Part shown: positions 1 to 64,000 of the stretch, in pieces
Position numbering within the stretch: the first letter of the stretch is position 1
Layout of the letters: every line of letters starts with the position of its first letter
Assembly: GCA_000231825.2 (NCBI GenBank)
Contig: JH720394.1
Location: 115,283 to 179,282 of the forward strand
DNA: 64,000 nt
Source: Tetrahymena elliotti 4EA
Lineage: Eukaryota > Ciliophora > Oligohymenophorea > Hymenostomatida > Tetrahymenidae
Direction of reading: 5' to 3'
The notes under the pieces: generated by a model
Seen by the model: only the letters and a program-made list of their open reading frames with translations
Database searches by the model: none
What the model was told of the DNA's origin: nothing
Program-made: the position numbers and the translations under genes

Positions 1-1765
1 TTGGTTAGTTTTTTTAAAATAATATTAAGTAAAGAATAAAAATATAATTGAATGTGTTTTGTTAAAAAATTCGAAATTTCAGGTAAATAAAATAATCAAG
101 ATTTTTAATTAAGAAAAATTTAACCTTTTCTAACTAATTTTCCTGAGGTCATTTTTAAAAGTACAAAAAATTTGAAAAATCACCTGTTTTAAAATATTAC
201 AGGTTTGAGATTGGAAAGAGTAAATGTAACATAAAATTTGATTTCTAATTCTTTATAAAAGAAGTGATTCCTTCATATAATATCAAAGAATAAATTTCCT
301 TAAAATATTCCATACTAATTTTAAAAAGTAAATAAATTAGAAATATGTATTTATAGTTCAAAAATACTCTCTTAAAAATAAGTATGTAGATAAGGGTGAT
401 CTTAATATAATTTTATATGGATTTTTTAAAGTATTTAAAATCTTAAAAATTATTAACAAACATTTCATCTTTTAGAAAAGTAAAGACCATAAATTAAACT
501 AAATAAATTTCTAGTTATTTTTAAAATAAATTTGAATTATGTAGGATATACAGCTAAATTATCATTTTAAGAAATTTAATGCTTATGGTATGCCATTTTA
601 ATTTGAAATATAAATAAATAAATAAGAAATACATTGTTTTTATTACTTAAAGTTTTAAAAATATTCATTCGAAAAATTGGATAGTATAAAGATAAGGTAA
701 AACTTAATATTTTTGATTAAGATTTTTTAAAATATTTAAAATAACAAAAATTATTAGAAGTATAAAAATTTATCTTTTAATTTAATAAAGATATATTTTT
801 TTAATAATTACTAATTATGAATTATTAAATACCTTATTTTCTTGTGGGCAAAACAATAATTCGAAATCTGAAAAATAGTGGATTTTACAAAAATATCGTG
901 ATTTGCTAACTCTTTTACAATTGTGAATTGCGAGAAGTTGATAAATGAGAAATTATGGTACTTTAAATAATTTTTAGTTAAAAAAATTTATAAAATTATT
1001 TCAAGAATTTATTAAAAGTGCGAATAAGATATTTTTGAGGAAGCAAAAAGAATAATTTTAAGCATTTCAAAATAAATTTTTTTATTTTTAAAGATTATTA
1101 ATTATTTCAAAAAGTTTACTCTTTAATATCAAATATTAATAAAATAAGATATTATATAAAATGTTAGTTAATGAGGAAATTATTTTTTATTTTTTATGGA
1201 ATAGAGTAACATTATGGATAGAAATAAACAAATATCTTTCATTTAAATTTAAAGAATAACAAAAATATTATTCGGCTTACAAAATTATTTTAAAAATTAA
1301 TTAAGATGTTACAGAATAGTTTTAAAATGTTTATAATAAAAAAAAACTTGTTGCAAATAAATTCTATTTAAAATATATTATTTGTAAATTTTATGTTTTT
1401 ATTGAAAAATAATTTTTTTCTCAGACTTTAAAACTACTATCAAAATTAAAGAGATTTTCTTGTTGTTTTATGATTTTTTTTATCTAAGATGGAAAATATT
1501 TTTTAAACAAAGTGTATGTTTATTTTTCTTTTCATTTTTTTAAAGAAGTATGCAAGATCAATTAAATGAAAGATCTATTTAAAGATAATGCTGAGTAAAT
1601 TTTTATTCATCATTAAATGAATTATTTAGCTTAATTGTTTAAGAAAAATAGATACTTTTTATTATAAAATTACTCATGTGCTAATAGATATCAATTGAAT
1701 ATTATCATTAACAAACAAACAAAATAAAGCAAATAATTTATATCAATTATTGAAATAATTTAGGA
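1..1765. other. non-coding A+T-rich stretch
   Basis: No frame with protein-like composition was seen on either strand. Between about 360 and 800 there are two diverged direct copies of a roughly 300-bp segment: the motif with gattttttaaa..atttaaaat starting near 421 recurs near 721. The last 100 bases are the upstream region of the SWIB gene. No promoter motif is recognisable. Confidence 0.5.
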
Positions 1766-3954
1766 ATGTAAAATTAATAGGTAAATCAAGCTCCTGGTAT
1801 GAGTGCTCCTTCTAATCCAAATATGATGAATGGCTAATAGCGTCCTTAGGGACCTCCTTAGCCTTAAGGCCATTTTTAGAGAAATTAGATGCCTGCTCCA
1901 TAAGGATAACCTGGAGCTATGGGTGGAAATTAATAAGGAGTAATGTATGGATAGGGTGGATAATAAGGTCACCCATAATAGCAAATTGGAAATTAGCAGT
2001 AAGGAATTTAGCCTAATTAACAATAGAATATTGCATAGCAATAACAATAATAGTAGTCCTCTCATGCAGCTTAGGAAGCTTATATTGACCCTAAATAGCT
2101 GATTCACTCAATTTATGAAAAAGGTAATATAGGGTATTCTGAATGTGATGAAGAATTATTAAAAATAGCCCCTGAATTTGAATTACTTAATTAGCTTGTT
2201 AAATATGAAGGAATGATTGATAAGATGGTAAAAAGAAAGAGATTTGATTTACAAGAATAGTTTGCAAGACCAAATTAAAAGACAAAGCAAATATTCAGAA
2301 TGTATATAACAAATGATTATACTTTAGTTCCACCTTAGGCACCTCATGTAGATAATGATCCTATGCAAATTGAATAAGAAAATTAATATACATGGAATCT
2401 TAAAATATATGGACACTTACTCTAAGAAGATAAAGTAAAATTAAATTCAAACTAGACTGAATTTCTGATAATAATTTTATATAAAAGACTAATGCTTCAT
2501 ACTTGACAACTCCTAAGCAATATTTTTCAAATTTCTTCTCTAAAATTGCTGTAGAATTCGATAAGAATACAGTTTTCAACAGCGATATCGTTTAAGTAAT
2601 AATTGTTAAATGGAATAATTATAGATATATTTTTAATGTATAATTTAGTGGAGAAAGTCTGATAAAGTAGAATAAGGTATTATGATTAGAAAATAGAGCA
2701 GCAAAGAAACAGTTGTTACTATTCATATTCATTTATACCACAATCCATTGAAATTTAGAGTAAATCATAGATAAAAAATACAAATGTTATTCATGCTTTT
2801 TTAAAATTAATTGGCTAATAGGTTGACCCTAGATTAGCTCAGATTATTGGATTTGAAATTTGCACAAGATCAACTGCTTTGGCAGCTATTTGGGAATATA
2901 TTAAGGTAATAACTAACTTAATTAGAACTTTCAATTAATAAATAACTTAATTATCTGCCAAATAAATTTCAATTCATTCTCTTAAAAATAGAGCGCGCAA
3001 TTTGATAAATTATTTAAATATTTAATCTACTATTTTTATATATAAACAGCTTAAAAATTTATAAGACAGTGAAAATAAGAGTGAGATCAATTGTGATGAT
3101 GCAATGAGAAATGTAAAATTGTTATCTTTAAAGATTAAAGGATGTTTAAAAATTAAAATTTATAGGTTTTCATGCAAGACAAAATAAACATAGGACAAAT
3201 CACTGCTAAGTTAAGATAACTATTAACTGTTCCAAACTAAACATCAATCAGACACTAAATTAAGTAATAAACTTACTGTTTTAACAAATAATAATTTTAA
3301 TAAAAAATTTTTTATTAGACTCAGTGGGACACCTGAAGAAAATGAAAGAGTTTATGATTTTGTTGTGGATGTTGATAGTTAATTGGGTATGGAAATTATG
3401 CCCTTCTTCTCTTAAAAAGTTGTTTTATAGGAAAAAAAAGATTCATAAAAGCATCCCTTTATTACCTTAAACTAAAAAATTAAAGATTTAGATAAAAAAT
3501 TTACAGAAACGCTTGAAAAAATAAAATCACATAAGTTCAAAAGAGACTCTTATTACGCATATACCCTAGATCCATCCCTTTATATAGAAAATACTATCTT
3601 ACAATAAAATATATACTTATAGGTAATTAATTAATTTATAAAACTTCTAAATTCTTATTTAAAACACAAATAATATATAATAAAGATGATGAAAGAAGAT
3701 AAATAACCTCAAATAGATGACCCAACTTCCATGCAGTACATGATGGATAATGAAGTAAATAAAGTTTTGTCAGTAAAAAAGTAAAAATGTTAATTAAAAC
3801 AAAATTAAAATAGGATTTAGTTGAAAGAGAAATAAAAAGATATCTTGATAATTTAGATGGAATTAAGGGAGAAAAAGAATTTGAATTATATTAATAGGAA
3901 ATGCTTAATAATAACATAAATACAAATGTTGAAACAAGCAATTAAAACCAATGA
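1766..3954 (+). CDS. SWI/SNF-type chromatin-remodelling subunit, BAF60/SMARCD/Swp73 family with SWIB domain
   Basis: The product is a likely scaffold subunit of a nuclear SWI/SNF (BAF/RSC) ATP-dependent remodeller. The ATG at 1766 opens a Gln/Pro/Gly/Asn-rich leader of about 110 residues. The family-typical order follows: a basic KRKRFDLQEQF segment, the W-N-L-K-I-Y-G-H-L-L-Q-E-D block, FSNFFSKIAVEFDK, and the SWIB core VDPRLAQIIGFE..TRSTALAAIWEYIK (about 2,830-2,906). After it come LQDSENKSEI, a helical C-terminal part and a TGA at 3952. These blocks align in order with metazoan SMARCD proteins. Several introns are required. Clear ones are about 2431-2485, one beginning at 2907, and a short one near 3781-3812. 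The splice path between 2,620 and 2,760 is unresolved. The family call is secure and the exact exon edges are not. Confidence 0.9.
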
Positions 3955-4960
3955 TAATAATATGAGCTTATTTTACTATTTTAAATTTTATTTATTTTAG
4001 CTTGTAAAATAAAATTAAAAAGTTAGTTAATCTTATTTCTACTTCTTTATATTTATCTCATGATCTTTAGCTTTTCATCATATAACTAATTCATAAATTA
4101 TTTCATTTTAAAATCCTGACTGAACACAATAGATAGCTCATAAAAATAAAATAGCAATTCATATTAAAATAGAAATTCATATTTTAATTCTAATCTTGCC
4201 TTTGGTGAATTTTATTTAAATTTATTTTAAATCCTAAAAATTCACCCTAAAGAAATAGTTGTTTCTTTAGCATAATTTTACTGGCATAAATTAAATCAGA
4301 AATTACAGGACAAAGCTATTTATTTCATCAAGTTAATGGTTGGCTTTGTAGTTAATTTTCAGAACATTCAAATATATTTTCAATTCATACTATTCAATTT
4401 TTATGGTTTGTATATTTTTTTAAAAATTTATTATTTTTTTCTTGTCCTAATGTTTAAGATTTCATTTTGGCTTGGTTAAAGCAAACAAATAAAAGTTTAT
4501 TTGCTATTTTTAATGAATCTCTTTAATTTTTAATTCTAAGTATTTGTTTCTTTGAAATTGAAAAATACACATCTGTTTATTTTCTTTTTAAACAAAATTA
4601 AAGAAGACATTTCAAACTGTTTTTGAGATTAGGTAAAATTAAATCTATTTTAAATATTTTTCGTTATCTAAGGACTAATCTAGTTTAATTAATGACAAAT
4701 TGTCATAGTTTTGAGATGCTAATCAGAAAAAAATTTAGATTGTATTCCGGTTAACCAAATTAGGTTTTGATAAGAAAGCAAGCATAAATAATCACTTACA
4801 TAATTATCTTTTGTATTAATTTTAAAGAAATTTTTAAATATATTTTGAAAAGGAAATGTAAAAGAATTCATATATAATAATTATTAGCCACTTTTTTGGT
4901 TGATCTTCAAAAAATAATTAACTTTAAATTAACAAATTTTTTGCATTTTGTTTTCTAAAA
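3955..4960. other. intergenic, no gene seen
   Basis: A+T-rich spacer between two plus-strand genes. TGA codons are frequent in all frames and no protein-like stretch or structured RNA was recognised. Confidence 0.5.
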
Positions 4961-5737
4961 ATGAATCAACCCCTTCTTTAAAATCATCCAAAACTCAGCG
5001 ATGATATAGAAAAATAGTCATCTCAACATGAAGGAGAAGTAGAAGATGAAATAGTATATGCCATAATTGTTAAAAACAGGAAAAAAAAAGTTGTGGATTA
5101 TGCTAAAAAGCATTATAGTTTGCATAAATTTCTGAATTATGTGGTTAAAACAGCGCCAGAATCTAGAAGAACGTCTTTCAAATACAAAGAAGAGCTTATT
5201 TTTCATGTTTTAAGTGAATATCCTTATATGTATCTCTGCGTTACAAATGTTTAATTTTCTATTGAGAAGGCTTTTATGTTCATATCAGAAATTAAAGCAC
5301 ATTTTTTAGAGTAAGATGTTAAAGAATTTATTTAAGATAGATAAGGTACTACTAAAAAGTTTTAAGATTTCATTAAAAACTAAATTGAATCATACAATAC
5401 TACTGCTAAGACAAAACTTGAGGAAGCTAAGAATTGCATAGTAGAGACAGAATAAATTTTAAATGATAATATTAATAAATTGATTGAAAAAGAAGGAAGA
5501 ATTTCTTCTTCTTTAAAACTGTTTGGAGAATCAAAGCTAGAAAAATAAGATTCTTCATAAATAATTGACAAAACTCTAAATGAAAGCTTTAAAAAGTTAA
5601 GCACTATTCGCAAATAAAAAAAATCAAATAGAAAAAAAAAGTTGATTTTTATGTCAACATTTTTTATAATTATACTTGCTCTTATCATTTTGCTTTATTC
5701 CTGTGGTGGATTTTCATTTGATGCTTGTAAAAAATGA
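4961..5737 (+). CDS. VAMP7-like longin R-SNARE
   Basis: A tail-anchored vesicle SNARE of the endolysosomal/exocytic trafficking machinery. It is a single exon of 258 residues, ATG at 4961 and TGA at 5735. Residues about 28-125 form a longin-type domain (IVYAIIVKNRKKKVVDYAKK, then hydrophobic/charged blocks). Residues about 148-205 form the SNARE heptad region. Residues about 228-246 are a hydrophobic anchor. The tail CGGFSFDACKK closely resembles the C-terminus of animal VAMP7 (CGGF..C.KK), which fixes the family. The position expected to hold the ionic-layer arginine appears to be aspartate (D169). The first 28 residues are an acidic, Gln/His-rich extension before the longin fold. Confidence 0.9.
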
Positions 5738-7430
5738 AATTTGAAGTAAAATTAACCAACAAAATTACAGATATTAGAGATATCTTTCAATTTAGATTTA
5801 AAATTAGTACTTAAAATAGCTTCTTAATATCAACAAATTAAAATAATTAACAAATAATTAATAACTCACAAAATATTAAAAAATTTCAAATAATATAAAT
5901 CCTATTTATAAATAAACAAACATATCGATATGTAAATATTCTTTTTGTTTTCTTTTGTACTTTAAAATCTTTAAGAAAATTAAAGAGATATAAATTAAAT
6001 AAATCTGTTTTAATTTTTGGAACTGTTACAACACTTAATAGTAGCTAATCAATTTTAAAATTTTTAAAATAATAAAAAATATTATGGTCTTCTAAAATAT
6101 AACATTTATTTATTTAGTAAAAAAGAGTTCAAACCTATTCAAAATTCTCAATTGCTGTACTTATTTTTATATAATTTTGTTTGTCTCTGTTTTGAATTTT
6201 ACTTTAATAAATACTAAAAATAAAATTTATAGTATTTTTACCGAGTATAATTTTAGGCTTTATGAATTCAAATATAAATTAAAATTGAAGTTACTTAGTA
6301 TAAAAAACTAGCATACCATAAATTCTCATTAATTCTCACCAACCTCTTCCCCCTACAAACTCATAGAGGACTAAATGATATAAACTTAAATGACTCTTAA
6401 TTTAAGAGAATTTAATTTATTTGATATTGCAAAAACATAATACTTATCACCTATTAGAAATTTTTAATGTGAAAAATAATTTAAATATCATTTTTGAATA
6501 TTCTGGAAAATATCATTTCTCTATGAGTTGCTTCTGATATAGAATATTGCTATAACTTAAATGATAGTTTGTATAGCTTGCTAATATGTGATAATGCAGT
6601 TCAAAGCAATGTAGAAATTGCGTGGGATGCTATTTATACAAAAGTCAGTGCTTTTCGTTTCTCCTTATAACCTATAGCAGAATCCTATTGAATTAGCTTG
6701 GGTAAGTTTCAAAAAATACTTGGCTTGTGAAAGCATAAATGATAAAATGAGTCTACTAAAACCCATAAATAGCTCTTTTTCGAAAATAAATTTTCCCAAA
6801 GACTTTGGGTCTTTGCGTAATAAAATGAACAATCTAACTATAAGAATACTATTTTTAAACTAAAATTTAGAATGAAATGAAGATAAAGATTCATTAAAAA
6901 TTAATTTAATTCACTAACCATTGAAAATAAAAAAATATTTACTCTAGAAAAAGCTCCTAAGATTAATAATTTAATTCAGATTTGACAATACAAGAAATTA
7001 AAATTTTAAATTAGAATTTGTTACATAAACTACTCAAATATCTAATCAATCAAAAGAGTTTTATTTTTACCATTATCTAAATTTAAATTGAGAAAATCAT
7101 TTATAAATTTGTTTTTAAATTTTTTAAAATTCTTGTCATAAAAGTTACTCTAATTTTCATATTATTAACTAATTAATATTCAACTTCATATCTTAACAAA
7201 TTTAAAAAAATAAAAATGATGATATAAAATAAAAAATGTTTTACAATTCTAACTAATGTACTTCAATTTCTTTTAAGAAAAAAAATGATTTTAATTTTTA
7301 TATATTTAAAGTTACTAAGCTCTGATTTAAATTCTGACTTTGATCTTCATATCAATTTTTGGTAAATTATTCATTTTTCTTTAAAATAGTACAATCTCAA
7401 AACTCTAATTTTTAACCTTGTTTAAAAATA
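5738..7430. other. mostly non-coding stretch upstream of repeat array
   Basis: Apart from the weak coding-like patch at 6,505-6,890, no gene was seen. Composition is low-complexity A+T with short T and A runs. Confidence 0.4.
6505..6890 (+). pseudogene. possible degraded or short multi-exon coding fragment
   Basis: This patch is richer in G+C than its surroundings and holds two adjoining protein-like stretches in different frames. One (about 6,521-6,690) reads VASDIEYCYNLNDSLYSLL and continues to a TGA. The other (about 6,690-6,880) reads through KYLACESINDKMSLLKPINS. A GTAAG between them could be a donor, but no spliced model keeps a frame from an ATG. The minus strand is also partly open. 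It may be a gene remnant or part of an unrecognised gene. No family was recognised. Confidence 0.3.
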
Positions 7431-7439
7431 ATGTTTAAT

Positions 7440-9480
7440 AATTAATTGTGAATTTTGGAATGAACAAACAAGCAAGACTTTAATTTATAAGCAGCTGAAT
7501 GACCAATTTAGGTTGGTTTACTTGATATTAGGATTGACTTACTCATTCATTTTTATTGTTATTTTCATAATTCAAATTTTTATGTTTTTCTCATTCTTTT
7601 CAATATTTCTTAATTCATTTATTTTTATCATTTTTTAAAAGTCACAACAATATTGGTGAAATGGGTGCCCTAAAGTTAGCATCTGAGTTAGCATAATGCT
7701 TTAATCTCTAAACTTTGATTCTTGACCTTCTGTAAGATTAGTGTTTCAATATTAATAATGGATTTTCGATTGAATAAATAAGATTTTAATTTATGAGCTG
7801 ACTAACTGATGCAGGTTTGTTTACTTGGCTACTCATTCATCTATTTTTATTTATTATTTTCATATTAAATTCAAATTTTTATTTTTTATATCATTCTTTT
7901 CAATATTTTTTAATTTTTCTCATTTTTTAAAGTGACAACAAAATTTGTGAAATGGGAGCATAAAAAATAGCCTCTGAGTTAGCAAAATGCTCTAATCTCT
8001 AAAATTTGACTCTTTATCTTAGGTAAAAATAGTGCTTTAATATTAATTATGAATTTTGGAATCAGAATTTATTTTATGAGTAACTGACTGACTGATTGAG
8101 GTTGGTATACTTTATATTTGCTTGGCTTAGTCTTTAATTAATTTTTATTTGTTGTTTTCTTATTTAATTCAAATTTTTAGGTTTTTCTCATTCTTTTCAA
8201 TATTTCTTAATTCATTTATTTTTATTATTTGCAAAGTTTCAATAATATTGGTGAAATGGGTACATAAAAATTAGTATCTGAGTTAGTAAAATGCTCTAAT
8301 CTCTAAACTTTGGTTCTTGATCATGGGTAAAAATAGTGTTTTAATATCAATTATCTATAATCATAATTGAATTTATGAGGAGCTGACTGACTGGTTTAGG
8401 TTGGTTTATTTGATATTAGCTAAGCTTCTTTATTTATTTATTTATTTATTTATTTATTGTTTTTAGTTATATCTTATTCAATTCAAGTTTTTATGTTTTT
8501 CTTATTCTTCTCAATATTTCTTAATTCATTTATTTTTATCATTTTTTAAAAGTCATAACAATATTGGTGAATTGAGTGCACAAAAATTAGCATCTGAGTT
8601 AGCAAAGTGCTCTAATCTCTAAACTTTGACTCTTGATCTTGGGTAAAAATAGTGTTTCAATATTAATTATAAATTTTGGAATCAGAATTTAATTTATGAG
8701 TAGCTAGCTGACTGACTGATTTAGGTTGGTTTACTTTATATTTGCTTGGCTTACTCATTCATCAATTTTGATTTGTTGTTTTCTTATTTAATTCAAGTTT
8801 TTAGGTTTTTCTCATTCTTTTCAATATTTATTAAATCATTTATTTTTATTATTTTTTAAAAGGTTCAATAATATTGGGAAAATGGGTACATAAAAATTAG
8901 TATCTGAGTTAGCAAAATGCTCTAATCTCTAAACTGTGGCTCTTTATCTCTAGTAAAAAAGTGTTTTAATAATATTAGTTACGAATTTTGGAATGGATAA
9001 ATAAGACTTTATTTTATGAACTGGTTTAGGTTAGTTTACTTGATATTCGTTTCGCTTACTCATTAATTAATTTTTGTTTGTTGTTTTCTTATTTAATGTA
9101 AATTTGTATGTTTTTCTCATTCTTTTAAATCAAAGGTTCAATAATATTGGTAAAATAATAAGTACATAAAAATTAGTTACTGAGTTAGCAAAAGGCTCAA
9201 ATCTCTAAACTTTGTCTTGATCTTCGGTAAAAATAGTGTTTCAATACATATTATACATTTTGAAATGAATAATAAAGATTTTAATTTATGAGTAACTGAT
9301 GACTAATTAGGGTTGGTTTACTTGACATTAGCTTGGCTTACTCATTCATTTATTTTTATTTATTTAATTTTAATTTTTATGCTTTTCTCATTTTTCTAAA
9401 TATCTTTTCACTTATTTATATCATTTTTTAAAAGTGGGAATAATATTGGTGAAATTGGAGAAAAAGGATTGAGATCATAG
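7440..9480. repeat. tandem array of about six diverged ~300-bp repeats
   Basis: The landmark GCTCTAATCTCTAAACTTTG and its variants recur at about 7,698, 7,986, 8,293, 8,609, 8,918 and 9,196, giving spacings of roughly 280-316 bp. Each unit shares the order 'atctgagttagcaaaatg', the landmark, 'gtaaaaatagtgttt', 'gaattttggaat', 'tgagtagctgactgact', 'ggttggtttactt', 'ttcaatatttctta'. Units differ by substitutions and small indels, so the array is old. No long open frame spans a unit. Further copies lie at 61,920-62,110 (+) and 63,830-64,000 (-), so this is a dispersed family rather than a purely local array. Confidence 0.9.
8428..8458. repeat. (TTTA)n microsatellite
   Basis: About eight consecutive TTTA/TTAT units lie inside one unit of the ~300-bp array. 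Confidence 0.95.
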
Positions 9481-10620
9481 CTAATAAAAGCAAAAAGACT
9501 AATCATATTAACCATATTTATATGATTACTTTTAATGAAATTATTGATATTCCTTAATGATCTAATGATAATAATTAATTAGATAATATATTAATAGTAT
9601 TTTTTTTTAAATTACAACTACATATTCTTTGTGAACAACAAAATATATTATATTAATTTTCAATTTTAGGATTAATTTTATATATACTAACTCAGGTTTT
9701 TTGAATTTTTATGTTGTATCTTTAAATATATTGAATGCAACTAGAATGGGTTATTTGCTGCTACGATTGGTTATTATTACCCAGATGCTTAGAAGGCACC
9801 TTGCTTGTATACCTCTTCTAAAAAATTCTGAATAATGAGGCTATTAATACCTACTAAGATTGATTAAATTAAGTAAGTAATGTCTCCTCATTGTTTCTCT
9901 ATTCTAGTTGAATTTTTATTTATAATATGCTTGAATCCAGCTGTTATTTTTTTCAAGAGCAGTGGTCAAGCAAAAAAAAGCGAGATTCAAGTATTTAGGT
10001 TTTTCATTTAAAAATGAATGAGCTATTATGTAAAAAGTCTAGAACTCATTCATTTTTGAATGAAAATCCTACTATTTATTAGATGAGGAGGTTATCTATT
10101 TTTTTAACAGATTTTCAGAGAAAACTGAATAAGAAGATTTCCATTCAAAAGTAAATGAAAAATTAAAACCTTTTTAGAGGTTCTTTCTTTTGAAAGGAGC
10201 TTTCATTTTTGTCTGAAAGTGCCTCCACTCACTTTAAAATTTAGTAGTAGCAAATTTATTCAAATTGTTCATAAAGAAAAAGATGTAAAATCATATATTA
10301 TTAATCAAATTCTTTTTCCATTATGTTTAAATTTTTAATTACATTTTCTAAAGCTAATTCCTTCTCCTTTTAATTTTTTAACAAAATCAACTTCTTTCTT
10401 AACTTTTTTTTTAACTTTTTATTTGAAACTAATTAAAATATATGGACTTCTGCAAGATAAGAAGCTGCATAAAATTTTCATTATTTTTGAATGAAAAAAC
10501 TGTTTTTATGATAATTCACATTAATTTTGGATTTTTTCATACTGTTTCTCAAAAATTCATGGTTTTTTTCATGAGAAAACCTAAACTTTAGAGTATTTCT
10601 TGGAACTAGGTGGAATTTTC
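9481..10620. other. non-coding stretch with fold-back segments
   Basis: No convincing gene was found, although a cysteine-containing open stretch near 9,735-9,835 could be a gene fragment. An inverted repeat has arms 10,001-10,022 and 10,045-10,066 (21 of 22 positions match). The motif TTTTTGAATGAAAA recurs near 10,053 and 10,484. Another short fold-back lies near 10,548-10,575. Confidence 0.5.
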
Positions 10621-10920
10621 TCAATGAGAAGTTAATGTACATTAAAAAAATTTTAAGATATATTAAAATTAAAAAACTTTTTCTACTGAACTGGGGACTC
10701 TGGACTCTATATATCCTTTATATACAAATAAGCTAATTAGTTTATTGAGTAAAAGGGTGAATGAATTAAATAGGAAATTAATATTATTATAAAAAAGTTT
10801 TCTCTTTTTATAATTTATCAAGCTAATAACTCTATCAAATAAAAAAATTAATTGGATGACAAAATCCGATAAATAATTTAAATCATAAATATTATAATGA
10901 TCACCTGTTAATAATACCAA
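10621..10920 (-). CDS. small hypothetical protein, possibly with 5' exons upstream
   Basis: The minus-strand frame from an ATG at 10,920 to a TGA at 10,621-10,623 gives 99 residues. It begins MVLLTGDHYNIYDLNYLSDF and continues with alternating hydrophobic and Tyr/Lys-rich segments. The same frame stays open upstream to about 10,975, with residues such as INQYKVIELL, so the true start may lie further 5' or in an earlier exon. It faces away from the C1-like gene at 11,053. No family was recognised. Composition is protein-like but the length is modest, so chance openness is not excluded. Confidence 0.35.
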
Positions 10921-11052
10921 GAGTTCAATTACTTTATATTGATTAATTAAGGGGAATGTTTGTATAATAATTATTTAAAGAATAAAAAAAAAATTTTTGA
11001 TTAAAAAGATATGTAGTAATACTAATCTAAGGCTTAACTATCCTCTCTATAA

Positions 11053-11724
11053 ATGGATTTTGATGACATATCCATTTAATTTAGCTAAATTTCTCTCTCT
11101 ACTTAAGGTACCTAAATGAATTTTCGCCCTTCTCAGAGACCTTAACCCAAATCTAATTAAATAGAAGGTACATTTTTTTGCCATGCTGGTCATACTCTCA
11201 AGAAATTTTATGATTCAAAAAAATTTATAATATGTGATTCATGTGATTAAAAGGGATTTGATGCAGGATCATATGTTCTCTCTTGTCGAGGATGCGATTA
11301 CGATATTTGTATTGGCTGTGCAAGGGGATATGAAAGGTAAAAAATGTAAAATCCAACAATAGATTAGGGTTATAAAATGTGTACTTAAGGACATTATTTA
11401 ACAGTTAACAAAATTAAGTTTTAAAATAATACTTACTGTGATTTTTGTTGTTAACTGGCAGGAGGATACTATACTCTTAAATGTAGATTCTGTAATTTTG
11501 ATATTTGTGGTGATTGTGAATCTTAATATCAAAAGCAAAAGATTCTGAAATGTCCTAGACGCCATCCTCTGGTATTGAATTTTGAAAGAATTAAATCAAA
11601 TGTTTGTGATTATTGCAAACTTCCTTGTATAAGATAGGGAGGATGTGCTATGACATGTGAATAATGTGATTTCGATATTTGTGTGGAATGTAAGAAAAAG
11701 GTTCTTAGTTTTATAGATTTATGA
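11053..11724 (+). CDS. Cys/His-rich C1-like (DC1-type) zinc-binding protein
   Basis: Single exon of 223 residues, ATG at 11,053 and TGA at 11,722. After a 40-residue Ser/Gln-rich leader there are three similar Cys/His modules. Each has a His-containing entry (CHAGHTL, CTQGHYL, CPRRHPL), then C-x2-C, then a C-x2-C-D/N-[YF]-D-I-C-x2-C ending (CRGCDYDICIGC, CRFCNFDICGDC, CEQCDFDICVEC). This spacing is that of C1/DC1-like domains, which bind two zinc ions per module and usually act in lipid or protein recognition. No catalytic domain is attached. Ligand and pathway cannot be read from the sequence. Confidence 0.85.
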
Positions 11725-12492
11725 TAAACAAAAAGTAAAGTATTGTTATGATAAAAAAGTTTCTGTGAAAAAATTTAATTGTTTATTGTAATAATAAATA
11801 TATTCTATTTGGTGTTTGAATTTTTTTTCTTTTTTAATTAATTTTCATAGATTTGATAAATATTTAAAAAATTTAGATTTTTTTTTTTTAATTCTCTTTT
11901 CTCTCTTTCAATTCATGAAATTAAAATTTCCCTAAGCAAATTTGTGGTTAACATTGAACCGGTGCTTATTGATTATAGAAAAGAATATTATTTAAAATAA
12001 GGAGAACTTTTCTTTTATAAATATTTTATCTTCTCAATAGTTAACTGAATAATATTTTTGAATTATTTTTTTGGATGAAAAGAAAAAAAATAAAATAATA
12101 TTCTAAATATTGGATAGATAGATTAATTGATTTGATAATTCAAAAAAACACCAGAAAAAGTGTATTTTTAAATATTTATGATTAAATAAGGTTACTATCT
12201 ATTATTTCATAAAATAAATTATATTTCTAAATTATGTGATGAAGCATTGCTCTTTTTTTAACTTTTAATGAGTTTTTAATAGCTGAACAAATTTGTAATG
12301 CCAATTTTTTTTTTGAATAAATCGCTGAGAAGTTTGAATGATAATAAACAAAAAAGAAAAAGGTCTTCAAAAATAAATGGTGTTTTTTAATTTAAAAGAA
12401 GATGAAAATAATTTATCAAATGATAGATTAATAAAAAGATAGTTATAAATAGTAAATATAAAAATTTAATTTTTTCATTAGATTTTCAATTT
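11725..12492. other. convergent intergenic spacer
   Basis: The 3' flanks of the plus-strand C1-like gene and the minus-strand coiled-coil gene. T runs and A runs dominate and no coding frame was seen. Confidence 0.5.
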
Positions 12493-15400
12493 TCAAAATT
12501 TTTTAAACACTTTTTTTTATATTTCTTCTCTAAGCTCCTCTTTTTGGACAAGTTCCTCTTCGAATTTATCTACTTATAATAGCTTTAAAAAATAAATTGA
12601 TTAGATTTAAAATTTAAAAGAGTAATAATTTAAATTACTTCTTCTACATTTATTCCTCTCCAAATATAGAAAGTCTTCTTTTACTATTAAAATTTTTATA
12701 CCAAAGGCTCGATTTGTTGATTTATATTTCTTATTGCATTATAAAATCTTTTGTTAGCTTTGTAAGAAAAGACGGATTCACTCTAAGTATCTATTTAAGC
12801 TTTGAATTGATGTCTTTAATTTAACATAATTAACAATTGCTGTTCTAACTCTGGAATTTTCATATTTTCTATATATTCTTATTCAAATTTTAACTTTTAT
12901 CTCACTTCGCTAACTTGTTTCCTTTATTTTTCAGTAAAATTTAAATGTATCTCTGCTTTAAAAAACAATTAAAATATTACACTTCCTCAAACAATTCTTC
13001 TAAATAGGCTTGTCTACTCTCTAAGTGAGTATTAGTCATTTCCCATAAATAAATTATATTCTAAAATTCCTTAATAAGATCTTTTTAAGTTTCTTCAGAA
13101 GCATCTAAATATTATATTAATCATTAAAATCTTCAATAAGTAAAAATAAAATATTATTTTGATAGCTAAAAACATATAGCAATAATCCATGATAAATAAT
13201 AAAAAGTAAGAATTACTTAAAGAAGGGATATAGTCAGAGAATATTTTTTCCTATAAAACTTTAATTTTAATTTCTAAATCATATTCGTTGTTGAGAAGAT
13301 CTGAAATTTTGCTATGTTATAATTTAAGCTTTCTAGTTTTTGGATTATCTTATTCATTAACTAAAAATAGTTGCTTATATTTAGTTACTGGGCCTACAAC
13401 TTTTTACTATTATAAAATCTACTACAAGCTTGTTGGTTTTTTTTATCCTCTCTTTGAATTAGGAATTGTTTTCATTTCCTGACTTAAAGCTTATTCATAT
13501 ATTGCTAATATTGATTTATTTAAAATAAATAAATGAAAAATATAAATTATTACAAATGTTTACATCCTTCTTATTTTTCTTACTTGTTGCTATTAAATGT
13601 AAGAGAATTTTTTACACTAAAATCATTTTTATTTTTATTTTCTTGAATTTTAGAGTCTATCATTTTACTTTAATTATTTTTATTGTTTTCTTATTCATTT
13701 TCAAAATTAAAGTTTCCAAGCTTTTCTTTTAATCTTAGTAAAACACTTTCATATTTATCATTTCCAAAAGTTTGATTTCCATTATTATTTTAAGTTTATT
13801 CAGTGCTTTAATTTACTTAAATAGAATTCTTAATTAAAATATTCTCTTTTTAATTATCATCTTGGTTTGCACTTTTAGTACTTGTGGTGTTCGAAACCTC
13901 TTTCAGGAACATTTTAGAAAATTACTAAGATAGAGAAGGTAATTTATTGAACATAGATAGCTATTGATTTTACTATTTATTTTATTGAATTTAATCTAAA
14001 AGCTTAGCTGCTAAATCTGCAGTATTATATTCTTTCAAAGCTAATTAATATTAATTAATATTAAATTCCAAATTAAATAAGAAAATAGTAGTTACGTTAG
14101 AAAACATTTTATTATTGTATTTCTAATTTATTCTGATTTTCTTCTTATTCAAATAAATTATTTCTTTCTCTTGAAATGAATTTTTCACCATTTGGTAAGA
14201 AAAGAGGTTAAGGAGGTGCTAGTAAATTAATACCAGCAGGCATTATTTTTTAACTCTCTTCAAACTATTGCATTATTCTAATTTATATTTATGATTATTT
14301 TGTAAACAAGTGAGTGAGTAAAATTTTAAAATGAAAAATTCATTGATATTTTGAACACTATTTTTCATAACTTTATTGCTACTGTTAAGAAATTTTTTTA
14401 TTTCAAAAATCCAAATTTTTTAGAAAATAAAGGAAATACCTGTTGTGGTCTACATTTGTTTAATTGAGGTTCAATTTGTTGGTTAAGGATAAAAGGAAAG
14501 GAGATTTAGTATTTTGGAGCTAATTTGTGTTAAATAACTAAGTTGTTAATCCCATTTTTTGTTCTTCTAAATAAGGCTTTTAGCTGCTATTCATTTAATT
14601 AAAGTAATCATTCATATTTATTTGAGATTAACTAAATAAATTATTTCTTCTTATTAACTCTTCTTACATATAATTATCACTTTATCCATTAAAATGCTGT
14701 TAATCTTCTTAAATGATGTAACCTTAGTCATCTTCTTACTATTATCTTAAATTTAAATATCTTTAATCTTATTCATACTCATTATTAAATACCCTCTATT
14801 CCTTTTTATCACTACTCATTAATAACTATTACTATTACTATTATTATTACTATTGCTACTATTGCTGTAATTACTCTAGTTCTTGCTTTAGATTTTATAA
14901 ATCTTATTATAATGAAGAAATCATAGAATTATAATTTTAATCCATAAGTTTCTTTTCTTATTGTAAAAGCTATCTTTCTTCTTTAGATTGCTGAACTTTC
15001 AAATTATTAGCTGCAGTAGCTCTGGCTATCTCTGCTCTCTACTACTCAATTTATTACATCTGTTTTTCAAAATCTTAATCTATGTTATTTTAATATTCTT
15101 TTTAAAGATGTTCCTTCTCTTCTTCAAACTTTTTCTTATAGTTAAGCTTAAGAAGCTTTTCTTTACGCTGTATTTCAAACGTTTTTTATCCTTTGAATTC
15201 TAATGCAACTCTTTCATTAATTTCTTTTTCTAACTAAGTTTACTTCTTGTATTGGTTATTTTCTTCATTAAATTTTTTAAGTAATTTTTCTTTTTCTTCT
15301 TCCAATTATTACATGCACTTTTCATGAACACTTGCCTCAACTTCAGTCATAACATTAAGCTTTAAAAAATTCAATTCTTTTTATTTTTCATCCTATTCTC

Positions 15401-15690
15401 CCTTTCTTTTCTTATATTCTTATAACTAATCCCTATATATTTCCTCTATTTTCTCTTCTACTATACTTTCACAGCTCTGTTTAGCCTTTAGCTTAAGCAA
15501 TTAGACTTCTTCTTAAAATTAATTCTCATATTTCTCCCTTAATTCCTTCACTATTTCTTTAGTAATCTAAAGAAATAATAAAACCAAATCAAATATGAAT
15601 TAAAATAATATTTATTACTTCAGGAGCCATTTCTGCTAAAAGTTACTCAACCATTTCTTATTTATTTGGAGCATCTGACTATGTTTACAT
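12493..15690 (-). CDS. multi-exon coiled-coil protein with polyglutamine tract
   Basis: The minus-strand gene starts with the ATG at 15,690 (MQTQSDAPNKQEMVEQLL) and ends with the TGA at 12,493-12,495. The first half is a long charged coiled coil rich in E/K/Q (roughly 15,560-14,890). A run of about 13 Gln encoded by CAG/TAG/TAA lies near 14,826-14,870. A Q/N-rich middle follows, then a second coiled-coil end (VDKFEEELVQKEELREEIQK). At least six introns are needed. A clear one is 15,567-15,618, and others lie around 14,285-14,440, 14,040-14,100, 13,500-13,580, 13,100-13,215 and 12,590-12,650. The organisation fits a structural cytoskeletal, basal-body or ciliary protein, but no named family was recognised. 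Confidence 0.75.
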
Positions 15691-15784
15691 GACTCTAGTT
15701 ATCCTTAATTTACTAAAATTATTTTTATTCTTATTTTATAAAATGAGTCCGTCCACCTTTTCTTTCCAGTCAATTTTTATTAAT

Positions 15785-15895
15785 TATCAATCAATAATCT
15801 AAATAAATTAATAAAATACAAGCTGTTAATTTTTACAAAAAAAAAAAACACAAACAAAAATTAAAATAATAATATCTTTAGATTATTGATTGATA
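15785..15895. repeat. 19-bp perfect inverted repeat, 73-bp spacer
   Basis: The left arm at 15,785-15,803 (containing ATCAATCAATAATCTAAA) is the exact reverse complement of 15,877-15,895. It lies about 95 bp upstream of the minus-strand start at 15,690. A chance 19-bp match this close is unlikely even in A+T-rich DNA. It could be the ends of a small mobile element or a structured upstream element. Confidence 0.8.
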
Positions 15896-15989
15896 TTTGA
15901 ATTTTCTGTTTGATTTATTCAAGATATTTTAATCATTTATTCAAATTAAAAATTTTTGAAGTAAAATCTAAACCCAAATAACATTTCAT

Positions 15990-16960
15990 AATAATTCAGT
16001 AAATATTTTAGTGAATGATTGAATCTTATTACAAAAATGTTAAATGATAAAATAAATACAAAATTCAAATGAATGATAAAAAGAATAATTAATTATATCA
16101 ATAATGATATACATTAAATTAGAATATTTTATGAATTACTGAGCAAAGCAAAAAAGTAATTGAAATTTTGTATTTTTTTGAGGTCAAAATTCTTAGATCA
16201 CATAGGATTAAAGAATCTTTAAAATAACTTAATTTAAATTTTTTTAATTTCGATATACAAGTTGGTTAAAAATAATTAAAATAATGAATCTGTGTTGTAA
16301 AAATGTTAAATAATAAAATTAAATTTGATGAAATATTTACATAATCGCTAAAGAATTTATTAAATATAGAAATGATGAATGAATGAGATAAATATTTTTG
16401 GTAAAATTTAAATTATAAAAAGAATTATTAAATATACAAATAGTGATATACAAGTTCGTTAAAAATACTTATTAAAATAATTAATCTGAATTAATAAATA
16501 AAATAAATACCTAATTCAATAAAACAAAACAATTATTTTTAATTTATGAAATATTTACAAAATTTATAATAAATTTATAAAAATAGAAATTATAAATAAT
16601 ATTAATATTTTTGGCAAATTTAAGCAACTTGAACACATGATAAATAGAATAATTAATAAGAAAAATAGTAAATTACAAATTCATTAAAAATACTATTAAA
16701 ATAGTGAATTTGTATAGAAAAATGTTAAATAATAAAATAAATACATAATTCAAAATAATAAACTGAATATTTTCAATTTAATGTTGATATAATAGATAAA
16801 GAATTTATTAAAATTAGAATTGATGAATGAATGAGATAAATATTTTTGGTAAATTTAAGCAACTTAGATAGATGATAACAAGAATAATTAATTATATAAA
16901 TAGTGATATACAAGTTGGTTAAAAATACTGATTAAAATAAGACAAAATTTAACTTGAAAT
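15990..16960. repeat. degenerate tandem repeats, ~200-240-bp period
   Basis: The order 'gaataattaatta', 'agtgatatacaagttggtt', 'aaaaatactgattaaaata', 'gtaaaaatgttaaataataaaa', 'gaatgaatgagataaatatttttgg' recurs in about four or five diverged units. Landmarks lie near 16,247, 16,446, 16,667 and 16,907. No coding frame spans the units. Confidence 0.75.
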
Positions 16961-17354
16961 AATTAATTACATTACTACCATTAATTGTAGAGTTTATTTT
17001 TATAATTACATAAGTGTGAGCATTAGATCATGAAATTAAGTAGGTAATCATGCATGCAGAGTGAGATTAAGACTATAGACAGACAATATTTATTTTTTGA
17101 ATTCAGTTTTTAAAAGATTTAAATATAGTTTTTTTTTTCAATTAATAAATAATTATAATAGCTAATTTTGTGTTTTTAATTGGTTATTTTATGAGACAAA
17201 TTTTGTAGGTAAACCTCCCAGAGCAGAATTTTTTAATTAAAAAGTAACCAGCTTATTATTATTTTAAATAAATATTTATTTTAGTAGGCTAGTTAGTTTA
17301 TAAAGACAAGCAAAATTATTTTTTTGATTAAATTTGTTAAGACTTTTTCAGTTT
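16961..17354. other. spacer between repeats and membrane-protein gene
   Basis: A+T-rich sequence with no gene seen. It contains the 3' flank of the minus-strand gene ending at 17,355. Confidence 0.4.
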
Positions 17355-18551
17355 TCAAACAATTAAAGTATTATCATGAGTTTATTTTTTTTTGAATTCG
17401 CTCTCTAATTATTGTTAAAAGAAATTTAATTTGCAAAGTATTTTATCAAATAAGTTACTTATATCTATTTTAGAAAGGTTTTGGCTCTTATTTCGAGTTT
17501 TTTTGAATATTGATTAGTCAATGCTATTAAGAGATTTTATTGATTTAGAAGGGGAGTTTGTAGGAATTTTTTCTATGTTTTCACAGGAGGCTACTTTTTT
17601 TGAGATGAAATTATAAATTGTTCCATAACTGTTCATCGATACAAGTTATTATGCTTCTTGCTTTCCATCTGGAGGGCTAATCTTCCAATGGCTTTCAAAT
17701 TTTTTCTTATTTAAAGTTCCTAAACCTGATATACTACGAACAAGAGTAGGAGTCTTATTAATAGACTATTACTATTTAAAAATAGTACTTCCGCCAGTAA
17801 TATGCTATATAGAACCAGGTTATCCAGGTATATTGCTGAGGCTTTTAGGGTTTTCTTAAGCTTTTTATAGCTGATTAAATATTAAAATAATATATTCATA
17901 TGCTTGGGATATTTTTGTCAAAGAAATTAATACATTTTCATTAGGAGGCTGTTTTTGTACAGGTCTTTCAATTTGAAAAATTTTTGCTTAATAAATAATC
18001 TTAAAAGTTATTATGTTTATAATGATGCTTATGAAGATGATCAATATTAATATAATAATTATGATCATTAAAATTTCTTAGGATGTATTTTTGTATATCT
18101 TTTTATAAAAAAAATTTAATATTTGATGATTTTTAAAAAATTTACTTGAATAATATCGTTTTTATAAGATTCAAAATCTTGTAAGCATTTAGCTATGCTA
18201 ATAACTCCAATCACCACAAATATAACACCTTCAATAAAATTCATTCCAATAATAATTTGAATCATCCTAATATATTTTATATTTAAAAATGTGAATTTAA
18301 ATAAAGAAAAACTAAGATTATTTATTATAAGTATTATGTGATCTTCTTATATTTTTTTGATGTTAATTAAATCTTTTTTTTTCAAGTAATCTCAAATTGT
18401 CAAATATATTTATTTTTTATCACCAATTAATATCCTGGTGAAATTAATTTTGAGTGCAAAACTAATAATATTCTACATTCAATTGATTAATTAACTTTCT
18501 AGTATCCTTATCTTTATCAATAAAAGCTTTTAATTTAATCTATTTGCTCAT
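17355..18551 (-). CDS. hypothetical two-segment membrane protein (330 residues)
   Basis: The three-exon model is 18,551-18,424, 18,266-18,146 and 18,098-17,355. The introns are 18,267-18,423 and 18,099-18,145, and all junctions keep frame, giving 331 codons including the TGA at 17,355-17,357. The N-terminus MSKQIKLKAFIDKDKD is soluble. A first hydrophobic segment spans about residues 43-64 (IIIGMNFIEGVIFVVIGVIS) and a second about 93-116, nearly all Ile/Leu. The long C-terminal tail is Ser/Lys/Gln-rich and probably disordered. The gene starts 41 bp downstream of the stop of the next minus-strand gene. Both share an IIxG..xG..xxAK hydrophobic motif, suggesting diverged tandem paralogues. No known family was recognised. 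Confidence 0.7.
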
Positions 18552-18592
18552 TATTTTATACTATTTTTCTTTAACTTAAATTTGATAAATTA

Positions 18593-20114
18593 TCAAGAAA
18601 TTGTTTGCATGTTCAGAAATTTATTTTGAAAGATTTTTTCAATCTTAATTTTGACTTTTTTCAGCTAACATAATATTAAAAATTGTTTCACATTCTTTTT
18701 TTTACTATTAAAAATTCTAGATCCAAAAGTGTTTTTTTTTATTAGATGATTGCTAATTATTTTAGAATATTACCTTTTATTATTGAAGCAGATGCATTTT
18801 CCTAATAATTTTGAGTGAAAAAATTGTTTGTATACACATATTTCACAAATATCACAGTGGATACATTCCAAACTAACTTTTTCTTCACACTTATTGCATA
18901 TCTTTAACTTCTAAGACTCTACGGACTCGCTTTTTATAAATATTAATAGCTTTTATTTAATATAACAAAAAATAAAAACTAATTTTTAATTTTATTCTTT
19001 TTTTTGATTAAATACTTAAAATTTATTTGTTTAAATTTTTGAGATATGATCTTTTGATTTAGTGGTCAAAAATTTATAGATCTAGAAAATATCTAGTGAT
19101 AAATCTCTACTTAATACTAACTCCTTCAAATAAAAAATAGATCAAGAAAAAATTATTTTACTCTTCACTGTTGTCTTTATTGAGTTGAGAATTATCAGTT
19201 AAATCAGTATTGAATGTATATATTGTTAGAAAGTATTTAGCTGCACTAGTAATACCATAAATAAGTCCAATTATTATCTAAGAAAAAAGAATAGATTAGA
19301 TCAATTGATTGATAAGACATTAACATAAATAAAAAAACAAATATCTGTATAGAAAATGCTTGAAAAATATTATTTGCTTTGTAAGTTATTTGTCACCATC
19401 AAAATACTTTCCTTAAATATTCTTATTTACATAGATAATTTCTAGATAATAACCTATATATGTAAACTTTTGACAGTAGCAAAAAGTAGTTTTGAAAAAG
19501 AAGTTTATTTTTAGCTTTTTATTTTCACCTGCTTTATATACACTTGAATTGCAAATAATTGTTTCAAATTTAGCAAATAAATATCATTTTATCATAATTT
19601 TTACTTGAAATGACGCAGCAGTTATTGAATACAGAAAAAGTGTGAAGAAAAAAAACTTTTCTAGTAGCTGAATAATAATGAATATAGCTAGTCTCCAACT
19701 AATTTAGCAAGAAAATAGAGTTTAAACTATATTTTTTGACTGAATATCTTCCTTTTATAATTGCTAGTGATTAGGCAGCGTTGAGCCATTCTAATGTGTA
19801 GAGGTATATTATGCATTGATTTAAGTGCGAGACTCATGGACATTATTGGCCTAATAGATATTCACCTTATATGAAACAGTGTTGTTATCTTTCACGTTAA
19901 TTCCATTTTAGCTGAAATTAGACTGGCGATGCAGGTTATTGAAATTACTTTACCTATTTATTCCATTTATGAAACTCTACTAATTCGAAAATGTATTATT
20001 TTGCCCATTGCTACCACTGTATTGCTAGTAATTATCATTTCTATTTAATTTATAAGTTTGTTCTTCCACCCGCAGCAAAATGTCATTATGCTATAATATA
20101 GACGTTTGATTCAT
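18593..20114 (-). CDS. hypothetical multi-pass membrane protein with C-terminal Cys cluster (440 residues)
   Basis: The four-exon model is 20,114-19,605, 19,514-19,162, 19,109-18,774 and 18,716-18,593. Its introns are 90, 52 and 57 nt and the total is exactly 441 codons. The first ~135 residues are Asn/Gln/Ser-rich. Hydrophobic stretches follow, first around residues 142-170, then within the second exon including IIIGLIYGITSAAKYFL. The C-terminal part has a CNKC..C..C..CEIC..H..CIC cysteine cluster that could bind zinc. The region upstream of the ATG stays protein-like in patches (20,140-20,600), so additional 5' exons are possible. The overlapping plus-strand frame at 20,106-20,399 is a shadow. 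The role is unknown; context suggests a paralogue pair with the gene at 17,355. Confidence 0.6.
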
Positions 20115-22451
20115 AAAAGCTTTCTAATTCTCCGCTTGGCGAGCGCTTTTGCTCAAATTAAAAAGATGGTTTTTCTAATTTCTATCTTAATCCTAATTGT
20201 ATCAAAATTACCCAATTATTCAATATTGAATCAGTCTTTCTTTTTTTTTAATACACTATTCACTTTTTCGATCTCTTATATTCGCTCAGAAGAGAGACCT
20301 CACTCACAATGTTTAATTCAATTAATATTAATTAATTATCACTTTTTGATAATTGCTTTGACCCTATTTATTTATTTATTTACTTACCATATTTCATAAA
20401 TTAATTTATTTACAAATCAATCAATCAATTACGATCTATTTACAATATAATCTTTCTTTCATTTATAGATTTATAGATTCATTGGTTTCCTTCTCTCTTT
20501 TTAATTTTTGTTATTCTATTGATATTAATTACTCTTCTTCTAATTTATATCTTACTCCGCTTTATCACAGCTAGCATTAGTCTCTCTCTACATTATAACC
20601 TATCCACTTAAATTTGAAATAATATTACAAAAATATGATATTATTTAAATCGTCTTTCAAATTTGATTTTTAAAAATTAATAGCTTTCTCCATATTTGCT
20701 AGTGGATCAAATCTTTACACCTTTAATCCTTCATTAAAATTTATTTTTACTCTACATAAGCAAACATGTATTACCAATATATTGGTCTAGAAAAATAATT
20801 TCTATAAAGTAAGTATTTTTATAATCTATTTAGAAAGTATATTCTCTAAACTTTATTGAATAAGAACAAGAGTTTTTAGCGAGTGAATGGTTAATATTAT
20901 TAACATGAAATTTTTATCTAAAATATTAAAATGTTGAAAGCTTAATTAGAATTAAATGAGTTGTATAATACATTTTTTTATTTTTTCATACTTAAAGAAA
21001 ACAAATTAATTTTTGCTAATAGATTTATAAATATTGGTCAGTTAGAATCAAAGTAAAGCAAAGAATTTTTAATTTTTTAATTCTGAAAGTACTAATAAAG
21101 AATAAATTTTGAGAATAGAATCTCCTTCATTTATTATCTTAAGAAAATTTTTTGATCGACCTATTATTTGCTAATTTATTATTTTGGTAAAACCAAATAC
21201 CAAATATAATTAATGGAATTTGAAAGAGTCCTAATATTATGTGAATAAGATTAATTTAAGAATTGAGTGGTGTTAATCTAACTTAGCTTTTTGATGGATA
21301 TTTTTAATTTTTAGGTAACAAAATATTCAAATTTAATATCTTTCTTTTGATGTTTCATTGTTTTTATTTAATTTTCAGAAATAATTCAAAAGTAGTTTAC
21401 ATATTTTTCTAAAAAAAAAGTAAAGTTAATTCTTATTTAATTCAAATATGCCACTTACAAATCAAATACAAGCAATAAAAACTAAATTAATTATTTTTCT
21501 GGTCGTTTGGAATCATGAGATATTTCATATCCAGACAAATATAAATGATTTAAATGTCAATACATTCTTAAAATTTCAAAATTCTTTCTATTTCATAAAA
21601 AAAAAGTAATCTTTCTAAAAAAAACAAATACGCAATTAAATTATTAATTTATATTACTGATTTCATTTTTATTCATCCAAATTGATGGTAAATAATATGA
21701 TCTTTCTTCTTTGCGTTTTTTCACTTTGCATAAAATTTCAAGTAATTTAATTTACATTTTAATTAATTTTCAAATAATATTTTTGATATTATTTATCTAT
21801 TTTTATCTAAGTGGTTTTTAAATAATAAAAACATTTTTTTAGTAAAACTAAACATAATATAATTAATGTACTTTAATTTTATTAAAAAATATAACAATTA
21901 AAAATTTTAATTCATTGAATAAGTTCATAAATGTGCAAAAAAATATATTTTTACAAATATTTGTATTAATTGGTTTGAATTATTATTTAGAAAGGATTAA
22001 CGAGCTTATTAAAACAGACTATTATAAAATAAGTATGCAAATAAGTATTTAAAAGAATAAGTAAGAGTGTTTTTGTTTGAATAATGGTAATAATATTATA
22101 GGTATATAATAGATAAAATTTAATAAATTTAATATAAATAGACTAAAAGGATAAACTTTAATCATTAGAAGGTAAGGTAATAAGAAGAGCCTCATTTTTA
22201 TTTGATAAACAATGTCTTGCAAATTTAAAATTTTTTGATTGAAGTATGTTTTATAATTGATTTATTTATTTTGATAGGGCTCTTTCGGGCTTAGAAATAG
22301 GATATAATAAATAATACAATCTACTTTATTTAATCTCCTTTCAAATAAATTATTTTTTTAAATTATAAAAATTAGTTTTTGTGATAATATTTGTTTATTA
22401 TTAAACTTTATCAGATATTTCTTTATTAATTATTTGCTTATAATTATTCTC
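20115..22451. other. intergenic, possible 5' exons near 20,560-20,620
   Basis: A minus-strand stretch near 20,480-20,620 reads MQRETNASCDKAEQDINQ in the ciliate code. It could be a first exon of the gene below it, but I could not connect it by a framed splice. From 20,640 to 22,450 no gene was recognised. Confidence 0.35.
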
Positions 22452-25400
22452 TCATAGAATAGGTATCTTTTTTTGATCGCTGTTATTTGCTGGTAATATA
22501 AGTTATTTTCTGGGAGATATACTCTTCATTTTTATTTGTTATGAGTTTTAAGCTGCCACAGGTGTATTTGTATTTTGTAGAGATATAATAGTGTTATGAG
22601 CAGGTAATTTAGATATGCTTTAACGAGTAGTCAGTTTACTACTACTTTGCAAATATCCTGCTGTTGTACCTCCAGGAGATGGAAGAGCTGAGCTATTTGT
22701 CATATGCGAAGATAGAATTGCTTAATTAAGATTTAAATTACTATGGGAGCCAATATTATTTCCCTACATGTTATGATTGTTGTTATTACCATTGCTATAA
22801 TTTTATTAAGAAAATGAAGAAGGCGTTGGTTAACTATTCATCATGCCACTTTTGAGCATTTTAGCTTGAGAACTTTATGAAGGAGAACCTAAATTACTTG
22901 TTTGGTGCTAGAATTATTACATGTAATTGTAATTATTTGGCTATTGATCTGATTTCGTATATTTGTGGGATTATTTCTTTTACAATTACTGTTAATTATT
23001 TGTGATCGGAAGGAATGAATTTTAATTTCCAAAGAAGTGCTTTTAGCTATTTCCATCAACCCTTGGTGAAATTAAATTGGGGTCTTTGAAATTTTATTAC
23101 ATGGATGGATGATGAGCAATGCTATTATTTCTTTAAAAATACTCTTCATTTTATGGATAAATTTAATTCCCATTGGGTTATTCTCCTATTAGTTATTTGT
23201 GGCTAGAATTTATGTTGCTGCTACTGCTTGGAGTGCTGAAGTAATTAAAACCAGCTGTGCTTGCAGCTACATAAGGGATGTTATTGTTGCTCATTTAATT
23301 ATGTGTTCCATTTGAATTTGTAGTTCCGCTGATATTGGCAGAACTGTTTTACTAGTTTAATAGAGAATTGGGACTTGTTAGCAAGTTATTCTAAACAGGA
23401 TTACTATGCTATCTAAAATGAGTTTACTAGATAGAATTTCTTGATGTCAAACTTCCAGTTAGCTGGCTGCTAGCCATACTTAATTAGGATGATGATTTGA
23501 TGATGTTTGGATTTATTGTTGATTCTCTTGCTGTTGTAGATTTGTAATTGAATGGAGCAATTCCTTATTATTAATTCTTAGTGCTTTGGCTTTACAGATA
23601 ACCATCTTAGATATAATTTGAATTCGCCGATTTTTACTTTTGTAAGTTTTAGCTTTACATCAATTTGACTTGTAACTGTGCAGAATTAGGAAGTTATTTA
23701 TGATTCTACTGAATAGAATATTATTACTACTATTATTATAGCTACTGTTGTTATTATTATTATTGTTACTATTACTACTGCTACTATTGATGCTATTACT
23801 GAGGTATGGAATGCAATTAAAGCTACTTAGAAAGTTAATTTATATTTTATATTTAGTTTATTATCTTTTGTTAGTTTGAGATGCTCTTTCCATTCATATC
23901 AACATTCTGATTAGATAACTGCTGTTAACTATTAATCATATTTTAAAAATTATTCATACTTGAAGGAGAAGAAGTTGCTTAATTCATAGTATCCTGTCCT
24001 CCTCCACTTGTGTTAAAATTGAAACTAGGATTAAAACTTCTCACAGAATTAGAAGGAGAATTTAATTGGCTTAATGGCTTTGTATGCATGCTGCTAAATT
24101 AATTTCTTGAAGAAAGAGATTAATTTTTAGCTTTGTTGACTTTTATTTACTGAGAACTGGAAATAGAATTTGGTACTTGTAAGGTTGAAGAAGTAAATCC
24201 TATGCCAGAATCATGATCTTCTCTAGAATCTGCTCCTCTTGGACTAATTTCTATTATTTTTTGACTATTAGTTGTGGATGGATTGTTATTATTCTTTTTA
24301 ATTTTAGATATCTTAAATTATGACTAGGTTTAGGATTAAGGTGTATTGTTATTATTATTGAGAGCAAGATTATGTGATGATCCTGAATTGCTGTTGGTAT
24401 TGTTCATATTTGAAGAAAATGTCTTCTAAAATAGAGGTTGTGGCAATTGCATCTTTTTATCAGAACTGAGAGGAGGCTATTGAATTCCTTACTACTTGCT
24501 TATGGAGTCAGATAGAATCTAATTCTAAGCTGAAAAATTAATTTAATTAATTTGCGAAGGCTATTAAGTAAAATTAACATTTATGTTTAAATTCTATTAA
24601 TTAATCTATCCCCTCATATTAGCAATAGGCTTTATTTGTTAGTTTTAATAATCTTGCTGTAATTATTAGGAGATTCCTCCATTTCCACCTGAATTTAACG
24701 AAGCTCTAGAAGTTAGAGGGTATTCGTCTAATTATAAATCAGCTTTATTCACTCTGTGAGAAAGAAGAGTTTTTTATGACTCGCTTGCAAGAGTAACTCC
24801 TCCTGTGCTTAGTCTTTTGCTTTGCTAGAAGGTGCTTTTTTTACTGTTACTATGAGATGAGGGAGTATTGATGTTGTTATTATATATGTTATTGTTTTAT
24901 ATTGTGTTTAAATTTAGCTTCAAATCTAAATGATTGTTGCTGCTCGAAGAATTTCTAGCAGAATTCAAAGTAGGCTATTATTAGTTATAAGGCTGCAAAG
25001 ATATTTTTAGGTTTTTAGGAAAACCTTCTTCGAGATTTTGTTATTACTGCTGCTGCTAAAGCTACTGGGGTTGGTTGGAAATAATTTTACTATTTGAAAC
25101 GGAATTCAATTTGATATCTTATTGGTTCAGATTTATATTTAATTATTTTTGGAGGTTGTTTTACTCTTATGATGTAGCGTTGTTTTTGAGATTAACGTGC
25201 TAATCCTTTTACAAAAATTTCAAAAAATCTTCTAAACCATGATTATCTGCCATATCAACTATTGTAACTTCAGATTTTATAGACATAGAACTCTACTACA
25301 AGATATCATTCAGCTTATAATTTATTTCTAATAGCGTGTCTTGTACAACTTTTTATGACTACTGAAGAGAGGTAGATGAAGAATTTGAATTAGGTCTGTT

Positions 25401-26528
25401 TGACTAATTCGAATTTTGAGTACTATTTTTACCTTTGAGACTATCTTTTTTTTATAAATTTTGAGTACTGCTTTGTTTTACTTTACTATTTGGCTGCTAA
25501 CTTGCTGCAGAATTGGCTACAATTGCATTTGATCCTAATTTTTGACTCCCTTAAGAAGAATACTTTGCTATATTTTTTGCTATTATACTATTCTTAGATA
25601 ATTGATTATTATCATTATTAACTTTAGATTCATTTTAACGCAATATCACAAAGCTGCTTAAATCCTTCAAAAAATTAGATAAACCCTTCTCTAACTTTTA
25701 CTTTGCTTTGTGATTTTTATCATGCACACTTTCTTCAGTTCCTGGCGCTGGTATATCGCCTACTATTCCTTTTGGTGGTTTATTTGGATTCTTTTTATTT
25801 TCTTCTTCAATAATTTTTGCAATTCTATAATACTCAATTCTCCTCTTCTTATCATGCATATGATTGATGATATTGCAAAGAGGCTGCATGAAAAGCCTAG
25901 GGATATCTTAGTGAAATTTATAGTACTCAGTTAATAATTTGATCTTTTGGGGATATTCAAATCTAGAATACATTCTCTTAAGATACTCTTCTTGCTCATC
26001 TAAAACTTGCAAATCCTTAAACTTGATGGTGAATTTCGTGCGAGAACCTTATAATAAATCATTCAAATCTCTTGTATAGTAGTAGTTCTAAGATTGAGAG
26101 AATTTATCATATAAATTTTGGTAGAGCTTTTGCATGTACATTTGTTGTAATTTTTTATATTTTTCTGATTTAAAATATTACTGCTACTATTATTATTTGA
26201 ATAAATGAGACTTGCTCTGTTTTGTCAGAGACAAAGATTGATTTTTTAAACGATTTCTGTCCTCTCCATCAACACTACGATTAACCGCTTGTGTTTAATT
26301 TTGTTGCTAAAATGATTTCCCTGCCTATCTCTTCCCATAATTGCTGCTACTACTGCTTCCTAAGCTATTTTAATTACTTGAACCTGCATTACTCAGGTGT
26401 TAATTATTCTAAAATGAAGAAGTTGCAGTTGGGTGTTAACTATTATATTATAAATATGTTGAAGGGCCATTAGCTTGAGAGGAAGAATGAATATTGGAGC
26501 TGTAAGTTGATGAACCCAGCACATTCAT
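22452..26528 (-). CDS. large Gln/Asn/Ser-rich protein with conserved N-terminal core (1358 residues)
   Basis: An unbroken ciliate-code frame of 1359 codons runs from the ATG at 26,528 to the TGA at 22,452-22,454, with no intron. Residues about 1-140 are Ser/Asn/Gln-rich with a six-Gln run. Residues about 147-262 look folded and charged (RDLNDLLQGSRTKFTIKFKD, LKRMYSRFEYPQKIKLLTEY, HDKKRRIEYYRIAKIIEEEN). The remaining ~1,090 residues are prion-like low-complexity Q/N/S sequence, including a run of about 15 Gln then 6 more near residues 905-935. The tail is Ser/Thr/Pro-containing. The core resembles conserved ciliate hypothetical proteins in style, but I cannot name a family. A scaffold or ribonucleoprotein/condensate-forming role is an inference from composition only. 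Confidence 0.85.
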
Positions 26529-27553
26529 CTCTTCAAAATGTTAGGTTGATTTTGGGTTTTATGGGTTTTACCTATTCAATTTATATATTTTCTTCCTAAT
26601 CAATTAATTGAAAATTTACAATTCTTAACTTGTGCTTTATTTACCTTTTTTGATAGATAATATTTAATTTCTGAGTTAATCAATCCTTTTTTTTTGGTGT
26701 AAATGTACATTTAAGTTTTTTGCATGTATGTGTTCTTTATATTACTGAATGATAATAGCTTTCTTTTCTTTCATTGATGATAAACTAATGATCATCGAAT
26801 TTGTATTTCTTTCTTCTTATTTTATTCACAAAAAACCCTTAATCCAAAAAAAAACAAACAATAAGAATCAAAATATGTTTTCATTGATTTGTAAATAATT
26901 TAATAACATTTTTAACTTTTTATTAGATATGTTTTTATCAGCTAATCTTAATAAAAATCACTTTTATTCTTTAAAATTTCTATCAATGTTAAAGTAGAAA
27001 CTAAAAATTTTTATTTCTTTTTTACCACCAAAATTAGAGCATCCATTTCTAAAATTAATTTTTTCTTAACTCCTATTACCAGTTCATAAATTAATGTATA
27101 TATTCATCAAAATAGCCAAGATGGATAACGATTTTTTAAGTCTGTCTAGCATATTTTATATTCTCATAATTTTCTATGAACTATTAATAATTTCGATTAT
27201 TTAATGGATAATGATTCATCCATACTTTTGGCTTATAAGTTATAGAAAAAACTCTTCAAAAAATTTGATTAACGAATATTTTATCTCATATCCCTTCAAT
27301 TAAATTTTATTATTTATTATATCTAATATGAATGTAAAATTTTTTAATTTTATCACATTGTCATTTTTTGAGATCAATCAATCGTTTACTATATTTATTT
27401 TTTTAAAATCAATTTTATTCAAATTACTTTTAAAAGTCTTCTAATAATATTATTTTTTATTGAATTTCTAAAAATTAAATAATCATTTTGTTTTTAAATA
27501 AAAATAAATTATTCATTCATAAACAAAAAAAATATTTAAATAGAATTTAACCT
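26529..27553. other. intergenic, no gene seen
   Basis: A+T-rich spacer separating the start of the Q/N-rich gene from the 3' end of the first dioxygenase copy. No protein-like frame was recognised. Confidence 0.5.
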
Positions 27554-29121
27554 TCAAGTTATACATCTCAATATTTTTTAGATAAATAACTAACTTAATA
27601 TTAATCTTAAAATTAAAAATTAAAATAATTATTTTATTAGCTAATTTAGAACTATTTTAATTTGAAATTTCAATAGAATTATTATCTTCTTATTATTTAT
27701 ATTTAATAAATAATTAAGGATTAATTTGAAGTAAGTAAACAAATAAATAAACATTTACCAAGCTGATTAACTAGAATTAAGATATAATTTAGAAACAACT
27801 TAATTATAATCTCTAAAGGGTAAGTGAGAACGATGCTATAACCAATTTCTATGGTGCCATTTACAATCTTAGGAGTCAATAAAATGAAGAGCATAAGCAT
27901 GACGAGGTATTGAAGATTCATTATACTTGGACAGATGAACGTAGTCTCCATGGAATATGAACATAGATCTTCTTTTTACTTCTATAGGAACAGCTTTTTC
28001 TACATCATACTACTTCTCTATACCTTCTAAATAAAATTAATCTCCTCTTTCTGTTCTATAACAAAAATGAGATGTTGGCTGTTTGTGGCTGCCTTAAATA
28101 CCCCACATACATCCGTTTTCAATGGTAGCATCATGCAAGGCAAACCAAAATCCTATAGCTGAAGATTAAGGAACTGTGATTAAGAAAGTATTATCTGTAT
28201 GTGGAGGAACCTAATAAATAAATAAGTAATTAAATTAATAAATAAATAAATGCTTTTTATGAATTGATTGATAGGGAAAATATATTTTTTTTAGATTAAT
28301 TGACTTTCAATTACTCCTGCAAAAAAGATTATTTTATTTTTTTACTGATGAAAAGTGAAATATTTTGAGAAAATATGTTGATTCATTTAAATTAAATTTG
28401 TTTATCCCTTCAATAATTAAGGTGAAGAAATTAAAATAAAATAAAAAACTGTTTGGATATTATCAAAAATACACACTTTAATGAAAAATACTTATTTTCT
28501 TAAATTTAATGAGTAAAATAGTTGCTGGAGAGTTTTAAAGTGAGTGAGATGAAAAAAATATATATATTTTAATTTTAGTTGAACTATTACAGGTGTGCCT
28601 ACTCTTTGGTTTTTGAATATGTACATGCTTTAAACACATTAGGGTTTTTGGTATCCAATTTAATTTAGAATATATTATAGCAGAGGTCTATAACTGAATT
28701 TTTCAAAAACAGGGTCTAAATCATGCAAAGCATGACCCATTTTGTTCAACACTTNNNNNNNNNNNNNNNNNNNNNNNNNNNNNNNNNNNNNNNNNNNNNN
28801 NNNNNNNNNNNNNNNNNNNNNNNNNNNNNNNNNNNNNNNNNNNNNNNNNNNNNNNNNNNNNNNNNNNNNNNNNNNNNNNNNNNNNNNNNNNNNNNNNNNN
28901 NNNNNNNNNNNNNNNNNNNNNNNNNNNNNNNNNNNNNNNNNNNNNNNNNNNNNNNNNNNNNNNNNNNNNNNNNNNNNNNNNNNNNNNNNNNNNNNNNNNN
29001 NNNNNNNNNNNNNNNNNNNNTGTTGTTCGGTAAATATATGATTAAAAGGAATAGCAGAGAACTTGTAGACTTGTTAGTTTAGGATATATTTGTTACTTGT
29101 CAAAAATCTTTTGAGTATCAT
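27554..29121 (-). CDS. phytanoyl-CoA dioxygenase domain protein (PHYHD1-like), copy A, interrupted by assembly gap
   Basis: A non-haem Fe(II)/2-oxoglutarate oxygenase paralogous to copy B. Exon 1 is 29,121-28,591 and contains the N gap. Exon 2 starts at 28,210 with VPPHTDNTFLITVPQ. The HTD and the later His in FHGDYVHLSK are the iron ligands. The coding sequence is otherwise intact and very close to copy B. The codon that is TGA in copy B is TGG here (27,758-27,760), so the frame runs on for about 67 more codons to a TGA at 27,554. That tail is A+T-rich and unlike the enzyme, so it is either a real extension or a decaying end. The start ATG-ATA-CTC corresponds to ATG-ATG-CTC in copy B. Confidence 0.85.
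28755..29020. other. assembly gap (266 N)
   Basis: The run of N lies inside exon 1 of dioxygenase copy A. The matching interval in copy B is about 248 bp. Replacing 266 N by 248 bases makes exon 1 the same 513-bp length as in copy B, so the real gap is probably 248 bp. Confidence 0.95.
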
Positions 29122-30504
29122 TTTACAATTTTTTATTTTTAGTCTTTGATTTAGAAAAATACAATTTATTTATTTTTTATTATTTTGATGAAGATTAATC
29201 TCAATTTAATAGCCTTATTTTAAAGATAAAATTTAATATCTCTCTTCTTCTTAAATATCATATTGATGATTTTATCAAAAATATCAAATTAAAAAACGAA
29301 ACAGTGTAATATAAAGTTTAGGCAAATTTAGAGATTTATTTATTTGAGGTAATATATTATTTCAATAAAATTAATTATTAAGTATTACATATTATCATGT
29401 AATCTGTTTATGTGAATTTTTATTAATAAAATCATTTAATTGGCATATTAATAATTCAAAAAGATGTTTAAAATTAGATTTTCATGGATAAACTACATAA
29501 TTTAAAGAGAGAAAATTGACATTAAACTTCTCAAACAAATGATTGTTTCCCTCAATTTATTTATAATCAACCATAAAAGATTAAATTTAAAATCAATTAT
29601 TCAATATATCGAAATTTTTAAGTTGAATAAATACAATTTCAATACAAATAAAGAAAAAAAAATCAAAATAGTAAAGTTATTAAGAAAGTAACATTGCAAC
29701 GAAATGTATTACTTTATTTATTAAACATATTTTGGACTAAAATCTCTCATTTTTAAAATGAAATCATATTTTCTATTTATAGTAATTAAATGTTTTTATT
29801 TTGAATATTCTAATTCAGAGCTAAATATTAATTATCTTTAATTTTTAACAAAAAATTTAAATATTTAGCTTAACATATTTATCTTATTAAAATAAGATTT
29901 AAACTAAATAAATATTTGTTTATCTACTATTATTTAAAAAAAAAATTTATTTTTTTATTTTTACTGATTAATTTTTCTAGGTAAGGAAGGATAGATTAAA
30001 TTTTCATTAATTTAAAAAATTAGTTAAATAATTATTCTGAATTTTAATTCTGAAAAAAATCAAAAATTTCTTTCAAATTTAAAAATTTAAAGAAAGAAGA
30101 TCTTAAATAAATTAATACAAAAAAAAATATTATTAGTCTTTCATCAATAATTTTTCAATTTTTGTTGAGAAAAAGTAAAATTTTATGAAATTAAAATACT
30201 ATTTTCTTTTATACTTATACTTATTTGAATTTTAATTTATATGTTTTAGTATTATTAATCACAATTTAGCTTAGTCAAAAAATTTTAATCGAATATAATT
30301 CTAAAGAAATATTTCTCCATAACAGTTAGATAAATAACTATCTCATCATTAATATGAAAATTTATTATTAAAATAATTATTTTTTTTAGCAAATTTAAAA
30401 CTGTTTTGAAATGAAAAATTAGATCATATTCTCACAATTTTTATCAATAAGTGATTTTATATTAATTAGAGTAAGTTAACAAATAAATAAAAAATTAATA
30501 TGTA
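29122..30504. other. intergenic between duplicated dioxygenase genes
   Basis: No gene was seen. The outer parts (about 29,340-29,470 and 30,320-30,470) resemble the flanks of the other copy, showing that the duplicated unit extends beyond the coding sequence. Confidence 0.6.
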
Positions 30505-31814
30505 TCAAGCTTATTAACTAGTATTAGGATATAATTTAGATACAACTTAATTGTAATCTCTAAAGGGTAAATGAGAGCGACGTTATAACCAATTTCTTTA
30601 GTGCCATTTATAGCCTTAGGAATCAATAAAATGAAGAGCATAAGCATGACGAGGCATTGAAGATTCGTTATGCTTGGACAGATGAACGTAATCTCCATGG
30701 AATATGAACATAGATCCTCTTTTTACTTCTATAGGAACAGCTTTTTCTACATCATACTACTTCTCTGTACCTTCTAAGTAAAGTTAATCTTCTTTTTCAG
30801 TTCTATAACAAAAACGAGATGTTGGCTGTTTGTGGCTGCCTTAAATACCCCACATACATCCATTTTCTATTGTAGCATCATGCAAGGCAAACCAAAATCC
30901 TATAGCTGAAGATTAAGGAACTGTGATTAAAAAAGTATTATCTGTGTGTGGAGGAACCTAATAAATAAATATGAAAAGGATTTAAATGCTTTTTTATATA
31001 GAGAATATAATTTTTTTTAGATTAATTGACTTTTAATTATTCCTGCAAAAAAGAATGTTTTATTTTTACTTAAAAAAAAATATTTTGAGAAAATAAGTTG
31101 ATTTAGATACATTAATTTTATCTCTTCAATAATTAATGCGAAGAAATTAAATTATAATAAAATACTATCTGGATTTTATCAAAAATACACACTTTACTGA
31201 AAAAGAAATATTTTCTAAAGTCTAATTAGTAAAATGTGGGGAGTTTTAAAGTGAGTGAGATGAAAAAAATATATTTTTTTTAATTTTAGTTAAATCATTA
31301 CAGGTGTGCCCACTCTTTGGTTTTTGAATATGTACATGCTTTAAACGCATTAGGGTTTTTGGTATCCAACTTAATTTAGAATATATTATAGCAGAGGTCT
31401 ATAACTGAATTTTTCAAAAACAGGGTCTAAATCATGCAAAGCATGACCCATTTTGTTCAACACTTAATCTTCAGGCACCTTTAACTTATTATTTTCATCA
31501 AAAACATTAGGCTCAAAGAAAAATCCTATTTAATCCCCTGAGTCAATAAAAGTCTTAGCAGATTCTACTTCTCCTTTACTAAAGCAAAATCTGTTCTCCA
31601 TAAAATTATTACTTTTCATTATCTTTTAACACTGTTTAATAAGTTCCTCTATCTTCTACACTGAAACAACATTCTATACAAGAGTAGATCCATTCTCTTC
31701 AAATTCTTTAAGATGTTGTTCGGTAAATATATGATTAAAAGGAATAGCAGAGAACTTGTAGACTTGTTAGTTTAGGATATATTTGTTACTTGTCAAAAAT
31801 CTTTTGAGCATCAT
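30505..31814 (-). CDS. phytanoyl-CoA dioxygenase domain protein (PHYHD1-like), copy B
   Basis: Intact two-exon gene. Exon 1 is 31,814-31,302 (171 codons) and exon 2 is 30,957-30,505 (151 codons), giving 321 residues. The fold is the cupin-type Fe(II)/2-oxoglutarate oxygenase of the PhyH family. Matches to animal PHYHD1 run throughout: SGDQIGFFFEPNVFDENNKL, NKMGHALHDLDPVF, QSMYIFKNQRVGTP, PPHTDNTFL, FALHDATIENGCMWGIQGSH, FHGDYVHLSK and PRHAYALHF. Iron ligands are H175, D177 and about H263; the Arg near 274 is a candidate 2-oxoglutarate anchor. The N-terminus MMLKRFLTSNKYILNQQ has few acidic residues and could be a mitochondrial leader, which is an inference. The natural substrate of PHYHD1-type enzymes is uncertain. 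Confidence 0.93.
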
Positions 31815-32709
31815 TTTACAATTTTTAATTTTTAGACTTTGATTTTGAAAAATACAATTTATTTTTTGTTTTTTTATTATTTTTATGAATGAGGATTTAT
31901 GTAAACACAAAGTATAATATCTCTCTTCTTCTATAATATCACTTCTAAATTATCTGATAATCTTATAGAAAATATCAAATTAAAAAGTTATTTTTTTCTT
32001 TATTTGTTAGAATGAAAGTTTAGGTTTTATTTGATCATTTTTATCACAGCTTCCTTGAATTTCCCACAAAAAATTTTATTCTAGCTTTGAATTACATTTT
32101 CTTCTAGATCTTCAAGATTTATTTTTAAAAAATAATAAATTCTTCTTACATGTCATCACTAACTAGATGCAAAATCTAAACAATTTCTATTTGTGATAAA
32201 ATATTTTTTCAATAAAATTAATTATTAAGTATTAAATATTATCATCTAAGCTGTTTATGCGAAGCTACAGTAATAAAATCATCTAATTAACATTTTAATA
32301 ATTAAAAAAAATGTTTAAAAATGAGATTTTCAAGAATAAACTATGAAAGATTGAAGAATACAATTTCAAATAGAAATAAAGAAGAAAAAAAAACTTTCAC
32401 TAAAAATAAAAATCAGAAAAGAAAAAAAAGTAAATGATTAAATTACCTTAATATCCAAAATTTCAGTGTATAGCCCTGAAAAGGCAGTACCTTAGGGTAC
32501 TATACATATATATATTAAAGAAAAAAAATTAAAATAGTAAAGTTAAATATAAAAATAAAATTTTTACTTTTTTTCCTATTTTGAAATAATAATACATTAT
32601 CTTTAGAAAAATTGTTTCTGATATTAGTATTTCATTAGAAATATGATGAGAAATAAATTTAGCTTGATTTTTTATTAAATTACAGGCATTTAATATAAAT
32701 ATAATCATT
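31815..32709. other. intergenic with structured hairpin
   Basis: No gene was seen. The spacer holds the 5' flank of dioxygenase copy B, including sequence shared with copy A near 32,217-32,330, and the hairpin at 32,467-32,506. Confidence 0.5.
32467..32506. other. nested perfect stem-loop, candidate RNA structure
   Basis: The stem TGTATAG (32,467-32,473) pairs with CTATACA (32,500-32,506). Next, CCCT pairs with AGGG after a TA bulge. Inside that, after a GAA bulge, AAGG pairs with CCTT around the loop CAGTA. All 15 pairs are Watson-Crick, and the patch is far more G+C-rich than its surroundings. It lies about 200 bp upstream of the LRR gene. The function is unknown. Confidence 0.6.
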
Positions 32710-34275
32710 ATGAATTTTTTAGATTTATTATCTAAGACTTATTTTTAAAAAAAGTATGCTGAAATAAATGAAATTATTTTAAAAATTGGAGGATGTAAAT
32801 TATGATAGATTTAGTATTCACATTGTAAATTAATTTTTTTATGTAAAGTTTTTAATCTTTGATCATGAGTCTCTTATTCATCTTGAAATTGATTTAAGGT
32901 ATGATTATTTAGATATATCTTTTTATGGAAAATTTTAATTCTTTTGAAAATCTTATATGTTGTTTAAATAAATGTAAAGTGAAAATAAAATTGAGTAATA
33001 AGGGGCTTTAGATTTAGCAGAGTCTTTAATGAAATGCAAATATTTAGAAAGTGTATCCCTTGAATTAAGGTAATCATAAATAAATGTTAAATAATAATGT
33101 TTTAGAATATATTTCTAATATTTTTAGCAAAATTAAATTATCAATCTATTTTATCAACTAAAACAAAAATTCAAATTAAAACTATTTCAAACAAAAAATT
33201 TATTTATTAAAACAGTTTAAACAGGATAGGAGTAAAAGGAATTTAAAGCTTAGGAAAATCATTAAGTTAATGTGTTAATCTCTAAAATATAAGACTCATA
33301 CTTTAGTAAAGATTATTTATTGCTTGCTATCAAAATAAAGCTCTTTTTAAGCTATTTATTTTTTCCTCATCTATTTGTAAAAAATTAATTAATTATTTAG
33401 AGGAATTTCAAATCTAATTGGAAAAGAGGGTGCTTCGTAACTAGGCTAAGAATTATCAAAATGCATGAATCTTACTAGTTTACATTTAGATATGAAGTAA
33501 ATTAATTTATTATAAAAGTTTTTATATAAACTTTTTTTAAAATTAAAATTATTTGAATTTTGTTAAGGATCAATCAAATATTTAGTTAAATAATTTAAAT
33601 ATTTATATTAAGGGCTAATTTGATTGAATCAGAGGGAACTTAAATTTTATGCTTTTCTTTAGCTAGTTGCAGTAAGCTTACCACTCTTTCTCTTAATCTA
33701 GGGTAATTAATATCTATTATTTTAAATTTTAATTAAACTAATTTTAATCGGCTAAATAATAGTTTCAACTAAATTTAAGATGTAACTGCATCATACATAG
33801 GTGTTGCTTTAGAAAAATTTCAGGATCTATAGAATTTGAAATTAAATTTGGAGTATTATTTGTTCTTTTTTTTTGCTTTGGCTTCAAAATAAAAATATTT
33901 TTTCTCTCTAAAAGATGGAATGAAATTAGATCAGAAGGAGTATAAGGTCTATGCTAATTTTTAGTAAAAGGCTCAAATCTGAAAAAATTAGCTCTTTCTC
34001 TTACGTAGCAATTTTTCTATCTTGTTTTTTGAAATTCTTTAAAGAAATAAAGATTAAATATTTTTGGAGCTGCACTAAAATAGAAATAACTTGATTTAAT
34101 AATTTTTCTTTTGTAGGTAAAATTATGTAGGGGATGAGGGAACATAATTTTTATGCTAAAGTTTATCAAATTGTTGCAACTTAAAAGATTTGGGTATTAA
34201 TCTAAGGTAATTTTGAAATAACATATCCTACAAAATAAATAAATAAATAAATAAATAAATAAATATATAAATATA

Positions 34276-34306
<31 letters not shown>

Positions 34307-35090
34307 AAAAATAGATACTGTCAAGTTACTAATGAGGGTCTAACAAATTTTAACAAAACATTTAAAAATTGCTAAAACCTTTCAAACTTAAAACTAAATC
34401 TAGAGTAAGCTTTGTTATTAATGAATATTACAATTTAAACTTTTAAAAATTAAAAAACATTTCAATTTTATTTAGAAATATACTTTTCTTAAATTTTAAT
34501 TAAATTTATAATCTTTTATAAGTTGGAATACTATTGATGATATCGGAGCCATAGAATTAGCATCAGCTCTAAAATAATTAAATAATATTTCTAATTTAGA
34601 ACTAATGTTAAGGTAATAAATAATTTCTTCTAATACAAAATTCAAATTTCTATTTATTTTAAAATTAGCAAAAATTCTATAGGAAATGATGGAGTGTCAA
34701 AAATATTTTCTGCTTTAAGCTAATTTACTAATTTAAAATGTGCTTTTCTTTCTTTGGGGTAAATTTTTTTGAAATTGAAATTAAAAATATTCATTCAATT
34801 AAATAAGATCATCAATTTAATTAACATATTAAAATATTTTTTTAAAATCAAGAAGAAATAAAATTTAAGACAATGGGGCATCTGAAATGATAAATTTCTT
34901 TCAAAATTGCAAAAACCTTTTAAATTTGAGACTATGGGTAGAGTAATTATTCTTTTCACTTTTTAATTTTATTTGTAAAGGTCGGTCTCCCTCTATAATG
35001 ATTTTAAAACTAGTTAATTAAATTAATAACTTCAGAAGTTTTTAAATTGCATTTTTAATAGTTTATGAGGGTTTTTATTAATTAAAATGA
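32710..35090 (+). CDS. leucine-rich repeat protein (RNase-inhibitor-like LRRs), many short exons
   Basis: A likely protein-interaction solenoid. The ATG at 32,710 (MNFLDLLSKTYFQKKYAEIN) precedes about ten LRR units of the form N-x-I-G-x-E-G-x2-x-L-x3-L-x2-C-x-N-L-x2-L-x-L-x-L. Clear units are near 33,000-33,070 (QQGALDLAESLMKCKYLESV), 33,215-33,305, 33,400-33,500, 33,610-33,705, 33,780-33,850, 33,910-34,015, 34,125-34,205, 34,525-34,610, 34,675-34,760 and 34,870-34,935. Nearly every unit is its own exon, with GTAA donors following the terminal L-x-L. The last exon can be read to a TGA near 35,088, but the 3' end is uncertain. An (AAAT)n tract lies in one intron. Confidence 0.75.
34233..34310. 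repeat. (AAAT)n microsatellite
   Basis: About eighteen AAAT units with two ATAT interruptions, inside an intron of the LRR gene. Confidence 0.95.
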
Positions 35091-35559
35091 AAATGTTAAT
35101 TTAATAATTGTAATTTACTTATAATTAATAGGAAAAATGACATTAGTAGTAAGTAAAAAACTAAGATTGCAATTAAAATATGCAAAATAAAATAACTTGT
35201 TTAAAAATCATATTACATTTGATTAAAATGTCTGATGCAACTAACTTATGATATTGTCAATATTAATTAATATTTGTAGCCATTTTATTTATTAAAAGAT
35301 AATATTTTTAATTAATTTTTATCAGATAAATCAATTTGAATTAGTTTTCTTTTAAGATTTTATATAAATTTTTGGCATTAAAGTATTTTTGATAGAAATC
35401 AAATCTTATTTATTTATAGCTTCTCGATTGATTCAGGTTTTATCAATTTTTAAAACTTTTTAAATTTATGCGAAATTCAAAAGTGAGTTGTTTATTAAAA
35501 AGTTTATAAGATAAATCTAGTAGGATTTTAACTGCAAATTTAAGGTTTTAGAAACAGAG
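35091..35559. other. spacer between LRR and Sfi1-like genes
   Basis: No clear coding exon. It may contain the 5' exon of the downstream gene, whose start was not found. Confidence 0.35.
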
Positions 35560-37471
35560 AAAGATAGGTTGATTGATGGAAAGCTAAGAAGCATTAGCAG
35601 ATTGCTTTGTAGTATTACAATTATATGCTGAGAGAAGGTGAGTTTTTTAATATTCTAAATTTGGTAGAAAACATTTTTCAATTATCAAACAGGATTAAAA
35701 AAAGAAATCAATTGATGATTTCTAGTTTATTTAGATACAAATAGATGTTTTAAAAATTTAAAAAGGCAATAGAAATAAGTTAAAGGATAGATTATATTCT
35801 GCCATATTTTAGGAGATTTTAGAAGAATATCCATGAGAAAAAGATGAAAATCGTTAAATTTATAATAAATAAAGAAAAAAATATCTAAAAAAAGTAAATA
35901 AATGATTTATTGTATTGAAAATATTAATAAGCATTATTATTAAGACAGTTATAGGCATGGAAAACATATTTCCTCAAGAAGAAAAATTAAAGAGAGTTAT
36001 TGCAAACTATTTAGGAGTATAAGGAAGCACAAATAATAGAGAAAGCCTTTAATAACTTAAAAAAAAATATTATTTTTAGTTAAGGGTTAAAGAGATTTAT
36101 CAAAAATCAAATATATAAAAGATAAGCAGTCGGATTTTCAAGTTTAAAGGAATACCTTAGAATTCAAAAATTTAAAAGAGAAACACTCAAGAGTGTGAAA
36201 GATTACTTTTAGCAAAATATTGTTTTAAAGTGTTTTAAATATTGGAAATTTGGATGTTATAAAGCAGATGAGGACATTCACGAGCATCTTCGCTTAAGGA
36301 ATTGTTTCTTAAATTGGAGAGACGTATTAGATAGAAATAACAACTAAAATATGAAAAAAATAACTCTATTTAGGGTTCATTCACTTCTTAAATGGAATTT
36401 TATCAGGCTTAAAAAAATAGTTGAGTTTGAAAAGCTTAATTCTATGGCTAAAAAATTTCACCTTTTCTAAATCTTTCATGCTTTCTGTATTGTAGTCAGG
36501 AAAAATAAGTTTAAGCAATATAAAAAGAGGAAGGCTTTACATTACTTTAAAAATCAACATTCATTCTTTTTAAAAAAGAAAGTCTTTCAGCTTTTTAAGA
36601 AAGCTGTTTCAGTGAGTTAAGAAGAAAGATTCAAAGATGAAGCAGGTAAAAATTATTAAATTCATAATTCAAGCAAAATTAAGAATTCCTCAAAAGGGAT
36701 AAAAGGTTTATCTTACATTCAAGAATTATTATTAATGAATGAATACAATTTTAAAATAATATTTTAACTATCAAAAAAAGTTAATTCTTACTATGAAAGT
36801 AAGGAGAAGGAGAGATTGGCATTATAAACTTTTTACAAATTGAAGTTAAATGTGAAGATTAATAAAGCTGAAAAGCATAGAAAGAATAAACTTTAAAAGA
36901 AAGCATTGTTAAGATGGAGAGATTTTAGATAAACTTCTATAGAAAGAAAAAGAATGATTGTTTTGAAAATATTTAACAGAAAGAAGGTCCTGATAGAAAA
37001 ATCTTTCTTTTTTTTGAAAAAGTAAGAAATAAATGAAATTAAAATGGTATCTTTAAGCTAATTTACAATATAAAAAGGTTTGTTGAATACAGGAAAGCAA
37101 AGTTAAAGATGGCTGTTTAATACTATTAAAAGAGGATGTTAAGAACATCATTATATACTTGGCTTGGTAGTATTGTAAATGAATACTTGCTTAAATAGGT
37201 TGATGCAGATAATTACCATAAATTTAAGATAAAGCTTAGATGCTTCTAGTAGCTTGCGAAGAATAAAAATATTTAGCAGAGAAAAAAATTGATAGAAACA
37301 AGAATAATTAACTTTTAAAATAAAAAAGAAGATATTCTTCTATGGAGAAGCTTTTAGAAATTCAAAGGAACAATCATATCCTTTTTAAGATATAAAAAAT
37401 ACAACTATGATTTAGTTCACTCTGTATTTTATAATTGGAAGTTATTAATTAAAATGAAAAGGATTTACTGA
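35560..37471 (+). CDS. Sfi1-like helical-repeat protein (candidate centrin-binding)
   Basis: A chain of basic helices punctuated by Leu/Phe and Trp, as in Sfi1/centrin-binding repeats: WKAKKHQQIALQYYNYMLRE, LKCFKYWKFGCYKADED, NCFLNWRDVLDRNN, LLKWNFIRLKKIVEFEKL, ALLRWRDFRQTSIERKRM, RTSLYTWLGSIVNEYLL, ILLWRSFQKFKGTIISFLR and YNWKLLIKMKRIY, then a TGA at 37,469. Such proteins organise centrin at basal bodies. Clear introns are about 35,639-35,691, one starting near 36,646, and about 37,023-37,078. Frames are continuous between them. The 5' end is unresolved: a frame change is needed near 35,560-35,600 and no ATG is convincing. The assignment rests on repeat pattern, not on a full profile match. 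Confidence 0.6.
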
Positions 37472-38498
37472 TTAAACATAATACAATTACTTGAGATCTT
37501 CAATATTAATTTACTGATACTATGTAAACTATTTAAATTAAAAACACAAACCATTAACAAACAAAATATCACAATAATAATTAAAACAAATTTTCAACTA
37601 AATTATTCAAAAAATAACAAAAAAATAAATGAAGAAATAAAAGAATAAATATATCTCACTCATCACATCAACTACTTTCTGAATAAATAAATAAACAAAA
37701 TTATGTATAGAATTACTAAAATATTTTTATTGAAATTACTAATTAAATGAAAATAGCTCATTTGAATGAAATACAAAATCTAAAAAAAAGTAAAATGATA
37801 ATATCTAATAACTGAATAGACTCCATATTTGAATTGAATAAAAAAGAATAACAATTTACACATATTTAAATTAAGATTTAAAAGACTCTTTCCTCTTATT
37901 ATTATTGTATTGTAACTTTTTATTATTTTTAATCAAGTATGTTAGCCAAATATTTTATATATTTTAAAAATACATTCCAAAAATTTAATTCTTTAAACTC
38001 TATTTAAAAAAGAATAGAATTACTCCAACTGCTTGAATATTTACCAATTTATATAATGATGTAAAATGAATAAGATAATAAAGTAAGAATAATAACAATA
38101 TGAGCAAGAAAAAAAACTATAATATGAGCAATTCAACTATGTTTTATAAAAGTTTTTGAATACTTATTAAATTGGTTTAAAAATAATTAAATAATTTAAG
38201 ATTAAAAAATATAAAAATTTTAGTGAGATGCTTTTATCTTATTTTACTGTTAAATGTTAAAGTAAAAAAAGAGTTTTTTAGATTTGTGTGATTTTGATTT
38301 TTAAATAAATTAAAATCATAAATTATATTTTTATTAGATTCCCATGCCCTATTTAAAAATTCACTGGAAGATTTCAATTAAAGCGCAAAAATGAAGAATC
38401 TATCTATCTTTTATTAAATTTGCTGGTAACGACTATCATTTCAGGCCAATTTATTGAAAAATGCAGTGATTTCTTCAAATTAAAAATTTATATAAAAT
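37472..38498. other. intergenic, no gene seen
   Basis: A+T-rich spacer between two plus-strand genes. No protein-like frame was recognised. Confidence 0.5.
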
Positions 38499-40520
38499 AT
38501 GAGTGAATCAAGCAAGATATTTAAAGAACGACTCAATAAATAAATTTCTAACTATTAATTTTTTAAGACAAATAAACAATAATTTACTAAGATTAACTAA
38601 TTCATTTAGAATACTCATTTCAACATGTATAAAATTGGTAATTCAAATCAAACACTTAAATAGACTTAAGTTAAAAGCAATAATTAGAAAGATGGAATGC
38701 CTCCTATTAACCTTTCAAGACAATCAAGCAAAAGTTCTTAGTCATCTTAGTCAGGGAAAAAAACCTATGATTAAAATAAAAATACTCAAGGATAATAATA
38801 ATAATAAGGAAGTGCTAACTCAAGCAGAAGTGTAAGTAAGTAGTCAAGCTTAGGTGGCAGTGAAACAAATTATAAATTGACTGAAGACAAATTCAAGAAT
38901 TTGATAATTGAAAATAACAATTTAAGCACTATAATTGAGTAAAAAGATCAAGAGTTAGATGATTTGAAGGCTTCTTATAAAAGTCAATATTAGGAGATAA
39001 TGACAAAAGTTGATTAGATGGAGTAATTCATTCATTAATAAGATAAGAGAAATCAAGATATGATGGAAGAATAAGTATAAAAGAATGAAATAATTGAATA
39101 ACTTTAGACTAAAATAACTGCTTAAGAATAAATAATAGAATAGGAAAGAATCAAATGTTTGGGTTACCAAGCTAATTTCACTCAAATAGAAACACATATT
39201 AGTTAGGTAATTAGTGAAAATGAAAATTTAAATATTCTAAAGGATCAAAAGGAATCAGAAATTATGAAGAAATAAGAAGAATTGTAAAATGCTCTTTCTA
39301 AAATAGAAGAATTAGAATTACAACTGAATATTTTTAAAGAAAATAATCCTTAAGTTTTCTTAGAAAGCTCTGAGCTGATAAAAATATAAGAATATCAAAT
39401 CTCAGAGGAATCTCTTAAGACTAAAATAGCTAGTCTTGAAGAATAAATAGATCAATTTGTTTCTTAAGAAAGTGAGTATCAACACAAAATATAAATCTTG
39501 TAGGAATAACTTGAATAGCTTTAATTTTCTACTGCAAATATATAAAACATTAATAATTCTAGATAATTGTTCGAGAGTTAAAGTACATATGAATAGACTC
39601 CTATTAATATTTAAATCCATCAATAATAGGATATATAATAATAATCAGAAAGCAAGTAATAACAAGAGGAGATAACTGAAAAGCCACAAACAACATCAAA
39701 TTCAGCCAAAAGCAGTGTTTATTAATCATCTAATTATTTTGAATAGGAAATTAGTAAATTTAAAGAATAACTCAACTTGAAGCTAATTATTATTTAGTAG
39801 CTAAATGAAGAAAATGCTTAATTAAAACAAGAAATTCAGCAAATATAAATGAGTATTGCAAGCAAGTAAGAAGCACTGCAATTACAAGATTAAGTAAATT
39901 TTGTTTTTCATTTAAATATTTAGTCTTAAGAAAGCATTGTTGTTTTATGAAGAAGTTAATTTGTTTATAAAAATTATTATTATTTATTTTAAAAGGATGA
40001 AGTTTTACACTTAAAGACTCAGATTAATGATTTATAAAATTAGATTTCTTTATTGGAAAGCAAATAAATAGAGTAATCAGAAAACTTCACAGTAATTTTG
40101 AATGAAAAAATTAAAGCTGAACAAAACATAAATAATCTAAATTTATAATTGGAGTGCTTAAAAAATGAATTAGAAAATTCTAATTCTCTAGCTAAAAGTA
40201 AAAAATAATTAAATGAAAAAACTTCTTCAAGATTAGAAGAATTCAGAGCATAGTTAAGGTAATTAAGCTAAGAAAATACTGAGTTGGCTTAAAAGAATAA
40301 CTAACTCCAAAATGATGTTGAATCATTAAAATCTTAATTATAAATAACTAATATATCACTAGATGCCTCACAAAAATTAGCTATTGTAAGAGGAGAAGAG
40401 TTAACTTTATTTGAGGAAAAGTTTAAATAAAATGTTTAGCAAATAGAATAATATAAATCTTAATATTGCTCAGCTCTAGAAAACTTGTTAAAATTTTAAA
40501 ACAATCTTCAATAAAATTGA
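38499..40520 (+). CDS. coiled-coil protein (639 residues), unknown family
   Basis: Two exons, 38,499-39,893 (465 codons) and 39,996-40,520 (175 codons including TGA), are joined by a 102-nt GTAAAT..AAAAG intron in phase 0. The N-terminal ~120 residues are Ser/Asn/Lys-rich (RQSSKSSQSSQSGKKTYD). From about residue 130 to the end the protein is almost continuous E/Q/K/L heptad-like coiled coil, with one Ser/Thr-rich break near residues 395-425. No enzymatic motif is present. It would suit a structural or tethering protein. The standard-code ORFs inside it on both strands are artefacts. Confidence 0.85.
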
Positions 40521-41495
40521 ACTATTTTGTTTGAAATATTTCTGTTTATTTCTTTTCTATCAGATTTACTTCATTTTTTTTAAAAATTCTGCTTATTAAA
40601 TGAAGCTACTCACTTTTATCATAGAATCTATTACTTTCTAACTAAAAACAAACAAAATGTGTACTGTTAAAATTGTAATATCAAATAATTATTTATCTTT
40701 GTTTTTACCTTTAAAGCAATTTATTGAAATAAATTTCATTCTGATTTGAAAAAATTAAGTTTTTTATTTATGAATTAATAAACAAAAGTAAGAGAATTTA
40801 GAAAATTTAAGTTTTAAATGATGTTTTTAAAATTTTATTTTACATAGAATTACTTTCTTTCATACATTTAATCTATGTATATCATAAATTAAATTACCAA
40901 ATAAATAAGATTGATTTAATAAAAATACAACTTTTTTCATTCTTAATCTTCTTTTTTTTTCAAATGAAAACTTATTTTATTAATATTTTCAAATAATAAA
41001 AGAGGTTTCTTAAATTGTGTAAATATTTTCTCAATATAATGATAAAATAAACACTGAAAAAATAAATAAAAATGATTATTTATTTCATCATTAATAAAGA
41101 AACTATGTATTTAAATTTTAATAAATATTAAATTAGAATATATTATCCTTTTTAACTTAGTTCATATCTTTTTATTTTAATTAAATTACTATTTAGTTAA
41201 TTAGGTTTTCAAATAGCTTTAACTCTAATTTATATTGAATATTAATATAAAAGGTATTTTAAAAATCAATTTTTAGGAGAAGTTTTTTTAAAGAATAGTT
41301 TAAGAAGGCTCTCTAAAATTGGGAAAAAATTTTAATTATTTCATTTAACTTTTGATTTGATTTTTAAAGTACTGTATTCTTTTCTAGCCTCAGATTCTTA
41401 TCTTGCTTAGAACCTTAATAGAATTTCAACTTTGTATTGGGGAGTTGCTCTATAGAAATAAGACAATATAAAATTAAGAAACATTTCCAACGATT
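40521..41495. other. convergent intergenic spacer
   Basis: No gene seen between the ends of the plus-strand coiled-coil gene and the minus-strand N/Q-rich gene. Confidence 0.5.
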
Positions 41496-43703
41496 TCAAC
41501 GATAACTTTTGATTTGGTCTCTACCACTTTCAGGTCTGTATTCATTTTTTTGTTAATCATTTAGATTTATACATTCACTTTTTCTTTACATGTTAAATTT
41601 AAATCCAATTTAATGTTTGTCTGGACTATTCAATTAATTCTACTGTATAGAGTGCTGAGGTGTTACTACTTCATTATGTTTTTATCCAATACTTTTTTTA
41701 CAACAAATAGGACATTGACTTTTTAATTTTAAAACCTCAATCATTCTTAATTTAATTTTTTGCAATTCTTCTTATATCATAATTGCAGGTGAAATCATTC
41801 CTATAATTTGGGAAGTATTTTTAGTGTTGTCTTCTGAGCTAAATTTCTGGTTATATAGAGTAATATTTTGAGAAGAATTTCCACTTCCTTGATTGGCTAA
41901 GCTATTTTAATGTGTTAAGTTATTACTTAAATTATTTCCTGTGATTTATGTTGCATTAGTGGTTTTATTCATATTATGAGAGTCATTATTTGATAATTTA
42001 ATTTAATTTTTGCTTGTCTGATCAAATGTACTTATCTAAAAAACTTTATCTTTAACTTTATCGAAGTGAATTTTTCTTTTTGGAGATGTTGGTAAGGAAG
42101 TCCTTTATTGAAGGCTAGTGGATTTAAAGCTCTAAAGTTCTTCTATAGACTAATTATGCTTTATTTATGATTTACGAAAATCTACTAAATTTTTTTAGTT
42201 TGGAGATTATTTTGTTAGATTAGACATGGAATCCATTTAAGATTATGTTTCTTGAATATATTATTACTCCAATTGCAATATATTTTAAAAACAATCATTT
42301 TCAAAAAGATTTATTGGAGCCTTTTATTCAACTAGTCTTTTTAATTGCAAGATGGCTACATCTTTGATCTGATTAGAAATAGTGAGTAATTTATTCAAAT
42401 CAAATTTTTCAGAATCTAATTTATCTATCCTTTCTCTTAATTACTCTCTTTCTAATTTTAATAAATTCAAATCTAAGTTATTAACTGAACCTTTTGTGAA
42501 CATAGTTTCACTAACAAGGCTATTGTGAGTTTAAAATTAATTCTAGGCGTTTTAAGAGGCTTAAAAACCCGATAGTTCTTGAATCGAAGAATTTCTCACT
42601 GATTTATTTGCATTTGAATTGTTATTTGCATTTGATATTGTGTTTCCTAAATGATTATTTTATATTGATTATTTTTTACTGGATGGAAAGAAGAAAGGTC
42701 CTTTAAAATCTTTGTTTTTAGCTGAAAGCACTTATTGGTTTGATTATTGAGGAATTTATTAGAGATGAAGATACGAGATTGTAGTAGAGTTCGCTAAAGC
42801 AGATTATGGTTATATTTAAAATGTCTTGTTGAATTGAGTATGAGATTATGTGAAATCAGTTGTATTTTGACTTTTGAAAAGCGATTTCATAGGTGAAAAA
42901 ACACCTTTTACATGCTAAAAATTTATTTGTTGAATTTGGGCATTAGCTTATGCAATTGTGTTATTAGAAAAGGGACTTTATGAAGTACTCCATTAAGCAC
43001 CACTATTTTACTGCGAGATTTATTGAAGAATAGTTTATTAAACAGAGTTAGCAGACTGCTAATTATTATAGCTCTGATTGCTATTTCCGAAACTATTTCT
43101 TTATGATTATTAAAAGTTAGCTCCTATGTTAAGATGCGTAGTTTTTGTCTGTTTATTCTAATTTGAAGGAGAAAAATTGAGGACTTTATGAGAATAAGAG
43201 ACCCTTTTTTAATTTTTTAAATCCTGAAGTAACTAGTCATTGCTAAATTTATTTGGAATGGATTTGCGACTGTTGTGAGTTAATTATAAACCATTATTTA
43301 ATGTAATTTAAGGTATAGGTATTTATAATGGATGCTTATGTTCTTACTCCCCTTACTACTGTTAAGAAATAGTTAATTCAGTCTCTTTACCTATGGTGTT
43401 TTGAGAAGCATTCTAATATTTACTATTTCCTATGCTTGAAAACATATGTTGATTGGCAATTAAACTGCTATTATTGTGGCTGTTGTTATTTTTATTATTA
43501 TCTCCTTTAGACTATGTAGATTTTGCTTAGTTAACTTGCTAATTGCTATATATCTAAGTAATTAAGTCATGCTATAACTATAAAGAAGAGGGTTAATGGG
43601 AGTTAGAACGAAAATTATTTGTGGTAGAATTCAAGTTCTTCACTCCTCCTCCTACAATTGCATTCTAATTTAGCTAAAGATTTAGTTTTGCTTAAAAACT
43701 CAT
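41496..43703 (-). CDS. Asn/Gln/Ser-rich protein with short coiled coil and CPICC motif (735 residues)
   Basis: An uninterrupted 736-codon ciliate frame runs from the ATG at 43,703 (MSFQAKLNLQLNQN) to the TGA at 41,496-41,498, with no intron. About 400 residues of disordered N/Q/S/T-rich sequence are followed by a short coiled coil (LKLEREQLRERIDKLDSEK) around residues 410-450. More low-complexity sequence follows, then a C-terminal segment with LKLKSQCPICCKKSIGQKH near residue 660. The CPICC motif resembles half of a zinc knuckle or RING, but no partner cysteines complete it. In composition it resembles the large gene at 22,452. Role unknown. Confidence 0.85.
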
Positions 43704-45066
43704 AGAAAGAAAGAAAAGAGAATTGCGATTGATTACTTAGAATTTATTAACTCTTTTTATATTGTAAAACAAACAAATATCTTAATTTTGCTGATATTCT
43801 TTGTTTTATAATTAAGTTAGAACAAATAACCAACCTCCCTCAATAAACAACTTTAATGTTTTTGGATTAATTTTACAATCAATCTAAAGCTATTGAACTA
43901 AATCATTCCTTTTTGAATAACTAACTTTTAATTTATTAAAATGAATAAAGATTAGCTTTATAAATAATTTTCGAGTGGTCCCCCTTATTTTGTTTAATTA
44001 TAAGGAATAACTTTCAACCATCTCATTTTTTATTTCAAAGCATTCACATTTAATATATATAAAAATAATATTTGATTAACATATCTATTCTCCACAAATT
44101 TTTTTTAATTATCTACTAATAATTAAACATTTATTTTCCTTTGATTTGAAGTAGCTCAAATCTTTTAATTCTATCTCCATTTAAAGCCATCAGTTTTAAA
44201 TGTAACTCATAACAATTAATTTTAACCATTCCTAAAATTTAACCTTATTTTATTTTAACATCACTTTCTTAAATTTTTTAACAAGCAAATCTCAGTTGAA
44301 TAAACTATTAGATTTAGCTTTCTCTCAAAAAGGTTTGACTGTTTTTAAGAAATCAAAAATATACTTATTTTTTTGTCTTTTAGGTAAGAAAGTTAAAAGA
44401 AAGACATTGATGAAAGAAGGTAACTAATTACAATATTAAATATTTTTGATTAAAAAGTTAAGGACTGCTTGAAAGTATTTTTATCAATAAAAAAAATCAC
44501 TGATTTTGTTTGTTAAAAATTGAAAATTATCGCTTTCATAATAAATTAAGAAAGAAATTTGTTTAAATAAATTAAATAAAATATTTGAAATTAAATTTTA
44601 TTAATTAATTTTTAAAAAGTAAGAATCTATTTTATTTCTTTATTTATTGAATAATTTATTTCAAAATTAAAATTTTTGTTTTTGATTTTCTTATTTGATG
44701 AAGAATATTTTATTGAGAGATATTTTACAAAAATAATTAATAATAATAAATACAAATTAAACATACACCATTTCCTATACTTTATTAAATGTTTGCTTGT
44801 TTAGGGATTTTTTCATTTCTTTGAGGCTTTTATTATAATATAAAATTATTTAAAGAGAATTTTTATTTTTATTTCATTCTTGACTGAATTCATTATTCTC
44901 TATCAGACAGAATAGCTGTGATAAAGCTAATAAAAATTAATAATTGAAAGACTTCTGAGAAGGGTTTTATAATAATTAATTAAACTAAAAGTTTGTAAAT
45001 TTTGAAGTATTTTTAGATTAAAATAAATATAAGAAATGTATTTGTCTATTTATTTTTTTAATTTTA
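43704..45066. other. intergenic, no gene seen
   Basis: A+T-rich spacer between two minus-strand genes. No protein-like frame or structured RNA was recognised. Confidence 0.5.
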
Positions 45067-46593
45067 TCAATCATGGAAAGAGTCTACATTAAAAACATCA
45101 GTAAGTACTATTTCTAGTGATTGAGATTTAGTTTAAATAAACAGCCTTAAGTTCTGGTAATTTAAATTCTTTTTGTAATAATCATCTAATTGAATTTTAC
45201 TATTATAGATTGGGTAATTAACTATTTCAAATATTTTATCTTAAAGTGAGATTCTCACTTCTATTTGTTGAGAATCAGTTTTTACTGTGAAATCTTTTCC
45301 CTTCACAGATTTAGAGAGAGAACTAAATGGACTCTTAGTAACTAAGTTATTTGAATATAGCAAGCTATAAGTTAAACAATCTATGAATCCATCTCTGTCT
45401 TTCTCAGTATCTCTAACCATTCCAATATCAAAATATGTTCTATCAACTTTGCATATTATTTTAAATCTGAATACATATTTTTACTAATTATCTAAGATAA
45501 TATTAGTCACACATTAACCTGGATAATTTGAATCTGTTGTTGCTTTTATAGAAATACTTTAATTCTTAGCAATTGAAATAATTTATTTATCATTATTAAA
45601 TTTTGTTTGATTAAATGTTATTGGTTGTTAGCATGACTATTTTTTTTCAAGTTCATGTACTTGATTTCTAATAACTTCTAAATCATAATCTCTGAGTGAT
45701 TTAAAATCTATTTGCTTCTTATTTGGTTGGAAAAAATCAATGCAATTTAGCTATTCCAAAAGTGGGTTTATCTAATTTAAAATGAATTTAAATTTTGAAG
45801 TTAACTTCTCAGAACAGAAGTTAGGTTTTGTTGATATGAGACTCATAATTTAATCAATTTAATTCGTTTGTTGTTACTCAATTTCAATTTTAGTATCTAA
45901 AAGCTCACAAGACTATTTTTATTAATTCTGAAAGAAATTAATTTGATCTACTAAATGTAAAATGGATTTTTTAATAACATTTGGAAGAGTAAAATTAATT
46001 TAATTTTTAGAATCAATATGTTGATTTAAAATCTGAGATAGAATTTAAGTATTTTTATCTTTTTCTTAGACCATTTATTTAATAATTTATTTGCAGTAAG
46101 TTTGTTTTTATTTAAAATCTGTTTTATTATCTAGAATTATATTTCTTAAATCTAAAATCTTTGAAATCTCTTAGTACTTTTCTAAAATTAAACTATCCTT
46201 ATATTGCTTGAGTGAATGATTGATCATTCTCTTTTTGCATTAATCAATTTAAACAAGAAATTCTTAAATGAATGAATCAAAAAAACAGTTTATTTATTAA
46301 ATGAGAGACTATTAAATATCAGAGTCTTTAGATTCATTTATTAAGCTATGTATTATTTTATCATTATTCAAAGGAGGCCACTTAGATAATATCTTATGAT
46401 TTCCTTCATCTATCAGCTTGTGAATAAGAACATAATTTTTTTATTAGTAATTTTCATCTTCATCTTAACAACAGCAGCAATACAAAATATCTTTCTCACT
46501 GTTATTAGGTATATTATTAACTTAAATAAATTCGATTTTAAATCCGACATGCTTAGGGCACTTAAGTACCTACTCACTCTACTTTACATCCAT
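45067..46593 (-). CDS. Cys-rich/coiled-coil protein with possible SPRY-like C-terminal domain (508 residues)
   Basis: A 509-codon frame without introns runs from the ATG at 46,593 (MDVKQSEQVLKCPKHVGFKI) to the TGA at 45,067-45,069. The N-terminus has CPKH near residue 12 and YCCCQDEDEN near 38-47, a pattern compatible with a small zinc-binding (B-box-like) module. A helical coiled-coil middle of roughly residues 130-290 follows. The C-terminal ~180 residues are beta-like, with YVFRFKIICKVDRTYFDIGM, reminiscent of SPRY/B30.2-type sandwiches. A tripartite B-box/coiled-coil/SPRY-like architecture is an inference; no RING is present. Target unknown. Confidence 0.8.
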
Positions 46594-48712
46594 ACTACTT
46601 TTTTATTATTAACTTTCTCTTTAAGAGAATAAGAACAAATTTTAAAGATTTATTTGTTAAAAAATATTATTGATCAAAAAATATAGAAAAAAAATATTTA
46701 TTTAACATGCAAAAAAATTTAAATTTTCTGTTGTTGTTTTAGTGATCATAAATATTTCTTGCTCATTAAAATTTCTAATAATATTCCTAATTAGATTTTA
46801 TTTTAGTAGCTTTAATCTTCTCAGACTATGTATTTTAATTATTTGACATTTTTTAGACAATTTTTCAATAAATAACATATTTATTCACAAAAATAAACAT
46901 GTTTGAATTATTTATAATATATAAAATAATGGCTGATATGAATAAATAAAAATATTTTTAGTAAAATATAATATAAAAAAAATTCATTTTTGGAAGTAAA
47001 TATTTAGTAAAATAGAATAAAATTGTACAGAAAATAATTAGATCATAAAAATTTAGTCATTAATAAGAAATAAATTGAAAGAAATTAAGCTCTTTGAGAT
47101 TTTGAATATTTAATATTTAATTTATCAAATAATTTAATAAATTTAGGTATTTCAGAATATTTAATTTCAGCATTATCTAAAATAAAAACATTAATTTATA
47201 AATTAATTAATTAAAAAAAAAATTAGATACTGTCTTGCTTTTATCAATTATTTATTTTTTTATTTTGATTTTATGTTTATTTATTAATATTTATTTTTAA
47301 TTAATTTATGAATATCTTTTATTTATTTAATTTTATTTGCTTATTTGTTTATTTTTTTCTTAATTAATTTATTCACTTTTTAGTTTTAAGAATTTTAAGC
47401 TGTTTTCTCTTTTGTTTTTGTTTTGTTTTGCTTTGCTTTGTTTTTTGCTTATGTTTGCTTATGAGCTTATTAATTATTTTCTATTAGTGCTCTTTAAGAT
47501 GTGTTTATTTGTTGGTCTCATTATCAAAATCTATCTAGTGTTTTAAAAAATATTTGTATATATATTTCTTTTTAACATTTGGAAATAAGTTTTTTTTCGA
47601 TATTAATCTCAACTGAAGTATTTAATTGTTATCATAATTTCTATTTTTAAAAACTAGTGTGAGGGTTGATTGTTCACCGATTCCGCGGGATTTAAATAAG
47701 AATAATTATGTGTTGAAATCAGTATAACTTTTGGGTTAAATACTAAAGGAAATTAATATTAAGTGAAAAAAAAATCATGGAGAGAATTGGAAATAACTTG
47801 GTGATTGGAGTAACATGATTTTGATGAGGAAACTTTGCAGACTTCATTTATTTTTGGTTTAAAAACTAAGTCGATTGGACCCCATTTCATCTATTGATGA
47901 AACTATAAGGAGATAAAATAATATAAATCTGCTTGCAAAGTTAGTTGTTCATCTTAAAAATGTTCTCCAGTACTCAAATTACCCTTTCTCTTTTGTTTTT
48001 GTCTTGTGTTAATTAATTTTTTTTAAAAGATTGTTTGAATTTCTTTCTTGCTTCTAAATTTAATTTGGATTTTTCCTCCTTTAAAAGTTAATGAAGGAAG
48101 ATTTTTCTATTTTTATTTAATTCTTAAATATTGTTAGATATTTTTTGAAAATTTGTTTACAAGTTATATGAATAATTTCCTAAAAACTCCATTGATAATT
48201 GAATGAAAACATTTTTTTTTGTGTTGTTTTACTAGATTGAAAATGAATGGATTAATTGCTAAAAAGCCTTTAATAAATGAATGAAAAATTCTTAATTTGA
48301 ATTTGGTTTTACTTTACTGAAATCACTTATTAAATTCTTTCATTCATAATATTTGGCCTATATTTTTTCATTAAAACGCCTTTAAGAAAATGTAATTAAA
48401 TTGTCAAAGAAGGTGTTTTGTTTTTCTATTTAAGGGTAAATAAATGATTTCTGATAAATGTTGAGGCTCGTTACGAAATTTATTTAATGAGTTTTGGCAA
48501 ATGAAAGATCAAGAAAAATGTAATCTTTTTGAATGAATAAATCAAAAATTTACATATATTTCAAAAGATTTGTGTTTTGCGTTTAGTAATAAAAGTTATT
48601 CTTTAAATACCATCGGTTTACGAATAACCAATTAATATTTTTACTGTAAAATAATCATCTCTCTGTAATAATAATAAATTTTAAATATAACTTTCAAGTG
48701 CGTCATAAAAGG
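46594..48712. other. long intergenic stretch
   Basis: No gene was seen. It contains T-rich TTTATTTAT-like runs (47,240-47,360), a short TTTTG/GCTTTG simple repeat near 47,411-47,460, and an unusual G+C-rich patch at about 47,655-47,690 (CACCGATTCCGCGGG). Confidence 0.45.
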
Positions 48713-49136
48713 GTTACATGATAAAAGAGAGCATGATATTATGGTTAAAGAAAGCAGAGTGCTTAAAAAGATTTCTAAAAAATGATTTTAATAGATAGTA
48801 GAAAAAATAAGCCTTTTAGTTAAAATCAATAAAAACAATGAAAATTTTTTGTTAAAAAGAATAATATTCATGTAAAGTTAATTACCTTTAATTGTTGGTA
48901 TATGCAATATTTTATATTTTGATGAAGATCAAAAGAATTTACTTTTTAATATAATTTACAATATTTACTCTCGATGATGATCGATCAAAATAGTTTTTAC
49001 TTTCAATAAATACTGACTTACATATTCTACTCTTAACAAAGATTTTTGATTGATTCTTTTCTGGCTCATAAAATTTAATTTTAAGATATTTCTCTCTCTG
49101 CAAGACTCTAAAATTTCTTATTACTAATATTTCCAT
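48713..49136 (-). CDS. small hypothetical protein, probably two exons
   Basis: The ATG at 49,136 opens a protein-like frame (MEILVIRNFRVLQREKYLKI, then KFYEPEKNQSKIF) of about 87 codons, to a candidate GTAATT donor near 48,889. A second exon beginning after TTTTTTAG near 48,776 could end at the TGA at 48,713-48,715. The first exon is convincing by composition. The second is speculative. No family was recognised. Confidence 0.45.
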
Positions 49137-51831
49137 TGATGAGTAAACAATTTCCTCAAAATTATAAGCTTATTTTTATTTAAACATAATGGAAATGATT
49201 TTATTAATAGACTTTTAATTCGAAATTTTCTTTTTTTTAATTATTTAGAAAAAATATGAAAAATCTTACTTATAACTTTATAATTTTACATTTAGAAATA
49301 AAAGAGAGCTTTTATAAATATCTAAATTCATTATATAAAAACCTCAAACAAGCTTTTATCAGCAGATCTAAGAATTAAGTGAAAAAAGAAAAAAATTTTG
49401 GAAATAATTTAGCTAATTTCTTCTCTCTACAATAATATTATAAATATTTTGATAGACTGCTCATTTAATCTATGGGATTTTAATAAAGACAACCCCAGTT
49501 TTTTATGAATAAAATAACTTTATCAAGAATAAAGTAAGAAAAGAAATAAATAAATCAAACAGTAAATTTAAATAATTGTAATGAGAAATAACACATTTAT
49601 TTTCGTGTATAAAACAAAAGATATTAAAAATATTTTCTTTACTTGATTTGATTTTTTAAAAGGATAGTAAATTTTTTTGCTTGATTTTTGTCTTCATTCT
49701 TAAATATTAAAATGAGTAAATGAAAAAATTAAAAATTTATTGATTTATTCTTGATAAATTTGTAAGATTAACTAACTAATTAATTATTTTGATTGTGTTT
49801 GCTTAATTTTTTAAAATTTAAGAAAATTATCAAATTAATAGTATTTATTACTAAAGATTTCTAAATATTTGCTATCTCCTAAATTTAATTACACCTCTCC
49901 TAAATTTTCAAAGGTTAATAAAATATGATTATCGCAGTAATAGATTTTTTATTAGTAAAAAGTTGTTTATTCCTTGAACAGTAATTATGAGTTACTTTAC
50001 CCAATTTCTAAATTTGTAATTTTACAATTAGCTTACAGATATTTTACAAAAGAATGATAAAATAATTTTGCTTAAAATACTATTTATTATCAAGTTAACA
50101 GCTGGATATTTTTATAAATAATTTTTATGTTTAAGGAAAATTTAATGAAATGAATTTTAGTTATTTTAAGATTTTTGCAAAATTAACTTTAAAAATTTTT
50201 TTTCTAATCATCAAAGTACCATTAAATTTGTTCTTTTAAAGAAAGTTACATCAATATCATGAAACATACAAATTATTCTTAAGAAATCTAAAAATTTTGA
50301 TTGTAAAAGACTCTATTATTTCTGCAACCTAGTAATAAAAAAAGAAAAGCTTAATTTGAGACAAAATAAATGCTTGTGAAAACTTTAATTTTATAAATAG
50401 GGAGAGATTAATTATAAAAAGAAGCTTAACATAAGGAGAGATCAATCAATTAATTGGACATCGTCTGACTTACTTAATTAAGATTAAATAGAAGAAACTA
50501 TAAAAAGTTGTACATCATCCTAGCATATTACCCATTAAGATTTAAAATTACAGAAAATTAAATGAAAAATACCAAATTAAATTTTGTTTGGGAATTTTTT
50601 AATTAATACATTAATAATTTCTAGTTTACATATCAAGTAAAATCAATCTTTAATTTTGTTCTAGTGCTATTTCAGGTTGCTAAATACTTTATTTGCTCAT
50701 TCATTCTAGTTGGTAAGTTTTTGCTAATCATTCAATTCAATCTATTTTGACTTTAGTAGATCATTTGTAAAATTTATAATTAGTCTGGTCTTGAATATAC
50801 TGGATGATAATAAATTATAATCAAGTCATAAAGTCATAGGCTTTGGATGGAAATTATTGTATAAATCAAGAAATTAATATGCTCATTCTGATATTATCCT
50901 TTTGAAATTTTAATAAATATCTTAAAAAGGGATGTCTTGATAATTAAAAAATAAATATGTACTTGATTACTTTTTGATAATCTAAAAAAATGTTAGGAAT
51001 CTCAAAATGCCTTACCAGTATTTAGAAATATTTGATTGATTGGAGGTTTTAAAAGTTGAGAATAAAGAAACGGAGTTATTTAAATGTATATTTGAGCTGG
51101 CACTTTATAAGTGGAAAGATGATTACATTTACTGAAGGGGTTTTGATTATGCTATGGACTTAGTTCATAAAATGTGTTACATAAACTGTTTTAAAGTTAC
51201 TAATTTTAAAGGTTACTTGATTATTTTTGCAAGAAAGAGAGAGAGGGGTGAGGCATGAAGGATAAATTTGTTGGAATTAATTAGAAATATCAATGCAACC
51301 AAATCAGAATGTAACAAAAAAATTTAAAAGAATGATTAGATTGAAAAAGTAAAGTTTTTGAAAGACATGTAAATAGAAGGCACCTAGTTTTGAGTTTGTT
51401 AGAAAAGTTCATGATAAATAATAAAGTAAAGGATCATTGTTTTTGATAAAAACATTCAATCTATTGACAAAAGTAATTAAAAACAATTAAATCAATAATT
51501 ATAATAACAATTCATCAAAAAAGTTATTGAATGAATAAACTAATAAATAGAAGAAAATAACATAGAAGCTTTCTATATTCATAAGCTAATTAAATTTCTA
51601 GGTCTTTATTTTTTTATTATTAATACTTAACTCAAATAAATTAAAATTTCCAAACAAGTAGAACCCAGCTTTTTAAAAAAAGGTAAATTAAAAAATAAAA
51701 AAAACAAATCAACTCGTTGCTGCTTTTTCAGCTATCTATCTGCCATACTCAAACACCCAAAATACATATCCAACAATATCCTCAAAAAACTCTCTTAACT
51801 CTCATCATACAAGCATTCTCACATATAAATA
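49137..51831. other. long intergenic stretch
   Basis: No gene was recognised. A weak plus-strand open stretch near 51,030-51,215 has Trp-containing codons, but no start, splice partner or family match, and was not called. Confidence 0.4.
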
Positions 51832-53552
51832 ATGGACCGTGTTTATAACTTAAGAAAAAATAACTCGAAACTTTGCTTTTAAGTTGATTCTTATTATAAT
51901 GATGATGTTGAATCATTAAAGAATTCATAGGAAAGTGAAGAATTTAAATTAAAAGATAGATGCAAATCTTCTTTGAGTAATTCTAAACTATAGAATTGTT
52001 TTGTCTCTAACTCTAACAGAAGAAGCTACTAAGCTAGAAGTCTCTAAGAAGACTAGAGAACAAGCTGCCAGAGCACCAGCTACCCATCTGAGGAGATATC
52101 TAGCCCTAGCATGACAACAAATAATAACTCAGAAAATAAAAAAAGTAAAAAAACATTGAAGAACTAAGAAAAGTTAATAGCTCCTCTATAAAAATGTATT
52201 GTAAAATATATATAAAATGATAAAATTACTATTAATTATCAAGAATAATCTTCTTCTTTATTGAGCTTACCATAGGTAATTCACACTAAAAAATATTTAA
52301 ACATAATTATTTTATAATAGAAGTTTTTATATCTATATAATAGCCTCCTTACCCCCACTTTTAATTAGTTGGTTGATTGATTTATTGAATTATTTCTCCA
52401 TAATGATTTAAATTTATTTTGATCAATTAAATATTATAAAATTATTAAATAGATTAACTTACCAGTAAATTGTTCAAACTTACATGAGTATTCTGTAGCC
52501 ATTTAACAACAAAACAAATTAATATCAATCTTTTCATCTTTAAGAGCTACTCACTTACCTCTGTATGCAATATCCAACAAGAATCAGTAAATTGTCACTC
52601 TTGCCTTAAACTAAATTCTCCCTATCGATAAGTAATTTCTTTCATGTTACATTATTTTAATTAATATTTCATTTTTCTAATTCAATTTAAAGTTTTCCTC
52701 ACAATCACTTAGTACAAGAAGTCTTCAAAAAAGTTAATGGATTCAAGAATAGTTATTGTTAAAATTAAATTGAAAACACTTAAATATTTACCTAGAAAGA
52801 TTCATAAACATGTCCTGTGAAAGAATCAAGCAAAGGAGATAAATCAACAAATATTTAACAAAAATCTTCAACAAATTAAAGAAAAAAGAATAAAACCTAG
52901 TCTAAGTATATTTAATAATCTCATATTTTACAATTTGCTGAAAAGAATAAACAAAGAAATTTCATCGTCATCGAAAATATCAAATACTAATCATAAGAAG
53001 ACAGCACAGAAAATAAACAAATTCATGTCCACTTTAGTCATTACTTGCTCAAATCACTTGGTTGGGATATTCAAGAATTCGTTGAATAAATTTCCTTTTC
53101 AGGTCTTCCAGAGTAAAAAAACTAATATAATTTGCTTGAAAAATTAAATTTCTTTTTTTAATAATAGGATTGCTGGCACTAATAATTATGAAAGCTTAAT
53201 AAGCTCACTGACTTTACTTTTGGCTGAAAACACAGAATAATCTTCATAATGTGGCAAGTCTATTGACACAAATGATACCAGTAATTTCAGCTAAGAAAAA
53301 GAAATACAAAGTACAGAAATATGCTTGATAAATAAGAAAGGAGAGGTAAAAAATAACATTTTTGTATTTGATTTAAATAAAGAAAGAGAAAGAAGAGTAT
53401 ATTTTCAAGTATTTGGAGTGATAAGTGATTATGAAAAATAGTTATTTATTTACTTATCTTTTTAAGGATTTCAGCGCTTTGGTAAAAGTTATTATAGAGC
53501 CTTATACTTCGAAATTACAGATGCGCTTATGATAATTAATTAATTCTAATGA
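51832..53552 (+). CDS. multi-exon hypothetical protein
   Basis: The ATG at 51,832 (MDRVYNLRKNNSKLCFQVDS) begins exon 1 (148 codons, to 52,275), which is rich in Ser/Asn/Arg. Exon 2 starts at 52,466 in phase 0 (ELLTYLCMQYPTRISKLSLL). A probable short intron lies near 52,632-52,715. The next exon runs with ENIKYQSQEDSTENK, HFSHYLLKSLGWDIQEFVEQ and SGLPE to about 53,112. An intron of about 55 nt then joins to IAGTNNYESLISSLTLLLAE and, further on, ERERRVYFQVFGVISDYEKQ. The frame ends at the TGA at 53,550. The second half contains a globular-looking PAS-like rhythm, but I do not assign a family. It may be fused to the exons that follow. Confidence 0.6.
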
Positions 53553-53619
53553 TTTCTGTCAATATAAGTAATACCGAATAAAACTTATAAGAAAATATTA
53601 CTTACATTATCAAAAATTT

Positions 53620-54227
53620 TAACATATATATAGTTTGTTAAGAAGTTCTAATTACTAAACAATTTACTTTTAATTGCCAAGAATAACTTCATTTATCCAA
53701 ACAAAGTAAAAGCATCCTTCAGAACATTTTACAAATCAATCAATCATAAGGATGTTAGAAATCATCAATTCAAATACTCTTCAAGCTGAATAAAAAATAC
53801 CTATTTCTTTAATTTAACTTGTCCATAGAACTTGAAAATATTCCAAAAAAATGAATAAATGTTTTCTCACTATAAAAAATATTTGTACTACTTTTGAATA
53901 TAAAAATAAATATGATTTTTATTAATTAATAGGCAATCCCTTAATAATGTGAATTAAAAACATGCGGAAATGGATTAGTTTTCTTTAAATTGTCAAAAAT
54001 AAATGAAGAATCGTAAGAAAAATCACAATTGTTAACCAAGGTAAAATAAATTTTTATTTTTACAGCATATTTTAATGATTTTTAAAAATAATATATAGTC
54101 AATCAACATGAAAAGGTACTTATCTAAAACTGAAATAGACTATCTAGCAACTCATTTTTTTAGGGAAGAATCTCTTGGATATGATGTTAATAAGATTTGC
54201 AAATACAGAGCAATTTCTCAATTTTGA
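53620..54227 (+). CDS. 3' exons of a further gene, or continuation of the preceding one
   Basis: Three protein-like exons are in register. About 53,650-53,760 contains NNFIYPNKVKASFRTFYKSI. About 53,933-54,040, after TTAATAG, contains CELKTCGNGLVFFKLSKINE. After a 58-nt GTAAAA..TATATAG intron, the last contains KRYLSKTEIDYLATHFFREE and stops at the TGA at 54,225. No start codon was found, so this is either the 3' part of the gene at 51,832 with an unrecognised splice around 53,540, or a separate gene. Confidence 0.45.
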
Positions 54228-55051
54228 GTGATGATGATGGAGATAAGTCCTTTCACATTCTAAATTTAACAAAAATGAACAAAATATAATACATTAATTA
54301 ATTAAATAATTAAAAAGCAAACAAACAACAAAAACTTAATTAATATCAAATTCTTTACCAAAAATTATTAATCAATAGATCAATCGATCAAAAACAAACA
54401 AATTTATAAATCTACCTTATTTCTAAAAAAATAGTTGTTAAATAAATGTCTAATCAAAGCAAATCTTTTTAATGAAGATCCACAGTTAAAACTCAACAAT
54501 ACTTAGAATGAAGCTTTGTAAATAAAATTCGCAGAGAAATCAACATAATAAATCAGTTGGTTGATTTTAAAATAGAAAATAGTTTTTATTTTAATCTTCT
54601 TTAAAATACACTAAAACAAATATATTAATTAATCTTTTAAGTATCTTATATCATATATTCTTTTTGTAAAATCTCTTAATCTTATTTCATTTAATTATTC
54701 TTTATTGATTTGAATAGTAATATTTACCTCATAAAATTTTATATTTGTTATTAATATCAGCTTAACATGTGCAATATAGAAGATTACATCTTAATACATT
54801 CATTGTAAAATTTTCTTTATTTTATTAAAATAAAAAATACTAAAAAATATCTTGAAAAAAATTAAGAATAACAATTAAAATCAGGTTTAAATTAACAGGA
54901 TTTAGAGTAAAAAATTATCAAATTATATTTTATAATATTTGTTCATTATAGTTTTTTATTTATTTTAAATTGGATCTAGTTAGTCATAATTTAGTTAGTT
55001 AGTTAGGTATTGATTGATTAAAGGTTGGTACTTTTATAATAAATTTAATTT
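54228..55051. other. intergenic, no gene seen
   Basis: A+T-rich spacer between plus-strand genes. It contains short repeats such as TTAGTTAGTTAG near 54,992-55,003. Confidence 0.5.
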
Positions 55052-56224
55052 ATGTAAATTATTGAAGATATTTTTCATTAGACAAAATTAAACTTTAGAT
55101 TAATATTTTCAATTATTTATATTTTAGTTCTATCCATTTCTTTTGAAGTAATTGAACCTATTATTAACCACCTTGCTCATACATTAATAATTGCTTGATT
55201 AATTTCAAAGAAAGGAAAGAGATTAAAATATTTCAATAAAATTTAAAGCAAACAAAAAACATCCAAGTTTTACTGGAAAATACCTTATTTTAGTTTTTTA
55301 AGCAAATCAAAAGTTGATAAAAACTTATAAAGTAATTCTCATAAAAAAATATTTACTCCTTTATTTTTAAAATTTTCATTTGAAGTAAGTATAATATTTT
55401 CATCATTAAAAATTACCTTACCCTTTACTTAAAATTAAAATAGAACAAAAAAAAATAAACACAAGTTGTTTTTCCAAGCAATTAAATCTAAAGCAGTTTA
55501 CATTCTTTCTGTCAAGGGTCTATTAATTTATTAGTATATTTTGTTTGATTTCAGTCCATCAGCAGCTACTAAAATCAGTCTAATTTATCTGATGTAGTTT
55601 ACAATCTCCTCAAGAATAATTATTTTTTTTAGTAAAATATTTGTAAGTAATATCGAAAACAGAACTAATAAACTAATTTAGACTGAATTTTTCAAATTCA
55701 AAATTGAGTTTTTTGTAATCCTATAAAATAATACCACACGTCCATTATCACAAGAAGCTCTTTCTAGTTTATTGTTGAAATAGTCAAAGTAAGTATTTTT
55801 AAGACATAAAAAAAAATTCAGCTCAGCAAAATATTCAGAACTATCCTCTTAATTTAGCCTAGCACAACTAAAGGTATGATAAGAAATAAAAAGTAAGCAT
55901 TTGAGTGAGTGAATTGAATATCCATCCTACTACTGATATATAATTGAGCTGCCTTGTATTTGAGTTTTATCAAATTATAGGAAAGATTTATCAAATATTA
56001 ATTCACTTATCTAAGCCTATCAAACACTCATTAAAAGCAATAAAAAATATTTGAGTATAAATAATACAAACAGTAACATCTCAGGATAATTCCTTTCATT
56101 TCTTTAATTTAATTCATCATCCTTAATTAATTTTGTTAGGGCTGTTGACTTTCAAAGGATGTTAGATTTAAATCCTTTCATCTTTACCAGTCATTTTAAT
56201 ATTAAAAATACTATCTCTAACTGA
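55052..56224 (+). CDS. multi-exon hypothetical protein with N-terminal hydrophobic segment
   Basis: The ATG at 55,052 begins MQIIEDIFHQTKLNFRLIF, followed by IIYILVLSISFE, a possible signal or anchor. Exons 55,052-55,147, 55,211-55,384 and 55,444-55,533 contain whole numbers of codons (32, 58, 30) and join in phase 0. The next exon may start at 55,555 after an unusually short 21-nt intron. Later exons read SSYQNQSNLSDVV, TTRPLSQEALSSLLLKQS and SAKYSELSSQFSLAQLK. A final exon near 55,979-56,224 contains KDLSNINSLIQAYQTLIKSN and FVRAVDFQRMLDLNPFIFTS, then TGA. Boundaries after 55,533 are provisional. No family was recognised. Confidence 0.55.
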
Positions 56225-58010
56225 GCATTTTAATTTTATATAGTTACACACTCTAACAAAATATGTTCAATTTTATATTGAGCTTACAGAATTCTTTACA
56301 AATCTTTAGATAAAATTAGTATGAGAGAAGATAATTTCAAAAACACAATAAAGAAATAATTTTTCTATTTTATTTTGAATAGGTTTTTCTTTTCACCTTT
56401 TTTACAAAAAATTTACAATAAAATTTTAATCAACGGACTAAATCCATATTTAAACTTAAAATGACATATTTACATTTTTTAAAACTGGAAAGACAAAACC
56501 AACTTTCTAATTTACAAATAAAACGCAATAATTTTTATTAACTCGCTGTTATTTATTTTATTTATATTTATTTTTTATATGAAAATAAGTAAACAAACAA
56601 CTAGAAAAAAAAATTATTTAATATCTTCTAGACTACAGATAAAAGAATTTGTTTTTCTTGTACACATATAAGTCAACTAACTATTTCAGTATTTTGAAAG
56701 TAGTTAGCATTGTTTAAAAGCTATTGGTTCTGTAAGCATTATTTTAATTATTTGCTAAATTTTTATTTTTTGACATTAAGCATCTTTATCAAGCAATATT
56801 CAGAAGAGTTTTTTATTGAATATAGCTTGATAAGAAAAATTTAGTGAAATATTGGTTGTAAATTAATTGTGCACTAGAAATTGAAATCTGAAAATAGTAA
56901 TCAAGAAATAAAGGGTGCAAATTAAGAATTAAGAAATTATTAAGAAATACAGAAAAATGAAAGGAAGGTATAATTGATTGTTTTATCATTAATAAATTTT
57001 TAGAGACTGATAGAATTTATCACAAATTAAAAAGTAATCAATTTCTAAATAGCAAAAAGTGCAAGTAAAATTTTTTCAATATAAAAATAGATATTAAATA
57101 AATAGTAAGCTATAGAAAAAATTGTCTTAAATAGCTCAGAAAAGTAAAAGCAAATCCAAACTGACCTTTCAAATACAATAAAAATAATAATTTGTAAGTT
57201 TTTTATTTTAAGTAAAACCTAACAGAATATATTTCTCTTGTTTTTTTATGTTTGTGAAAATTAAAAAATTACTTACTAAATAAATAACTTGCCTTCTATT
57301 TTTAACTAACTAACGAACTTGCAAATTATTTATTTTTATTTTAGTTTTTGTATTACTAAGCTGAAATCTGTTTGTCCTTTTTAATCAATCAATCAATTTA
57401 TCAATTTCAATTAAAAATCTTACTAGAGCAAATGACTAGCCTACCTGCTGTTTTTTTCAATTATTCCTTTACCTCTCTATGTTTTTTATCACATTGTTTA
57501 AAATTTTATGTCAATCGGTATTAGTTGTTTTTCACTTAACCAAGTTTTATTCTTTGGAGGAATTTACTTGTAGTCTAACAGAAAATATAATTTTTTTTTT
57601 TTGTGTCTAAAAAGAGAGAACAATGAAAGATAAATGAAAAAGTTAATTAGCAAATATTTTATTCATACTTCAAAAAAATTACTATTTTTAAATTAGGATA
57701 CTGTAAATTAATAAATATTTAGGTGATATTTGCTATATTAATCATAAATTTTTTTTTATTTAGATTTTTTTAAAAGCATAATATTGAAATAATAGAATGT
57801 AATATATAAATTGTTAACAAATCCATGAATTGAAAATTTATTAATTTTTATATAATTTGGCATGTTTTATTAGTATCACCATAATTCTTCAGGTGACACT
57901 GATAAATGTATTCTATTGTATTAATTTTTTAAATAGATAAATTAGCTTTGTATTCATTGATCTTTAAAACGGCATTAATAACTTATTTATAATTTATATT
58001 TTCAGAGTCA
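56225..58010. other. long intergenic stretch
   Basis: No gene was recognised on either strand. Confidence 0.45.
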
Positions 58011-58242
58011 TTCAGATAGTTTCAGCCATCAACCTTATAAATATAACAGAAAAAATATCTATTCTCACATCTTGTCTATCATGAGCTCACCTACAGAAGA
58101 GTTTCTGTATTTTTATAATTTAAAAAATATTAATGAGATTTATTTTGAGTTTTGGGTTGTCAAATTTGGTTTTAATTTAAAAAGAATGGGGTGGATTTTT
58201 ATTTTGAAGGGTTGTAACCTAATATATATAAATAGTGGATGA
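58011..58242 (+). CDS. possible small gene or terminal exon
   Basis: After a TTTTCAG acceptor-like site near 58,005 the frame reads SHSDSFSHQPYKYNRKN. It passes an ATG at 58,081 (MSSPTEEFLYFYNLKNINEI) and ends with a TGA at 58,240. It faces the minus-strand gene ending at 58,360. Short and unrecognised, it could be a chance open frame. Confidence 0.3.
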
Positions 58243-58359
58243 ATAATTATAACTCTTGTTTTACAGAGAAAATGTGAATTAAAATTGGATGAATTGATAA
58301 TCTTTATTATATAAATTAATGCAAAAATTAGGGTTAAAATTAGAAAAGTTTTTCATCAA

Positions 58360-59310
58360 TCATATTATTTATTAATATACGACTAAAATGTTGTCATTGC
58401 GGTTATTTATTATTTTAGATTAAATTAAAATTTCTTACAAATTTCTGACATTCAGTTTTCTCTTTATTTTCTCTTCTATGATACTCCTAGAAATATTTGA
58501 GTTAGTGCTTTCTTAATAACTTGTTGAAGTGCTCTCACTTTCATTTTTAAAGAATTTCTTCTCTCCATTATTGTTCTTGCTGCTAAAGTTGTTGTTGTAA
58601 GACCAATAGGCTGATTAGTTTTGCTTTTACTTGCTCTTATTTCTACTACCTTTATTAACACTAAAAAAAGAACTTGAACCAGTTGGAGTATAAAATTGTT
58701 TTTGGTTTTCTTCCACCAAGTGAAATTTAAGTTAATCACTTGATAGTTATTTCTATTATTTAAATTTCTTTATTTTAAGTAATCTGTCTTGAATGGCTTG
58801 ATCCCTTTCTATACTTCTTTCTTAGCCTTTCCAAGTAATAATATCTCCATTCGATTTACAAGCACTAGGACATCTCTCCTAAACTTTCTTCTATTTTAAT
58901 CTCACTTATCCGTTAGTAAAATCATATAATAATTCCTCTTTAATGAATTATCCTTCTAAATTTTAATAGCTTTAAGTAGGAATACCTATTCAATTTATTA
59001 AGTTTTTAAGAGCTATCCAATTTTGAAATCTGATAAGTAATTAACTAATGAAAAAATGTTACTTTCACTCTAGTTAAAAGCTTGAAGATAATTTTTATTA
59101 TTTCCATTAACACATTTTTCAATAATTTATTATTAATTAGCAAGTTAATTTTCTCTTGTTCTATTATCGTTAGTTCTATATAGCATATACTTACTTAAAG
59201 TAAAATATTGATAAAAAATTAATTTACCTAAATTAATTTAAAACCCTCTAACCTAATATTTAGAATGAATTTGGCTCATATCTGTCATTATTCACATCAG
59301 TACTATCAAA
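58360..59310 (-). CDS. hypothetical protein, multi-exon, with unexplained frame change
   Basis: The minus-strand exon near 59,308-59,228 (TDVNNDRYEPNSFQILGQ) joins through a 34-nt GTAAAT..TTTAAG intron to MLYRTNDNRTRENQLANQQQ and SNIFSLVNYLSDFKIGQLLK, ending near 58,991. The next clearly coding stretch (GIPTQSYQNLEGQFIKEELL, then ERCPSACKSNGDIITWKGQE, then a Ser/Asn/Lys-rich tail) is in another frame, and no intron with consensus ends links them. It ends at the TGA at 58,360-58,362. The 5' end above 59,310 is unresolved. Candidate explanations are a sequence error, a cryptic splice or a broken gene. No family was recognised. Confidence 0.5.
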
Positions 59311-60029
59311 AATCTATTTATTTTTTACAAATTATTCTAATTTCAATCAAGCTTTTCTCAAATTCTACTTTTTCAAACATTCAAAAACTTCATATAAAAA
59401 ATGAATTTTTGAATTAAATTTTTTTTTTTCTTGATTGTTTGTTTGTTATTCAAGACTTTCTAAATAAAAAAAATATAAATAATTCATTTAAACAGCCAAA
59501 TGTATTGACAAGTTTTGGTTCATCAAAATTAAAACCAATTCAAAAATTAGATTTTGCTCTCATAATTCCAAATTTTAATTTGTTGATTATTTTAATTATT
59601 GAATCATTTTTTTTCAAATGTTAAAGATTATTTTAATTATATTTTTAGTAAAATTTAATAAATTCATTAACTAATTAATTGGAACTAAATATCTTAAAAA
59701 ATTATTCATTATTTATTATTATTTGCAAAATAAAATTATTGATTTAGTTTCCTTTTTAATGAAACAGATGTGTTGAGTATTTGAGTATTTTTGGAGAAGT
59801 TCGATTGAAATTTTATTAAACAAATATTTAATTTATTTAAGACGAAATTTTATTAATTTAAATAGCATTCAATTGAAGTAAATAAATACTTTGTTTTGGA
59901 AATAATTTCATTATTAAATAAAAATTTAAAGAAAATCACAAATATTATTTTCTTTATAAAAATAATCTTTGAAAATATTTTCATTTTATTTTAGAAATAG
60001 AAGCAATTGATTATTCTTAATAAAACATA
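59311..60029. other. spacer, possible intron or 3' flank
   Basis: No clear coding exon. The upstream exon of the 58,360 gene or the 3' exon of the 60,030 gene could be hidden here. Confidence 0.35.
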
Positions 60030-61230
60030 TTTTATTATTACTTGCTAGGTGTCTACATCAAGTTTTTTAAGATTTCTTAAGAAATTAGCTTTATCTATTT
60101 ATCCATCAATAAAATCTTTGACAACCATGAGTGATTGTTCTGTAAGTTTAAAAATAGAATATAATAAGCTAAAAATAAAAAATTAGAAGTTTTACATTTG
60201 TTACTGATTTATTAGGCCTAAATAGTATCTCCTCCATTAAAAGATCTGTAATTCTTAAGTGCCATAGATTATTATATATCCTTTATCAAAAATGAATATT
60301 TTTAATCATAGTGCAGATTATTAATTTTTAACAGTTTATTTTATAGTGTTTGAAACATTAAACAAACAAATAAATTATTTGTTACTGTGTTATTTGGTAA
60401 GTTGTATGACTAAATTTTATTTTTATTTGGCCCTAAACGAACAGGCGATTAAGAGCATAACTTTTAATTGTCAACGTTCTAATTTAAATAAAGTATAAAT
60501 AAATATTATTTAATTCTATGCTTTATCATACTCTCAAAAGCGTTTTGAAATCTAATCTGTCTTAAGATATTGCCAAATCTATTTCTTTTTCATTAATTGG
60601 AAGATAAAGTTTATGCTTAATGTTTCTCTTCAACAACTCTGAATCTATTTATCCCTTTTCAAACATTTCATAGTTTTCTTTTATTTTTTCTTTCACATAT
60701 TCTGTCATATCCTATTCAATTATAAAATTGCGATTAAATTCTACTTTTTTATTTTGCTTTTTAGCATATTTTGGTCCCATATTATTCTATTTCAAATCAA
60801 AATAATTCTGTTTACTCTGCCCTCTTTGAATTGCTAATAAGTCTATTCTATTATAAAAATGAAAGATTAACATCTTCAAATTAAACTCATCATTTATTTC
60901 ATATTTCATTTTCAACTAAACAACTTGTTTTACTTGAAGTTTATGGTCTGTTTATCATAGATACTTTCTTCTAATAATTTTGTTTATAACTTCCAGATAT
61001 TGATAATTAGCTGCTAGAGCATGAACTAATTGGGTTCTACAATTATTTTAAACAAAATTTTATTCACGCATTACTAATTTATAGATTACTGCTTTAAAAT
61101 TCATATGAGTCTTCATTAGGAAAAACTTCAATTGCTATTTCTTTTACTTATTTACTAATGGGACAAAAATTATGATCTTGGTTAATTGGCTAGTTTTATT
61201 TGTTATTCAAATAATTAAATGAATATCAAT
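60030..61230 (-). CDS. multi-exon hypothetical protein with repeated acidic/basic helical unit
   Basis: Clear minus-strand coding stretches include CPISKQVKEIAIEVFPNEDS (about 61,160-61,100), GPKYAKKQNKKVEFNRNF and TEYVKEKIKENYEMFEKGQI with SELLKRNIKHKLYLPINEKE (about 60,790-60,550), and NVDNQKLCSQSPVRLGPNKN (about 60,475-60,430). The last pair, MALKNYRSFNGGDT (ATG at 60,265) and KQSLMVVKDFIDGQIDKANF, is joined by an intron of about 65 nt. The FxxGQID..L.RN.K pattern occurs twice, suggesting a repeated helical unit. Two or three frames are simultaneously open between 60,850 and 61,130, so splice structure, start and end are uncertain. No family was recognised. Confidence 0.5.
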
Positions 61231-61919
61231 TTGATTAAATTTAATTGTGAGCTAATGAGTGATATAGATATTACATACAAAATTTAATATCTAATTAATA
61301 AAAAAATTTTTTTGGTCATTTTAATGTAAGTTAATCTGATGGTTAAAATATACTTTTAACATCACCAAATTAATATATCCTATAAATTTATTAATTTGTG
61401 GTTAAATAAAACACATCATTTCTATTTATTACGCTACTATTATCAATTTGAATATCTTTTGTTAGATATTCTGAAAGTTATAAAAAACACACCAAAAATT
61501 ATTATTCTTAATTTTTTTTCATTCATAATATTTCTAAAATTATCACTAAAAATATAATTAAAATCTTCAAATTAAAATTCAAACTACCACATTGTTCTTA
61601 TTTCAAAATTAGAATTTCTTATCTAAAAATTTAATGAGTTTTTAAAAAATTAATTCTAAATAGCTGAGTGAGAAACCTAAAAATGCATATAAATTTGATT
61701 TAATAAGTCAATAAATTTATTTTAAATTAATCAGCAGACAACACATTGCAATAAATAAATATTTTCTAACATTTATATTTTATGTTTTTATTTAATGAAA
61801 CAAAGATAAAATAATACAGTTGTTGCCTCATTTGGTTACTTGATTAAAATGATTTGTTAGTTTCCATGCATTTAAATAAAATTTTAGGTATATTGGCTAT
61901 TTTATATTTTTATATGTAA
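61231..61919. other. intergenic, no gene seen
   Basis: A+T-rich sequence without a recognisable coding frame. Confidence 0.45.
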
Positions 61920-62110
61920 CTTAGTAATGGGTGTGCTCTCTCTCATCTCTTAACTTTGATTTGGGACCTCTCATAAAAATAGTATTTAATCATTAAATAT
62001 TCATTATTAAATTACTAAAGAATTGAGTTTATGAATAGCTGACTCATCATTTAACTTGATATTTGTTTAGAAAATAAATTTTTATTATTATTTTGAAATT
62101 TAATCCATAT
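61920..62110 (+). repeat. dispersed copy of the 7.4-9.5 kb repeat family
   Basis: It has the same order of landmarks as the array: 'gggtgtgctctctctcatct', 'aactttgatttggg', 'ataaaaatagtatttaat', 'gagtttatgaatagctgact', 'taacttgatatttg'. A single diverged unit lies upstream of the gene at 62,335. Confidence 0.8.
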
Positions 62111-62334
62111 TTATCTCAAATTTCAGGTGATGAAAATATTTTGAACATAGATCGTAGGCAAACTCAATTCAAGAGTAAAAGGAATAATCAAAAATCTGTA
62201 GAACAAATCTGAAAAATAAAGCAACAAAATTACTTTTGTTTTATACAATTCAAGGTAATATTTCACTCCCCTCTCTATGGCAAAGTATGGGAAGCATTAA
62301 ACTGCTTTCAATCATAAAGTATGTATTTATTTTT

Positions 62335-63331
62335 ATGGCTAAGCAAGAATTAAAAAATAATAAGTAAGAAGAGGCTTCATTTAAAGAGGCATTACACTAC
62401 TAGATTGAATATTCAAAGCAGTAATATCTAAATTTAAAAAGTGAATAGATAAAATGAATTGAAAAAGATAGAACAAAAAAATAATTTACCTTTCAACTAT
62501 CAATTGCAAATATTTGTGGAAACTAGTTAAATCCGTTGGTTCTTACATTCAATTAGAAGGTTTGTTGAAAAATAAAAAGGTCTGCTTAAATATTAAAAAT
62601 TAGGATTAACACTGTGCACTGTATTGTTTTATGGTATTTTACTATAAATATGAATTAAAAAAGGCATGAACCAAACAAATATGACTTTGAATATAAAGAT
62701 GAATATCTCTATATCAGATTAATCAGCAATGGCAATGAAAAAATAGATAAAAAAGTAAAAGTTGGTATTATTTAATTTCCATGTAATTTATCAGATATTT
62801 CTAAAATCGCTAAAGGTTGTGGTTATTCATATTCACCTTTCGAATATCAATCAGTAATTATTACTAAAAATAATAAGAAAGAATTAAACTTAGAGATATA
62901 TGTAGAAATACGGGAACGAGCTCAAAATCCTAAAAGTAAAACAGCCCTCAACATTTTCTCGACAACGAGAAAATGTTGAGGGCTGTTTGACTTTTAGGAT
63001 TTTGAGCTCGTTCCCGTATTTCTACATATATTTAGAGTTGTTGAAAATCAAAAACCAATAGAAATAAAATAGAAAATTTTTGATGGAGAATGATGATCAT
63101 TATGAACAATTATGCTTTGGAGATCTAATTAATTTGGATTAAACTTAATAATAAGAACTAATAAAAAAAAAAGAAGAAATTTTTATTTCTCATATTGATC
63201 TTTTATTGAATAAATTTGAAACATAACAAATTACAACAAATTAGTTTCTACATAATAGGATACTTAGGATAAAAATTACACTTGAAAAATTATCTCAATT
63301 ATTTTTACTCTTAAAACAGAAAATTTATTGA
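62335..63331 (+). pseudogene. hypothetical gene interrupted by a palindromic insertion
   Basis: Exons are 62,335-62,440 (ATG, MAKQELKNNKQEEASFKEAL), 62,472-62,559 and 62,604-62,895, separated by introns of 31 and 44 nt with phases that fit. Readable segments include KYDFEYKDEYLYIRLISNGN and GCGYSYSPFEYQSVIITKNN. The 62,896-63,031 palindrome interrupts the third exon; reading into it gives a TGA at 62,977. Skipping the element and one copy of the flanking TTAGAG returns to the same frame (63,038 onward, MENDDHYEQLCFGDLINLDQ) and continues to a TGA at 63,329, for 260 codons in total. The family was not recognised. If the window is germline DNA the insertion could be removed during development; otherwise the gene is disrupted. 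Confidence 0.65.
62890..63037. mobile_element. 136-bp palindromic (fold-back/MITE-like) element with 6-bp target duplication
   Basis: The element spans 62,896-63,031. The left arm 62,896-62,961 and right arm 62,966-63,031 are 66 bp each and pair at 65 of 66 positions; the only mismatch is 62,938 against 62,989. The loop is ACAA. Termini are ATATATGTAGAAATACGGG and its complement. TTAGAG occurs immediately before (62,890-62,895) and after (63,032-63,037), as expected for a target-site duplication. The arms are markedly more G+C-rich than the host sequence. No transposase is encoded and no second copy exists in the window. The superfamily cannot be assigned from a single copy. Confidence 0.85.
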
Positions 63332-63829
63332 GTTTATAATATAAATTATTTGAATCATTAAATAAAGAAAAATCTTTTAAATTGTAACAAAATTCTAATA
63401 TTTTGCTTTAAATTTATTTTAAATTATATTATATAAAAAAATAATAGAAATGGATAAAAATTTTTGATTAAGATTGATAAATATGTTTAGACACTCAAAT
63501 AATCATTTTTTTGTTTTTAGATTCAATGTTAAGATGTAATTTATTAATTTTTTAACATAAATTATATCAATAAATTATTTAAAGATAAATTAATGTCTGT
63601 CATTTCAAAAATATGATAATTTAACTAATCTTTTTGCTTTCATAAGTTTTCGTCTTATTCTTTAACTACCCACTTTAGCAATATAATTGTCTCTTTTAAG
63701 AATTATAAAATACATATTGAATAAGCGAATATTTAAAAGAATGAGAAAAACATTAAAATTTGAATTAAATTAGAAAACAAATAATAAGAATTAATGAATG
63801 AGCGAGAATCAAGATGAATAAATAAATAA
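63332..63829. other. intergenic, no gene seen
   Basis: A+T-rich sequence without a recognisable coding frame. Confidence 0.45.
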
Positions 63830-64000
63830 TATCAAGTAAACCAACTAAAATGAGTCAGCTGCTAAAATTTAAAGTTTTTATATATCACATCATTCCTCCC
63901 TCAAAAATGCATAATTAATAATGAAACGCTATTTTTACTAGAGGTTAAGATTCAAAGTTTAGAGAAGAGAGCACTATCCTAGGACAGATGCTAATCCTTT
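63830..64000 (-). repeat. inverted dispersed copy of the 7.4-9.5 kb repeat family, running off the window
   Basis: The reverse complement reads 'attagcatctgtcctaggat', 'gtgctctcttctctaaactt', 'tagtaaaaatagcgtttcat', and then 'agcagctgactcatttta', 'gttggtttacttgatatt'. This is the landmark order of the tandem array. It may be the edge of another array beyond the window. Confidence 0.85.

Follow-up and report, generated by a model that had tools for sequence, protein, structure and literature searches.

What does a long and nearly perfect palindrome represent in a Tetrahymena contig: a small mobile element, or what remains after something else was removed? The window (the whole 64,000-nucleotide stretch of DNA that was analysed) forms the end of contig C108, in an assembly of 90 Mb and 134 contigs. 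The palindrome that an earlier note had described in it was confirmed, with two arms of 66 nt each that are identical at 65 of 66 positions, an ACAA loop and TTAGAG at both borders (Table 1). The predicted RNA fold of these 148 nt, which lie at C108:178172-178319, has an energy of -112.9 kcal/mol, compared with -26.0 +/- 3.6 for 200 shuffled sequences (z -24, none as good). Nine weak Rfam matches in the stretch were all under gathering scores and were taken as chance; there were none in five other loci. A small-RNA study of Tetrahymena with repeat classes has reportedly been made. The evidence described below indicates that the palindrome is very probably the scar of a programmed DNA elimination, by which a germline transposon was removed, and not an element itself.

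Table 1. Features of the palindrome, in positions of the window
Feature	Position	Strand	Basis
TTAGAG, left copy of 6-bp target-site duplication	62890..62895		sequence
Left arm (type A), interpreted as a stub from one end of a transposon	62896..62961	+	family alignment
Outer ATATAT of left arm; candidate boundary signal, 66-70 bp from centre	62896..62901	+	distance compared with PMC6547420
GGG of GAAATACGGG, ~50 bp from centre, G toward cut	62912..62914	+	putatively A5G5-like, PMC4780704
Centre ACAA; presumed joint of the cut ends, to within a few bases	62962..62965		centres vary between copies
Right arm (type A), interpreted as a stub from the opposite transposon end	62966..63031	-	one mismatch to left arm
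GGG of right arm, minus-strand equivalent of left-arm GGG	63013..63015	-	sequence
Outer ATATAT of right arm; candidate boundary signal	63026..63031	-	distance compared with PMC6547420
TTAGAG, right copy of 6-bp target-site duplication	63032..63037		sequence

The assembly is macronuclear and of Tetrahymena, because telomere repeats occur at contig ends, TAA and TAG are read as glutamine in long open frames, Tetrahymena proteins are matched and piggyBac domains occur. A pattern of four CCCCAA repeats has 153 matches in the genome and, among the matches listed, those that can be placed sit at contig ends (matches on C15, C34, C37, C62 and C81 are excluded from this placement, and the reversed-pattern control is uninformative for such a repeat). 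One protein of the window shares 78-80% identity with its matches in Tetrahymena utriculariae, T. malaccensis and T. thermophila, and the source appears to be a species other than these three. Within the window, 266 consecutive N occupy 28755-29020.

The location inside an exon that the earlier note had assigned to the palindrome is not supported. Joining the two flanks yields a frame of 179 codons that is unremarkable by openness, codon use and homology: 432 of 8457 random 540-nt frames of the window (5.1%) likewise contain no TGA, and the codon-use scores of the left and right halves of the joined frame are reached by 35% and 46% of random 240-nt windows, respectively. A genome search with the joined-flank protein gave its own locus and no paralogue, and none of 154 candidates reached E <= 0.01 in a protein database that includes Tetrahymena proteins and from which only proteins of similar length are considered. 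In T. thermophila, eliminated sequences are described as strongly under-represented in exons, in the accessible text of PMC3276166.

The further genomic copies for which the earlier note had proposed a check do exist. A 68-nt arm query gave at least 59 matches (40 of 76 candidates scored), and the 21-nt arm core, allowing up to two mismatches, occurs at 61 genome sites compared with 0 for the reversed pattern; since both queries match many sites, the palindrome is no single-locus fold-back artefact. The queries were the arm, its core, the second half of a mixed copy and the outer end shared by the arms; the core pattern detects only A-type arms that reach nt 65, a bias of which the outer-end pattern is free. 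At least 126 distinct arm copies are present in the loci read (A 57, D 38, B 21 and E 10), these counts being lower bounds as only part of the matching loci was retrieved. The four types have the ATATAT outer end in common, and the alignment extends to its first base in 125 of the 126 copies. G runs within the arms are three or four long, with D arms mostly having CGAG or CGTG instead. The single difference between the arms of the window copy, AAAAC versus CAAAC, distinguishes two frequent variants within the family, found in 10 and 12 arms. Type A arms show three variable sites (nt 7-12, 17-19 and 43-47) in nearly all combinations, which suggests recombination or conversion among germline elements; the states of these sites mostly agree between the two arms of one pair.

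Mirror pairs and single arms number 40 each in the loci read; a further group of arm copies ends in assembly gaps, bringing the unpaired copies to 48. An assembly or sequencing artefact, namely a fold-back chimaera, would draw on the 8 of these 48 that end in runs of N, which mark the sites as hard to assemble, but the 40 pair loci have different flanks, their own duplications and their own arm variants, making such an origin scarcely credible. Arms running into gaps were seen at L005, L009, L010, L023, L094, L097, L101, L111 and L119; in one case (L023/L037) the second arm is found again beyond the gap, bordered by an AAAGAG duplication. Palindromes apparently disrupt this assembly.

The mirror pairs bear out the insertion mark with a 6-bp duplication that was read at the window copy. 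An exact 6-bp duplication borders 34 of the 40 pairs (33 of 39, together with the later-recognised L143, TCTGTG), and no longer exact duplication exists at zero shift. The duplication has one mismatch in L106, L066 and L067 and is shifted by one base in L026, while the edge of L056 was misplaced and shows an AATAAT duplication once moved. One D-E pair (L095) is without a duplication, which counts against an elimination scar. Left and right hexamers of different pairs match in only 4 of 1482 combinations. Pairs therefore carry different 6-bp target duplications, from which it follows that a transposon inserted. The duplications have many sequences and none is of the fixed TTAA kind, consistent with the earlier exclusion of the piggyBac type. 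Maverick/Tlr-type transposons, considered as a candidate source, make a 6-bp duplication and would carry an rve-type integrase gene. Exact duplications also border mixed pairs, both A-B (L075, the same site as L014) and D-E (L096).

The length of the pairs is almost fixed, at 136-141 nt in total in 38 of the 39 gap-free pairs (L056 is overstated by 2); the exception, L112 with 117 nt, counts against an elimination scar. Their centres vary (for example ACAA, ACAAAT, ACAAT and ACGA), as imprecise junctions would, and their outer ends lie 66-71 bp from the junction on either side. Wherever the script placed the CTCGA anchor in an A or D arm, it ends at nt 67, bar the misplaced L056 and with the exception of both arms of L113 and one arm each of L143, L067 and L072, in which it ends at nt 60 or 57. 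These four loci have 7- or 10-nt internal arm deletions, and their totals are still 138-139 nt. The inner ends of L113, L143 and L072 extend into a CTTTTTC-type sequence, which continues in a longer stub, L115. The compensated deletions and this continuation together argue that the inner end tracks distance from the outer end, not sequence, and that the stubs derive from a longer parent. In L115/L141 (C88:135282-135355), D-arm inner sequence runs for ~50 nt further, giving a stub of ~120 nt, and L144 (C71:338278-338362) holds the same 78-nt stretch as L115 (94% identical) without the outer end. L115 and L144 stop at an identical inner point; fixed-distance elimination leaves both unaccounted for, and they are counted against it.

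These observations bear on the MITE or fold-back type of insertion proposed in the earlier note. Its mobile DNA, dispersed family, terminal inverted repeats and target-site duplications stand; the self-contained element probably does not, given the fixed length, the mixed pairs and the single arms. Such an element would be a palindrome of ~138 bp whose movement depended on a germline enzyme acting in trans and generating 6-bp duplications; breakage of copies at the hairpin loop, with loss of one arm and its flank, would have produced the single arms. It would account for the inverted arms, the fixed outer end and the 6-bp duplication. No rve integrase match was found in the macronuclear assembly, a result that a germline-limited element would equally give and that, for a fold-back element, would place its enzyme in trans or among lost genes. 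However, an internal deletion should shorten an element that is copied as a unit, and it did not do so in L113, L143, L072 and L067, where the length was kept; pairs of mixed arm types also speak against it. The self-contained reading is probably wrong, and is regarded as unlikely.

The single arms provide a separate line of evidence. In the 40 that do not end in gaps, family sequence stops 67-71 nt from the outer end (a script set the break relative to a family anchor, or at 68 or 69 by default where it found none). The outer 6-mer is repeated near the break in 3 of the 40, compared with 2.0 in a control, so that single arms are without the duplication. The idea that single arms are halves of rearranged pairs was considered and rejected, as matching outer 6-mers in the expected sense occur in 3 of 1128 combinations of two unpaired arms, with 1 in the same-sense control. 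Two loci have inner ends joined to a (TA)n-tailed repeat containing TACCCTA (L045/L030, an A arm, and L082, a B arm), and they fit junctions with two different boundary signals. The other 38, in which unrelated DNA follows the break, were used for an analysis of the far side. Six motif patterns were profiled there in 10-bp bins. TATA showed a peak at 60-69 bp, with 23 matches and at most 8 in any other bin. An inverted TATA was present 60-72 bp into the far-side DNA at 18 of the 38 loci, in a window that was fixed after the profile had been seen; other 13-bp windows have TATA at a mean of 4.0 and a maximum of 9 loci, 1000 rotations gave a mean of 4.7 and a maximum of 14, and the comparison with pooled windows (39/380) gave a Fisher value of 9e-8. 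At the equal distance outside the outer end, TATA was found in 6 of the 38. No peak of comparable strength was obtained at these 38 loci for CCC, GGG, TACC-type or AGGGTA patterns on the far side; the 11 far-side GGG matches at 20-39 bp come partly from a G-rich locus (L046) and were left unused.

Among the 18 loci with a far TATA, the outer 6-mer recurs near it in only one (L118), on the inner side, which is the wrong place for a duplication; the far signal is therefore not a lost second arm from the same insertion. Inverted signals are thus found at about equal distances from the junctions, 66-71 bp in pairs and, in single arms, 67-71 bp on the near side with a far-side TATA at 60-72 bp. Where GGG is present, in 23 of the 38 single arms, the run ends 48-52 bp from the junction. 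A self-contained fold-back element has no place for a mirrored TATA beside its single arms. The 20 single arms without TATA at 60-72 bp count against an elimination scar. The single A arm at L035 immediately precedes a frame that resembles, by eye, a P-type ATPase without a start; this junction possibly trimmed a gene.

The (TA)n-tailed repeat (core GTACCCTAGGGTAC) also occurs in the window at 32450-32515 and at L125-L134, with 270 genome matches at up to 3 mismatches. In 2 of 12 copies tested (L125 and L133) it has 13-nt flanking repeats unmatched in 200 shuffles. As the published boundary motif TACCNT lies within it, its copies may be stubs that a different germline element, perhaps a LINE, left behind. 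Its junctions with arms A and B (L030, L082) are what a short retroposon might show, with head-to-head pairs arising by twin priming, in which reverse transcription starts on both strands of a 6-bp staggered cut, and single arms as one-sided insertions, and the mixed pairs, variable centres and single arms would agree with this. Nevertheless, a constant 6-bp duplication, a fixed arm length and the far-side TATA all speak against retroposition, as do the outer ends of A, B, D and E arms, which are without variation in tail length, and this origin is considered very unlikely.

The programmed elimination of a transposon would proceed as follows. At the germline (micronuclear) site, a 6-bp target-site duplication would enclose a transposon whose inverted ends measure ~70 bp or more. 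In the developing macronucleus, the machinery would cut ~66-71 bp in from each outer end, a fixed distance counted from signals that the ends themselves bear, presumably the outer ATATAT, the A-then-G tract or both. The signal function of ATATAT and GGG is suggested by analogy with another species. The cutting enzyme may be a Tpb2-like protein derived from piggyBac; 12 matches to piggyBac domains are present on 6 contigs of the assembly. The interior would then be lost and the two stubs fused by imprecise end joining. Because the stubs are inverted copies, their joint would read as a near-perfect 136-bp palindrome between the copies of TTAGAG, and the near-identity of the arms would reflect the two inverted ends of one transposon. 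Single arms would be junctions in which one boundary comes from a transposon end and the other from an unrelated inverted TATA signal. In a search of the assembly for a full-length partner, the matches listed contained, by eye, one facing pair within 15 kb (L057 and L068 on C25), whose outer 6-mers differ. Three RVT_1 matches were found in the assembly.

An elimination scar of this kind would be a new form of a known process, and a palindromic scar would be a natural test of how elimination boundaries are set: duplication, transposon ends and fixed-distance junction are all legible, so that the origin of boundary signals becomes directly testable. Deletion boundaries in Tetrahymena number in the thousands, and it has been speculated that their flanking signals derive from transposon ends (accessible text of PMC6698652), or from transcription-factor sites or other transposable elements (accessible text of PMC6547420). 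The present data lean somewhat towards transposon ends that carry their own elimination-boundary signals, with the flanking regulatory sequences of Tetrahymena being transposon stubs left outside the fixed-distance cut. If true, the ends of the transposon itself would be tied to the signals by which the cell positions its cuts, the deletion variants L113, L143, L072 and L067 would serve as an in-genome test of the distance ruler, and the legible 6-bp duplications would show the system before the origin of its signals fades. In ciliate somatic genomes, perfect palindromes and apparent MITEs may likewise be excision scars that are not present as such in the germline.

For Tetrahymena, no account of excision scars that are palindromic and bordered by target duplications was recognised in the open-licence literature, as far as its accessible text extends. 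Blepharisma germline MITEs (PMC9942856), compared by title only, are also short inverted-repeat elements of a ciliate, but belong to the germline. TTAA exonic elements cut by domesticated piggyBac proteins likewise represent programmed elimination of transposon DNA; as described in the accessible text of PMC5182062 and PMC3276166, they leave a single TTAA, whereas here two non-TTAA duplications and ~136 bp remain. Transposon termini of T. thermophila show a bias towards retention in the macronucleus (PMC5182062), resembling the present loci in incomplete removal that leaves terminal sequences; in its accessible text this retention is a coverage bias of curated elements, without fixed length, duplications or palindromes. 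The M element has an A5G5 tract 45-50 bp outside, with G toward the cut (accessible text of PMC4780704); like this Lia3-related tract, the arms have an A-then-G tract with G toward the cut, here with GGG at 48-52 bp, but their G runs are three or four long and that of the M element five. A close likeness is with the boundaries of internal eliminated sequences in T. thermophila as set out in the accessible text of PMC6547420: flanking inverted repeats at nearly equal distances on either side, TATA pentamer inverted repeats at ~65 bp for 2700 eliminated sequences, TACCNT ~62 bp from boundaries, and G enrichment at 40-60 bp for Lia3-affected eliminated sequences. Shared with these are near-equidistant inverted signals, TATA at ~65 bp and junctions that vary by a few bases, with ATATAT here at 67-71 bp from single-arm junctions compared with ~65 bp for TATA there. 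Unlike those boundaries, the flanking repeat here is a whole transposon end of 66-71 bp with a visible 6-bp duplication, and for this reason the joint is a perfect palindrome, a form absent from the description in that text.
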